DNA from: Pelagicoccus sp. SDUM812005
GTDB lineage: Bacteria; Verrucomicrobiota; Verrucomicrobiia; Opitutales; Opitutaceae
Direction: 5' to 3'
NCBI RefSeq assembly: GCF_031127875.1
Contig: NZ_JARXIA010000032.1
Location: 1 to 45,845 of the forward strand
Length of the DNA: 45,845 nt
Shown: positions 1 through 45,845 of the stretch, piece by piece
How the letters are laid out: every line of letters begins with the position of its first letter
Numbering within the stretch: the first letter of the stretch is position 1
Position numbers and translations under genes: made by a program
Notes under the pieces: model-generated
The model's input: the letters and a program-made list of their open reading frames with translations, nothing else
The model's database searches: none
Told to the model about the DNA's origin: nothing

Positions 1-30
1 GAGTGGTGAATTGGTTGGATCTTGCACTGC

Positions 31-90
31 GGCGCGTCGCAAGCGACGGCCCTACGAGGAGGGACGCCTTCGTTATGGCGAAGGGGCTTC
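31..90. repeat. Two short inverted repeats with T-rich flank
   Basis: A 6-base inverted repeat (CGTCGC at 35-40, GCGACG at 43-48) is followed by a second one (CCTTCG at 67-72, CGAAGG at 79-84, loop TTATGG). The stretch from about 95 to 125 is rich in T on the plus strand. This could be the terminator of a plus-strand gene that ends left of the window, or a dispersed palindromic repeat. No second copy is visible in the window, so neither reading can be settled. Confidence 0.25.
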
Positions 91-142
91 GTCGGTTTGG
101 TTTTTGTGTGCTTTTTCGTTTTTGGGAAACTGGTGATCGTTG

Positions 143-991
143 CTACTTGCCGTTGACGCGTTTGCGGTAGGCGGAGGGGGATTCGCCCATGACTTGGGTG
201 AAGGCTTTGGAGAAGTGGAAGACGTCGCAGAAGCCGTGCTCGTCGGCGAGGTCCTTGAAGGAGCGGGAACTTTGGTAGATCATGGCGCAGGCGTGCTCGA
301 TGCGGCGCCGCTTTTGGAAGGCGCCGGGGGATTCGCCGACGTGCTTGGCGAAGAGCTTGCGGAAGTTTTCGTAGCTGAGGCCGACTCGCTGGGCGGCCTC
401 CTGGGGACTGAGCCAGCCGTGGGCGCTGGGCTCGGCGAGCAGGTGCATGCTTTCGCCGAGCCAGGCTTCGCGGGGGGAGCGTTGGGCCTCGGCTTGGGTG
501 GCGGCCATGTCGGTGATAAGGCTGCTGAAGCGTCCGAGGGTGCGGGCCGCTTCGGCTTCGCTACGGGGGGCGTCGCCCCAGAATATTTCTTCGAGGCGGT
601 GCTGCCAGTGGGCGACGGGGCCGAGTCGCCAGAGGGGATTGTCGGGGGAGAGGATGCCGGCTTCTTGCAGCAGCTCGAACTGGGGTCCGTGGAATACGGT
701 GTAGATTTGCTCCCAGCGGCCGCCGGGAAGGGGGCCGTAGGCATGGGCGAGATCGGGGAACACCAGAATCGCGTCGCCGGCCTGGAAGGCGAGATCCTGC
801 CCGTGGGCGTCGCGGTACCGTCCTTTTCCAGATCGTATAAAGATCAGCGCGTAGCTGCCCAGGACGCGCATGGACTTGGGGTTGATGCCGCGGGTGTCCT
901 GCAGGGCTCCGACCAGGGATAAAGTGCCGATCTCGCTGCGTATGGGGGCTTTGAGCCAAGAACCGAGGCGGAAGGATGACTGAGCGGGCAT
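143..991 (-). CDS. AraC-family transcriptional regulator
   Basis: A 282-residue regulator. The N-terminal part (about residues 40-140) is a cupin-like sensing domain of the AraC type, with a run resembling the usual AQAGDAILVFPDLAH strand near residues 69-82. The C-terminal 100 residues hold two helix-turn-helix motifs: SPQEAAQRVGLSYENFRKLF is the first, and the second ends in GFCDVFHFSKAFTQVMGESP, the classic AraC signature. The ATG at 989-991 is the natural start. The gene diverges from the dioxygenase gene at 1090 with 98 bases between, so it is a likely regulator of that cluster (inference). The ligand is unknown; sugar-related effectors are common in this family. Confidence 0.9.
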   Translation of the reverse strand: MPAQSSFRLGSWLKAPIRSEIGTLSLVGALQDTRGINPKSMRVLGSYALIFIRSGKGRYRDAHGQDLAFQAGDAILVFPDLAHAYGPLPGGRWEQIYTVFHGPQFELLQEAGILSPDNPLWRLGPVAHWQHRLEEIFWGDAPRSEAEAARTLGRFSSLITDMAATQAEAQRSPREAWLGESMHLLAEPSAHGWLSPQEAAQRVGLSYENFRKLFAKHVGESPGAFQKRRRIEHACAMIYQSSRSFKDLADEHGFCDVFHFSKAFTQVMGESPSAYRKRVNGK

Positions 992-1089
992 ATTCCCAAA
1001 ATCTACATGTGAATTCCCATTACAACCATTTTCGAAGAGCTCTTTTTCAGGTATGCTGGGGGTCGGTATTAACCCCCTTTCTAGCGCCT
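992..1089. promoter_or_regulatory. Divergent intergenic region with palindrome and leader hairpin
   Basis: This 98-base gap separates the AraC gene from the dioxygenase gene. It holds a perfect 10-base palindrome (AAGAGCTCTT, 1035-1044) and a 6-base stem (GGGGGT 1058-1063, ACCCCC 1072-1077, loop of 8) followed by TTT, ending 12 bases before the ATG at 1090. The palindrome is a candidate operator and the hairpin a candidate leader attenuator. No clear Shine-Dalgarno sequence precedes 1090. Confidence 0.3.
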
Positions 1090-2013
1090 ATGAAAACGAC
1101 TTACCCAATTCCGCCGCTGACCTCTTATGGCCACAAGCTCGACATGGACGAGGACAAGGTCGGCTTGTTGAAAGACTCTTCCGACGCTGCCGAAGATTTT
1201 CCGGAGCTCCGGCGTCGGCTGGCGGAGGATGGGTACTTGTACATGAAGGGTTATCTGGATCGCGACAAGGTCCGGAAGGCCCGCTCCTCGATCACTTCCC
1301 AGCTGGCGGCGGACGGCATTCTGGATCCGGCCTATCCGCAGGAGGAGGCTCGCTGCAAGCCGGGCGAGGGGCTGTGCTTCATGCCGCAGGCGGCGCGGGA
1401 AAGCGAGAGCGTGCAGGAGCTGCTTTATTCGGGTAGGCTGACGGAGTTCTATCGCCAGCTCTACGACGAGCCGATCCGGCACTACGACTTCACTTGGCTG
1501 CGGGCGATGCGTCCCGGCAAGGGCACCAATCCGCACTGCGACTTGCCCTACATGGGGCGGGGCACGCACCAGCACCTGACCTGCTGGCTGCCGTATGGAG
1601 ATATCTCATACGAGTTGGGTGGCCTGATGATCTTGGAGGGCTCGCACAAGCGCATGGACATGCTGGAGCGCTACGTCTACCGCGACGTGGACAGCTATTG
1701 CGAAAACAAGCCGGAGCAGAAGAAGCGAGCGGAGGATGGTGGCTGGACCTTTACGGGTACCTTGTCGAAGAATCCGCCAGCGGTGCGTAACAGCTTTGGC
1801 GGGCGTTGGCTGACCACCGAGTTCGAGGCAGGCGACTTCCTGACCTTCGGCATGTTTTTGGTGCACGCGTCCGTCGACAACATGACGGAGAATACGCTGC
1901 GCATCTCCAGCGACAGCCGCTACCAGCGAGCGAGCGAGCCCATCGACGAGCGCTGGGTCGGCGTGAACCCTCCCGGGCACGGCAAGGCTGCGAAGCTCGG
2001 ACGTATTTGCTAA
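1090..2013 (+). CDS. PhyH-family Fe(II)/2-oxoglutarate dioxygenase
   Basis: A 307-residue phytanoyl-CoA dioxygenase-like enzyme. Family knowledge: these are double-stranded beta-helix oxygenases that hydroxylate a substrate while decarboxylating 2-oxoglutarate. The iron triad is visible as H149-x-D151 (NPHCDLPY) and H259 (FLVHASVDN), with R271 (LRISSDSRY) as the probable 2-oxoglutarate arginine. An in-frame upstream start at 976 would overlap the divergent AraC gene, so I chose ATG 1090. The protein is cytosolic, with no signal peptide. It leads a six-gene cluster and is followed 47 bases later by a ferritin-like protein. The substrate is unknown; the neighbours (amidohydrolase, two sugar-type oxidoreductases, secreted propeller) suggest a small sugar-derived or amide compound. 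Confidence 0.85.
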   Translation: MKTTYPIPPLTSYGHKLDMDEDKVGLLKDSSDAAEDFPELRRRLAEDGYLYMKGYLDRDKVRKARSSITSQLAADGILDPAYPQEEARCKPGEGLCFMPQAARESESVQELLYSGRLTEFYRQLYDEPIRHYDFTWLRAMRPGKGTNPHCDLPYMGRGTHQHLTCWLPYGDISYELGGLMILEGSHKRMDMLERYVYRDVDSYCENKPEQKKRAEDGGWTFTGTLSKNPPAVRNSFGGRWLTTEFEAGDFLTFGMFLVHASVDNMTENTLRISSDSRYQRASEPIDERWVGVNPPGHGKAAKLGRIC

Positions 2014-2060
2014 ATCACTACACCCCCCGATCCAGAAAGAACGTTTCCCCAAAAAAAACT

Positions 2061-3383
2061 ATGGTTTCTTCCAACGCAAAGGTATCGAGCTCGCGTCCCC
2101 TGGGCGGTCGCATGGCAGCAGTTAAGGACATGGCAGGCTACCTGCGGGCTCTCTTCGAAGTGGAGCGCGAGTTCGTTTGCTGCGCGACCACCTTGATCTA
2201 TCGAGTCGGGGACATCGAATTGAAGTACGCGCTTTGCCAGCACGTCTGGGAAGCGGCGGGGCATGCCCGCTTCATCCGCGAGCGCGGACGGGAGTTGAGC
2301 GGCTTCGGCAAGGGCGAGCAAGTGCGGACGGAGATTCGCCAGCTTTTCGACGAGGCCATCAGCCCGGAGGACGCCCTGCAGGCGGTGGCGGGTTTTTATC
2401 GCGTCTTTAAGCCGGCGCTTTTGGCGGCCTACGAGAGCTACCTGGAAGAGACCAACCATTTGGCGGACTGGCCTTCCAGCAAGCTGGTGGAGGAGTTTAT
2501 CCAGGACGAGAAACGGCATGCCCAGGAAATCGAACCGTATCTGGCAGGAGTAGAGTCCGCGGCGTGGGAGAAGCGCCTGACGGCTTGCCTGCAGGCGGTG
2601 GGCGGTTGGCTGATGAAGGAGCCGGGGCTGCCTTTGCCGGAGGACTTCGTTTGGAGCGTTTCCGAAAAGCCCTACCGCCACCCGGCGACCTGCAATCGCG
2701 GCTCGTATCCCGTTTGCTCGAGCGTTTTCGGCAACGACCCGCAGGCGGACCCGATCGTGCGGGACTGGCTGGAGGATCCGCAGACGGACGCGCGGGTAGT
2801 ACGCCTCATGGTTTACGTTTGGCTGATGATGGAGCTCGACGCGGTCGACTACTTGGCAACGGTTTTCTACGATACGCGGGACGCTCCCTTCGACCTGCAT
2901 TTCGACCTGGCCCGCCACCTTTGGGACGAGTCGCGGCACAGCCAGTTCGGCTATCGCCAGCTGCCCAAGCTGGGGGTCGACCTGACGAAGCTGGAGCATT
3001 CCTTGGACCTGTACAACATTCTCGTGCAAATGACGCCTGCGGAACGCTACGCCATGATGACCATGGAATTCGAGGCGGGTAGCTTTCCCACCAAGGCCAA
3101 GGTCATGGACCGGGTCCGCGAGCTGAACGACTTCGAGGCGGATACGCTTTTGGCCTTCGATCGAAACGACGAGCAAGGGCACGTGCGCTACGGCCATCGC
3201 TGGTTGCCAGAGATCATGAAGCTGTTCGGCGAAACCCGTCCGGTTGCGGAATTTGTAGCGGCGACGCGGATACGTTTCGAAGCGCTTGCCGAGGAGTTCG
3301 GCGGAAAGACGCCGCATAGCTTGAGTCCGGAAGAGCGGGTAACCGGTTCGGACCTATTGGCCTTGGCCAGCAAGCAGTCTTAA
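2061..3383 (+). CDS. Protein with two ferritin-like diiron domains
   Basis: A 440-residue protein made of two helical ferritin-like halves, each with plausible diiron ligands. The first half has E35/E37, E64-x3-H68, E129/E130 and E150-x2-H153 (DEKRH). The second half has E259, E290-x2-H293 (DESRH), E336/E338 and E371-x2-H374 (DEQGH). Ferritin-like enzymes bind two irons or Mn/Fe and oxidise substrates or metals, and some act in catabolic hydroxylation. I do not recognise the exact family; DUF455-type proteins are a possible relative. ATG 2061 was chosen because upstream in-frame codons lie inside the preceding gene. It follows the dioxygenase by 47 bases and precedes the creatininase-like gene by 23, so it is probably co-transcribed. 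The repeat suggests internal duplication, but the halves have diverged and a linker of about 90 residues (165-250) with several Pro/Cys separates them. Confidence 0.7.
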   Translation: MVSSNAKVSSSRPLGGRMAAVKDMAGYLRALFEVEREFVCCATTLIYRVGDIELKYALCQHVWEAAGHARFIRERGRELSGFGKGEQVRTEIRQLFDEAISPEDALQAVAGFYRVFKPALLAAYESYLEETNHLADWPSSKLVEEFIQDEKRHAQEIEPYLAGVESAAWEKRLTACLQAVGGWLMKEPGLPLPEDFVWSVSEKPYRHPATCNRGSYPVCSSVFGNDPQADPIVRDWLEDPQTDARVVRLMVYVWLMMELDAVDYLATVFYDTRDAPFDLHFDLARHLWDESRHSQFGYRQLPKLGVDLTKLEHSLDLYNILVQMTPAERYAMMTMEFEAGSFPTKAKVMDRVRELNDFEADTLLAFDRNDEQGHVRYGHRWLPEIMKLFGETRPVAEFVAATRIRFEALAEEFGGKTPHSLSPEERVTGSDLLALASKQS

Positions 3384-3406
3384 CGCTCGACCCCACCCAT
3401 TGTTTT

Positions 3407-4141
3407 ATGTGCGCTGCTTATTCTGACTCGTCGCCTTCGGCGGCCGTAACTTGGGGTCGCTACAGCGATATGAGGCCCTGCGAAATTGACGCTGTCCTAG
3501 CTCGAAGCCCGATAGCCTACGTGCCGTGGGGAGCTTTGGAGTGGCACAGCGCCCATGCCCCGATCGGCCTGGATTCGACCAAGGCGGAGGGAATTTGTTG
3601 GGAGTTGGCCAAGCGGACGGGCGGCGTCGTTCTTCCCGCCATACCGCTGGCTGCGAACACGATCAAGCCCTTCAAGGGCTTTCCGCACTCCATCGATATT
3701 TCGGCCGGGCTGATCACGAACTTGGCGGAGGAGATTTGCCTGCAGTTGGCGGAGGAAGGCTTTACGCTGGTGGTCCTTTTTACGGGCCACTATCCGCCGG
3801 AACAAATCGACGCCTTGGAAGCGGGAGCGGCACGGGCTCGGGCCCAGGCGGCCGGCACGGCGTTCAAGGTGTGCGCGGACAACCATTTTCTGGAGGGCGG
3901 AGACTTTTCGGCCGACCATGCCGGCGCCTACGAAACTTCCTACCAGATGTATTTCCAGCCCGGCAGCGTGAAGGTGTCGGACTTGCCGGAGCGAGCCTTG
4001 ACGCTCGACGAAGACGGGATAACGGGCGAGGACCCGCGGGAGGCGAGCGAGGAGCGGGGAGCGAAGCAGCTCGAGATTTTATTGCAGAATGCCGTGCCGG
4101 CGATCGCCGTCTGGTCGAAGGAGATAAACGCAAAACGATGA
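3407..4141 (+). CDS. Creatininase-family amidohydrolase
   Basis: A 244-residue member of the creatininase/MftE family. These are binuclear metal enzymes that cleave cyclic or peptide amides. The signature is clear: E45-x-H47 in GALEWHSAHAPIGLDS, with D56 as the next ligand, H128 in FTGHYPPEQ and E175 in HAGAYETS. The usual NGHGGN loop is replaced by TGHYPPE, so substrate handling may differ from creatininase. The stop overlaps the start of the next gene (ATGA at 4138-4141), which supports translational coupling. The compound hydrolysed is unknown; the adjacent aldo/keto reductase could act on its product. Confidence 0.85.
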   Translation: MCAAYSDSSPSAAVTWGRYSDMRPCEIDAVLARSPIAYVPWGALEWHSAHAPIGLDSTKAEGICWELAKRTGGVVLPAIPLAANTIKPFKGFPHSIDISAGLITNLAEEICLQLAEEGFTLVVLFTGHYPPEQIDALEAGAARARAQAAGTAFKVCADNHFLEGGDFSADHAGAYETSYQMYFQPGSVKVSDLPERALTLDEDGITGEDPREASEERGAKQLEILLQNAVPAIAVWSKEINAKR

Positions 4142-5100
4142 ATACGAGAAGACTGGGAAGAACGGAGCTGCAGGTCAGCGAAGTAGGATTGGGGACTTGG
4201 GCGCTTGGCAGCTCGGTCTACGGAGAGGTGGAGCAGGCTGCGGCACAGTCCTTGATCCAAGGCTCGATCGACCGAGGTATCAACTTCTTCGATACGGCGC
4301 CGCTTTACGGGTCGAAGACGGAAGACGGAGTGGCGGAGACGGTGCTCGGCGCCGCTCTTGGATCGCGTCGCGGGGAGGTCGTCATTTCCACGAAGTTTGG
4401 CCGCACGGCCACGGACGTGATGCCGGGCCGCTTCACGGCGAAGGAAGCCCGGCTATCCTGCGAGGCCAGCCTGCGCCGACTCGGCACGGAGTGGATCGAC
4501 CTGCTGTTTTTCCATTCGCCATTCGGGCCTTCGGAGATCGACGACGGCGTTTGGGAGGAGCTCGGCAAGCTGAAGGAGGAGGGCAAGCTGCGCTCGCTGG
4601 GCCACTCGGTCTCGATGTACGAGGACACCTGCGAGATGTCGGCCGACTGGATGCGGGATCGCAAGATCGACGCGATCCAGGTGGTGCTCAGCCCTTTCAA
4701 TCGCGAGACGCGGCCCTTGATCGAGGTGGCCCGGCGGCTCGACTGCGGAGTGGTGGCGCGCGAGTGCATGGCGAACGGATTTCTGAGCGGCACCATCCAG
4801 CGCGACACGGTTTTCCCGGCGGGCAGCTTGAACGCTCGCTACTCGCGGGAGGAAATTGCCCAGCGGGTCGACTACGCGGAAGCCCTGAAGGAGGCCTTGC
4901 TGGGAGGCGAGGTGAAGACCTTGCCCGAGGCGACTTACCGTTGGGTCTTGGACCAGCCTGGGGTGTCGCTGGCGCTTTCCGGGGCGAAGTCGCTGGCGGA
5001 GCTGGAAGACTCGATCCGAGCGAGCCAATTGGAGCCGTTTGCGGCGGCCACCTTGGAACGCTGCGAGGAGCTGCACGCCCAGGACTTTTGTCCCGCCTAG
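4138..5100 (+). CDS. Aldo/keto reductase
   Basis: A 320-residue NAD(P)-dependent aldo/keto reductase with a (beta/alpha)8 fold. The catalytic tetrad is visible: D52 and Y57 (FFDTAPLYG), K86 (STKFG) and H126 (FFHSPFG). The start ATG overlaps the stop of the creatininase-like gene, so the two are likely translated together. The substrate is probably a carbonyl or sugar lactone/aldehyde produced in the same pathway (inference). A gap of 169 bases with no gene follows before the Gfo/Idh/MocA gene. Confidence 0.9.
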   Translation: MNTRRLGRTELQVSEVGLGTWALGSSVYGEVEQAAAQSLIQGSIDRGINFFDTAPLYGSKTEDGVAETVLGAALGSRRGEVVISTKFGRTATDVMPGRFTAKEARLSCEASLRRLGTEWIDLLFFHSPFGPSEIDDGVWEELGKLKEEGKLRSLGHSVSMYEDTCEMSADWMRDRKIDAIQVVLSPFNRETRPLIEVARRLDCGVVARECMANGFLSGTIQRDTVFPAGSLNARYSREEIAQRVDYAEALKEALLGGEVKTLPEATYRWVLDQPGVSLALSGAKSLAELEDSIRASQLEPFAAATLERCEELHAQDFCPA

Positions 5101-5269
5101 GAAGGGCGTTTAGGGAGGAGCGGGGGAATCCGCTTTACTGGAAAAACAACTTTTCCATGACCGGCCGCGCTGGATCGGCTAGCTTGTGCGTTATCGGCCC
5201 GTTCTGCGCCAGTCGCAGGGGCCGCACTCCTTCTTACTACGAGAGCCGTTTCGGCTCGTTTTCCAGCGG

Positions 5270-6568
5270 ATGACCAACAGCAAAACCTCCCCCTTTTCCC
5301 AACGCCCGCACGCGCCAGTTCGTGTAGGGCTGGTCGGCGTGACCGGCTACGGCTCCGCCTACTTCGAAGCCTTGACGCGACTGGTAGATCTCGGGCGGGT
5401 GGCCTGGGGCGCGGTCACCATCATCAACCCGAAGGACACCGTCGAGCAGATCGCCTTCTTCCAGGAACGCAACGTCCCGATTTTCGGGGACTACTTGGAA
5501 ATGCTGGAAGAGGGCCAGGAGCTGATCGACTGGGTTTGCATCCCGACGGGCATCGGCTGGCACACGCAAATGGTAGTGGAGAGCCTGGCTCGCGGCTACC
5601 AGGTAACGGTGGAGAAGCCCTTGGCTCCCACCTTGCAGGACGTGGCAACCATCCAGGCGGCGGAAAAGCGCAGCGGCATCGGAATCAGCGTGGGGTTCCA
5701 GTACGCCTACCAGCAGGAAACCTGGGACATCAAGGAACGCTTGCTATCCGGCGAGATTGGCAAGGTGGAACGCATCGATTGCCTGGCGCTTTGGCCCCGC
5801 ATGCGCAGCTACTACGCCCGCAACAAATGGAGCGGGCGCCTGCACGACGGTCGCAGCTGGATCTTGGATTCGCCGCTGCACAATGCGCTTTGCCACCTCA
5901 TCAACCTGATCCTCTTCTGGTCCGGCAAGGAGCGCGGCAAGGAGGCGGATATCGTGCGCTTGCAGGCCGAGGCCTACCGCTCCAAGCCGATCGAGAGCTA
6001 CGATACGGTGCGCAGCGTCGCGACGATGGACTCGGGGATCGAAGCCGCAGTGGTGCTCAGCCACAGCACTTGCCAGCGCTACGATCCGGAGATCCGGATA
6101 CGAGGGGAGAAAGGGGAAATCTTTTGGCGCTTCATCGGCGATTACGAGGTGGAGGTCGATGGGGTTCGCCGCAGCTATCCGAAGCTGGATCAGATCTCCG
6201 TACGGGACCATATGTTCGACAACGTCCTGGATCGCATCGAGGGCAAGTCCGCTCGGATTTGCACCAGCGACCTGGCGAGGGGCACCGTTAAGTGGGTCAA
6301 CACGGTGCACGATACAGCGGAAATCCAGGAGATCCCGCCAGCCTACCGGAAGGCCGTTTGCGACGAAGCGGGCGAGGTCGTGGATACGGTGTGCGACTTG
6401 GAATACTTTGCCCTGCGTTCCTTCTACGAAAGGAAGAGTTTCCAGGAGCTCGGGGCGCCTTGGGCGGTCGAACCGAGCGTGGCCGACACGTCCGACTACG
6501 AGGCTTTTCTCGGGCGGTTCTGCGCCGACGCCCAGCGCGGGAAGGCCGCCCGCAAGCTCGCGAAATAG
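5270..6568 (+). CDS. Gfo/Idh/MocA-family oxidoreductase
   Basis: A 432-residue NAD(P)-dependent sugar or cyclitol dehydrogenase. The N-terminal Rossmann fold carries VGLVGVTGYGSAY (residues 18-31) and the family motif VEKPLAPT with E115-K116-P117. The C-terminal half is the alpha/beta substrate-binding domain. ATG 5270 was chosen because the in-frame start 28 codons earlier adds a non-conserved Arg-rich tail. There is no Tat signal, so it is cytosolic, unlike the paralogue at 44129. It follows the aldo/keto reductase on the same strand and is followed 41 bases later by a secreted propeller. The substrate is not readable. Confidence 0.88.
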   Translation: MTNSKTSPFSQRPHAPVRVGLVGVTGYGSAYFEALTRLVDLGRVAWGAVTIINPKDTVEQIAFFQERNVPIFGDYLEMLEEGQELIDWVCIPTGIGWHTQMVVESLARGYQVTVEKPLAPTLQDVATIQAAEKRSGIGISVGFQYAYQQETWDIKERLLSGEIGKVERIDCLALWPRMRSYYARNKWSGRLHDGRSWILDSPLHNALCHLINLILFWSGKERGKEADIVRLQAEAYRSKPIESYDTVRSVATMDSGIEAAVVLSHSTCQRYDPEIRIRGEKGEIFWRFIGDYEVEVDGVRRSYPKLDQISVRDHMFDNVLDRIEGKSARICTSDLARGTVKWVNTVHDTAEIQEIPPAYRKAVCDEAGEVVDTVCDLEYFALRSFYERKSFQELGAPWAVEPSVADTSDYEAFLGRFCADAQRGKAARKLAK

Positions 6569-6609
6569 CACGCAGCGCCAATTGGTGGAAGGACCGGGGC
6601 CAGGAGACT

Positions 6610-7911
6610 ATGAAAAGTATCGCAATGATCATTCTGGGGCTGGGGATGGCCCTTTCAGTCGCAGCCCGGGAGGGGACCTTGCTTTCGGATCAGGGATCGG
6701 GACGGGCTACCGCCTATCTGGAGTCGCCGAAGATCGTGACCTTCGAGGGCAAGACGCATGTGGCGTGGCTCGACTCCAGCGAGGAGGGCTTCCGTGTCTG
6801 TATCCGAAGTTTGGATCGGGAAAGCGGCATTTGGTCGGAGCGCTATACGATCGGAGAAGCCGAGGATAACCACGGCGGTCCGGCCCTGACGGTGGACGCC
6901 GAAGGCTATTTGCATGTCATTTACTACGCCCACCACCATCCGGTTCGCTATCGCAAGTCAGTGCGGCCCAATGACGCGTCGCAGTGGAGCGAATACATTC
7001 CTTTCGGCCGGGATCTGACCTATCCCGCCTTGCTCTGCGCTCCCGACGGAACGTTGGTGCTAGCGGCCCGGCGCAGCTACGAGGACAAGCCTTGGGAATT
7101 GGAGATGTGGCGCAAGGAACCTGACGGAGACTGGGAACGGCAAGGCGCGGTGCTGCGGTCGCGGCATGGGATCTACGCTCAGTTCGCCGCCTCCTTGGCA
7201 TGGGGGGCGGATCGTCGAACCCTGCACCTTGCGACCCGTATTTACGAGTTGCCGGAAGACGAGCTGGAGCAACCCTTGACGACTGTCGGGTATTTGAAAA
7301 GCGAGGACGGCGGGCGTAGCTGGTCGCGCTCGGACGGAGCTCCGGTTTCCCTGCCGGCGACAGCGGAGACGCTGGACGTCATCGCGAGCGGTCGCGGCCG
7401 CGAGGGGCGCATCCTGAACGCAGGCTCCTTGGCGATCGGCCCCGACGGGCTTCCCTACGTGCCTTACAGCGTACGAACCGAGGACAGCAGCCAAGCGTAT
7501 TTGGCTCGTCCCTACGGAAACGGAAAGTGGCGCCACCGCCACCTCAATCCCTACCTGCCAGAGGAAGTGCGGGACTGGGCCCTGTTCATGCATGGCGGCG
7601 TTGCGTTCGGCGAGGCCGGGCAACCCGTGGTCACGGCGGTCGCCATGCAGGTGGAGCCCTTGGCGCCGGACTGGGGGGATCCCAGTTCCGAAGCGGTTTG
7701 CTTTCGCTCGGAAGACGGCGGGGAGAGCTTTGCAGGAAATCTATTGGGTCGCATCGACCCCGAGACTCCGAGCTGGATGCCGAATATGGAACGGCCTACC
7801 GGCTTCAACGAAATGGGAGCGTATCCAAGTTTCGTTTACACGGTAGGGGCTCGAGGCGACAGCTTAAGCGACCGCCTCAGCAACGAGGTGTGGTGGGTTC
7901 CGACAGAGTAG
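6610..7911 (+). CDS. Secreted BNR_4-type beta-propeller, possible polysaccharide lyase
   Basis: A 433-residue secreted protein with signal peptide (KSIAMIILGLGMALSVAA, cut near residue 19-20). The start is fixed by CAGGAGA at 6601-6607 just before ATG 6610. The body is a BNR_4-like propeller with the run DNHGGPALTVDAEGYLHV (86-103) followed by YYAHHHPVRYRKS. BNR_4 relatives include seven-bladed lyases of families PL24/PL25 that cut ulvan. H88 and H108 are 20 residues apart, as I recall for the catalytic histidine pair of a PL25 enzyme, so a lyase role is plausible but unproven. It could instead be a non-catalytic glycan-binding propeller. It is the last gene of the cluster starting at 1090. 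Confidence 0.7.
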   Translation: MKSIAMIILGLGMALSVAAREGTLLSDQGSGRATAYLESPKIVTFEGKTHVAWLDSSEEGFRVCIRSLDRESGIWSERYTIGEAEDNHGGPALTVDAEGYLHVIYYAHHHPVRYRKSVRPNDASQWSEYIPFGRDLTYPALLCAPDGTLVLAARRSYEDKPWELEMWRKEPDGDWERQGAVLRSRHGIYAQFAASLAWGADRRTLHLATRIYELPEDELEQPLTTVGYLKSEDGGRSWSRSDGAPVSLPATAETLDVIASGRGREGRILNAGSLAIGPDGLPYVPYSVRTEDSSQAYLARPYGNGKWRHRHLNPYLPEEVRDWALFMHGGVAFGEAGQPVVTAVAMQVEPLAPDWGDPSSEAVCFRSEDGGESFAGNLLGRIDPETPSWMPNMERPTGFNEMGAYPSFVYTVGARGDSLSDRLSNEVWWVPTE

Positions 7912-8071
7912 CGGACGCCCAGGGCTTAGAATCGATCCCTTCGATGGGAATTCGATGGGAGAGGAAGGGCTAGGCGGGGGTCGTTTCGTTAGTCGTACTG
8001 TGTGATGAGGGAAACGCGGCGTGCCCGGCGGTCCCGCCCTACCATTTGCGAATGATCAGACGAAAAATGCT
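7912..8071. other. Convergent intergenic gap
   Basis: This 160-base gap lies between the convergent propeller gene and the M28 peptidase gene. TTCGATGGGA occurs twice in tandem near 7936-7957, and TCCC/GGGA could pair weakly. I see no strong terminator and no gene. Confidence 0.3.
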
Positions 8072-9478
8072 CTAGGGAGCCTTTGGTTCGTCTTCGAAAG
8101 GCCAGATGTTGTAGCGTTTCATGCGTAGCTCGAGACGGGCGTTTTGCAGCAGTTCGATTGTTTTTTCCCGGTTCAAGCGAAGGCCATCGAGGGAGGGATC
8201 GTTCGCGAGCTGGAAGGTGAGTAGGGAGAGAATTCCGATCGATTTCGCCAAGACTTCTTCGTCTACCTTTTCGAAGGTGTCTCCGAAGTCGTGGTAGAAG
8301 GCGACCGCATCGGGATCGATGGGCGCGTTCAAGGTAATGGAAGGAATCCCCTGGACGATGAAAGGCATGTGGTCGCTGCCGAGCCAGGGGGCGTTGACAA
8401 CAGGCTTTGGCAAGGAAAGGCCACCCATTCCTTGGGAAAATTCCTTGAGGACTGGCATGAGCGAAACAAAGCCCATGGCATTGGCGCCGAGCGGATTGCC
8501 CACCATGTCCATGTTGATCATGGCCACGATTTCGTCGTCCTGGTGCTGCTCCATGTAAGCGTAGGAACCGAAGAGCCCGAACTCCTCCGCGTTGAACCAA
8601 ACGGTTTCGATGGTAAAATGGTTTTCTGGATTTATCTTATGGATGAGGCGGGTGATGTCGTAGGCTTGGGCGATGCCGAGCCCGTTGTCCAAGGCGCCTT
8701 GGCCGAGGTCCCAGGAATCGAAGTGGGCGCCGATCACGATCTTCTTGGAGGTTTTTCCGGGCAAGGTTGCGACCAGGTTGTAGGACTCGATTTCCTTGAC
8801 GATGGAGGTGGTCGCGAGCTGCACGCGGGGCTTTTCGCCGCTCTCCACGAGGCGCTTGAGCCAGTGGCCTTCCTCTTCGGTTACGGAATAGATGGGGATG
8901 GGGGAGGCGTCGCCGCTGTAGTTCGCGGTGCGGGCCAGCAGCTGGCCGCCATTCTTTCGGTTGGTCAGGAGCAAACCGACGATGCCGTTCTCCGTAGCTA
9001 AAGACTGGATACTGTCCTGGGATAGCTTTACGTTGGCAGCCAGCAGGCCGATCTTTCCCTGGGAGTTAGCGGGGATCTCCTGCTCGCTTCCCTTGCCCAG
9101 GTAGATGAGTTCGGCGGCGAAGCTCGCATGCTGGTCCACGTAGCCCATGGCGATGGAGCGCAGCTCCCGTTTGAGCGGGTGGAGCAGGGTGGCTCGGTCC
9201 TCCCGCCGCTCCCAGCCGGGAAAGGTGAAGGCTTCGCGGTGGTTGGCGATGCCGTGGGCGTCGAGGGCTTGTTCCAGCATTTGCATGGATTTCTCGTTCG
9301 ACTCGGAGCCGGTGATGCGGCCGCCGTAGAGGTTGGTCATCTCCTCCAGCAGGTGGTAGGACTGGTTGTCCAGGAAGGCGGAGCCCAGCAGGCGTTCCCG
9401 CGCCAGCTCGTCGCTGGCGTTGGAAAGGGTCGCGACGCCGAGGAGCGCGGCGAAGGGTAGGAGTGCGAGTTTCTTCAT
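8072..9478 (-). CDS. Secreted M28 zinc metallopeptidase (carboxypeptidase Q-like)
   Basis: A 468-residue exported aminopeptidase/carboxypeptidase of family M28. The start is ATG at 9476-9478, giving a signal peptide KKLALLPFAALLGVATLSNA (cut near residue 21). Upstream in-frame codons would run into the promoter region and were rejected. All five cocatalytic zinc ligands and the general base are present: H252-x-D254 (GAHFDSWD), D264 (GALDNG), E298/E299 (WFNAEEFG), D324 (MINMDMVG) and H370 (LGSDHMP). Residues about 115-225 resemble the PA insertion of PGCP/carboxypeptidase Q. It is a monocistronic gene diverging from the heparinase operon, probably for periplasmic peptide degradation. Confidence 0.92.
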   Translation of the reverse strand: MKKLALLPFAALLGVATLSNASDELARERLLGSAFLDNQSYHLLEEMTNLYGGRITGSESNEKSMQMLEQALDAHGIANHREAFTFPGWERREDRATLLHPLKRELRSIAMGYVDQHASFAAELIYLGKGSEQEIPANSQGKIGLLAANVKLSQDSIQSLATENGIVGLLLTNRKNGGQLLARTANYSGDASPIPIYSVTEEEGHWLKRLVESGEKPRVQLATTSIVKEIESYNLVATLPGKTSKKIVIGAHFDSWDLGQGALDNGLGIAQAYDITRLIHKINPENHFTIETVWFNAEEFGLFGSYAYMEQHQDDEIVAMINMDMVGNPLGANAMGFVSLMPVLKEFSQGMGGLSLPKPVVNAPWLGSDHMPFIVQGIPSITLNAPIDPDAVAFYHDFGDTFEKVDEEVLAKSIGILSLLTFQLANDPSLDGLRLNREKTIELLQNARLELRMKRYNIWPFEDEPKAP

Positions 9479-9683
9479 AAAGCGTTTCTTAAGTTGCGAT
9501 CGAGCTCGGGTCCGATCGGTTCCAGGGTGCCAGCTGCGCGGGAGCCGCTTGCGAGGGCTTTTTGCGGGAGAAGCGGGGGGCCGGCAATGGGGGCCTTGTT
9601 TTACAATATAGCGCGGAACAGGGTTTCTGGCAGCCAAGGAGCTGGTAGCGTGACGGTTCACCCCGAAATTGTACTTCGATCCT
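9479..9683. promoter_or_regulatory. Divergent promoter region, M28 peptidase / heparinase operon
   Basis: This 205-base non-coding gap lies between two genes read outward. A TACAAT hexamer at 9602-9607 could be a minus-10 element for the plus-strand operon, but no convincing minus-35 stands at the right distance. No gene or strong hairpin was seen. Confidence 0.3.
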
Positions 9684-11732
9684 ATGACCATCTCCAGACG
9701 AGACGCCCTTAAGTGGAGCGGTATTGCCCTTGCGGGCGCGACGATCTTACCCCTGTCGATGGTGGCGGGACGTACGACGCCTAGGGGCGCCGGCCGGCTA
9801 TTCTTCGACAAGGAAGACATTCCGCGGATTCGCAGCAACGCCCGCTCCGAGCTTCTAGGGCCGACGTTTCGCGAATGGGCGGCGACTTCGCCGCAAGCCC
9901 TGGTCGCGGGCTGGAGCAAGTTCGCCAAGACCGGGAACATCGTTTACGACATGCGGGACTTTTGGGCGGCCTTCGAGCACAGCGCCGTGGTCTACATCGT
10001 GGAACCGACCGACGAACGCAGGGAGGCGCTGCTCGAGCATTTCGAAAAGGTCGTGGCCTTGCCCAAGTGGGACTACCTCATGGACGGGGACGAGGATATC
10101 GGCCTGCTGCGGGCGGCTATGGCAGTGTCGCGTCTGCTCTTCATAAGGGAAGCCTTGGGCGACGACTTCGGTTCGGACTTGAACGAACGTTTCCTGTCGG
10201 CCTTGGCGAGCAAGGGGGCGGTCCCTTGCTACCGGACCATTCAAGGTATGAACAATCCGGATACGGTGAAAGGGTGGCGGTACGATCCGCAGCATCCGCA
10301 GATCAACGACTTCAGCCTGGAAAACTGGCCCTATTTCCTAGGGCGAACCAATTTGCGGGGGACGAGCACGATGGGGCTCGGGCTGGCCGCCTTGGCCCTG
10401 GAGGGGCGTGACCCTCGCTGCGAGGAGTGGCTGAAGGTCGCGGTTGACAGCACCTATCAGGTCTTGAGCGAGTTTTCGCCAAACGGGAGCTACTCGGAGG
10501 GCCTGAGCTATGGGGCTTACGCGCTGCGGCTGGTGTTGCAGTTTTGCGAGGCGCACTACCGCGTCCGGGGCGACATCGACTGGTCGATCGCGACCAATTG
10601 GTCAGGCATTATCGACGACGTAGCCGTGATGCAGGCTGGGAAGAACCCGGACGGAACGCCGGACGTGGTGAACTTCAGCGATGCCCGGGCATCGATCCAT
10701 CCCTGTGTGGGATCTTGGATACGGGAGCGAACAGGGGACGAGGCGGCTCAGTATGCGACGAAGCATTTCGCCTCGCCGGGCTACTTCCTCGACTATCTTT
10801 GGTATCGCCCCGCGGCTAGCGGCAAGCCGCCACGCCAGGAGCTCCTGAACTACCGTACCGATCTGGACTGGGTGATTTGCCGCAGCGGGTGGGGCGAGCA
10901 AGACGCAGTCTTGGCCTTCCGCAGCGGGAATCCCGCCAACCATGAACACGCGGATCGGAACAGCTTTTTGTACAAGGCATTCGGCGAGCGCTTGCTGAAC
11001 GACCCCTTCGGGGCGGCCTACGAACGTCGCGATCCGAAGTGGACGCTGCGCATGACCAAGGCCCACAACGCGATCTTGATCGGGGGACGCGGCCACCAGT
11101 ACCACGAAGGCGAGGAAGGGGTAAACGCCGGCCAGGCCAAGGCGGAAATCGTTTCCTACGTCGACGACGGAAAGCGAGTCAGCTGGACGAGCGACGCGAC
11201 GCATGCCTATCGCTTGGCGAACGCGAACGTATCCAAAGTGCTGCGTACGGTGGTTTTTCTGAAGCCGCACCTGATCGTGGTGCTGGACCAGGTGGAGCTG
11301 AAGTCGGAGCGGGAGGCGGTCGAAGTGCGGTATTTTCCGGATAACCGTGACGGTTCCGCCTCGGTGACGCGTAGCAAGTCCCGCTTCGAACTGAAACGGC
11401 CGGGAGCGGCGCTGCGTGGTGGCTTTGCGGCGAATACGCCGCTATCGGTGCGAACCGACCAGCTCGACTTTTCGGAGGATTTGCTCGAAGGAGTGAGCCT
11501 CGACGGCGACAAGGAGCTTGGCGATTATCCTTTCGTAGCGGCCCGTAGTTCGCCCGCCTTGCGGCATGAGCTCTGTACGGTGATGCTTGCCCAGGGCAAC
11601 GAGGTCGCGGAAGCGCCCGCTATTGAGATCAGGGGCAAGCGCAAGGCTTGGCATTTCGAAGCAGCCGGAGTGAAGGGTATTTTGGATACAAGCGGTGAAA
11701 TTCCTAGAGTGAAGGGAGTCGATGAAGTCTAA
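9684..11732 (+). CDS. Tat-exported heparinase II/III-family polysaccharide lyase
   Basis: A 682-residue lyase. The N-terminus carries a twin-arginine signal (SRRDALKWSGIALAGATIL), so it should be exported folded. Residues about 45-390 form the (alpha/alpha) toroid and the C-terminal part is the beta-sandwich heparinase II/III domain. The core motif NPANHEHADRNSF places H420, H422 and D424, as in heparinase II/III, and a Tyr-rich run (GHQYHEGEE) follows. Such lyases cleave uronic-acid-containing glycans such as heparin/heparan, alginate or related polymers by beta-elimination. ATG 9684 was preferred to an upstream TTG. It leads an operon that ends in nagA-nagB, so a glycan with both uronic acid and N-acetylhexosamine is a sensible guess. 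The next gene overlaps it by 11 bases. Confidence 0.88.
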   Translation: MTISRRDALKWSGIALAGATILPLSMVAGRTTPRGAGRLFFDKEDIPRIRSNARSELLGPTFREWAATSPQALVAGWSKFAKTGNIVYDMRDFWAAFEHSAVVYIVEPTDERREALLEHFEKVVALPKWDYLMDGDEDIGLLRAAMAVSRLLFIREALGDDFGSDLNERFLSALASKGAVPCYRTIQGMNNPDTVKGWRYDPQHPQINDFSLENWPYFLGRTNLRGTSTMGLGLAALALEGRDPRCEEWLKVAVDSTYQVLSEFSPNGSYSEGLSYGAYALRLVLQFCEAHYRVRGDIDWSIATNWSGIIDDVAVMQAGKNPDGTPDVVNFSDARASIHPCVGSWIRERTGDEAAQYATKHFASPGYFLDYLWYRPAASGKPPRQELLNYRTDLDWVICRSGWGEQDAVLAFRSGNPANHEHADRNSFLYKAFGERLLNDPFGAAYERRDPKWTLRMTKAHNAILIGGRGHQYHEGEEGVNAGQAKAEIVSYVDDGKRVSWTSDATHAYRLANANVSKVLRTVVFLKPHLIVVLDQVELKSEREAVEVRYFPDNRDGSASVTRSKSRFELKRPGAALRGGFAANTPLSVRTDQLDFSEDLLEGVSLDGDKELGDYPFVAARSSPALRHELCTVMLAQGNEVAEAPAIEIRGKRKAWHFEAAGVKGILDTSGEIPRVKGVDEV

Positions 11733-12723
11733 GGCAGTTGTATTTACGGATCGGAACACCGTTTCCTTTCAAGACGTGGAGTGTCCGGAGCCGGCTGCGG
11801 ATCAAGTGGTGGTGCGCGTGAGCCATAGCTGGATCAGCAACGGGACGGAAGGTTCCTACCTGCGGGGAGAGCGAGTGGACGGCGATACGCCATGGCGTCC
11901 GGGCGATCCGCATCCCTTTCCGATCGTCGCCGGCTACCAGAAGGTCGGCGTGGTGGAATGGGTCGGAGCGGAGGTGGACGACTTGAAGGTGGGGGATCGC
12001 GTATTCGCTTCCATCGGGAAGATCGATGGAATGTTCGAGCCGCGAGGAGGGCACGTTTCGCTTTCGGTTTGCCCGCGAGCGGCGGTCTTGAAGTTGCCCG
12101 AGGGAGTGGATCCGCTAGCGTTTTCGGGCTTGGTCTTGACCCAGGTTGGCTACAACGCGGGCATTCGTCCGCGCATCAGCCCCGGGGAGGGAGCCATCGT
12201 GGTTGGCGATGGTTTGGTCGGGCAGTGGACAGCCCAAATGTTGGCTGCGCGAGGGGCGAAGGTCGCCCTCGTAGGTCGGCACCCGAATCGCCTCGCCTAC
12301 TTCAAGCAAGGAGAAACCTTCTTGGAAGAGGGGGGAAAATGGGTGGAAAAGGTCGCGGCTCTTTTTCCCGATGGGGCTCAGGTCGCGGTCGATACGGTTG
12401 GCAGTATCGCGCTTATGGATACGCTGCAGGGACTGTTGCGGCGTTTCGCCCATCTGGTTTCGGCTGGCTTCTACGGGCCGGACGACCGCTTGGAGTTGCA
12501 GCCGCCTCGCTACAAGGAGCTGTCGATCGACCTCGTATCGGGAGCGACGCCGGAGCGATTGGAGGAAACGATGAAGCTCGTGGCCGATGGCACCCTGGAC
12601 ACGCTCTCCTTGATCACGCATCGCTTCCCTGTGGAAGAGGCCGCCAAGGCCTGGCGCTTGATCGAGACCAAAAGCGAACCGGTAATGGGAGTGATCTTGG
12701 ACTGGGAGGGTAGCCCGCGATGA
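11722..12723 (+). CDS. MDR-family (zinc-type) alcohol dehydrogenase, catalytic Cys absent
   Basis: A 333-residue medium-chain dehydrogenase/reductase. The GroES-like domain runs from about residue 10 to 130, and the Rossmann domain has EGAIVVGDGLVGQWTAQML. At the usual catalytic-zinc Cys position the sequence reads SHSWISNGTEGSY (35-47), with no Cys, as in the GTE subgroup of the family. Catalysis may therefore not use the classical zinc. It overlaps the heparinase gene by 11 bases at its start and the next dehydrogenase by 4 (ATGA at 12720), so coupling is strong. It probably oxidises or reduces a sugar-derived alcohol released by the lyases (inference). Confidence 0.85.
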   Translation: MKSKAVVFTDRNTVSFQDVECPEPAADQVVVRVSHSWISNGTEGSYLRGERVDGDTPWRPGDPHPFPIVAGYQKVGVVEWVGAEVDDLKVGDRVFASIGKIDGMFEPRGGHVSLSVCPRAAVLKLPEGVDPLAFSGLVLTQVGYNAGIRPRISPGEGAIVVGDGLVGQWTAQMLAARGAKVALVGRHPNRLAYFKQGETFLEEGGKWVEKVAALFPDGAQVAVDTVGSIALMDTLQGLLRRFAHLVSAGFYGPDDRLELQPPRYKELSIDLVSGATPERLEETMKLVADGTLDTLSLITHRFPVEEAAKAWRLIETKSEPVMGVILDWEGSPR

Positions 12724-13685
12724 AGGCCATCCAATATCAGGCAGCCGGTAAGCCGGAGCTGGTGGAGGTGCCGATCCCAAGTCCTGGGGCAGGGCAAGTT
12801 CTCTTGAAAGTGCAAGGCGTGGCGACTTGCCCGCAGTGGGATTTGCACTTGATGCGGGGCGAGTCAATGGCGCCGGGCGGTGTCATCGACTATCCGACGC
12901 CTCCAGGCCATCCGGGGCACGAAGCGGTTGGCACGGTCGCTGAGATCGGAGCGGGCGTAGAGGATTTCACCATCGGAGATCGTGCGGCGCTGTGGCAGGA
13001 CCAGGGCGCCCAGCGGGATGGCTGCTACGCGGAGTATGTGTTGGCGGATATGGCCAACATCCTGAAAGTTCCCCACGATCTGGATACACAGGCCATCGCT
13101 TCCTTGGAGTTGGCCATGTGCATACAAGTTACTTTCGACCAGATCCTGAATATCGGTCCTATCGAAGGGAAGCGCTTCGGCGTAAGCGGCCTAGGCCCCG
13201 CCGGCCTGCTCGCCGTGCAGCTGGCGAAAGCCTACGGCGCCAGCGAGGTGGTCGCGTTCGATCCGGTGGCGTCGCGACGTGAGCTTGCCTTGAGCCTAGG
13301 AGCCGACCGGGCGCTCGACCCGACTGAACCGGATTGCTTTCCGCACGACCGCTTCAAGCCAGGGCGCCTGGCATTGGCGGTCGATTGCACGGGGCTAGGC
13401 GTCTCGGTGAACTTCTTGCTGAAGCGAACCCGCGAAGTGGTCGCCTTGTTCGGCGTTTTGCGGGAAGAGGTCGGCTTCGGTTTCTTCCAATGGTGCGGCG
13501 GACTGCACTTGCTGGGGTATGGAAACCAGAATCGGTTTGCGGCGGAGCGGGCGCTGCAGCATATCAAGTCCGGCGCTTTGAAGCTGTCCCCGCTCATCAG
13601 CGAGACGCTCCCCTTGAGCGAGTACCGCAAAGGCGTGGAGCTGCTGAAAACGCAGCAAGCGATCAAAATCTGTTTCACCCCGTAA
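12720..13685 (+). CDS. MDR-family zinc-type alcohol dehydrogenase
   Basis: A 321-residue paralogue-like neighbour of the preceding gene. Unlike it, this one keeps a plausible catalytic-zinc set: C37 (GVATCPQWD) and H64/H67-E68 (PPGHPGHEAVG). The Rossmann motif is SGLGPAGLLAVQLAKAYG. The structural four-Cys lobe of classical ADH is absent. Its start ATG overlaps the stop of the previous gene. Two adjacent dehydrogenases of one superfamily suggest sequential redox at neighbouring carbons, or an oxidation-reduction epimerisation (inference). The substrate is unknown. Confidence 0.85.
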   Translation: MKAIQYQAAGKPELVEVPIPSPGAGQVLLKVQGVATCPQWDLHLMRGESMAPGGVIDYPTPPGHPGHEAVGTVAEIGAGVEDFTIGDRAALWQDQGAQRDGCYAEYVLADMANILKVPHDLDTQAIASLELAMCIQVTFDQILNIGPIEGKRFGVSGLGPAGLLAVQLAKAYGASEVVAFDPVASRRELALSLGADRALDPTEPDCFPHDRFKPGRLALAVDCTGLGVSVNFLLKRTREVVALFGVLREEVGFGFFQWCGGLHLLGYGNQNRFAAERALQHIKSGALKLSPLISETLPLSEYRKGVELLKTQQAIKICFTP

Positions 13686-13727
13686 TCTGCAACGAAAAGA
13701 GAGTATTGTTTGAGCCCCCTTCCACAT

Positions 13728-15653
13728 ATGAAAGTTAGGATTTTTAAGATAAGTCGGTTTTTGCCTTGGGCGATCGCTGTGGCGGCCTTGCCGGCGTTCC
13801 TGCAAGGGCAGGCCCCGGAGCGCTTCCTGAGCGACGCGGAGTTGGCGATCCAGTTTCGCGAGCGCTGCGAGTACGTGATCGACCAGGTGGTCGAAAACAC
13901 GGATCCCAGCAATACGAAGCGGGGAGGCATGTTTACGGTGGCGGCGAACCTGCATCGCGGCGCCAACCTGGAGTGGGCGAGGGCCCATATTCGCGAGGCG
14001 AACCAGAATCCCACGGGAGCGATGTTCTGGATGCATCCCATGGTGCTCATGATGGAAACCGGGCGCGGGGTGCTGAACGAGGACGATTGGGCCTTCATTC
14101 GCGAGTTGTGGCGGACCTATTTCCCGTATCGCGGCGATACGGAAAACCACTGGATCATGTACTACGCCAGCATTTACCTGGCCTGCGAAATGTTTCCCGA
14201 AGCCGGTCCGGAGCATTGGTACAACGGCAAGTCGTCCGCCGAAAACATGGCGGAGGCGAAGGAGTACATCAGCGACTGGATCCGCATCACCTCCTCGTAT
14301 GGACAGGGTGAATACGATTCCCCGAACTACATAGAAGAGTACACGCGTCCGATGGCGTTGCTGGCTGGTTGGGCTCAGGACCCGGTCGTACGCCAACAGG
14401 GGAAGATGATGATGGACTACATCCTTCTCGACTACGTGGTGGAAAGCCTCGAAGGCCTCTACGGCGGAGCCCACAGCCGCCTCTATCCGCGCTACGCTCT
14501 GCAGCCCTCCCTCACGGCCGGCGCTGCCCACGGTTGGCTCTTCTTCAACCAAGGGGAGTACCGAGCCAACGCTGGAAATACGCTTATCGCTCTCAGTGGA
14601 TACACGCCGCCGCCGATTCTCTATCGCATCGCCCACGGCCGAGCCGACAAGGCCTACGTGCAGCGCGAGCTGAAGCGTACTCGCTGGCGTCTGCGCAACG
14701 CGGGTCCGGACGCCTTTGAAATCGACGGAAAGAGCACGACACCGGTCTACAAGTATAGCTACGTGCATCCGGACTTCATCCTCGGTTCATCGCAGGGCGG
14801 TCTGTTGCAGCCGATCCAGCAGCAGACTTGGAGCTTGATCTGGCGGGAAGAGGATGCGTCAGGAAAAACGAATACAATGTTCGGCCTGCAACCGTACTCG
14901 TCGCCCCTCGAAGGCACGATGTACTTCCCCTCCGATTGGGACACGGTCACCGATCTGATCGCTCGCTCGAAGGTGGACTACGATTCGCCCGATAAGCTGG
15001 AAGGCGGATCGCCCTACGAGCACGTGTTCCAGGACGAATCGACTTTGATCGCCCTGTACGACATTCCCGAAGGAGCTCGCTTCCCCTTGATCCACACCCT
15101 GTTTTCCCGCGATTTGAAAAATCGGGTCGAGGACGAATCCGGTTGGATCTTCGGACAAGGCGGGCCTGTGTACGTCGCCTATCGCCCCTTTGCTCCCGGC
15201 GTTTGGAAGGAAGTGGACTGGACCGGGCTGCTCAAGAGCGGGGCGGGAGCTTGGTTTAGCACGAACTTCGAGGAACTGGCTCGCGGAAGCAAAAGCTACG
15301 TGAGCGAATCCTTGAAAAATGGATACATCGTGGAAGTGGCTCCGGTTTCCGAGTTCGCCTCCTATGACGGGTTCATGCAAGCGGTACGGGCGCTGCCTTT
15401 GGAGTACAAGCTGGAACCGAGTCCCTCGGTGAGCTTTACCAACCTCGACGGGAAGCGATTGACCGCGAGCTATGGTGAGCAGCTCACTGTCGAGGGCCGT
15501 GTGGTCGACCCGACGAAATGGAAGCTCTTCGACGGTCCTTACTCTCAGGCCGAGCGGGAGAGCGAAAAGCTCGAAATCCGTTTCGGTCCGGAGCGATACA
15601 CCTTGGATTTCAAAACCCTCAGCGCGGAAACGAAAATTCTAGAATCCGAATGA
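13728..15653 (+). CDS. Secreted protein of unknown function, probable (alpha/alpha) toroid enzyme
   Basis: A 641-residue protein that I do not recognise. A signal peptide is visible (ISRFLPWAIAVAALPAFLQG, cut near residue 26). The N-terminal half (about 35-330) is rich in helices with Trp/Tyr/His, for example ENHWIMYYASIYLACEMFPE and GAMFWMHPMVLMMETGRG. This looks like the helical toroid of polysaccharide lyases and heparinase-like enzymes. The C-terminal half looks beta-rich. Two starts are possible: ATG 13728, or TTG 13710, which has AGAGAG 7-12 bases before it and would add six residues. It lies between dehydrogenases and a propeller gene whose ATG overlaps this stop (ATGA, 15650). A glycan lyase or glucuronyl-hydrolase role is likely from context but not shown. 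Confidence 0.6.
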   Translation: MKVRIFKISRFLPWAIAVAALPAFLQGQAPERFLSDAELAIQFRERCEYVIDQVVENTDPSNTKRGGMFTVAANLHRGANLEWARAHIREANQNPTGAMFWMHPMVLMMETGRGVLNEDDWAFIRELWRTYFPYRGDTENHWIMYYASIYLACEMFPEAGPEHWYNGKSSAENMAEAKEYISDWIRITSSYGQGEYDSPNYIEEYTRPMALLAGWAQDPVVRQQGKMMMDYILLDYVVESLEGLYGGAHSRLYPRYALQPSLTAGAAHGWLFFNQGEYRANAGNTLIALSGYTPPPILYRIAHGRADKAYVQRELKRTRWRLRNAGPDAFEIDGKSTTPVYKYSYVHPDFILGSSQGGLLQPIQQQTWSLIWREEDASGKTNTMFGLQPYSSPLEGTMYFPSDWDTVTDLIARSKVDYDSPDKLEGGSPYEHVFQDESTLIALYDIPEGARFPLIHTLFSRDLKNRVEDESGWIFGQGGPVYVAYRPFAPGVWKEVDWTGLLKSGAGAWFSTNFEELARGSKSYVSESLKNGYIVEVAPVSEFASYDGFMQAVRALPLEYKLEPSPSVSFTNLDGKRLTASYGEQLTVEGRVVDPTKWKLFDGPYSQAERESEKLEIRFGPERYTLDFKTLSAETKILESE

Positions 15654-16660
15654 AGCATCCACTTTACACTCTAGCGGCAGGCGTCGCGGCATTGGCCTTG
15701 TCGGCGAGCGCGCAAGGAACGGAAGAGCAGCAAATCTTCGCGGCCTTGGCGATGACCAAGGCTCAGGAATCCAGCCCGATCCCCACGGATTCAGGCGTCT
15801 TTCTCTACGAAGCAAGTTCCGGAGAATGGGTCCGCACCGGACCGGTGATCCAAGCGATCAACAGCATTGAGACCGACCCGTCCAACCCGCAGCGCGTATT
15901 CCTCGCCTGCGGCAACGGTATCGTGCGGTCCCTAGATGGCGGGGAAAGCTGGAAGATGACCTCCGGTTGGCGAGAGAGCGATTTCACCAAGATCGCCATC
16001 GACCCGGTCGATGGGAGCAACGTGTATGCCGCATCGGTCTGGGGAGTCAGCGTCAGCCGCGATGGCGGCGAGACTTGGGCTCCTGCGAATCGCGGCCTGG
16101 CACAAAAGTATTCCCGCACCATCATCGTAGACGAACGTAAGCCCAAGCGATTGCTGCTCGGTACGGCGGACGGCATTTACCAAAGTAATGACGGAGCGAA
16201 TACATGGAGGCCGATTCGCAGTTCGCCGAAGTTGACGATCTTGCGTATCGCTCGCAGCGAGGCGGATTCGCAGCTATGGATTGCCGGAACCGAAGGACAA
16301 GGCGTGTATTTGTCTCGCAACGACGGAAAGAGCTGGAGCCAGTCGGCTGCCGAACTCGCCGATCGCAATATTTACGCGGTGGCGGTCGATCCCTACGATG
16401 CCAACAACATGGCTGCGGCCGGATGGGGCACGGGCGTTTGGGTTTCGCGGGATGGCGGCAAGAGCTGGCAAGCGAGGGGCGATGGCCTGCCTTCGCAAAA
16501 CGTGACTTCCATGACCTACGATCCCAAGCAGAAGGGACGCCTTTGGGTGTCCACCTTCGAGGAAGGTACGGTGTATTCGGATAATGGAGGCCGGGATTGG
16601 CAGGACGGCGGCCTCTTCGGGGCTTACGTTTTCGACCTGGGAACCATTCCAGTGGAGTAG
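15650..16660 (+). CDS. Secreted BNR/sortilin-like beta-propeller
   Basis: A 336-residue exported propeller. The signal peptide is YTLAAGVAALALSASAQG (cut near residue 22). At least six Asp-box repeats are visible: SLDGGESW, SRDGGETW, SNDGANTW, SRNDGKSW, SRDGGKSW and SDNGGRDW, spaced about 40-50 residues. Asp boxes mark blades of sialidase- or VPS10-type propellers, but no arginine triad of a sialidase was recognised, so an enzymatic sialidase call is not supported. The start overlaps the previous stop by ATGA. It probably binds or processes glycan outside the cytoplasm along with its neighbour. Confidence 0.75.
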   Translation: MKHPLYTLAAGVAALALSASAQGTEEQQIFAALAMTKAQESSPIPTDSGVFLYEASSGEWVRTGPVIQAINSIETDPSNPQRVFLACGNGIVRSLDGGESWKMTSGWRESDFTKIAIDPVDGSNVYAASVWGVSVSRDGGETWAPANRGLAQKYSRTIIVDERKPKRLLLGTADGIYQSNDGANTWRPIRSSPKLTILRIARSEADSQLWIAGTEGQGVYLSRNDGKSWSQSAAELADRNIYAVAVDPYDANNMAAAGWGTGVWVSRDGGKSWQARGDGLPSQNVTSMTYDPKQKGRLWVSTFEEGTVYSDNGGRDWQDGGLFGAYVFDLGTIPVE

Positions 16661-16678
16661 GCTGCGGTTTCAGAAGCG

Positions 16679-17614
16679 ATGAACAAACCAGTCTTTTTCG
16701 ATCTGCAGGTTAACGGATTTGCAGGCGTTGATTTCCAGTCTCCTGAGCTGACGCTTACTGGCATGCAAGCGGCGGTGGCCGGCCTCGAGCGGCACCGTAC
16801 GCATGGCATCCTTGCGACGCTGATAACGGACTCGGTCGAGGCTCTCTGCCGCAAGCTCGAGAATCTGGAGGCCTTGCGGAAACAGGATTCTCGCGTAGCT
16901 GCCATGGTCAAGGGCTACCACTTGGAAGGGCCTTGGATTTCCACGGAAGCGGGCTTCCACGGAGCCCACTCCAAGGAACTGGCCTGTCCCGCGCGCTTGG
17001 AGGATTTCCAACGGCTCTTCGACGCCTCCGGTGGAAATTTGAAACTGATCACCCTTGCCCCTGAGGTGGAGGGGACGATCGAGGCAATCTCGTCGGCAGT
17101 GACGCAGGGGGTGCGTATCGGGCTAGGCCATACCAACGCGGGCGCGGATTCGATCGACGCAGCAATTCAAGCGGGGGCCACTTTGGCGACCCATCTAGGG
17201 AACGCGGTGCCTTTGGAGATTCATCGCCATGACAACGTCGTCCAGCGCTTGCTCGCTCGAGACGAGCTGATCGCTTGCCTGATCCCGGACAAGATCCATT
17301 TGCCGGCGTTTGTCTTGCAAAACTTCTTCCGAGCCAAGCCTCAGGGGAAGGTCTTTTTCACGACGGACTGCATGGCCGCTGCAGGCATGCCGCCAGGACT
17401 GTATTCATTGGCAGGATACGAGCTAGAGGTAGGCGAAGACGGAATCGTTCACCTGCCGGGAGACGATCGTTTCGCGGGATCGTCGCTGACCATGGATGCG
17501 GCCTACCGAAACGTCATAGATTGTTTGGGTCTGGAGGAAGGTGCTGCGGAAGCGATGTGTTCCAGCCTTCCAGCGGAGCATTTCGGCATCCGCGTGCAGG
17601 CCCCCGATTGCTAG
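16679..17614 (+). CDS. nagA: N-acetylglucosamine-6-phosphate deacetylase
   Basis: A 311-residue metal-dependent amidohydrolase that removes acetate from GlcNAc-6-phosphate. Family motifs are present: D8-x-Q10-x-N12-G13, metal ligand E83 (HLEGPW), H151 (GHTNA), H172 (THLGNA) and catalytic D230 (TTDCMAAAG). It is short for the family, usually about 380 residues. It starts directly at the first barrel strand, so the N-terminal part of the small beta-sandwich is missing, and the C-terminal part looks reduced. ATG 16679 is 18 bases after the propeller stop, and no credible upstream start restores the missing domain. It is followed 12 bases later by nagB, matching the deacetylase-deaminase order. 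Confidence 0.88.
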   Translation: MNKPVFFDLQVNGFAGVDFQSPELTLTGMQAAVAGLERHRTHGILATLITDSVEALCRKLENLEALRKQDSRVAAMVKGYHLEGPWISTEAGFHGAHSKELACPARLEDFQRLFDASGGNLKLITLAPEVEGTIEAISSAVTQGVRIGLGHTNAGADSIDAAIQAGATLATHLGNAVPLEIHRHDNVVQRLLARDELIACLIPDKIHLPAFVLQNFFRAKPQGKVFFTTDCMAAAGMPPGLYSLAGYELEVGEDGIVHLPGDDRFAGSSLTMDAAYRNVIDCLGLEEGAAEAMCSSLPAEHFGIRVQAPDC

Positions 17615-17626
17615 CAAGAAATTACA

Positions 17627-18409
17627 ATGAACAAACTGCTTAAGGAAATGGACAGCGGAAAGCTGAAGCTCGGCGTATATGCGTCGCGGAGAGATATGGG
17701 CGAGGCTGCGGCCGCCTATGTAACGAGCCTGCTCGAGGACCAGCTAAAGCAAAAGGAAGCGCTGCGCATCGTAGTGGGGAGCGCACCTTCGCAGGACGAG
17801 TTTTTCGCTTCGCTGACGAAGCCGGAAAATCGCGACCGCGTGGATTGGTCCCGTATCGAGGTTTTCCATATGGACGAATACATGGGGCTGTCGGCTAGCC
17901 ACGAACAGAGCTTTCGCCGCTACCAGCAGGAGCACTTCCTGAAGTTCGTATCCGTGAAAGCCTTTCACGAAATCCGCGGCGAATGCGCGGATCCCGAGGA
18001 GGAGTGCGCCCGCCTGAATCAACTGCTGGCGGAAAAGCCGATCGATCTCGTCTGCCTCGGCTTCGGAGAAAACGGGCACCTTGCCTTCAACGATCCTCCG
18101 GCTCCGTTCGACGAGCCTCGCTGGGCGAAATTGGTAAGCTTGGATGCCGCATGTCGGCAGCAGCAAGTGAACGACGGTTGCTTTCCGAACATAGACGCGG
18201 TGCCGACCCAGGCCATCAGCTTGAGCATGCGCGTGTTTAGGGAGGCCCGTTTCTTGAGCGGTGTGATTCCTGCGAAGACGAAGGCCAAGGCGGTCGCAGC
18301 AGCGGTGCAAGGCCCAATCGGCGAACACTGTCCCGCGACGCTTTGCCGTATCCACGGCAACGCGCGCTTGTTCTTGGAACCGGACTCAGCCTCCTTGCTG
18401 AAGTTCTAG
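17627..18409 (+). CDS. nagB: Glucosamine-6-phosphate deaminase
   Basis: A 260-residue isomerase/deaminase that turns glucosamine-6-phosphate into fructose-6-phosphate and ammonia. Signatures: FHMDEYMGL with D83 as catalytic base, GFGENGHLAFND (145-156) with H151, and the C-terminal TLCRIHGNARLFLEPDSAS. The acidic residue after AFN is Asp rather than the usual Glu, a conservative change. It ends the plus-strand operon that began at 9684 and gives an amino-sugar exit into glycolysis. It converges with the symporter gene, leaving 10 bases between stops. Confidence 0.9.
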   Translation: MNKLLKEMDSGKLKLGVYASRRDMGEAAAAYVTSLLEDQLKQKEALRIVVGSAPSQDEFFASLTKPENRDRVDWSRIEVFHMDEYMGLSASHEQSFRRYQQEHFLKFVSVKAFHEIRGECADPEEECARLNQLLAEKPIDLVCLGFGENGHLAFNDPPAPFDEPRWAKLVSLDAACRQQQVNDGCFPNIDAVPTQAISLSMRVFREARFLSGVIPAKTKAKAVAAAVQGPIGEHCPATLCRIHGNARLFLEPDSASLLKF

Positions 18410-18412
18410 GGA

Positions 18413-18434
18413 GCTGCCGTTAGGAACCGGCAGC
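18413..18434. terminator. Possible shared hairpin at convergent gene ends
   Basis: A 7-base perfect stem (GCTGCCG 18413-18419, CGGCAGC 18428-18434) spans the end of the symporter gene, directly after nagB. There is no T-run on either side, so factor-independent termination is doubtful. Confidence 0.3.
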
Positions 18435-20129
18435 GACCCAATAGAGGCTGCCGACGATCGAAGCTACGCAGAGCCAGCCTGCCGCAAACCCGATGACCGA
18501 GCGCTTGCTGGGCAGGCTGAGCTCAAACTCCGAATTGGGGAAGAGGGTCTTGCGTGGGAGGGTGGCGACTCCCTCGGGAAGGGTGCAAGGCGGGGCGTCG
18601 TTGTTCTCCTCTTGCAGGACCGGGGTACGCTGCAGGGCGTAGTAGCGCTCCAGCTTTTCGCTGGGAGTGCGTTGCGTGCAGAGGCTGGTGACGATGCCCA
18701 CCAGGAAGCCGATGCTCAGGTAGAGGGTCATTTGCCACGGGAGGTAGACGGCAGGTCCGGCCTCGCCTTCGACGACCAAGCGGACGTTCTCTGCGAAGTC
18801 GAACTGAGAGAGCCAGTTGGCGAAGAAGGCTTGGGAGGTAATCCACCAGACCATGAGGGCGGAAAGGGTCGAGGTCCACGCCGCGGCGGAAGTCGCCCGG
18901 CGCCAGAAGAGCCCTAGCCAGAAGGCGATGCCCATCATGGGGCCGATCTTCCAGAGGAACTCCAGGCCTTCGATAACGTCGGAAAGCGAATAGGCGTAGA
19001 TCACGCCGAGCAGCACTACCAGCACGGACATGATCCGGGCGGCCCAGAGGTAGTGCGTATCCGACATCTTGGGACGGAAAGGTTTGTAGATGTTTTCCGT
19101 GAAGAGGGCGGAGGCCGAGATCATGAAGGAGTCGCAAGAGCTCATGACGGAGGCCAGCAAGGTCGCGATGAAGAGTCCCAGCATGCCTGGCATGATCTGC
19201 GGGAAGAATTCGCGCGAGAGCATACCGTAGAGGTGGTCAGGATTGATTTGCTGTCCGGTATAGTATGCGATTCCGGCAAGGCCGGTTAGGCACCAAGCGA
19301 CGGTGCAGAACCGTTTGGTGAAGCTTCCCACCACGAAACCGAACTGGCCTTCCCGTTCTGTCTTGCCCGCCGCGCAACTCGAAAGGATGTGAGGTTGGGT
19401 GACGATTCCGATCAGGCCGTTGACCGCAATGGCAACGATGTAGAAGATCCCGATTTCGCTGGGGGCAACCAGCGAGAACACTTGCGGATCCGCGATGGTC
19501 TCACGCACTCCCTGCAGGCCACCCGTGGCGTTGAGCACGAAGGGCAGGAGGAGGAAGGAGAAGATGATGGTCATGATCCCTTGAACGAAATCGGTGACGA
19601 TCGCTCCCCCTAAACCGCCCGCTGTGCCGTAGGCCACGAAGAGGATGGTCATGGCGATGATGGCGATGCCCGGGGAAATGCTGCCGCCGCTGGCTCCCGA
19701 GATGACGGCGCCGGATCCTTTGAGCATCAGACCAATGGTTGTAACCATCATTCCAATACTGATCAGGGAATACAGCATGGCTACGCTTCGATTGTAGCGA
19801 AGCTCGAAAATGTCCGCGGTGGTTAGGGCCCGGAAGCGCCGCATCATGGGAGCGATCAGCCAATAGAAGGGGGTCCCGAAGAGATAGAGCCACTGGTACC
19901 ATATTCCGGAAAGCCCATTGGTATAGGTTTTGGAGGCCACGCTGACAGCTTGGTCGGAATGGGTACCGGAGCCGAAGGCATGCATGGTCATCATCCATTT
20001 TCCGAAGCGTCGCGGCATGATAAAGTCGCTCATGCCTTTGATCTTTCGCATGGAAAGAGTACCGAGCAGGGTGACTGCTACGAGGTAGACGATGAGGACG
20101 AGGAGATTGAAGAACCCGATTCCGAGCAT
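18420..20129 (-). CDS. Sodium:solute symporter (SSS family)
   Basis: A 569-residue inner-membrane transporter with about 13 hydrophobic segments, starting with FFNLLVLIVYLVAVTLLGT at the N-terminus. SSS-family features include the conserved region around ELRYNRSVAMLYSL and a Gly/Ser-rich stretch GSGAVISGASGGSISPG. The family takes up sugars, proline, betaine, acetate or similar solutes with Na+. It is the last gene of the minus-strand corrinoid operon, 6 bases after the M23-like gene, so it is the best candidate importer of the methylated substrate. It could alternatively feed the facing nagAB operon. Specificity cannot be read. Confidence 0.88.
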   Translation of the reverse strand: MLGIGFFNLLVLIVYLVAVTLLGTLSMRKIKGMSDFIMPRRFGKWMMTMHAFGSGTHSDQAVSVASKTYTNGLSGIWYQWLYLFGTPFYWLIAPMMRRFRALTTADIFELRYNRSVAMLYSLISIGMMVTTIGLMLKGSGAVISGASGGSISPGIAIIAMTILFVAYGTAGGLGGAIVTDFVQGIMTIIFSFLLLPFVLNATGGLQGVRETIADPQVFSLVAPSEIGIFYIVAIAVNGLIGIVTQPHILSSCAAGKTEREGQFGFVVGSFTKRFCTVAWCLTGLAGIAYYTGQQINPDHLYGMLSREFFPQIMPGMLGLFIATLLASVMSSCDSFMISASALFTENIYKPFRPKMSDTHYLWAARIMSVLVVLLGVIYAYSLSDVIEGLEFLWKIGPMMGIAFWLGLFWRRATSAAAWTSTLSALMVWWITSQAFFANWLSQFDFAENVRLVVEGEAGPAVYLPWQMTLYLSIGFLVGIVTSLCTQRTPSEKLERYYALQRTPVLQEENNDAPPCTLPEGVATLPRKTLFPNSEFELSLPSKRSVIGFAAGWLCVASIVGSLYWVAAGS

Positions 20130-20135
20130 AGTATT

Positions 20136-21098
20136 TTAGATGTTCGCGTTAGCGTATTCGATGAGAGAGATGGTATCGACTAGGAACTTGAATCCGTAGC
20201 CGCTGAGCTCCAGCGTGGAGGGAATTTGAAGGTTTCCGGTGTATTCAATTTTCCACAACTCGCGGTTGTTCGATACTAAGATGCTATCGGAATCCGTAAG
20301 CTCCTTGGCGGCTTCAGCGTTTTTCGCGTTGAGGGATTGGATGCCCGGGAAGGCTCGTGCCAGGACTCTGCGGATTGCTGCCCGATCATCCCTGCTGGAA
20401 CCGGTGCTGACGAGGCGAGCGATGGGGGACTTGGCCTCGCTTCCGATGATGAATTGGGCCGCTCTCACTTCAGGCGCAACCAGAGACAGCGGATCCAAGT
20501 AGTGGAGCTTGCCGGAACTTTCCCATTGCAGCCAATGATCGAAGGTGACCGAACTGTCTGGCGTGGCGACCAGGTCCTCGTTGAGGAACGCTGTCGATAC
20601 GTGCAGGTGGGAGGCCGTAACCGATTTGAGGTTGTCGGAGCGCTTTATGGTTCCCAGGTTTTGACCCAGCTCGACCGCACTGCCTACGGGAGCCGCTTGG
20701 CTATCGATGTGGGAGTATTGGACGAGGAAGCGGTATCCCTGCGATTGGTAGTCGCTGGCGACGATAAGGGTGTCGCCCACAAGATCATCGAAGCGCCACA
20801 GCACGCGGCCGCGCAGCAGGGTGGAGACCCCGAGACCTTGCAAGCCCGCTTGGAACGGTCGCGTATCCACTTTTTGGGCAAGCGCGAAGTCGAGGCCTTC
20901 GTGGGGACCGCCTCCGTAGGAATCGTAGCGGGTTTTAGAGGTGTCACCCCACCAAATGTTAGGGCTGGCGAATTCCATGCCCGGGCGGATGACCCATTTC
21001 TCTACCGTTGGTTTCCCCAGTTTTTGAATACCGGACGTGAACTCCTTGCCGATCGCGCAGCGGAGCGCCTCTTCGTTGAGTTGGATGAGGGAAGACAT
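20136..21098 (-). CDS. Cytosolic LytM/M23-peptidase-like protein in corrinoid operon
   Basis: A 320-residue protein with the metal-site pattern of M23 (LytM) zinc peptidases: H66-x3-D70 (PHEGLDFA), H130 (QYSHID) and H164-x-H166 (ASHLHVS). M23 enzymes normally cut peptidoglycan cross-bridges outside the cell. This one has no signal peptide or membrane anchor visible, and it sits 4 bases after the corrinoid activator and 6 before the symporter, so it is fully embedded in a methyl-transfer operon. The C-terminal part (about 225-320) is not part of the peptidase fold and I do not recognise it. The start ATG at 21096-21098 is the only good one. Its role may be unrelated to cell wall; metal binding or hydrolysis of the imported compound are guesses. 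Confidence 0.65.
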   Translation of the reverse strand: MSSLIQLNEEALRCAIGKEFTSGIQKLGKPTVEKWVIRPGMEFASPNIWWGDTSKTRYDSYGGGPHEGLDFALAQKVDTRPFQAGLQGLGVSTLLRGRVLWRFDDLVGDTLIVASDYQSQGYRFLVQYSHIDSQAAPVGSAVELGQNLGTIKRSDNLKSVTASHLHVSTAFLNEDLVATPDSSVTFDHWLQWESSGKLHYLDPLSLVAPEVRAAQFIIGSEAKSPIARLVSTGSSRDDRAAIRRVLARAFPGIQSLNAKNAEAAKELTDSDSILVSNNRELWKIEYTGNLQIPSTLELSGYGFKFLVDTISLIEYANANI

Positions 21099-21102
21099 TC
21101 GC

Positions 21103-22857
21103 TTAGGCCCTTCTGCGTTCCGAGCTAGTCCGAGTCCGCTCGATGCGAGACTCCGGGAACTCCAGGGTGAGGTGCGGGATGAAGAGCGCGTTGATGAAAT
21201 CGTTTTGGAAGGATTCCTGGGCGTTGAGCTCCACCCATTCCAGCTTGTCGATGAGGGAACGCACGGTGTGCTTGGCGTTGCGGTCGATCGCGTAATGGAT
21301 GGCGCCTTTGAGAGACGCGTTGCCGCAGGGCGAAACCTTTTTGGGATCGAGCGGGGGGATGAGCCCGATGTCGATCATGTCCGGTACGCGCACGCGCTTG
21401 CCGAAGTTGCCGGCGAGGTGGAGTTGCACGATATCGAATACATCGATTCCCGCGACCTTGGCCATGGTGATGATACCGGAAAACACGGCTGCCTTTGCCT
21501 GCAGGAAGTTGCTGATGTCGTCCTCGCTCAGGTACACGTCCTCGGTGAAGGCGTAGACGCGTTGCGATTGGCCCAGCAGTTCTCGGGTTTCGACCTTATC
21601 GTGTCGACGAGTGTAGCGCCCCTTCTTGCGTAGGATGCGAGCGCGGTAGGCCGCTGCCACGAAAGAGATGATGCCGGATCCGCAAAGTCCAATGGCAGGC
21701 TGGTCTCCGATGGTCGAGTAGCGGAGTTCTCCGCCTTCCTCCCAGACGTGGTCGATGGCTCCGGGGATGGCGCTGACGCCGCAGGGGAAGCCGCCGCCTT
21801 CGAAGGAAGGGCCAGCAGGGACAGCGGTGCAGAGGAGCCGCCCTTCGCTCTTGAAAGCCATTTCCGCATTGGTTCCAAGGTCTACGAAAAGCGTATTGTC
21901 CGGCAGGCTTTCGAAATCCAACAGGGTGAGACCGCTGATGATGTCGCCGCCGAGGTAGGCGCTTTGGGAAGGAACGAACTCCAGCTGCCTTCCCGGTAGG
22001 CGGTAGTCGGCGGCCGGGCGAGGCGAGGGAGCGAAGTCGACTCCATTGAAGGGCCAGCCACCCATTCCCGTGGGATCGAGACCGAGCAGGATATGGATCA
22101 TTGGCGAATTTCCAGAGAGTACGGTGTTTAGTACTTGATCGCTGGATACACCGTTGTCGCGTAGGAGCGACTTAAGGAGAGGGGCAAGCGAACGCTTTAG
22201 GCCCAGCTCCTGCATCTCGGCGAGCAATTCCGGTGTATGGCAAAAGGCGATACGCGCGACTAGGTCTTCGGAGTAGGCGTATTGACCGTTGAGCCGCCCC
22301 CGGGAGTCGACCAGTTCGCGCTTCTCCAGATCGATCAAGGTGGCAGCCAAGGTGGTGGTGCCGATATCGACCGCCAGGGCGTAGCATTTGCGGTTCTCCC
22401 CTTTGGCGATGCATTGGGCTTGGCCGTCGAAGCAGGCCAGCTCGACTGGGCCTTCGAAGTCAGAGCTCGTGGTTCCGTCGAAGAAATGGGGAGCAAGGGT
22501 GAGGCCCTGCGGCAAGGCAGATTCGATGCGCTGGCGGTTGGATCGATTCGGATGCTCTTCGGAAGGGGGCACCGTAACGCTCTCGCAGGTCCAGCGGGGG
22601 GATTCGCAAATGAGGCCGTCCTCGATGGTGCTCAGGTCGATGGAAATGTTGGCGCTGGAGGCGGCCGACTCGGGAACGGTGATGTCGTAGGACCCCGCTT
22701 CGACCTCGGTCTGGCAGGCCAGTACGGGCTGGCCATCGAGAATGACGCGGCAGGTCTTGCAGGAACCGTGTCCGCCGCAGGACATCTTGAGGGGAATGCG
22801 CTGCTCCCTCAGGTGAGTGGAGAGGGTGCAAGGCGTGGCTATGTCGACTTTATGCAT
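21103..22857 (-). CDS. Corrinoid activation protein: 2Fe-2S ferredoxin plus ASKHA domain (DUF4445)
   Basis: A 584-residue reductive activator of corrinoid-dependent enzymes (RACE/RACo type). Family knowledge: it uses ATP and an electron from its [2Fe-2S] cluster to return inactive Co(II) corrinoid to Co(I). The N-terminal ferredoxin has C27, C33, C36 (CGGHGSCKTC) and C48. The C-terminal two thirds is the sugar-kinase/actin-like ATPase: VDIGTTTLAATLID, VLSGNSPMIHILLG, FVDLGTNAEMAF and IGLCGSGIISFVA. It is closer to the 2Fe-2S form than to RamA, which carries C-terminal 4Fe-4S clusters. It follows the methyltransferase gene by 4 bases. Its partner should be the corrinoid domain encoded at 25037. 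Confidence 0.9.
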   Translation of the reverse strand: MHKVDIATPCTLSTHLREQRIPLKMSCGGHGSCKTCRVILDGQPVLACQTEVEAGSYDITVPESAASSANISIDLSTIEDGLICESPRWTCESVTVPPSEEHPNRSNRQRIESALPQGLTLAPHFFDGTTSSDFEGPVELACFDGQAQCIAKGENRKCYALAVDIGTTTLAATLIDLEKRELVDSRGRLNGQYAYSEDLVARIAFCHTPELLAEMQELGLKRSLAPLLKSLLRDNGVSSDQVLNTVLSGNSPMIHILLGLDPTGMGGWPFNGVDFAPSPRPAADYRLPGRQLEFVPSQSAYLGGDIISGLTLLDFESLPDNTLFVDLGTNAEMAFKSEGRLLCTAVPAGPSFEGGGFPCGVSAIPGAIDHVWEEGGELRYSTIGDQPAIGLCGSGIISFVAAAYRARILRKKGRYTRRHDKVETRELLGQSQRVYAFTEDVYLSEDDISNFLQAKAAVFSGIITMAKVAGIDVFDIVQLHLAGNFGKRVRVPDMIDIGLIPPLDPKKVSPCGNASLKGAIHYAIDRNAKHTVRSLIDKLEWVELNAQESFQNDFINALFIPHLTLEFPESRIERTRTSSERRRA

Positions 22858-22861
22858 CAGC

Positions 22862-23752
22862 TTACTTTGCCTGTGCGGCTTCGAGGGCGCGCTTTTCGGC
22901 TCGCGTTTCCTTGATGTACTTCATGCCCAGCTTGTCGGCGCCGGTGACCGTATCGGCAGTGAGCATGGCCCATTTGAGTGCGGGGTGGGTGATGTCGGTG
23001 ATGGGCGCGTTCATTCCGTTGTAGATCGCGATCGCGAGGTAGTAGGCGTCGAGCGTCTTTCGCTTGGGCATGCCGAAGCTTACGTTGGAGGCGCCGAGGG
23101 TGATATTCGCGTTCAGCTTCTCGCGAATAAACCGCATCGTATCCATCGTACAACGACCCGCTCCGACATCGGTGGCGACGCCGATGGCGATGCAGTCGAA
23201 GATGAAGTCGTCGATGCCAAATCCGTACTTCTTGCCTTCCTCTAGGATCTTGAAGGCGCAATTGAGCCGGCCTTCCGCGGTGTAGGGAATGCCATCGTCG
23301 TCCGCTGTCATCGCTACCATGGCGGCGCCGTGCTTCTTGGCGATGGGGAAGATCTCGTCCATCTTTTCCTGCTCGCCGGAAATGGAGTTGATCAGGCAGC
23401 GCCCTTCCGCCTTTTCCAAGGCGGCGTCGAGGGCGGCGGGATCGCCGAAGTCGATGGAGAGCGGGCAATCCACTCGCGAGCGAATCGCGGTAACGGCGAT
23501 GGGAAGCAGCACCTTTTCCGGGATGTCGAGCCCGACCATGTTGACGTTGATCACGCCTGCTCCCGCTTCGTATTGGGCCACGGCTCGGTTGACGACTTCG
23601 TCCCATTCTCCGCGAGCCACGGTTTCGCGAACCTTCTTGTAGCCGAGGGCGTTGCAGCGTTCGCCGATGACGACGGTGCGACGATTGGGGGCGATGCGCA
23701 CGCGGTGCGATTTCGAGGAAATGATGGTGGTAGGTATGTTCGTGTCCGACAT
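22862..23752 (-). CDS. DHPS-fold methylcorrinoid:tetrahydrofolate methyltransferase
   Basis: A 296-residue pterin-binding TIM barrel related to AcsE/CmuB/MtrH. Motifs: GERCNALGYKKV (30-41), INVNMVGLDIPEK (68-80), SIDFGDP (99-105), LINSISGEQEK (120-130) and LGASNVSFGMP near the C-terminus. It should move the methyl group between the corrinoid protein and tetrahydrofolate. Compared from memory with AcsE, the Asp of the first motif is Asn69 here and the Asn of the third is Asp104, while the late SNVS Asn is kept, so pterin protonation may be arranged differently. It lies between the MetF-like gene and the corrinoid activator, on one transcript. Confidence 0.85.
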   Translation of the reverse strand: MSDTNIPTTIISSKSHRVRIAPNRRTVVIGERCNALGYKKVRETVARGEWDEVVNRAVAQYEAGAGVINVNMVGLDIPEKVLLPIAVTAIRSRVDCPLSIDFGDPAALDAALEKAEGRCLINSISGEQEKMDEIFPIAKKHGAAMVAMTADDDGIPYTAEGRLNCAFKILEEGKKYGFGIDDFIFDCIAIGVATDVGAGRCTMDTMRFIREKLNANITLGASNVSFGMPKRKTLDAYYLAIAIYNGMNAPITDITHPALKWAMLTADTVTGADKLGMKYIKETRAEKRALEAAQAK

Positions 23753-23776
23753 TGGAGTAGGGTTTAGAGGCTGAGG

Positions 23777-25036
23777 TTAAGTAACGGTATTCAGGGAACG
23801 GAGACGGGCTTGCCGGGCACGATCTCGGATCTGGAGTAGAAATTCGTCGATAAGGTGGGGCGGCATGCCAAAGTTCATGGTGTGCACCCCAGCGGCGCCG
23901 TGTTCGGTGACGCCTTCGGCGATCTCGAAGGCCCAGTCGAGGGCCTTTCGCTGGAAATCTTCCGACTCCATGATGCGGCGCAGGGATTCGTCGACGTAAA
24001 CGCCGGGCAGGCGGCAGAGCACTTCGAAGGCCCGGCGGCTTCCAACGAGGGGGATGGAAGGGATGGTGAGCTTCGGTTCGTTTTCCCGCCCGGCTCGCAG
24101 CTGCTTGTACCACTCCTGAAAAGTGGGAACATGGGTGATGGCCTGCGTCTGGCAAAAGCGGGCGCCTGCCTGGCGCTTGAAATGGAGCCGTTCCACGCTG
24201 ATCGGCATCGGCGTCGAGAAGGGATTGGCGGCGCAGCCGAGATAGGGAGCGACGCCCAGTCGCTGTTGGAAGTCTTCGAGCCGCGTATTGGCAAAATGGA
24301 TCATTTGGGAGCTATCCATCGGAAACCAGCTTTGCTGGTCCACTTTTCGATCCTTTTGCGGGAGCCAATCGCCGGTGAGGAGGAGGAAGTTCTTGTGTCC
24401 GCTGCCGATGGCTTTCTCTAGCTCACGCAGGAAGTCGTCCGCGTGGTGGTCCCTGCCGCAAAACTGGATGATCGATTCGACCTGGTAGGCTTGCACGACC
24501 TCGGCAGTTTCCATCGACGAAAGCGAGGGGATGCCGCCGGCGTTGGTCGTGGTGTTGACGGCGTCGACGTGGTCGGCCACGCGTTCCATAATCTTGTCGA
24601 CGCGGTTTAGCCCTTTGGCGGTCAGGGGAGAGGCGATCTCAAGGGTGACCACGAACTCGCCTCGATACATTTTACGGGCGAGACGTGAGCTCGCCGGAAT
24701 CTCGCTGGTATCCACGAAGTCCTGCGGAAGTCGCGTTTTCCGGTCTTTTCCGTTAACGAAATTAACGTAGCTAGCTGTATTCAAAAGCTTGGGATCCGGG
24801 GGAAGGTGGATGCCGTCTTGCTTTTGCGTCTTCTTTTTTTCGATACGCGTCCAGACGCATTCGATTTCTGGGATCACCTCGCACTTTCCGTCCAAGGTTC
24901 CGCCGCAAGGCCCGTTGCGCAGGCCTTTGGGGCAGTTCATCGGGCAGATGAGCTTGGTATGCGTGAGGATGCATTGGCCGCAGGTTTGGCAGCCAAACGC
25001 TTTCTCCTTAATCCACTTTTCGACCGTGTAAATCAT
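23777..25036 (-). CDS. MetV-MetF fusion: methylenetetrahydrofolate reductase with N-terminal Cys-rich domain
   Basis: A 419-residue protein. Residues 1-65 form the MTHFR_C/MetV-type Cys-rich domain with eight Cys: C16, C19, C22, C31, C35, C44, C52, C60. In acetogens the separate MetV subunit carries iron-sulfur clusters or zinc. Residues about 115-415 are the MetF flavin barrel, with GEFVVTLEI (catalytic Glu region), FCGRDHHADDFLRE and FLLLTGDWLP. In this operon it most likely runs in the oxidative direction, methyl-THF to methylene-THF, but assimilation is also possible. The start ATG (25034-25036) directly abuts the stop of the upstream fusion methyltransferase (25037-25039), which implies coupling. 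The electron acceptor is not encoded nearby. Confidence 0.85.
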   Translation of the reverse strand: MIYTVEKWIKEKAFGCQTCGQCILTHTKLICPMNCPKGLRNGPCGGTLDGKCEVIPEIECVWTRIEKKKTQKQDGIHLPPDPKLLNTASYVNFVNGKDRKTRLPQDFVDTSEIPASSRLARKMYRGEFVVTLEIASPLTAKGLNRVDKIMERVADHVDAVNTTTNAGGIPSLSSMETAEVVQAYQVESIIQFCGRDHHADDFLRELEKAIGSGHKNFLLLTGDWLPQKDRKVDQQSWFPMDSSQMIHFANTRLEDFQQRLGVAPYLGCAANPFSTPMPISVERLHFKRQAGARFCQTQAITHVPTFQEWYKQLRAGRENEPKLTIPSIPLVGSRRAFEVLCRLPGVYVDESLRRIMESEDFQRKALDWAFEIAEGVTEHGAAGVHTMNFGMPPHLIDEFLLQIRDRARQARLRSLNTVT

Positions 25037-26815
25037 CTAGGCTGAGATGCCGAGGGCCTTAAGATCGGCCAGGGCTCGCTTGGCGGCGATGACTCCATCG
25101 GCGGCCGAGTCCGCATAGTAGTCGGCGTCAATCTTGTCGCAGAACTTTTCGTTGATGGGAGCTCCCCCGATGAGGACCTTTACGGTATCGCGCATGCCCT
25201 CGTCCTTGAGGGCCTGGATGACGCGCTCCATGTAGTTCATGGTGGTGGTCAGCAAAGCGGACATGCCGACCATATGGATGTCGTTTTCCTTGAGGGCGGC
25301 GATGAACTTCTCGACCGGGACGTTGACGCCTAGGTCGAGGATCTGGAAGCCGGCTCCCTCGAGCATCATGCCGACCAGATTCTTGCCGATGTCGTGGATG
25401 TCGCCTTTCACGGTGCCGAGCAATACACGGCCGACGGGCTTGGCTCCGGTCTTCGCGATCAGCGGCCGCAGGATCTTGAGGCCTTCGCTCATCGCTCGGG
25501 CGGCGATCAGCATTTCCGGGACGAAGAGCTGCTTTTGGGCGAAGCGGTAGCCGATGACGTCCATGGCGGGGATCATCGCTCGGTCGACGATTTCGCCCGG
25601 CGGGATATCGTCCTCGAGGGCTTCCTGCACCAGCTCGACGACATCGTCCTCCTCGCCCTCTTCGATGGCTTCGGCGAGTTCGCGCAGGATCGGTTCCAAG
25701 CCTTCCTCGTAGGTGGGTTCCGTGTCGACGACGATTGCTTCCGTCTCCTGCTTCTTCTGCTTGAAGATAGGGCGTGTAGGCGTCCAGTTCTTGTAGTCCT
25801 TTTCCAAACACGCCCGAACTGCGTCGATATGCTCCGGCGGGCAATCGTAGGCGGCGACCCCGGTACCCAGGATGAAGCCCGGGTGGTCCCAGCACTTGTT
25901 CAGGATATTCATGGTGAAGTCCTGAATCTTGTCGATGGGACCGAGGTGGAGAAGTCGCGGGTCGACGTTGACGCGCATGGGAAGGTTGTTTTCCAGCGCC
26001 TTCTTTTTGAAGAGCTCGATGTCGCCCTCGAAGTCGCAGAGGATCTGGGTCGTATCGGTATCGATGATGGCATCGAGGATCGGTGTGGTATCGCCGCCGA
26101 TAATGAGCGGGATTTGCTTCGCTCCAGCGGCCTTCAGTTCCGGAATGAGGATGCGTTTGTAAACTTTGGATACAATTTCCTGGAAGATCTGCGGAGAGCA
26201 AAGCGGCGGCATGGCGCGCGAATCGAAGATGATGGGATCGATGCCGATATCGACGAAGGCCTTTCCGAAGGCAGCCGCGACCCGTGCCGTAAACTCCATG
26301 AGTTTGACCGTGTACTGCGGATCCTGCATGGTCATGACAATGAAGTTTTCAGCTCCCATCAGTTCGGAGGCGAGGGAGAAGGGGCCGGTGATGGCGCCGC
26401 GAATCTTGATTTCATGCCCCAGCTTGGCGTGCAGTTTCTTGGCTGCCTCCAAGTAGAGCGGCATGCGACCGTCCTTCGTGGGATCGGGGATGCTGAGCTT
26501 GTCGATATCGGAGAGTTTCTTGATGGGAAAGTCCTCCACGCCCGGCACGTCGGGGGAGTCGTCGAAGTAGACGATCTTGCAGCCGAGGGCTTCGGCTTCG
26601 ACGTTGTAGACGTCGATTCCGACGGTGAGGAAATCCGGCTTGTAGCGTTCGTACTCGGCTAGCAGGCCTTCGACCAGCAGGTCCGGATCGCGGCAAATTT
26701 CCGAGGGGGTCTTGCCGATCAGGAAGCCCTTGTGCTCGTAGATGGCGGGGCAAAAGGGGATACGCTCGCCTATCTCCATGGATAGGACTTTGTTCATGAG
26801 TTCTAGGCTATTCAT
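25037..26815 (-). CDS. CmuA-like fusion of UroD-type methyltransferase and corrinoid-binding protein
   Basis: A 592-residue fusion. Residues 1-345 are a uroporphyrinogen-decarboxylase-like methyltransferase barrel (MtaA/MtbA/CmuA superfamily). Residues 369-455 are the helical corrinoid cap. Residues 460-592 are the B12-binding Rossmann domain with D472-x-H474-x2-G477 (GDIHDIGKN, lower-ligand His), S519 (GMSALLTT) and G550-G551. The same order occurs in CmuA, which demethylates chloromethane. The MtaA-type zinc motif HxCG is replaced by LIIGGDTTP (237-245), and the later zinc Cys position reads GTGVAAYD, with C325 three residues on. The usual zinc site therefore looks absent. ATG 26815 was chosen over an upstream start that overlaps the next gene. 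The methyl donor is unknown: methoxy, N-methyl, S-methyl and halomethyl compounds are all possible. Confidence 0.85.
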   Translation of the reverse strand: MNSLELMNKVLSMEIGERIPFCPAIYEHKGFLIGKTPSEICRDPDLLVEGLLAEYERYKPDFLTVGIDVYNVEAEALGCKIVYFDDSPDVPGVEDFPIKKLSDIDKLSIPDPTKDGRMPLYLEAAKKLHAKLGHEIKIRGAITGPFSLASELMGAENFIVMTMQDPQYTVKLMEFTARVAAAFGKAFVDIGIDPIIFDSRAMPPLCSPQIFQEIVSKVYKRILIPELKAAGAKQIPLIIGGDTTPILDAIIDTDTTQILCDFEGDIELFKKKALENNLPMRVNVDPRLLHLGPIDKIQDFTMNILNKCWDHPGFILGTGVAAYDCPPEHIDAVRACLEKDYKNWTPTRPIFKQKKQETEAIVVDTEPTYEEGLEPILRELAEAIEEGEEDDVVELVQEALEDDIPPGEIVDRAMIPAMDVIGYRFAQKQLFVPEMLIAARAMSEGLKILRPLIAKTGAKPVGRVLLGTVKGDIHDIGKNLVGMMLEGAGFQILDLGVNVPVEKFIAALKENDIHMVGMSALLTTTMNYMERVIQALKDEGMRDTVKVLIGGAPINEKFCDKIDADYYADSAADGVIAAKRALADLKALGISA

Positions 26816-26829
26816 AGTTTGGGGTGTAT

Positions 26830-27567
26830 TTAAGGTAAGGATACGGGGGAGCTTTCGCTCGCTAGGACTTGTTTCTCGAAAGGGAGTACCCGCAGCTGGC
26901 AGTTTCGATCGGGACAGCGCCAGCAGCGCGGTTGGGCTTCGCCGCACTCCGGAAGCGGGTGCTCGCGTTCTACCGAGCTGCCGAAGCCGATAACCGCAGT
27001 TACGGTCGCGAGGGGGTGCATGAAAAACGATTCCGCGTCGAAGTTGACGCCGATTTGCTGCAGCGGCAGCGCTTCCGCGAATCGTGCCTGCAAGGAATGC
27101 GGCAAGCGGTCGGTACCGGGTGAAAGGCTATCGCCGATCTTGCAGTCCGGATAGCGTTGGCTCAGTTCGCGGCGGGCCTTCACTAGGCTGTCGCGGGCAA
27201 TGGCGGTGGCGATAGCGGTGTAGACGTAAGCCTTCATCGGATCGTCTTCCCGCATCACGAAGTCATCCCATTCGGAGCTGATGGTTCCGGCTACCAAAGC
27301 TGCGTATTCGGGAAGCTGCAAGTAGCGTTGCAGCCGTATCGATTTTCCTAGTACAGCTTTGATTTGCTCGCTGCGCCCGATGGTCCAAGCCAGTTTCGGA
27401 CGAGCGATTGCGGCGGCAACCGGCAAGCTCTCGTCGATCAATCGGGTCAGCCGCTTGCGGATCGGTTTACCGGGAGGAATGCCCATGCTGCGAAGCACCT
27501 TATCGTAGCTAAGGATCGGAGAAAGGTGTAGGATTTCAGGAACGAGTTCTTGCACAGCAAGGGGCAA
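26830..27567 (-). CDS. MetH reactivation-domain-like protein
   Basis: A 245-residue protein resembling the B12-dependent methionine synthase activation domain found as stand-alone proteins in corrinoid operons. The match covers SLSPGTDRLPHSLQARF (147-163, place of the AdoMet motif RFSPGY), LQQIGVNF and FMHPLATVTAVIGFG (182-196). The tail has C208, C215, C218 and C223, a possible metal or cluster site. In MetH this domain remethylates inactive corrinoid with AdoMet after one-electron reduction. It is the first gene of the minus-strand operon, 14 bases before the fusion methyltransferase. The start is uncertain: TTG 27567 gives full length, and the first ATG is at residue 28. No clear ribosome-binding site was seen. 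Confidence 0.7.
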   Translation of the reverse strand: MPLAVQELVPEILHLSPILSYDKVLRSMGIPPGKPIRKRLTRLIDESLPVAAAIARPKLAWTIGRSEQIKAVLGKSIRLQRYLQLPEYAALVAGTISSEWDDFVMREDDPMKAYVYTAIATAIARDSLVKARRELSQRYPDCKIGDSLSPGTDRLPHSLQARFAEALPLQQIGVNFDAESFFMHPLATVTAVIGFGSSVEREHPLPECGEAQPRCWRCPDRNCQLRVLPFEKQVLASESSPVSLP

Positions 27568-27724
27568 TTCGGTTCCGGAACTATAGGTAATTCGGGAGCT
27601 TTCCGTCTTGGCCGATCGGGCGGTTTGTGATTAGACAATATGGCTATAGCTTTTGCGGTTCTTAATATTGAAGTCCGTAAGTCATAGAAGTTCAGCTGGT
27701 AAATGAAAACGACGGGTGGTTCTG
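27568..27724. promoter_or_regulatory. Divergent promoter region of corrinoid operon and AraC regulator
   Basis: This 157-base AT-richer gap lies between outward-read genes (27640-27710 is visibly richer in A/T than its surroundings). It must hold the promoter of the corrinoid operon and of the regulator. I could not assign minus-35/minus-10 pairs or a riboswitch. In particular I see no cobalamin riboswitch, which would need more space. Confidence 0.35.
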
Positions 27725-28627
27725 ATGAGTAGACGGATAAGAAATTATACGAATGATGACGGGGCGAAGGGACAAGCGCGTCGGCACGAGCCCATGGGGG
27801 TGCCCATGCCGGATGCCGGCATCTATATTCTAGAGAGCCACCACTCTGCGAGTTTCCGCATGGCGATGGGAAGCTGGCCGTTTCACAAGATCTGCTGGGT
27901 TCCGGTGGGTCGCGGTTTCTTGGAGTTCGAGGACGGGCGCGTGGTGCTAGGCACCCATGCTTTTGCGGTCGTACCGAAGGGGTGCGAGCACCGATTCGTC
28001 GACGATCCGTCGGAGCCGATGACCTTGATCATCGCTTGCGCCACGGAGGCTGCCCTGCGGGGCGAGGGAACCTTGGCCTCCCTGTTCGCGACGTTGCTGC
28101 AGCGCTTTCCGCGTAGCAAGGCGGTCCGAGCCCGCAGCGCCTACCACTTCAGCTTGATGCGCGATTGCCTGCAGGGAATGCTGCGGGAGCAATCGCGCGG
28201 CGGCTTGGGCAGCGGAGCGATGCTGCATGCCCTTTTGACTCAATTGGTGGTGGCGATGGTACGGGGCGCGGAACCGGGGGGAGTGGTGGACCACGGGCCG
28301 GCCGCCGCGCTGGAAGGATTGCTGGAGGAGCTGGAAAGCCACTTCGATCGACCGGTATCGCTGGAAGAGGTCGCGGAGCGTTGCGGGCTTTCGCCGCGAC
28401 GTTTTACGCAGCTCTTCAAGGAGCGTACCGGTTCGACTTTGGTCGAGTACGTGAACCGCTTGCGCATCGATTACGCGAAGGAGCGCCTGCGCGAGACGGG
28501 TCACGTCGCCTACGCCTGCCACGAATCGGGGTTTCAGGATTTGGCCTATTTTTACCGCAGCTTCAAGCGCTACGTCGGCTGCACGCCGGGGGCCTTCGTG
28601 AAGGCCGAAGCGGCTGGCAAGGATTGA
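27725..28627 (+). CDS. AraC-family regulator with cupin sensor domain
   Basis: A 300-residue regulator. An N-terminal cupin-type domain (about 25-125) contains GRGFLEFEDGRVVLGTHAF and PKGCEHRFVDDPSEP. The C-terminal DNA-binding domain has helix-turn-helix one SLEEVAERCGLSPRRFTQLF and the second motif ending GFQDLAYFYRSFKRYVGCTP. GTG 27716 is a possible start three codons earlier; ATG 27725 has GGGTGG 6-11 bases before it. It diverges from the seven-gene corrinoid operon with a 157-base gap, which makes it the prime candidate regulator and substrate sensor for that operon (inference). Confidence 0.9.
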   Translation: MSRRIRNYTNDDGAKGQARRHEPMGVPMPDAGIYILESHHSASFRMAMGSWPFHKICWVPVGRGFLEFEDGRVVLGTHAFAVVPKGCEHRFVDDPSEPMTLIIACATEAALRGEGTLASLFATLLQRFPRSKAVRARSAYHFSLMRDCLQGMLREQSRGGLGSGAMLHALLTQLVVAMVRGAEPGGVVDHGPAAALEGLLEELESHFDRPVSLEEVAERCGLSPRRFTQLFKERTGSTLVEYVNRLRIDYAKERLRETGHVAYACHESGFQDLAYFYRSFKRYVGCTPGAFVKAEAAGKD

Positions 28628-28698
28628 CGAACGATGGCAGCTTCGCCTGCGGAAGAGCAGCAGGAGACAGGCGTTTTACAGTAAATGACGATACGCTC

Positions 28699-28724
28699 GC
28701 CTGCCCCCCTTGTCGGAGGCAGGC
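28699..28724 (+). repeat. Hairpin just before the M61 peptidase start
   Basis: A 7-base perfect stem (GCCTGCC 28699-28705, GGCAGGC 28718-28724, loop of 12) ends 7 bases before ATG 28732. The AGAGGG that follows is the likely ribosome-binding site. It may terminate AraC read-through or modulate translation; no T-run follows. Confidence 0.35.
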
Positions 28725-28731
28725 TAGAGGG

Positions 28732-30585
28732 ATGCTGCGTTTGCCGTTTTTGCTTCTCCTGTTCCTCGCTTTGGCGTCGCCCTTGATCCTTAAAGCGGAG
28801 CGCCCTGCCATCGCCTATACGCTGAGCTTTTCGGACGCCCGCAATCATTATCTCGACGTGGAGATGCGGATACCTGCCGAAGGGAAACGGGAGCTCGAAC
28901 TGTTTATGCCGGTTTGGACGCCAGGCTCGTATTTGGTGCGCGAATACGCTCGAAACATTATTTCCTTGGAGGCGGCGGATGGCAGCGGAAAGCCATTGCA
29001 GGCCCAGAAGACCAGCAAGAATCGATGGCGAGTGGATTTGCGGGGTAGCGATACCCTGGTCGTGAACTATCGACTCTTCAGTCGAGAAATCAACGTGCGG
29101 TCCAATTGGGTGGAATCGGACTTCGCGGTTATCAATGGAGCTCCCACCTATTTGTCAGTGGTGGACGACTACCAGCGGCCCTACGAAGTGCAGGTCGAAT
29201 TGCCCGAAGGGTGGAAACGCAGCTGTTCCCCGCTCCCGGCAGGGAAGGAGCCGAACAGTTACCGGTCGCCCGACTTCGACACCCTAGTCGACAGCCCGAT
29301 GGTGGTTGGCACGCCCGAAGTGGACCGTTTCGAGGTGGACGGAGTCGAGCATTATCTGGTGACGCTTGGCGGCGGCGGGGTTTGGGACAACGAGCGAGCC
29401 GCCCGCAACGTGCAGCATCTGGTGGAAACCCAGCGGGACTTCTGGGAAAGCCTGCCGTATTCAGAACCTTACTACTTTTTCAATTTGCTCACGGGCTCCC
29501 GCGGAGGCTTGGAGCATCGCCAGTCGCTAGTGATGACCGCGGACCGTTGGTATTCGAAGAATAGGGGAGGAATTCGGTCTTGGCTCTCGCTGGTGAGCCA
29601 CGAGTTCTTTCACGCGTGGAACGGGAAGCGGCTGCGGCCCGTGGAACTGGGGCCTTTCGAGTACGAGCACGAAAACTACTGTTCGTCCCTCTGGGTGGTG
29701 GAAGGGATCACCAGCTACTACCAGCACGTGCTCCTGGCTCGAGCCGGCTACAACACGGTCGACCAGTACCTGGGCGCCTTGAGCGGCTCGATTGCCGGTA
29801 CGCAGCGGACTCCGGGTCGTATGGTGCAGTCCTTGAGCGACTCTTCCTTCGACGCTTGGATCAAGGCCTATCGCCGCGACGAGAATTCGGTGAACGCGCT
29901 TTTCAGCTACTACTCCGGCGGAGCGGTGGCAGGCTTCCTCATCGATGCGGAGATCCAAAGAGCGAGCGAGGGAAAGGCGTCCCTGGACGACGTCCTGCGA
30001 TTGGCCTACGAACGCTACAGCGGGGAACATGGCTATTCCGAGGACGAGTTTATCGCTCTGGCGGGCGAGGTGGCCGGCAAGGACCTGAGCGCTTGGTTCG
30101 AGCAACTGGTGCGGGAGCCGGGCGAATTCGACTACCAGCCTGCCCTCGATTGGTACGGACTTGAGTTCGAGGCCCCGAAAGCGTCTACAAATAGTGGATA
30201 CTTCCCCGTGGAGGAAGAACCGGCGGACCTGCCTCGGGGCTGGCTGGGGGCTTCCACGAGCGAGAGCGGCGGCATCTTGAAGGTGACGTCCGTGCCGGCC
30301 GGAACCTCTGCGTCGGAAGCTGGCCTCTACGTAGACGACGAGATCATCGCCATCGATCGCAACCGGGTGGACGCGAAGCAGCTGAACCGGATCGTGGGCC
30401 TGCTCGGGGTGGGGGCGGAGATCGACTTGCTCGTCTCGCGGCAAGGGCTGTTGCGAACCTTGAAAGTGGAGCTCGGGGAAGAGCCTAGCGAAACCTGGCG
30501 CTTGCGGGTGCGCAGCGACCAGAGCGAAGCTCAGGCAGCTCGCGTTGCCCGGTGGTTGGGAAGCCCGGACCAGGCGAGGGAGTAA
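28732..30585 (+). CDS. M61-family glycyl aminopeptidase with PDZ domain
   Basis: A 617-residue exported metallopeptidase. The signal peptide LRLPFLLLLFLALASPLI ends near residue 20. The N-terminal beta domain (about 25-200) is followed by the gluzincin catalytic domain with H290-E291-x2-H294 (VSHEFFHAWNGKRLRP) and zinc Glu E324 (WVVEGITSYY). A C-terminal PDZ domain (about 500-590) has RGWLGAST and AGLYVDDEIIAIDRN. Length and order match the M61 family. ATG 28732 is supported by AGAGGG and the signal peptide. It stands alone between a regulator and a convergent kinase gene, and is probably a periplasmic aminopeptidase. Confidence 0.9.
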   Translation: MLRLPFLLLLFLALASPLILKAERPAIAYTLSFSDARNHYLDVEMRIPAEGKRELELFMPVWTPGSYLVREYARNIISLEAADGSGKPLQAQKTSKNRWRVDLRGSDTLVVNYRLFSREINVRSNWVESDFAVINGAPTYLSVVDDYQRPYEVQVELPEGWKRSCSPLPAGKEPNSYRSPDFDTLVDSPMVVGTPEVDRFEVDGVEHYLVTLGGGGVWDNERAARNVQHLVETQRDFWESLPYSEPYYFFNLLTGSRGGLEHRQSLVMTADRWYSKNRGGIRSWLSLVSHEFFHAWNGKRLRPVELGPFEYEHENYCSSLWVVEGITSYYQHVLLARAGYNTVDQYLGALSGSIAGTQRTPGRMVQSLSDSSFDAWIKAYRRDENSVNALFSYYSGGAVAGFLIDAEIQRASEGKASLDDVLRLAYERYSGEHGYSEDEFIALAGEVAGKDLSAWFEQLVREPGEFDYQPALDWYGLEFEAPKASTNSGYFPVEEEPADLPRGWLGASTSESGGILKVTSVPAGTSASEAGLYVDDEIIAIDRNRVDAKQLNRIVGLLGVGAEIDLLVSRQGLLRTLKVELGEEPSETWRLRVRSDQSEAQAARVARWLGSPDQARE

Positions 30586-30628
30586 GTAGGGCTCTCTCGT
30601 TTCTCGCGGCGGCCGGCTGGCGGTTTGG

Positions 30629-31738
30629 CTAGCAGTCCAAGTGGAAGTAGAAGCGAGTACCTTCGCCCTTGGTGGATTCTATCCAAATCTCGCCACCGTG
30701 GGCTTCGATGATCTTCTTGCAGATCGACAGGCCGAGTCCGGTTCCTGTCTTGCCTTGGGAGTCGGCGAGGCGTTCGAAGGGGAGGAAGATGCGGTTGGAT
30801 TCCTTGTCGTCGATGCCGATTCCATTGTCCTCCACGCAAATCACGGTGAGGCCATCCTCCCGGGAGCTGCTGACGCGGACGACGGGATCGACGCCATCCC
30901 GGCTGTACTTGAGGCCGTTTCCGATGAGGTTCTGCAGGACATGGTGCATCAGCCCCGGGTCGCCCCGGACCGCTGGCATCTCGCTGGCTTCGACCGTGCC
31001 CTTGGTCTCCTTGATGAGTTCGGCCAAGCTCGAACAAACCTCGGAAACGAGGGAAGTGGGCCGGATCTCGAGACGCTCTATGGATTTGCGCCCCAGGCTG
31101 GAAAGCTTGTGCAGGTCTCCCACCAAGGTGATGGAACGGTGGGCGCTTTTCTTCAAGAGGTCTAGGCACTCCCAGGCTTCCTGGGTCGATTGGCCTTTGG
31201 AAAGTTCCAGCTCGATGAGCTGGGCGAAGCCCTGGATGGCGTCAAGCGGGGAAACGAGGTCATGGGCGGCCATGCTTCCGAAGTACTGCAGGTCCGCGAG
31301 GCTATCCTCCAGCTTGCACTTCTGCGTCCAGCGCTCGAGCGCGTAGCGGATGCTGCGCAGGAGGGTGCGCGGAGTGATTTCTTCCTTGCTCAGGAAGTCC
31401 ATGGCGCCGAGCTTGAGGGCCTCCTCCCCTAGGTTGAGGTCGGAGATGGCAGTGAGCACGACTACCGGAACGGAGGGGCAGGAATCGAGGAATAGGCTGA
31501 GCGTATCCAGTCCAACCGTTTCCGGAAGCCCGAGATCGAGAATGGCAAGCTCCACCTTTTTAGTGCGAGCGATCTGCAGGGCGTCGGTCAGGTTGTTGGC
31601 TCGGGTGATCCGCGTAGTGCTGAAGCTGCGCGCGGCGAGCGTAAACAGTTCGGCATGGTCTTCGTTGTCCTCGACTAGCAATAGCTCTACTGTGGAAACC
31701 TTTTTGGAGGCTCGGGGCGCTTGAATCGAATTTGCCAT
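30629..31738 (-). CDS. Response regulator-histidine kinase hybrid
   Basis: A 369-residue cytosolic protein. An N-terminal receiver (about 15-135) has acidic E23-D24, phospho-acceptor D68 (AILDLGLPE) and K118 (DFLSKEE). It is followed by a HisKA domain with H159 (AAHDLVSPLDAIQGF) and a HATPase_c domain with NLIGNGLKYS, EDNGIGI and GTGLGLSICKKI. Such receiver-first kinases take a phosphate signal and modulate their own kinase core, acting as relay nodes. ATG 31738 gives a receiver starting at a normal distance. An in-frame start 36 codons upstream adds unrelated residues. It diverges from the ethylene-receptor-like kinase (192 bases between), so they may work in one circuit. Confidence 0.9.
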   Translation of the reverse strand: MANSIQAPRASKKVSTVELLLVEDNEDHAELFTLAARSFSTTRITRANNLTDALQIARTKKVELAILDLGLPETVGLDTLSLFLDSCPSVPVVVLTAISDLNLGEEALKLGAMDFLSKEEITPRTLLRSIRYALERWTQKCKLEDSLADLQYFGSMAAHDLVSPLDAIQGFAQLIELELSKGQSTQEAWECLDLLKKSAHRSITLVGDLHKLSSLGRKSIERLEIRPTSLVSEVCSSLAELIKETKGTVEASEMPAVRGDPGLMHHVLQNLIGNGLKYSRDGVDPVVRVSSSREDGLTVICVEDNGIGIDDKESNRIFLPFERLADSQGKTGTGLGLSICKKIIEAHGGEIWIESTKGEGTRFYFHLDC

Positions 31739-31930
31739 AAATACTGAGATACAGAGAGGTCGCGCAGCGCCGCATCCTAATTGCATCGGTTGCGCTACAG
31801 GCCGGTCTTGCTGGGCTAAGGATTTGAGAAAAAGAGGCTTTGGCAAGTTCAGCCGCCGCTTTCTGAGTTAAATCTAGGACTCAAGTTAGGGAAAATACGG
31901 TGCCGGACTTGCGGTGGGCTAACGATTCGC
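31739..31930. promoter_or_regulatory. Divergent region between two kinase genes
   Basis: This 192-base non-coding gap lies between outward-read signalling genes. No strong palindrome or promoter pair was assigned. Confidence 0.3.
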
Positions 31931-34900
31931 TTGTATTCCCGAGTGCCTGTGTTTTCGAAACTCAAAAGTCGGTGGTTGGGAGCCTCCATTGCCTTAGCCC
32001 TGCTCTTAGTAGCGTTCGTGGTTGCCGCCCTGGTTCCCAGCGACTACGTAGAGCGGCTGTGCGCTGCCGACTATATGCCGCACGGTCACTGTTACTTTTG
32101 GGAGGCGGATATCCTATGGCTGCATGTGGTATCGGATTCCTTGGTAGCGCTGAGCTACTTTACGATCCCGCTTTGCCTGGTCCTGATCGTTCGGCGGCGC
32201 AAGAACTTGAAGTTCAAGGGGGTCTTTTGGCTCTTCAGCCTGTTCATCCTCTTCTGCGGGCTTACGCACGTATTCGAAATCTACAGCGTTTGGCATGGGG
32301 CCTACCGTTTGACCGGTACGGTGAAACTGGCGACGGCCATCGTTTCGGTGGCCACCGCGATCTATCTGGTTCGGGCCATGCCTATGCTGACGAAACTGCC
32401 CTTGCAGCACGAATACCAGGAGGTTGAGCTAAAGCTGCGGGATCGTGACAGCTTGTTCCAGGCGATCCTGAGCGGCGGTTTGGAAGCCTTTGTCACCGTT
32501 AAGCCAATACAGTTCAAAAAGGGCGGGGCGACCCGGTTTCTGGTGGACGCCTTCAACGATATGGCCATTCGGGAGATAGGGATGCCGGCGGAGGCTCTCA
32601 CTGGAAAGGATATCGAACACGCGCTTCCCTTCGCCAGAGATATTGGGCTCTCGGACCTGCTGCATGAATGTTTAAGCAGTGGAGCCGCCCACCATTCCGA
32701 GTTCGAGCTGGCAAAAGGGAGCGAGGATCCGCGCTGGATCAGCGTCAAGATCGTTCCAGCCGCTTCGCGCTTGGCGATTTTCTTTATGGATGTTTCCCAG
32801 GCTCGTCTGACGGAAAGGCGCTTTCAGCAAACGTTGGAGAAGCGCGTCGAAGCGGCCCTGAAGGAGCGGGACATAAATGCGGCTCGGGCCGAAGCTGCAA
32901 TGGCGGCTGCCGCCCACGGAATCCTCGTCGTCGACGAGGGTGGAACCATCGTCCAGTGCAACAAGCAGTTGTTGCAGTTTTTTGGGTACAAGGAGGAAGA
33001 ACTCATCGGAAAGCCGGTCGACATGCTGGTGCCAATCGGCGCACGGGAGCGGCATTCCAAGCATGTCGAGGAGTTTCGCGAAGAGCTAACGCGTCGTCCG
33101 ATGGGGCAAGCGATCGAGAACCTGTCGGGCCGCCGCAAGGACGGGTCAACCTTTCCGGTGGAGATCGGGCTCAACCCCTTCGAGACTCCGGAAGGCCGCT
33201 TCATCTCCGCGTCAGTGGTCGACATCAGCGAGCGCCTGGAGGCCCGCGCGGCGCTTCGCGAAAGCGAATTGCTCCTTCAGCAAGCGACCAGCGGAGGAAA
33301 CGTAGGGATTTGGCACTGGTACGATATCCATGAGGACAAGCTCTATTGGAACCCGAAGATGTATGAGCTTCTTGGGTACAGTCCGGACGAGATGGAAGCC
33401 ACCTATGAAAACTTCAAGACCCTGCTGCACCCGGAAGACTTAAAGCCAACCTTGGAGGCCTTGAAAAGTTGCTTTGGCGACAAGTCCCATTTCGAGCACG
33501 ACCATCGCCTCCTGACCAAAAACAATGGGTACCGCTGGTTCTTTTCCGCCGGCCAATTGGTCGAGGATGGGCAAACGGGCAATGCTAAGCTCGTCGGTTC
33601 GATCATCGACATCCAGAAGCGCAAGGATCACGAAAAGGAGGTCGAAAAGGTGAACGAAATCTTGGCTGCCAAGAACCGGGAAATGGAGCAGATGACCTAT
33701 GCGGTGTCCCATGACCTCAAGGCGCCCTTGGTTTCGATCCTAGGTTTGGTGAACCTGCTCCAAGTCGGTGGCTACGAACTGGACGAGGATGCGGCGGGGT
33801 TACTGGCTAGGGTCGAGAAGGCGGGTCGCCAGATGCAAAACCTGATCCACGACATGCTGGAAATCACCAAGGTCGGCAACGTCGAGGGAAAGCATGAAGC
33901 GGTGGATACGCTCGAAATCCTCAACGAACTGAAGGATTTGTTCGAGAACGACTTCAAACGGCGCGGCTGCGAGCTTCGCATCGACCCGAGCATCCCTTCG
34001 ATTTGGACCAAGCCGGTCTTGCTCAGGCAAGCGGCCCAAAACTTGATCTCCAACGCCCTGAAGTACGGTTGCACAGCTGAAGCTCCCACGATCGACATCT
34101 TCGCGAGAGAATCCGAGGGCGGCCTGGACCTTGTCTTCGAGGATAACGGAAAGGGTATCCCTGCCGCCAACAAGGAAGATGTATTCAAATTATTCCGACG
34201 TCTCGACAGGGACGAGGAGGGCAGCGGTCTGGGCTTGGCGATCGTGGCCAAGATTATGAACATGCTCCGAGGGGCGGCCTTTTTGGAGGAGCACGATGGA
34301 CCGGGGGCTCGCTTCGTGCTCCGGTTTCCTTTGCCCAAAGCGAACGCAGCTCCAAGCGAAGCCAGCGCCTCCAAAGAGGGGCCACGCCTCGTATTCTCGG
34401 ACAAGACGCTGCCGCCAGCAGTGGAGGCCCCGAGCGGTGGCCTGACCGAACATTTCAGGAAGTTCGTCTACGCGACCGCCCACGACTTCAACGCTCCTCT
34501 CATCACGATCAAGGGGCACCTCGACTTCCTGCTCACCCATGGAGCGGATGACCTGCAGAGCGACTACCGCAAGCTCGTCGAGCAAAGCAAGAACGCCGCA
34601 AACCGCATGACGGAATACCTCGAGGCCCTTGTCAGCTACGGCGAAGCCATTTTGGACGACTCCAAGCATCGTCCCGTCAAGCTGGAGCTGCAAGCTCTCG
34701 TCGAATCGATTGCCGACAAGTGGCGAGACTCGAAGGAGCATGGGCATGTATCCATCGTCCTAGGAAAGCTTCCGGAAATCGACTGCATCAACCCTGATCT
34801 GGCGCGAACCCTGTTCGAGAACCTGCTGGACAACGCGGTCCGCTTCGCCAGCGAAGGCGAAGCCCCGGAGGTCGAGCTAAGCGTTACGGAAACCGATACG

Positions 34901-35125
34901 CACTGGGCTTTCAGCATCCAAGACAATGGCCCCGGCCTGGCCTCTTCGGAAGCGAAGGCGAACCTCGCCCCCTTCGGTCGCCTTGGGCTTCAGGAGGTAG
35001 ATAAAACGGGTATCGGTTTAGCGACTTGCAAAATGATCGTGGAGCTCCATCGAGGAACGATATGGTTAGACCCGGATTACCAAAAGGGAGCGCGAATCCT
35101 CTTTACGCTGCGCAAGAGTCGATAG
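31931..35125 (+). CDS. Ethylene-receptor-like sensor with two histidine kinase cores
   Basis: A 1064-residue membrane sensor. One N-terminal helix (about 16-35) precedes three helices (63-88, 97-120, 129-150) that match the ethylene-binding domain. D69, Y76, I79, P80, I106, C109 and H113 correspond to plant ETR1 D25, Y32, I35, P36, I62, C65 and H69 at a constant offset of 44. C109/H113 lie in FCGLTHVF and would bind copper. Three PAS-like domains follow (about 172-290, 318-436, 445-565). Kinase core one: H594 (AVSHDLKAPL), NLISNALKYG, EDNGKGI, GSGLGLAIV. Kinase core two: H851 (ATAHDFNAPL), NLLDNAVRFA, QDNGPGL, GIGLATCK. The start is uncertain: TTG 31931 is used, with GTG at 31943 and 31949 as alternatives; all keep the sensor. 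A CheY-like gene follows 7 bases later. Ligand binding is inferred from residues only. Confidence 0.88.
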   Translation: MYSRVPVFSKLKSRWLGASIALALLLVAFVVAALVPSDYVERLCAADYMPHGHCYFWEADILWLHVVSDSLVALSYFTIPLCLVLIVRRRKNLKFKGVFWLFSLFILFCGLTHVFEIYSVWHGAYRLTGTVKLATAIVSVATAIYLVRAMPMLTKLPLQHEYQEVELKLRDRDSLFQAILSGGLEAFVTVKPIQFKKGGATRFLVDAFNDMAIREIGMPAEALTGKDIEHALPFARDIGLSDLLHECLSSGAAHHSEFELAKGSEDPRWISVKIVPAASRLAIFFMDVSQARLTERRFQQTLEKRVEAALKERDINAARAEAAMAAAAHGILVVDEGGTIVQCNKQLLQFFGYKEEELIGKPVDMLVPIGARERHSKHVEEFREELTRRPMGQAIENLSGRRKDGSTFPVEIGLNPFETPEGRFISASVVDISERLEARAALRESELLLQQATSGGNVGIWHWYDIHEDKLYWNPKMYELLGYSPDEMEATYENFKTLLHPEDLKPTLEALKSCFGDKSHFEHDHRLLTKNNGYRWFFSAGQLVEDGQTGNAKLVGSIIDIQKRKDHEKEVEKVNEILAAKNREMEQMTYAVSHDLKAPLVSILGLVNLLQVGGYELDEDAAGLLARVEKAGRQMQNLIHDMLEITKVGNVEGKHEAVDTLEILNELKDLFENDFKRRGCELRIDPSIPSIWTKPVLLRQAAQNLISNALKYGCTAEAPTIDIFARESEGGLDLVFEDNGKGIPAANKEDVFKLFRRLDRDEEGSGLGLAIVAKIMNMLRGAAFLEEHDGPGARFVLRFPLPKANAAPSEASASKEGPRLVFSDKTLPPAVEAPSGGLTEHFRKFVYATAHDFNAPLITIKGHLDFLLTHGADDLQSDYRKLVEQSKNAANRMTEYLEALVSYGEAILDDSKHRPVKLELQALVESIADKWRDSKEHGHVSIVLGKLPEIDCINPDLARTLFENLLDNAVRFASEGEAPEVELSVTETDTHWAFSIQDNGPGLASSEAKANLAPFGRLGLQEVDKTGIGLATCKMIVELHRGTIWLDPDYQKGARILFTLRKSR

Positions 35126-35132
35126 TTGAAGC

Positions 35133-35528
35133 ATGAATACAAATGCAATTAAGTCGGTCGTGCTCGTGGACGACAATCCGGACGACCTGTTTATCAACAG
35201 CCTGGTAGTGCAAAGGTCGAAACTGGAGAAGGAGCCAGTGCAGTTCAGCAACCCCGTTTCGGCGCTAAGCTACCTCGCAAAAACGCCCCTGGATGGAGCG
35301 CGTATCGTATTTTTGGATATCAATATGCCCTACCTGGATGGCTTCGCCTTTCTCGAGCGCTACGAGCAAACCTGCGCCCAGCAGAACGCGGGAGACTTGA
35401 TCGTTATGCTAACGACTTCCATGCACAGCGAAGACCGGCAGCGCGCCGAGTCCAACAAGTTGGTACGGCGCTACCTGCGAAAGCCGCTCACGGTGCAGGA
35501 CCTTGAAGACCTGGTAGAATCGCTCTAG
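35133..35528 (+). CDS. CheY-like single-domain response regulator
   Basis: A 131-residue stand-alone receiver. Acidic D13-D14 (VLVDDNPDD), phospho-acceptor D62 (FLDINMPYLDG), T94/T95 (MLTTSM) and K117 (YLRKPL) are all present. There is no output domain. It belongs to the Rcp1-like receiver group that often follows phytochrome-type kinases. It starts 7 bases after the ethylene-receptor-like kinase, so it is its likely phosphorylation partner. It ends one base before the convergent speA stop, with no room for a terminator. Confidence 0.92.
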   Translation: MNTNAIKSVVLVDDNPDDLFINSLVVQRSKLEKEPVQFSNPVSALSYLAKTPLDGARIVFLDINMPYLDGFAFLERYEQTCAQQNAGDLIVMLTTSMHSEDRQRAESNKLVRRYLRKPLTVQDLEDLVESL

Positions 35529-35529
35529 C

Positions 35530-37494
35530 TCATTCGGCGGACTTCTTGGCAGGAGCCCGTCGCTTCTTCTTTTGGCCGATGTTCAGGTAGGTCTTGGTCT
35601 GTAGCTGCTGTTCGTAAAGCTCCATGAATCGAACGCCGTCGCGAGGACGCACGATGTCTTCCTTGGTAGCCTTGTCGATTTGCCGCTTCAGGTTCTGGCA
35701 GAGGCCTTCCGCCGAATACTGTACGCCTTCGAGCACGTCCTTCATGCGATAGCCCTTGATGGTATCTTCGATGTAGAAGCCGTCGTCCTCGTCTTCGTCG
35801 AGGAAGACGTGCACTTCGTTCACCCGGCCAAAGAGGTTATGGTTGTCGCCCATGATGTCCTGGTAGGCGCCCACCAGGAAGAAACCGAGGAAGTAGGAGT
35901 CCCCCTTCTTGAGCGGGTGCAGCGGCAGGTACTGCTTCTCGTCTTCCAGGTCGATGAACTTGGATACCTTTCCGTCGCTGTCGCAGGTGATGTCCACAAG
36001 GATGGCGTTCACGCTGGGCCTTTCGTTGAGGCGAGCGATGGGAGCGATGGGAAAGAGCTGGTCCAAGGCCCAGTGGTCCAGCAGCGACTGGAATACGGAG
36101 AAGTTGCAGACGTACTGGTCGGAGAGCAGTTCGGAGAGGCCGATCAGCTCCTCCGGCTGGTATCCACGAGCCTTATACACCTTTTGCTCCAGGCGATTGC
36201 AGATCTGCCAGAAGAGGGATTCGGCTTGGGCGCGGCCGACGAGGTCGAGGTAGCCATGGGAAAAGAGGGAATCCGCTTCCTCCTTCTTTTGCAGGGCGTC
36301 GTGGTAGATTTCGAGGGCGCCGTACTTGGTGCGGCCGTTGAGCATCTCGTGCAGGTCGGCTACGACCTGGTCCTTGATCTCGTCCTTGCGCACCTTGAGC
36401 AAGGACTCGCGCTTGGAGATGCGTCCGAAAACTTCCGTGATGAGGATACTGTGAGGAGCCACGATGGCTCGGCCGCTCTCGGTGGTGAGGTCGGGGCAGG
36501 GCACCTTCATCTTGGTGCAGATCTGCTTGACGTTATAGACCACGTCGCGGGCGTATTCCTCGAGGGTGTAGTTGGTGGAGCTCTCGTAGTTGGAGCGGGA
36601 ACCGTCGTAGTCGATGCCCAGTCCGCCGCCCACGTCGAGGCTCCCCATGGGGAAGCCCATCTTCTTGAGCTGGCAGTAGTAGCGGGTCGCTTCCACTACG
36701 GCGTTCTTGAGAGTGATGATGTTCGGCACCTGGGAGCCGATGTGGAAGTGGAGCAGTCGCAGGCTTTGCTTGAGCTCCGCCTTCTCCAGCATGCGGGCCG
36801 CTTCCAGCATTTCCATGGAGGTGAGGCCGAACTTGGCGTTATCGCCCGTGGAGGTGGCCCATTTGCCTTCGCCGCGGGTGCCGAGCTTGGCTCGCAGGCC
36901 GACGAGCGGATCGACCTTGAGCTCCTTGGAGACCTTTACGATCAGTTCCACTTCGCTCAGTTGCTCGGCCACGATGATGATCTCCTTGCCGATCTTGCGG
37001 TAGTTCAAGGCGAGGCGGATGTAGTCCTCGTCCTTGTAGCCGTTGCAGATCAGGAGCCCGTTGGAGTCCTGGTGCATGGCCATGGCGATCAGAAGCTCCG
37101 GCTTGCTGCCGGCTTCCAAGCCGTAGCCATGGGGCTCGCCCGCGTCGCGGATTTCTTCGATCACTTCGCGGAGCTGGTTCACCTTGATCGGGAAGACGCC
37201 CCGGTAGCGGCCCGAGTAGTTCTCTTCGGCGATGGAGTCGGCGAAGGCCTTGTTCAGGCGTTGCACGCGGTTTCGCAGCAAGTCCTGGAAGCGGATCACC
37301 ATGGGGGCCTTGATGCCCTTGCTGGCGGCCTCCTTGATGACGTCGTCGATACGCACGGCACGCTCGTCAGCTTCTGGGTGGGCGCACACGAAACCTTCCT
37401 TGTCGACGGAAAAGTAGGGCGTGCCCCAACGGTTGAAACCATAGAGACGCTCTGCTTCAGAGGTCGTCCATCGCGATTTTGGGCTGGTGCTCAA
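35530..37494 (-). CDS. speA: Biosynthetic arginine decarboxylase
   Basis: A 654-residue PLP enzyme that converts arginine to agmatine, the first step of the agmatine route to putrescine and polyamines. The fold is the alanine-racemase-type barrel. K104 in RGVFPIKVNQ is the PLP lysine by alignment to E. coli SpeA. Other marks are LDVGGGLGIDYDGS and TESGRAIVAPHS. Length and motifs match the SpeA family well. The C-terminal tail is Lys/Arg-rich (GQKKKRRAPAKK). It is transcribed away from yajC with 107 bases between. Confidence 0.95.
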   Translation of the reverse strand: MSTSPKSRWTTSEAERLYGFNRWGTPYFSVDKEGFVCAHPEADERAVRIDDVIKEAASKGIKAPMVIRFQDLLRNRVQRLNKAFADSIAEENYSGRYRGVFPIKVNQLREVIEEIRDAGEPHGYGLEAGSKPELLIAMAMHQDSNGLLICNGYKDEDYIRLALNYRKIGKEIIIVAEQLSEVELIVKVSKELKVDPLVGLRAKLGTRGEGKWATSTGDNAKFGLTSMEMLEAARMLEKAELKQSLRLLHFHIGSQVPNIITLKNAVVEATRYYCQLKKMGFPMGSLDVGGGLGIDYDGSRSNYESSTNYTLEEYARDVVYNVKQICTKMKVPCPDLTTESGRAIVAPHSILITEVFGRISKRESLLKVRKDEIKDQVVADLHEMLNGRTKYGALEIYHDALQKKEEADSLFSHGYLDLVGRAQAESLFWQICNRLEQKVYKARGYQPEELIGLSELLSDQYVCNFSVFQSLLDHWALDQLFPIAPIARLNERPSVNAILVDITCDSDGKVSKFIDLEDEKQYLPLHPLKKGDSYFLGFFLVGAYQDIMGDNHNLFGRVNEVHVFLDEDEDDGFYIEDTIKGYRMKDVLEGVQYSAEGLCQNLKRQIDKATKEDIVRPRDGVRFMELYEQQLQTKTYLNIGQKKKRRAPAKKSAE

Positions 37495-37601
37495 GGGTGT
37501 TCTAGCGTTCAGGTTATGGCTTGCATTTTGAAAAGCCGCTAGCTTGAGTACGCGCCTTTCAATTTCAAGAACCCTTTAGTGTTAAAATTCCCGCATCTGT
37601 A
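37495..37601. promoter_or_regulatory. Divergent region speA / yajC
   Basis: This 107-base gap lies between speA (minus) and yajC (plus). It should hold both promoters. I see no clear regulatory motif. Confidence 0.3.
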
Positions 37602-37910
37602 ATGGATATTTCTTCAATCGTACTGGCCCAAGAAGCCGCTCCACAAGGGGGCATCATGAGCTTCCTTCCTTTCATCGTCATCTTCGCTGCGATGTATTTC
37701 CTCATCATCGCTCCGCAGCGCAAAAAGCAGAAGCAGCACCAGCAGATGATCACCGAGCTCAAGAGCGGCGCGGAAGTCGTGACCAGCGGCGGAATCTACG
37801 GCACCATCACCAACGTGAAGGACGACCGTTTCGTGCTCAAGATCGCCGAGAACACGAAGATCGAAATCTCGAAGGCCTCCGTCGCTTCGGTTATCACGCC
37901 AGCGGAATAG
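37602..37910 (+). CDS. yajC: Preprotein translocase accessory subunit YajC
   Basis: A 102-residue inner-membrane protein with one N-terminal transmembrane helix (MSFLPFIVIFAAMYFLIIAP, about 23-42). The conserved APQRKKQKQHQ and EVVTSGGIYGTITNV segments are typical of YajC. It joins SecDF in the holo-translocon. Order and spacing (102 bases to secDF) match the usual yajC-secD-secF arrangement. Confidence 0.95.
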   Translation: MDISSIVLAQEAAPQGGIMSFLPFIVIFAAMYFLIIAPQRKKQKQHQQMITELKSGAEVVTSGGIYGTITNVKDDRFVLKIAENTKIEISKASVASVITPAE

Positions 37911-37947
37911 AGCTTTAGATTTTAGCCAAAATAGTTTCAAAACAAGA

Positions 37948-37969
37948 GCCACGCCCCGACCGGCGTGGC
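37948..37969 (+). terminator. Hairpin between yajC and secDF
   Basis: An 8-base perfect stem (GCCACGCC 37948-37955, GGCGTGGC 37962-37969) with loop CCGACC is followed by an AT-rich run, ATCTCTATTATTATTA. It looks like a leaky terminator or attenuator on the plus strand. Because secDF follows in the same direction, partial read-through is likely. Confidence 0.55.
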
Positions 37970-38012
37970 ATCTCTATTATTATTAGACAGTCTATAACCC
38001 TAAAGTAACCCG

Positions 38013-40601
38013 ATGTCCGGAAAGTATTTTTGGAAGCTGGCACTCACCGCGATCATTGTCGCGTTTTGCCTATCGTACCTAGTCCCCATGTCCGACCAGG
38101 ACTTTGCCGAGCACGTGACCGAGCGTTCCGGCGACCCTGAGTTCGCCGCTCTGGTGGAGCGCGCCAAGACCCTCTCCGAGGAGAGCCAAGGCAGCACCCG
38201 TCCCCTCAGCGTCTACATGGCCCTCAAGTCCATCGCCAACGAGGAGCGGATCGACATCAGCCAGTACTTCAAGGGGCTCGAGCTCGAGTCGAACCTGCGC
38301 AACATCGAGAAGCGCAACAACATCTTGCTTCCCGAGCTGCTCGAGGACTCCAAGGCCAACTTGAAGAAGGGCCTCGACATCCAAGGCGGCATTTCCGTGA
38401 CCTTCGAGGTCGATCCCGTCGCCCTGGCCGAGGTTCCTGCCTCCCAGCGCAACGAGAAGCTCACCGACGCGATCAACATCATCGAGCGACGCGTCAACAG
38501 CTACGGCGTGAGCGAGCCGATCGTACGTCCCGTAGGCGACAACCGCATCGAAGTTCAGATCGCTGGCGTCAACACCAAGGACAATCCTGACATCATCGAA
38601 ACGATCCAAGCTCCTGCTAAGCTGGAGTTCCGCGAGGTCCATCCGTCGGCCAATCCTCTGACCGACCCGACTCCGACTGGCTACGTCGAGATGCAGGAAG
38701 TCGACGACAACGGGGAGCGAGAGATCGTGCGCCGCTACTACGTGAAGCGCCTGCCCGCCCTTTCCGGCAAGTACGTCAAGGACGCCTTTCCCCGCACCAA
38801 TCAAGTGGGCGGCCTGGAAGTCATTCTGCAGTTCGACGACGAGGGAGCGAAGCTCTTCGCGGACGTAACCGAAAGGCTGGGAGCCATCACCCAGCGCGGC
38901 GAGCAGACCCGTTCCGGCGAGGTCGGCTTGCTAGCCATCGTGCTGGACGGCCACTTGCAATCCGCCCCGCGCGTCAGCGAACGCATCGCCGGCGGCAGCG
39001 CTCAGATCACGGGCAACTACACCCAGCGCGAGGCCGTCAACCTGGCCAATACTTTGAACAACCCGCTGGAGCTTCCGCTCGAAGTGGTTGAGATGTACGA
39101 AGTCGGTCCCTCCATGGCGAAGGACTCCATCGATTCCGGCGTCAAGGCTTCCATCATCGGTATCACAGCCGTATCGGCCTTCATGATCGCCTACTTCATG
39201 ATCGGCGGCGTCATCGCCCTCGTTTCCGTCGTATTCAACGTGATCATCGTGCTCGGCGTCCTGGCCAGCTTCGGCGCCACGCTTACGCTTCCCGGTATCG
39301 CCGGTATCGTGCTCACGGTCGGCATGGCGGTCGACGCGAATATCCTGATTTTCGAGCGTATCCGCGAGGAACTGCGAGCCGGCAAGTCGCTCAAGTCCGC
39401 CGTGGAAGGCGGCTTCGACAAGGTGTTCTCCACCATCTTCGACGCGAACGTCACGACCTTGCTCGTTTCCTTCGTCATGTACGGCCTGGGAACCGGCCCC
39501 GTCAAGGGCTTCGGTCTAACTCTCGCCATCGGTGTGATCACCACCATGTTCTGCGCCCTGATCATCAGCCGCGTGCTGCTGGAACTCCTTTTCACCACCG
39601 GCGCCGTCAAGTCCTTCAAGACGCTATCGGTTTTCGACGCCTCCAACATCGACTTCATGAAGTTCCGCAAGCCTGCCTTCATCGCCTCCTGGTGCTTGGT
39701 GGCGGTCGGCTGCGTGGTGCTCGCCATGAAGTGGGACGGCATTTGGGGCATCGACTTCACGGGGGGCGACGAAGTGATCCTATCCTTCAACGAACGACTC
39801 GACGAAGGGCAAATCCGCGACGCGCTCGCGGCTGCGGAGATCGGCGAAGTCAATCCGCTCTACCAAGCCCAGCTGGGCGGCGGCGAGGAACTGTTGCGTA
39901 TCCAAACGGGCTTTGAAATGGGAGAGCCAGCCGTAGACGCCTTGGTCAAGGCGTATCCGCAAGCTGGCTACCAGATGCTCGGCAAGAACGAGATCGGTCC
40001 CTCCGTGGGCGCCGAGATCCAGAAGAACGCCTTGCTCTCCATCGCGTTGGCCCTAGGACTCATTTTGCTCTACATCGCCTTCCGCTTCGAGATCGGCTAC
40101 GGTATCGGCGCCGTGGTGGCGACCATCCACGATATCCTTCTCACCGTTGGCGTATTCGTGCTCGTTCCCGGACACCAGTTTACGGCTCCCATGGTGGCAG
40201 CGATCCTCCTGATTGTCGGTTACTCCTTGAACGATACCATCGTCGTCTTCGACCGTATCCGCGAGGAACTTACGCTGCGACCGACCAGCAAGCTTCGCGA
40301 AGTGATCAACATCGCAATGAACGCCGTCATCACGCGTTCCTTGCTCACCAGTATCACGACTTTGCTCGCATCGGTCTCGCTCATGGTATTCGGCAAGGGC
40401 GTCATCAACGACATCGCCTTCACCTTCACCATCGGTATCATCACCGGTACCTTCTCATCGATCTTCATCGCGAGTCCGGTGTTCTACTTCTACCACAAGG
40501 GCGACCGCCGCAGCGTCGAATCCAGCCACGACATCGTGCCTGAGTACGATTGGCAAGTTAGCACCAAGGTGGCCTCCAGCGGTACGTCTAAAGAAGACTA
40601 A
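38013..40601 (+). CDS. secDF: SecD-SecF fusion, protein translocase subunit
   Basis: An 862-residue inner-membrane protein that uses the proton gradient to pull secreted proteins across the membrane after SecA. One helix (about 5-25) and the large periplasmic P1 domain (about 100-370, with LKKGLDIQGGISVTFEVD) precede the SecD membrane block, which has GMAVDANILIFERIREELRAG. The SecF half starts near residue 550 and has GIDFTGGDEV and GYSLNDTIVVFDRIREEL. Twelve transmembrane helices are expected in total. SecD and SecF are separate genes in many bacteria; the single chain is known in Bacteroidota, Firmicutes and PVC bacteria. recJ follows 3 bases later. Confidence 0.95.
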   Translation: MSGKYFWKLALTAIIVAFCLSYLVPMSDQDFAEHVTERSGDPEFAALVERAKTLSEESQGSTRPLSVYMALKSIANEERIDISQYFKGLELESNLRNIEKRNNILLPELLEDSKANLKKGLDIQGGISVTFEVDPVALAEVPASQRNEKLTDAINIIERRVNSYGVSEPIVRPVGDNRIEVQIAGVNTKDNPDIIETIQAPAKLEFREVHPSANPLTDPTPTGYVEMQEVDDNGEREIVRRYYVKRLPALSGKYVKDAFPRTNQVGGLEVILQFDDEGAKLFADVTERLGAITQRGEQTRSGEVGLLAIVLDGHLQSAPRVSERIAGGSAQITGNYTQREAVNLANTLNNPLELPLEVVEMYEVGPSMAKDSIDSGVKASIIGITAVSAFMIAYFMIGGVIALVSVVFNVIIVLGVLASFGATLTLPGIAGIVLTVGMAVDANILIFERIREELRAGKSLKSAVEGGFDKVFSTIFDANVTTLLVSFVMYGLGTGPVKGFGLTLAIGVITTMFCALIISRVLLELLFTTGAVKSFKTLSVFDASNIDFMKFRKPAFIASWCLVAVGCVVLAMKWDGIWGIDFTGGDEVILSFNERLDEGQIRDALAAAEIGEVNPLYQAQLGGGEELLRIQTGFEMGEPAVDALVKAYPQAGYQMLGKNEIGPSVGAEIQKNALLSIALALGLILLYIAFRFEIGYGIGAVVATIHDILLTVGVFVLVPGHQFTAPMVAAILLIVGYSLNDTIVVFDRIREELTLRPTSKLREVINIAMNAVITRSLLTSITTLLASVSLMVFGKGVINDIAFTFTIGIITGTFSSIFIASPVFYFYHKGDRRSVESSHDIVPEYDWQVSTKVASSGTSKED

Positions 40602-40604
40602 CCC

Positions 40605-42320
40605 TTGGCTATCTGGGAATACAGTCCACCGGAGACCGATCTATCTAAGGAGTATATTTCGTCACTTAAGGTCGGTCCGACCGTAGCCGAGTTGCTCGCT
40701 CGGCTCGATTTCGCCGACGTCGAGGAAGCCAGGCGCTTTCTCGACCCGCGGCTTGGCGCCATCGATTGCCCTTTCGAGATTCCAAACCTCGAAAAGGCGG
40801 CCGTCCGCATTTCGCAGGCGATCGACAACCGCCAGCGCATCGTCATCTGCGGCGACTACGACGTCGACGGCGTCACCAGCACCGCGCTGATGGTGGCGAT
40901 CCTGCAGGAGTTCGAAAACTATCCTGCCTACATCGTGCCGCTCCGCCTGGAGGAAGGCTACGGCCTGTCCGAGAAGGCGGTCGAGCGGGCCCTCAACAAG
41001 GCGAACCAGCCGGATCTTTTCATCGCCCTCGACTGCGGGACCAACTCCGTCGAGGCCGTGCAAAGCATCCTGGATTCGGGCTGCGAAGTCATCATCGTAG
41101 ACCACCACCAAGCCAAGGAGGAGCTTCCCGGGGAAGTCACCTTGGTCAATCCGCACGTCAACGACCGCGAGAGCGAAAACCATTGCCAGCTCTGCACCGT
41201 CGGACTCGTCTTCAAGCTGGCCCACGGCATCCTGAAGATCCGCCGTGGGCTGGACGACCAACGGGCTTTCGACATCAAGCTGCGCAACTACCTCGACCTC
41301 GTTTCCATGGGCACGGTCGCGGACATGGTTCCGCTCAACAAGGAGAACCGCACCTTTGCCCGCATCGGCCTGCAGGTCCTCAGCAAGACCGAACGCATCG
41401 GGCTCAAGAACCTCATGAAGGTCTCCGGCGTGGCGGCTCGGCACGGCGTCAACCCCATCGACGTCTCCTTTCGCCTCGGCCCTAGGATCAACGCCAGCGG
41501 GCGCCTCGCTGACGCTTCCGTAGCGGTGGAGCTCATCCTGAGCGACGATCCGTCCTTCTGCCTGGAGACCTCGCTCCAGCTCGATTCCTTCAACCGCGAG
41601 CGCCAAGAGATCGAGCGAGCCATGACGGACAGCGCCATGCAGCAGATCAAGGCCGAGCAATCCGAGAGCAGCGGCTTCGTGGTCTACGGCGACGACTGGC
41701 ATCCGGGCGTGGTCGGCATCGTGGCCAGCCGCGTATCCAAAGCCTTCAACCGCCCCGCAATCGTGCTCGGCAGGGAAGGGGACCTCGCCAAGGGTTCCGG
41801 GCGCAGCATCGACGGCGTTAATTTGGTCGAAGTGCTCGAACCCTTTTCCGACAAGCTGGAGAACTGGGGCGGGCATCCCATGGCGGTCGGCATTTCCATG
41901 AAAACGGAGCGGGTGCCGGAATTCGCGGCCTTTTTCGACAAGGCCCTAGCCGAATACCTCGCCACCCACCAGGTCGAGAAGAAGCTTCAGATCGCCGCGT
42001 GGCTGCGTCTCGAGGATATCAATACGAAGCTGATGAAGGACCTCTCCCTGCTCGAGCCATTCGGGCAGGCCAATCCGGAACCTATCTTCGGGGCTCGCCG
42101 CATCCTTTTCGGCTCCAAGCTCACCGTTTTCAAGGACATCCATTTCCGCTTCACCTTGCCAACCCGCCACCATCAAGTGATCTCCGGAGTCGCTTGGAAG
42201 ATGGCGGACCGCATCCCGCCCGCCCGCACGCCCATCGATATCGCCTTCCGGCTCGTCTGGAACACCTTCGGCAACAAGAAGGCCCTGCAGCTCGAACTGG
42301 TCGATTGGCACGAGAGCTGA
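40605..42320 (+). CDS. recJ: Single-stranded-DNA-specific exonuclease RecJ
   Basis: A 571-residue DHH-family 5'-3' exonuclease for recombination and base-excision repair. Motifs: ICGDYDVDGVTSTALM (D84, D86, D88), ALDCGTNS (D143), IIVDHHQAKEEL (D166-H167-H168) and the DHHA1 GGHPMAVGISM. The start is TTG at 40605, only 3 bases after the secDF stop, with AAGAAGA (40590-40596) as ribosome-binding site; no ATG gives a complete N-terminus. The C-terminal OB-like domain is present, so it appears full length. Confidence 0.93.
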   Translation: MAIWEYSPPETDLSKEYISSLKVGPTVAELLARLDFADVEEARRFLDPRLGAIDCPFEIPNLEKAAVRISQAIDNRQRIVICGDYDVDGVTSTALMVAILQEFENYPAYIVPLRLEEGYGLSEKAVERALNKANQPDLFIALDCGTNSVEAVQSILDSGCEVIIVDHHQAKEELPGEVTLVNPHVNDRESENHCQLCTVGLVFKLAHGILKIRRGLDDQRAFDIKLRNYLDLVSMGTVADMVPLNKENRTFARIGLQVLSKTERIGLKNLMKVSGVAARHGVNPIDVSFRLGPRINASGRLADASVAVELILSDDPSFCLETSLQLDSFNRERQEIERAMTDSAMQQIKAEQSESSGFVVYGDDWHPGVVGIVASRVSKAFNRPAIVLGREGDLAKGSGRSIDGVNLVEVLEPFSDKLENWGGHPMAVGISMKTERVPEFAAFFDKALAEYLATHQVEKKLQIAAWLRLEDINTKLMKDLSLLEPFGQANPEPIFGARRILFGSKLTVFKDIHFRFTLPTRHHQVISGVAWKMADRIPPARTPIDIAFRLVWNTFGNKKALQLELVDWHES

Positions 42321-42359
42321 GGCTGCGCCTTGACGCTCCCCGAAAAAGGGTGATGAACC

Positions 42360-42394
42360 AAAAAAAAGGACGGCTCCCTCTGGGAAGCCGTCCT
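42360..42394 (-). terminator. Rho-independent terminator of the HEAT-repeat gene
   Basis: On the minus strand a 9-base stem (AGGACGGCT / AGCCGTCCT, 42367-42375 and 42386-42394) with three more G-C pairs inside, one bulged base and a 3-base loop is followed by a T-run (the A-run at 42360-42366 on the plus strand). This is the clearest intrinsic terminator in the window. It also lies after recJ, but it lacks a T-run in that direction. Confidence 0.85.
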
Positions 42395-42425
42395 CAAACT
42401 GTTGATACGCGATCAGCGCTGCGGT

Positions 42426-44090
42426 CTACTTGACTTGGCTGTTCTCGACTAGCTCCTTGAGCTCGGGATGAATGCCGTCGTTCTGCACGTAGCGCTTGTC
42501 CTTCCAGCTTACGTAGCGGAAACCGCCCAGCACGGCTTGCTTCTCCGCGTCGTTCTGGGCCTGCGTTAGAGCGGCGCCTGCCAGATCGTACTTACCTTCG
42601 ATGGAATAGCTACTGTCGCTGCCGAGGATGATGCGGCCAATACCCTTGAAGCACTGCTCGCGGAGCTTGTCGTCCGCTCCCGGCTGCTTCGCAATTGCCA
42701 GCAGGGCCTCGCCTCCGTCCCAATTTCTCCAGGAGGGAAGAATGCGCATCACCATTTTTTGGATACTCTCGTCTCCGCTCTCGTAGGCAGCGACCAGGTA
42801 GTCGACCATCTCTTGGGTCGGCGCGGAGTCCGCAACCAGCATCAAGGCCAGCTTGCCATCGGTATCGGCCCGTTCGAACCCTGCCTGGAAGGCGGACCAA
42901 GCCGCAGCAGGGTCGCCGACGCGCAGGGTCATGCGCTTGAGGATCTTTTGGGCCTCCTTGCGCAAGCCGGAGTCCTTTTCGTCCAGGACGATGGATACAA
43001 GCACCGCATGGCTTTCCGTGTTGCCGATTCGCTCCATGGAAGCGATCGCTTCTTCGCGCAGGGCCACGTCTAGGCTCGCGTCGGCCGCGAATTCGTTGAC
43101 GAGCTCGGCGATTCCGGAACTGGCGCGATAGCTCATCGCCTTCAGGGCCTTCGCGCGCTCGGCGGCTTCGCCCTTGCGGGCGGCGGCGAAGAGGTTGCGG
43201 TCGAGCCGGGGATCCTGGATCGAGGCAAGGGTGTCGATGGCGGTTTCGCTCAGGTCCTTCGATCGGGAGTCGCTCAAGGCCAAGACTGCGTCGAGGCTCT
43301 TAGCGGTCCCCACGCGGCCCAAGGCTTCGAGGACCTGCAGCTGCAAGGTTTCGTTCTCGCTCGAAAGCAGGGCGATCAGCTGGTCTTCGACTTTGGGCGA
43401 GACCTTGCCTTGCAAGGCTCCTACCACAACGATCTGCTGGGCGACGTCTCCCGAAGAAAGCATACCCAGGGTTGCTTTAAGTAAGCGACCTTTACCGGAG
43501 GTAGCGGCAATGCGAATGTATTCAGGAAGTGGCGACTTGCGCAGGATTACCTCGGCAGCCTTAGGACTCTTGGCCGCGATCTTCGCGAAAATCGCAGACT
43601 TGATGGCTTCGTTATCCGTCTTTTTGAGTTGGGATTGAAGTTCGCTGAGCTTGTTGCTCAAGACCAAGGATTCTTCCGAGCTCGGTTCCCAGGAGAGGGC
43701 GCTGAGCGTGGTCTTGACGGCGTCGACCAACTCTCGGCTGTCGGAGCTGAGCAGACGTTCCAGGGGAGCAATGGAGGCTTCGGAGCCGATTAGCTGCAAT
43801 TGGCGAAGGATCCAGAGCTGGGTGGTCAGGAGCGTTTCGCTTTCGAGGCGCTCGAGCAACTGGGCTTCCACCAAGGCTGGCTGATCTTCGTTTCCGGGGG
43901 CTCCGGCTTGCGAGACGGCGTCTTGCAGGTCCATCTTCGCCTCGTAGCGAGCGTCGTAGTCGTCGCCGTTGAGACGCGAAAAGATCGATTCCAGGTCTTG
44001 CTCCGGAATTTGGCTGTAGGACAGCGGCAGCGCGAGCAGGGCTACGCCGGCAGCTAGGGATTTTAGGGAGAGGTTCGTGTAGAAATTCAT
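42426..44090 (-). CDS. Secreted HEAT-repeat protein
   Basis: A 554-residue exported protein. The signal peptide SLKSLAAGVALLALPLSYS ends near residue 26. The rest is made of repeated helical pairs of the HEAT/PBS-lyase type, e.g. VQIALLSSENETLQLQVLEAL-like units, with QLQVLEALGRVGTAKSLD and VALREEAIASMERIGN. HEAT arrays act as scaffolds, and secreted ones are common in Verrucomicrobiota and Planctomycetota next to Gfo/Idh/MocA genes. It lies 38 bases after the oxidoreductase gene on the same strand and ends before a strong terminator. No catalytic domain was seen. Confidence 0.8.
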   Translation of the reverse strand: MNFYTNLSLKSLAAGVALLALPLSYSQIPEQDLESIFSRLNGDDYDARYEAKMDLQDAVSQAGAPGNEDQPALVEAQLLERLESETLLTTQLWILRQLQLIGSEASIAPLERLLSSDSRELVDAVKTTLSALSWEPSSEESLVLSNKLSELQSQLKKTDNEAIKSAIFAKIAAKSPKAAEVILRKSPLPEYIRIAATSGKGRLLKATLGMLSSGDVAQQIVVVGALQGKVSPKVEDQLIALLSSENETLQLQVLEALGRVGTAKSLDAVLALSDSRSKDLSETAIDTLASIQDPRLDRNLFAAARKGEAAERAKALKAMSYRASSGIAELVNEFAADASLDVALREEAIASMERIGNTESHAVLVSIVLDEKDSGLRKEAQKILKRMTLRVGDPAAAWSAFQAGFERADTDGKLALMLVADSAPTQEMVDYLVAAYESGDESIQKMVMRILPSWRNWDGGEALLAIAKQPGADDKLREQCFKGIGRIILGSDSSYSIEGKYDLAGAALTQAQNDAEKQAVLGGFRYVSWKDKRYVQNDGIHPELKELVENSQVK

Positions 44091-44128
44091 GGCGTTCGTT
44101 TTCGTCTGTATACGCTTTTAGGATACGG

Positions 44129-45403
44129 TTAGGCTGGCAGTTCGTAGCCTGCGCGGCGGGGGCGATCCTGCCAAAGCGCCGCTCGTGGGTCGTCCTGGAT
44201 CTGTTCGGTCTTGGGATCCCACTTGATCGGACGGTTGAGACGTTCCGCGATACCGGCCAGCTGGCAAACGGTAGCGGTACGGTGCCCTACGGATGCCGGA
44301 CAGATCGTGGGCTTGCGGGTATAGATTCCTTCGACCCAGTTTCCGCGATGGTCCGTGCTCTTGTACAAGCGCGTATCCGATGGGCTGAGCGGGGTGCCCG
44401 CCAAGGAAGTCGGCGTGGTGTCGATCAAGCCGTTGCGGCTGACCATGACTTCCCCTTCTTCGCCGACGAAGCGGATCATGTGACCCTTGCGGTCGCCCCA
44501 GTCGCGAATGACGCGAATCCCGTCGTCGTACTCGAAATACTGATACGGCTGGTCGTAGTCTTGGGGGACGAAGAGGACGGGACCGCTGTCGTCGCGATCG
44601 AGCGCCCACTGGGTGATGTCGTAGTGGTGGGCGCCCCAGTCTCCGTTCTTGCGGGAGCCGTATTCCCAGAAGCATCTCCAGCCGCCGCCGTAGTTGCTCT
44701 TCACGCGCTCCTTGTGGTAAGGCTCCCAAGGAGCGGGGCCAAGCCACTTGTCGTAGTCGAATCCTTCGGGAACCGGTTGCTCCGGATAGTCGGTGGGAGC
44801 GGGGAAGGAGCCGAGGCCGCAATACACTTCCTTGACCTTGCCGATCCAGCCGCTGCGCACGATCTCCGCCGCCTTGCGGAAGGCGCTTTCGGAACGCTGC
44901 TGGGAACCGACCTGCAAGATGCGCTTGTAACGCTTTTCCGCAGCCACCATGGCCTTGCCTTCCTCGATCGTGAGGGTCATCGGCTTCTCCACGTAAACGT
45001 CCTTGCCGGCCTTCATGGCGGCGATGGAGATGGCGGCGTGCCAGTGGTCCGGCGTTCCGATCACCACTGCGTCGATGTCCTTGCGGGCGAGCAGCTCCTC
45101 GTAGTGATGGTAGCCGACGCAGGCGTTGTTTTCGCGTTGGCATTCTTCGAGGGCGCTTTGCAGGCGGTCCTCGTAGAGGTCGCACACGGCGGCCACCACG
45201 GTGTTGGCGCGCCCGCGGAAGTAGCTGCGGTGCCCCTTCATGATGAGACCGTTTCCGATCAAGCCGATGTTGATGCGGCTGTTAGGGCCGGGTTGGCCGC
45301 GGCCGAGCGTGGCGGCGTTAAGGAACATCGGAGCCGCAAATGTCGATGCGGCTGCAATAGCCCCTTTTTTCAAAAAGGTACGGCGATTCTGGGGAGAAGA
45401 CAT
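44129..45403 (-). CDS. Tat-exported Gfo/Idh/MocA-family oxidoreductase
   Basis: A 424-residue dehydrogenase. The N-terminus is a twin-arginine signal ([20 protein letters not shown]), so it is exported folded with its cofactor. The Rossmann motif is [14 protein letters not shown] (45-58), and [12 protein letters not shown] holds E139-K140-P141. TPDHWHA (118-123) is typical of this subgroup. Tat-exported members in this phylum act on sugars in the periplasm. It is transcribed before the HEAT-repeat gene, probably as an operon. The substrate is unknown. Confidence 0.9.
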
Positions 45404-45845
45404 AGTGGGTTACGTAGTTTCGATTTGGGATTCGATACATCCTCGGGACGGGATCGCTCCCGCCCCTCAGGCTAGTGGTTCTGCATCATGGTGGGAGCCG
45501 AGAGGATTTCACCAAAAAAAGATGCAGAACGCCAAAGCGGCATCCGAACTTTTGCGTAGAAAATCCGAGGCTTTGCCGCAAGCCCAGCTAACAAGCTGGC
45601 TGGCGGCTCGAAAGGGGCAGTCAGCAGGCTCGCCGCATCGACTACAGGCGCGCGAAAAAAATGCGTTGGCGGTAGTTCGGGAGCCTAGCAAAAATAATAG
45701 TTAGGCTAGGGTTTGGCGAAAAGGGCCTACGTTCCTAAGCGTCGAGACGCCCTAGCCTGAATAATTCACGAAAAAAGACGCTGCATTGGCAAATGCTTCC
45801 TGTTAAGGAAGTTGTGTGATCAAACCAAAAACAGCGTCTTTGAAC
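45404..45845. other. Gene-free right edge with inverted repeats
   Basis: No supportable gene lies in these 442 bases; the open frame crossing it lacks coding character. The left part should contain the promoter of the Tat-exported oxidoreductase. The right part holds several inverted repeats: AGCCTA 45682-45687 with TAGGCT 45702-45707; AGGCTAGGG 45703-45711 with CCCTAGCCT 45750-45758; GCGTC/GACGC at 45739-45750; and AAAGACGCTG 45774-45783 with CAGCGTCTTT 45832-45841. Confidence 0.6.
45771..45841 (-). terminator. Possible terminator or element end: 10-base inverted repeat
   Basis: AAAGACGCTG (45774-45783) and CAGCGTCTTT (45832-45841) form a perfect 10-base inverted repeat around 48 bases. A second short stem (CTTCC/GGAAG) sits inside. 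On the minus strand the distal arm runs into a T6 tract (45771-45776), so it could terminate a minus-strand gene right of the window. It could also be the end of a mobile element; no transposase is visible. Confidence 0.35.

Follow-up and report, generated by a model that had tools for sequence, protein, structure and literature searches.

A candidate corrinoid-dependent O-demethylase operon in Pelagicoccus featuring a natural UroD-corrinoid fusion

The window analysed here, a stretch of 45,845 nucleotides from the genome of Pelagicoccus sp. SDUM812005, contains a seven-gene operon. On balance, it probably specifies O-demethylation via a corrinoid, the methyl donor being a methoxylated compound and most likely an aromatic of the LigM type. 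This is the economical reading because the same regulator lineage occurs together with either LigM or the UroD-corrinoid fusion of the operon, and the same UroD clade together with corrinoid, LigM or Rieske genes. Pelagicoccus is a marine genus, and corrinoid-dependent O-demethylation has been described in acetogens and in some archaea. In the open-licence PMC literature, searched at the level of titles and the beginnings of abstracts, no description of such a system in Verrucomicrobiota was found. If the reading is true, this type of O-demethylation extends to Verrucomicrobiota, with MT1 and corrinoid protein naturally fused and a methyl-THF oxidation step of the system's own. Moreover, the exchange of corrinoid, LigM and Rieske modules among related genomes narrows the donor to a directly testable class. 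The original prediction of a dedicated methyl-transfer operon was upheld, whereas the closeness to CmuAB, the operon's own importer and an O-methylated sugar as donor were not, the regulator pointing to methoxylated aromatics.

Gene content and conservation of the operon

Seven open reading frames occupy positions 18420-27567 on the minus strand, with intergenic gaps of 6, 4, 4, 24, 0 and 14 bases, and thus within the predicted range of 0-24 bases. The divergent AraC-family regulator, likewise predicted, is encoded at 27716-28627 on the plus strand and features HTH_18 and HTH_AraC domains. The first gene of the operon (26830-27567) matched neither a Pfam nor an NCBIfam family. Its product resembles the PDB chain 1j6r (phmmer, E 2.3e-5), termed "methionine synthase" in the PDB file and presumably a reactivation-domain-like chain; the gene is therefore referred to as MetH-reactivation-like. 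The second gene (25037-26815) encodes a fusion of 592 amino acids, in which a UroD domain (MT1; approximately residues 5-335; URO-D, 146.4 bits) is followed by a corrinoid domain (approximately residues 377-569; B12-binding_2, 76 bits; B12-binding, 89.7 bits) including the motif GDIHDIG. According to the alignment with three relatives, the ATG at 26815, and not the upstream GTG at 26947, is the start codon of the fusion. The third gene (23777-25036) again encodes a fusion, with Pfam domains for a MetV-like (DUF5981) N-terminal part and an MTHFR C-terminal part; at 7589-9244 of locus L041, an island around a stand-alone UroD gene, this domain order is reversed. A DHPS-fold methyl-corrinoid:THF methyltransferase (MT2) follows at 22862-23752 (Pterin_bind, 78.1 bits; best PDB match 4o0q, E 3.4e-29), being 32-34% identical to the MT2 genes on two alphaproteobacterial plasmids. 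Next to it, a RACo-type 2Fe-2S/ASKHA corrinoid reductive activase is encoded at 21103-22857 (RACo_C_ter, 234.8 bits; Raco_middle; Fer2). The product of the sixth gene (20136-21098) is called M23/LytM-like on the basis of a sub-threshold match to Peptidase_M23 (PF01551, 19.6 bits vs. a cut-off of 28.7), and it shares HxxxD and HxH motifs with its relative from P. mobilis (L006). The last gene (18420-20129) encodes an SSS-family sodium:solute symporter (SSF, 116.6 bits). AF2 structure models were poor, with mean pLDDT values of 58 and 43.

Searching genome contigs with the fusion returned four loci, namely in Verrucomicrobiae bacterium DG1235, in two Pelagicoccus and on a 4.6-kb Opitutales fragment that stops within the UroD domain. 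In an order-wide search of 372 genomes (E <= 1e-60), 27 were matched, four by a fusion, 21 by a stand-alone UroD (22 loci) and two by a corrinoid protein only; the fusion occurred in four of the six same-genus genomes listed. A phylum-wide search of 387 genomes, partly overlapping the order set, gave matches in 28 of them and no additional fusion. Outside the family, these matches were corrinoid proteins and a single 32% match spanning both parts, which is interrupted by internal stop codons.

The conservation of the gene order was confirmed in part. The five-gene core (MetH-reactivation-like, UroD-corrinoid, MetV-MTHFR, DHPS and RACo) follows the same order in each of the four fusion genomes, whereas the M23-like gene is optional and the SSS gene was found in the window only. 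As the core recurs in three further genomes, the grouping of these genes is not due to chance. Two of the fusion genomes feature an amidohydrolase gene between DHPS and RACo, and in the remaining two, the window and P. mobilis, RACo is followed by the M23-like gene. A search of the rest of the window's own genome, run without a positive control, did not find the amidohydrolase. The M23-like gene is present in 3 of 120 genomes of the family, and a homologue at 9771-10721 of locus L095 lies on a 14-kb fragment without matches to proteins of the corrinoid operon. No SSS gene was detected by tblastn in the flanks of the three relatives' operons (L004-L006), so that the operon's own importer named in the original prediction is not supported. 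The same prediction had raised an O-methylated sugar as one hypothesis from the facing operon, which carries the nagA/nagB genes. These are convergent to the operon, and no nag genes were found flanking the operons of the three relatives; accordingly, the facing nag operon was dropped as an argument, and a donor of this kind is without syntenic support. In strain DG1235, a second set of AraC, UroD, corrinoid and UroD genes is located directly downstream of the operon (L004, 15995-19651).

Regulator kinship and neighbourhoods of related UroD genes

LigM was found in 22 of the 372 genomes of the order, at 23 places, 18 of which were inspected for their surroundings. Twelve of the inspected places are without a UroD gene; nine of these feature a divergent AraC gene and eight a MetF/V gene, and two of the three places without AraC are cut by a contig end. 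The AraC protein of the window was searched against the same 372 genomes, with up to six candidates scored per genome. After the three copies from fusion operons, it matched eight genes at 232-264 bits, the next score being 121.6 bits. All eight, the closest AraC relatives outside the genus, belong to LigM-bearing genomes, and seven of them are located less than 1.5 kb from LigM on the same contig. In genome G147, the eighth gene stands at the start of another contig, and the LigM contig ends within MetF/V. Among 49 AraC proteins placed in a tree, those of the window, L004 and L006 cluster with four copies from LigM loci (support 100/100), and the L005 and L007 copies fall outside this LigM-linked clade. 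All 32 AraC proteins encoded at loci with a fusion, a UroD gene or LigM form one group (91/82) against a background of just 17 others. The AraC genes of stand-alone UroD loci reached at most 121.6 bits against the window AraC, no better than other AraC genes. The kinship of the regulator, the best clue to the donor, points to LigM-type substrates, i.e., methoxylated aromatics.

A candidate regulatory element, ATTAGACAATATGGCTAT, is located between AraC and the operon (27630-27647) and recurs with 2 and 3 mismatches in two relatives sharing the same AraC. Compared with six partner regions, two of them from close relatives, it showed 33 mismatches, with minima of 38-41 in 15 shuffles. Against four LigM regions, 28 mismatches were counted and the shuffled minima were 24-26, hence the agreement is not beyond that of shuffles; the best mismatch sum for LigM regions alone, 23, falls at a different site.

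The stand-alone UroD genes (22 loci in 21 genomes) have varied neighbours. MetF/V, DHPS and RACo genes accompany nine of them, with a corrinoid gene also in eight of these nine. At six further loci, MetF/V is found together with a homologue of LigM, which matches the vanillate/3-O-methylgallate O-demethylase in the PDB at E 4e-127. One locus (G317) combines MetF/V with an amidohydrolase and two feature a Rieske/VanA_C oxygenase, VanA being, going by its Pfam name, an O-demethylase of vanillate as well. Four loci, one at a contig edge, are without any demethylation genes. In nine genomes (the six with LigM, the two with Rieske genes and G317), no corrinoid, DHPS or RACo gene was found at the UroD locus, and the clade may have a different role at these loci. 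The idea that it works corrinoid-free at LigM and Rieske loci was weakened, since a corrinoid match lies elsewhere in each of the nine genomes, within an open frame 215-260 residues long.

Away from the UroD islands, ten corrinoid loci were inspected in ten genomes, six of them from the nine lacking an adjacent corrinoid gene. In five (L104, L105, L106, L109 and L111), a single corrinoid gene and a single RACo gene are accompanied by 4-9 UroD-family reading frames, an arrangement in which many donor enzymes possibly share one methyl carrier; in the alignment, the reading frames of L105 differ in their zinc-site motifs. Islands of up to nine genes with UroD, corrinoid, MTHFR/MetV, DHPS, amidohydrolase and RACo were observed at L041, L042, L043, L050, L051, L052, L055 and L059, ending in small proteins without a Pfam match, one of which features a conserved STCGN motif. 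L039, L042, L045 and L053 share a conserved protein of about 800 amino acids (partial at L053), encoded on the stretch that also carries the UroD gene. Searches with its L042 copy gave no match, in Pfam up to E 0.5 as well as among PDB chains up to E 1; 4-O-methylglucuronate, suggested as a substrate by eye from this neighbour, was dropped given the missing matches and the lack of literature support found. In another family of the order, a gene for an MtaB-type methanol methyltransferase adjoins corrinoid, RACo and UroD genes (L061, called from a family search, and L062, called from its similarity to L061).

Taken together, Opitutales may run an interchangeable demethylation regulon, in which related AraC regulators, often along with MTHFR-MetV, drive three unrelated demethylases (corrinoid, folate-dependent LigM and Rieske oxygenase), and, in the relatives of Pelagicoccus, LigM may have given way to a natural corrinoid O-demethylase that is zinc-free and made as a single chain. 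We put this combined proposal forward tentatively, with doubts prevailing, and rate it slightly lower than we otherwise would because the AraC proteins of stand-alone UroD loci do not outscore other AraC proteins.

Proposed methyl transfer and competing explanations

In line with the original prediction, the enzyme acting on the donor is probably the fusion itself. Its zinc-less UroD domain would methylate the Co(I) corrinoid bound by the C-terminal domain of the same chain, and the DHPS-fold protein would pass the methyl group on from the corrinoid to tetrahydrofolate (THF). MetV-MTHFR would oxidise the resulting methyl-THF (CH3-THF) to methylene-THF (CH2-THF) for one-carbon metabolism, oxidised corrinoid would be re-reduced by RACo and the MetH-reactivation-like protein, and AraC would switch the operon on in the presence of the donor. 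In the genome, no match to LigB and no intradiol dioxygenase over the cut-off were found; therefore, the ring is perhaps unused and the methyl group alone may be the gain.

In its make-up, the operon can be likened to the systems of the UroD-superfamily O-demethylases MtvB, OdmB, VdmB and MtoB, which likewise comprise a UroD MT1, a corrinoid protein, an MT2 and an activating enzyme (extracts of PMC13222342 and PMC8630106; in the latter, MtoB groups with MtvB). In these systems, however, MT1 and corrinoid protein are separate chains, whereas the window features them fused and accompanied by MetV-MTHFR. The host had been expected to be non-acetogenic, and indeed its genome contains no match to the ACS beta-subunit, for which the control query was detected in 2 of 14 genomes, both archaea. 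The combination typical of aryl O-demethylases, a UroD-fold MT1 with its cognate corrinoid protein as well as an MT2 and an activating enzyme inside the cluster, is present, the first two as a fusion. A man-made equivalent is described in an extract of PMC9930637, in which the designed MT-L5-CP joins MT1 and corrinoid protein from Desulfitobacterium N to C for O-demethylation; the natural window fusion, for which this activity is predicted, would be the counterpart of the chemists' hand-built enzyme. For the vanillate O-demethylase LigM with S6MTHFR, the methyl group ends on THF and is then oxidised via MTHFR (PMC12585457), as proposed for the window. LigM has a GCV_T fold and no corrinoid, in contrast to the window operon, and the LigM loci of Opitutales carry the closest relatives of the window AraC.

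The same demethylation machinery might serve another donor, e.g., an O-methylated sugar, a quaternary amine or a sulfonium osmolyte taken up by the symporter, since SSS symporters import compounds of this type. A comparable back end is found on plasmids of Paracoccus and Sinorhizobium, where genes for a corrinoid protein, DUF1638, MetV, MTHFR, MT2 and ASKHA adjoin an MttB gene, and the protein of about 800 amino acids at four UroD loci may be counted in favour of such a donor as well. Likewise, the MtgB/C/D system of Ruegeria with MetF2, RamA and DUF1638 shares the corrinoid protein, MT2, second MTHFR and activase with the window, again in a non-acetogen, and mutants showed this gene set to be required for the use of glycine betaine (extract of PMC12478193). 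According to the same extract, though, Mtg has an MttB-type front end and a corrinoid subunit also serving methionine synthesis. A scan of the operon's proteins revealed no MttB-type methyltransferase, as had been predicted, and the corrinoid domain stays below the MtgC cut-offs (189 vs. 370 bits and 181.5 vs. 310 bits). Given, in addition, the relatives' flanks without SSS and nag genes and the closest kin of the window AraC at LigM, a different donor is unlikely, although it deserves consideration.

It is rather improbable that the flow is reversed, so that methyl-THF loads the corrinoid and the UroD domain methylates an acceptor in methionine synthesis or a biosynthetic step. Ruegeria MtgD is required in both directions (extract of PMC12478193), which makes such a use conceivable. 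Still, the genome contains three B12-binding matches, the fusion and two frames of 1310 and 731 residues, the longer of which carries DHPS and corrinoid parts and is MetH-like. A second MTHFR is encoded elsewhere in the genome (E 4.1e-91), on top of which the operon has its own, and no homocysteine-binding domain was matched by Pfam in the ten proteins scanned. The relation of AraC to regulators at LigM adds to this. Because of the MetH-like chain and the second MTHFR elsewhere, a methionine-synthase operon was rejected, and the operon, which combines a corrinoid protein with MT2, MTHFR and activase, seems to be dedicated to demethylation, as originally proposed.

Zinc site of the UroD domain

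The positions of the zinc ligands read I/V-x-G...V in all 26 aligned clade sequences (window, three further fusions and 22 stand-alone proteins), whereas CmuA, two UroD proteins of Acetoanaerobium and the MtaA chain 4ay7 keep H-x-C...C. This departure is not unique to the clade, as the full motif occurs in only 7 of 17 displayed sequences outside it. The clade was supported by 100/98 in a tree whose bootstrap had not settled and in which many other branches are long. The His-Cys-Cys zinc site, the marker of S/Se methyltransferases (extract of PMC10418091) such as SCMT and Mlp, is absent from the clade. Catalysis by CdmB is zinc-free, and zinc is likewise absent from a Moorella O-demethylase (extract of PMC13222342). 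The missing ligands are counted in favour of the proposed O-demethylase.

The original prediction had placed the operon close to CmuAB. Similar to the window, the CmuA/CmuB/MetF2 chloromethane pathway features MT1 and corrinoid domain in one chain with a separate MT2 and MTHFR; neither an ASKHA nor an AraC gene was found around cmuA in an incomplete gene table. A chloromethane or halomethane dehalogenase of the Cmu kind is highly improbable despite this layout and despite zinc-free CdmB, after which the absence of zinc does not exclude haloalkanes (extract of PMC13222342), since the window UroD domain lacks the three ligands kept by CmuA, gave no BLAST match to CmuA at E 1e-4 and reached 98.8 bits with the MtaA/CmuA family model TIGR01463, far under the curated cut-off of 235.4; on these grounds, a CmuA homologue was rejected. 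A stand-alone UroD relative matched CmuA over 85 residues (BLAST, 3e-5), and a UroD protein of Thiodictyon keeps the histidine and the last cysteine of the motif, with the middle cysteine replaced by alanine.
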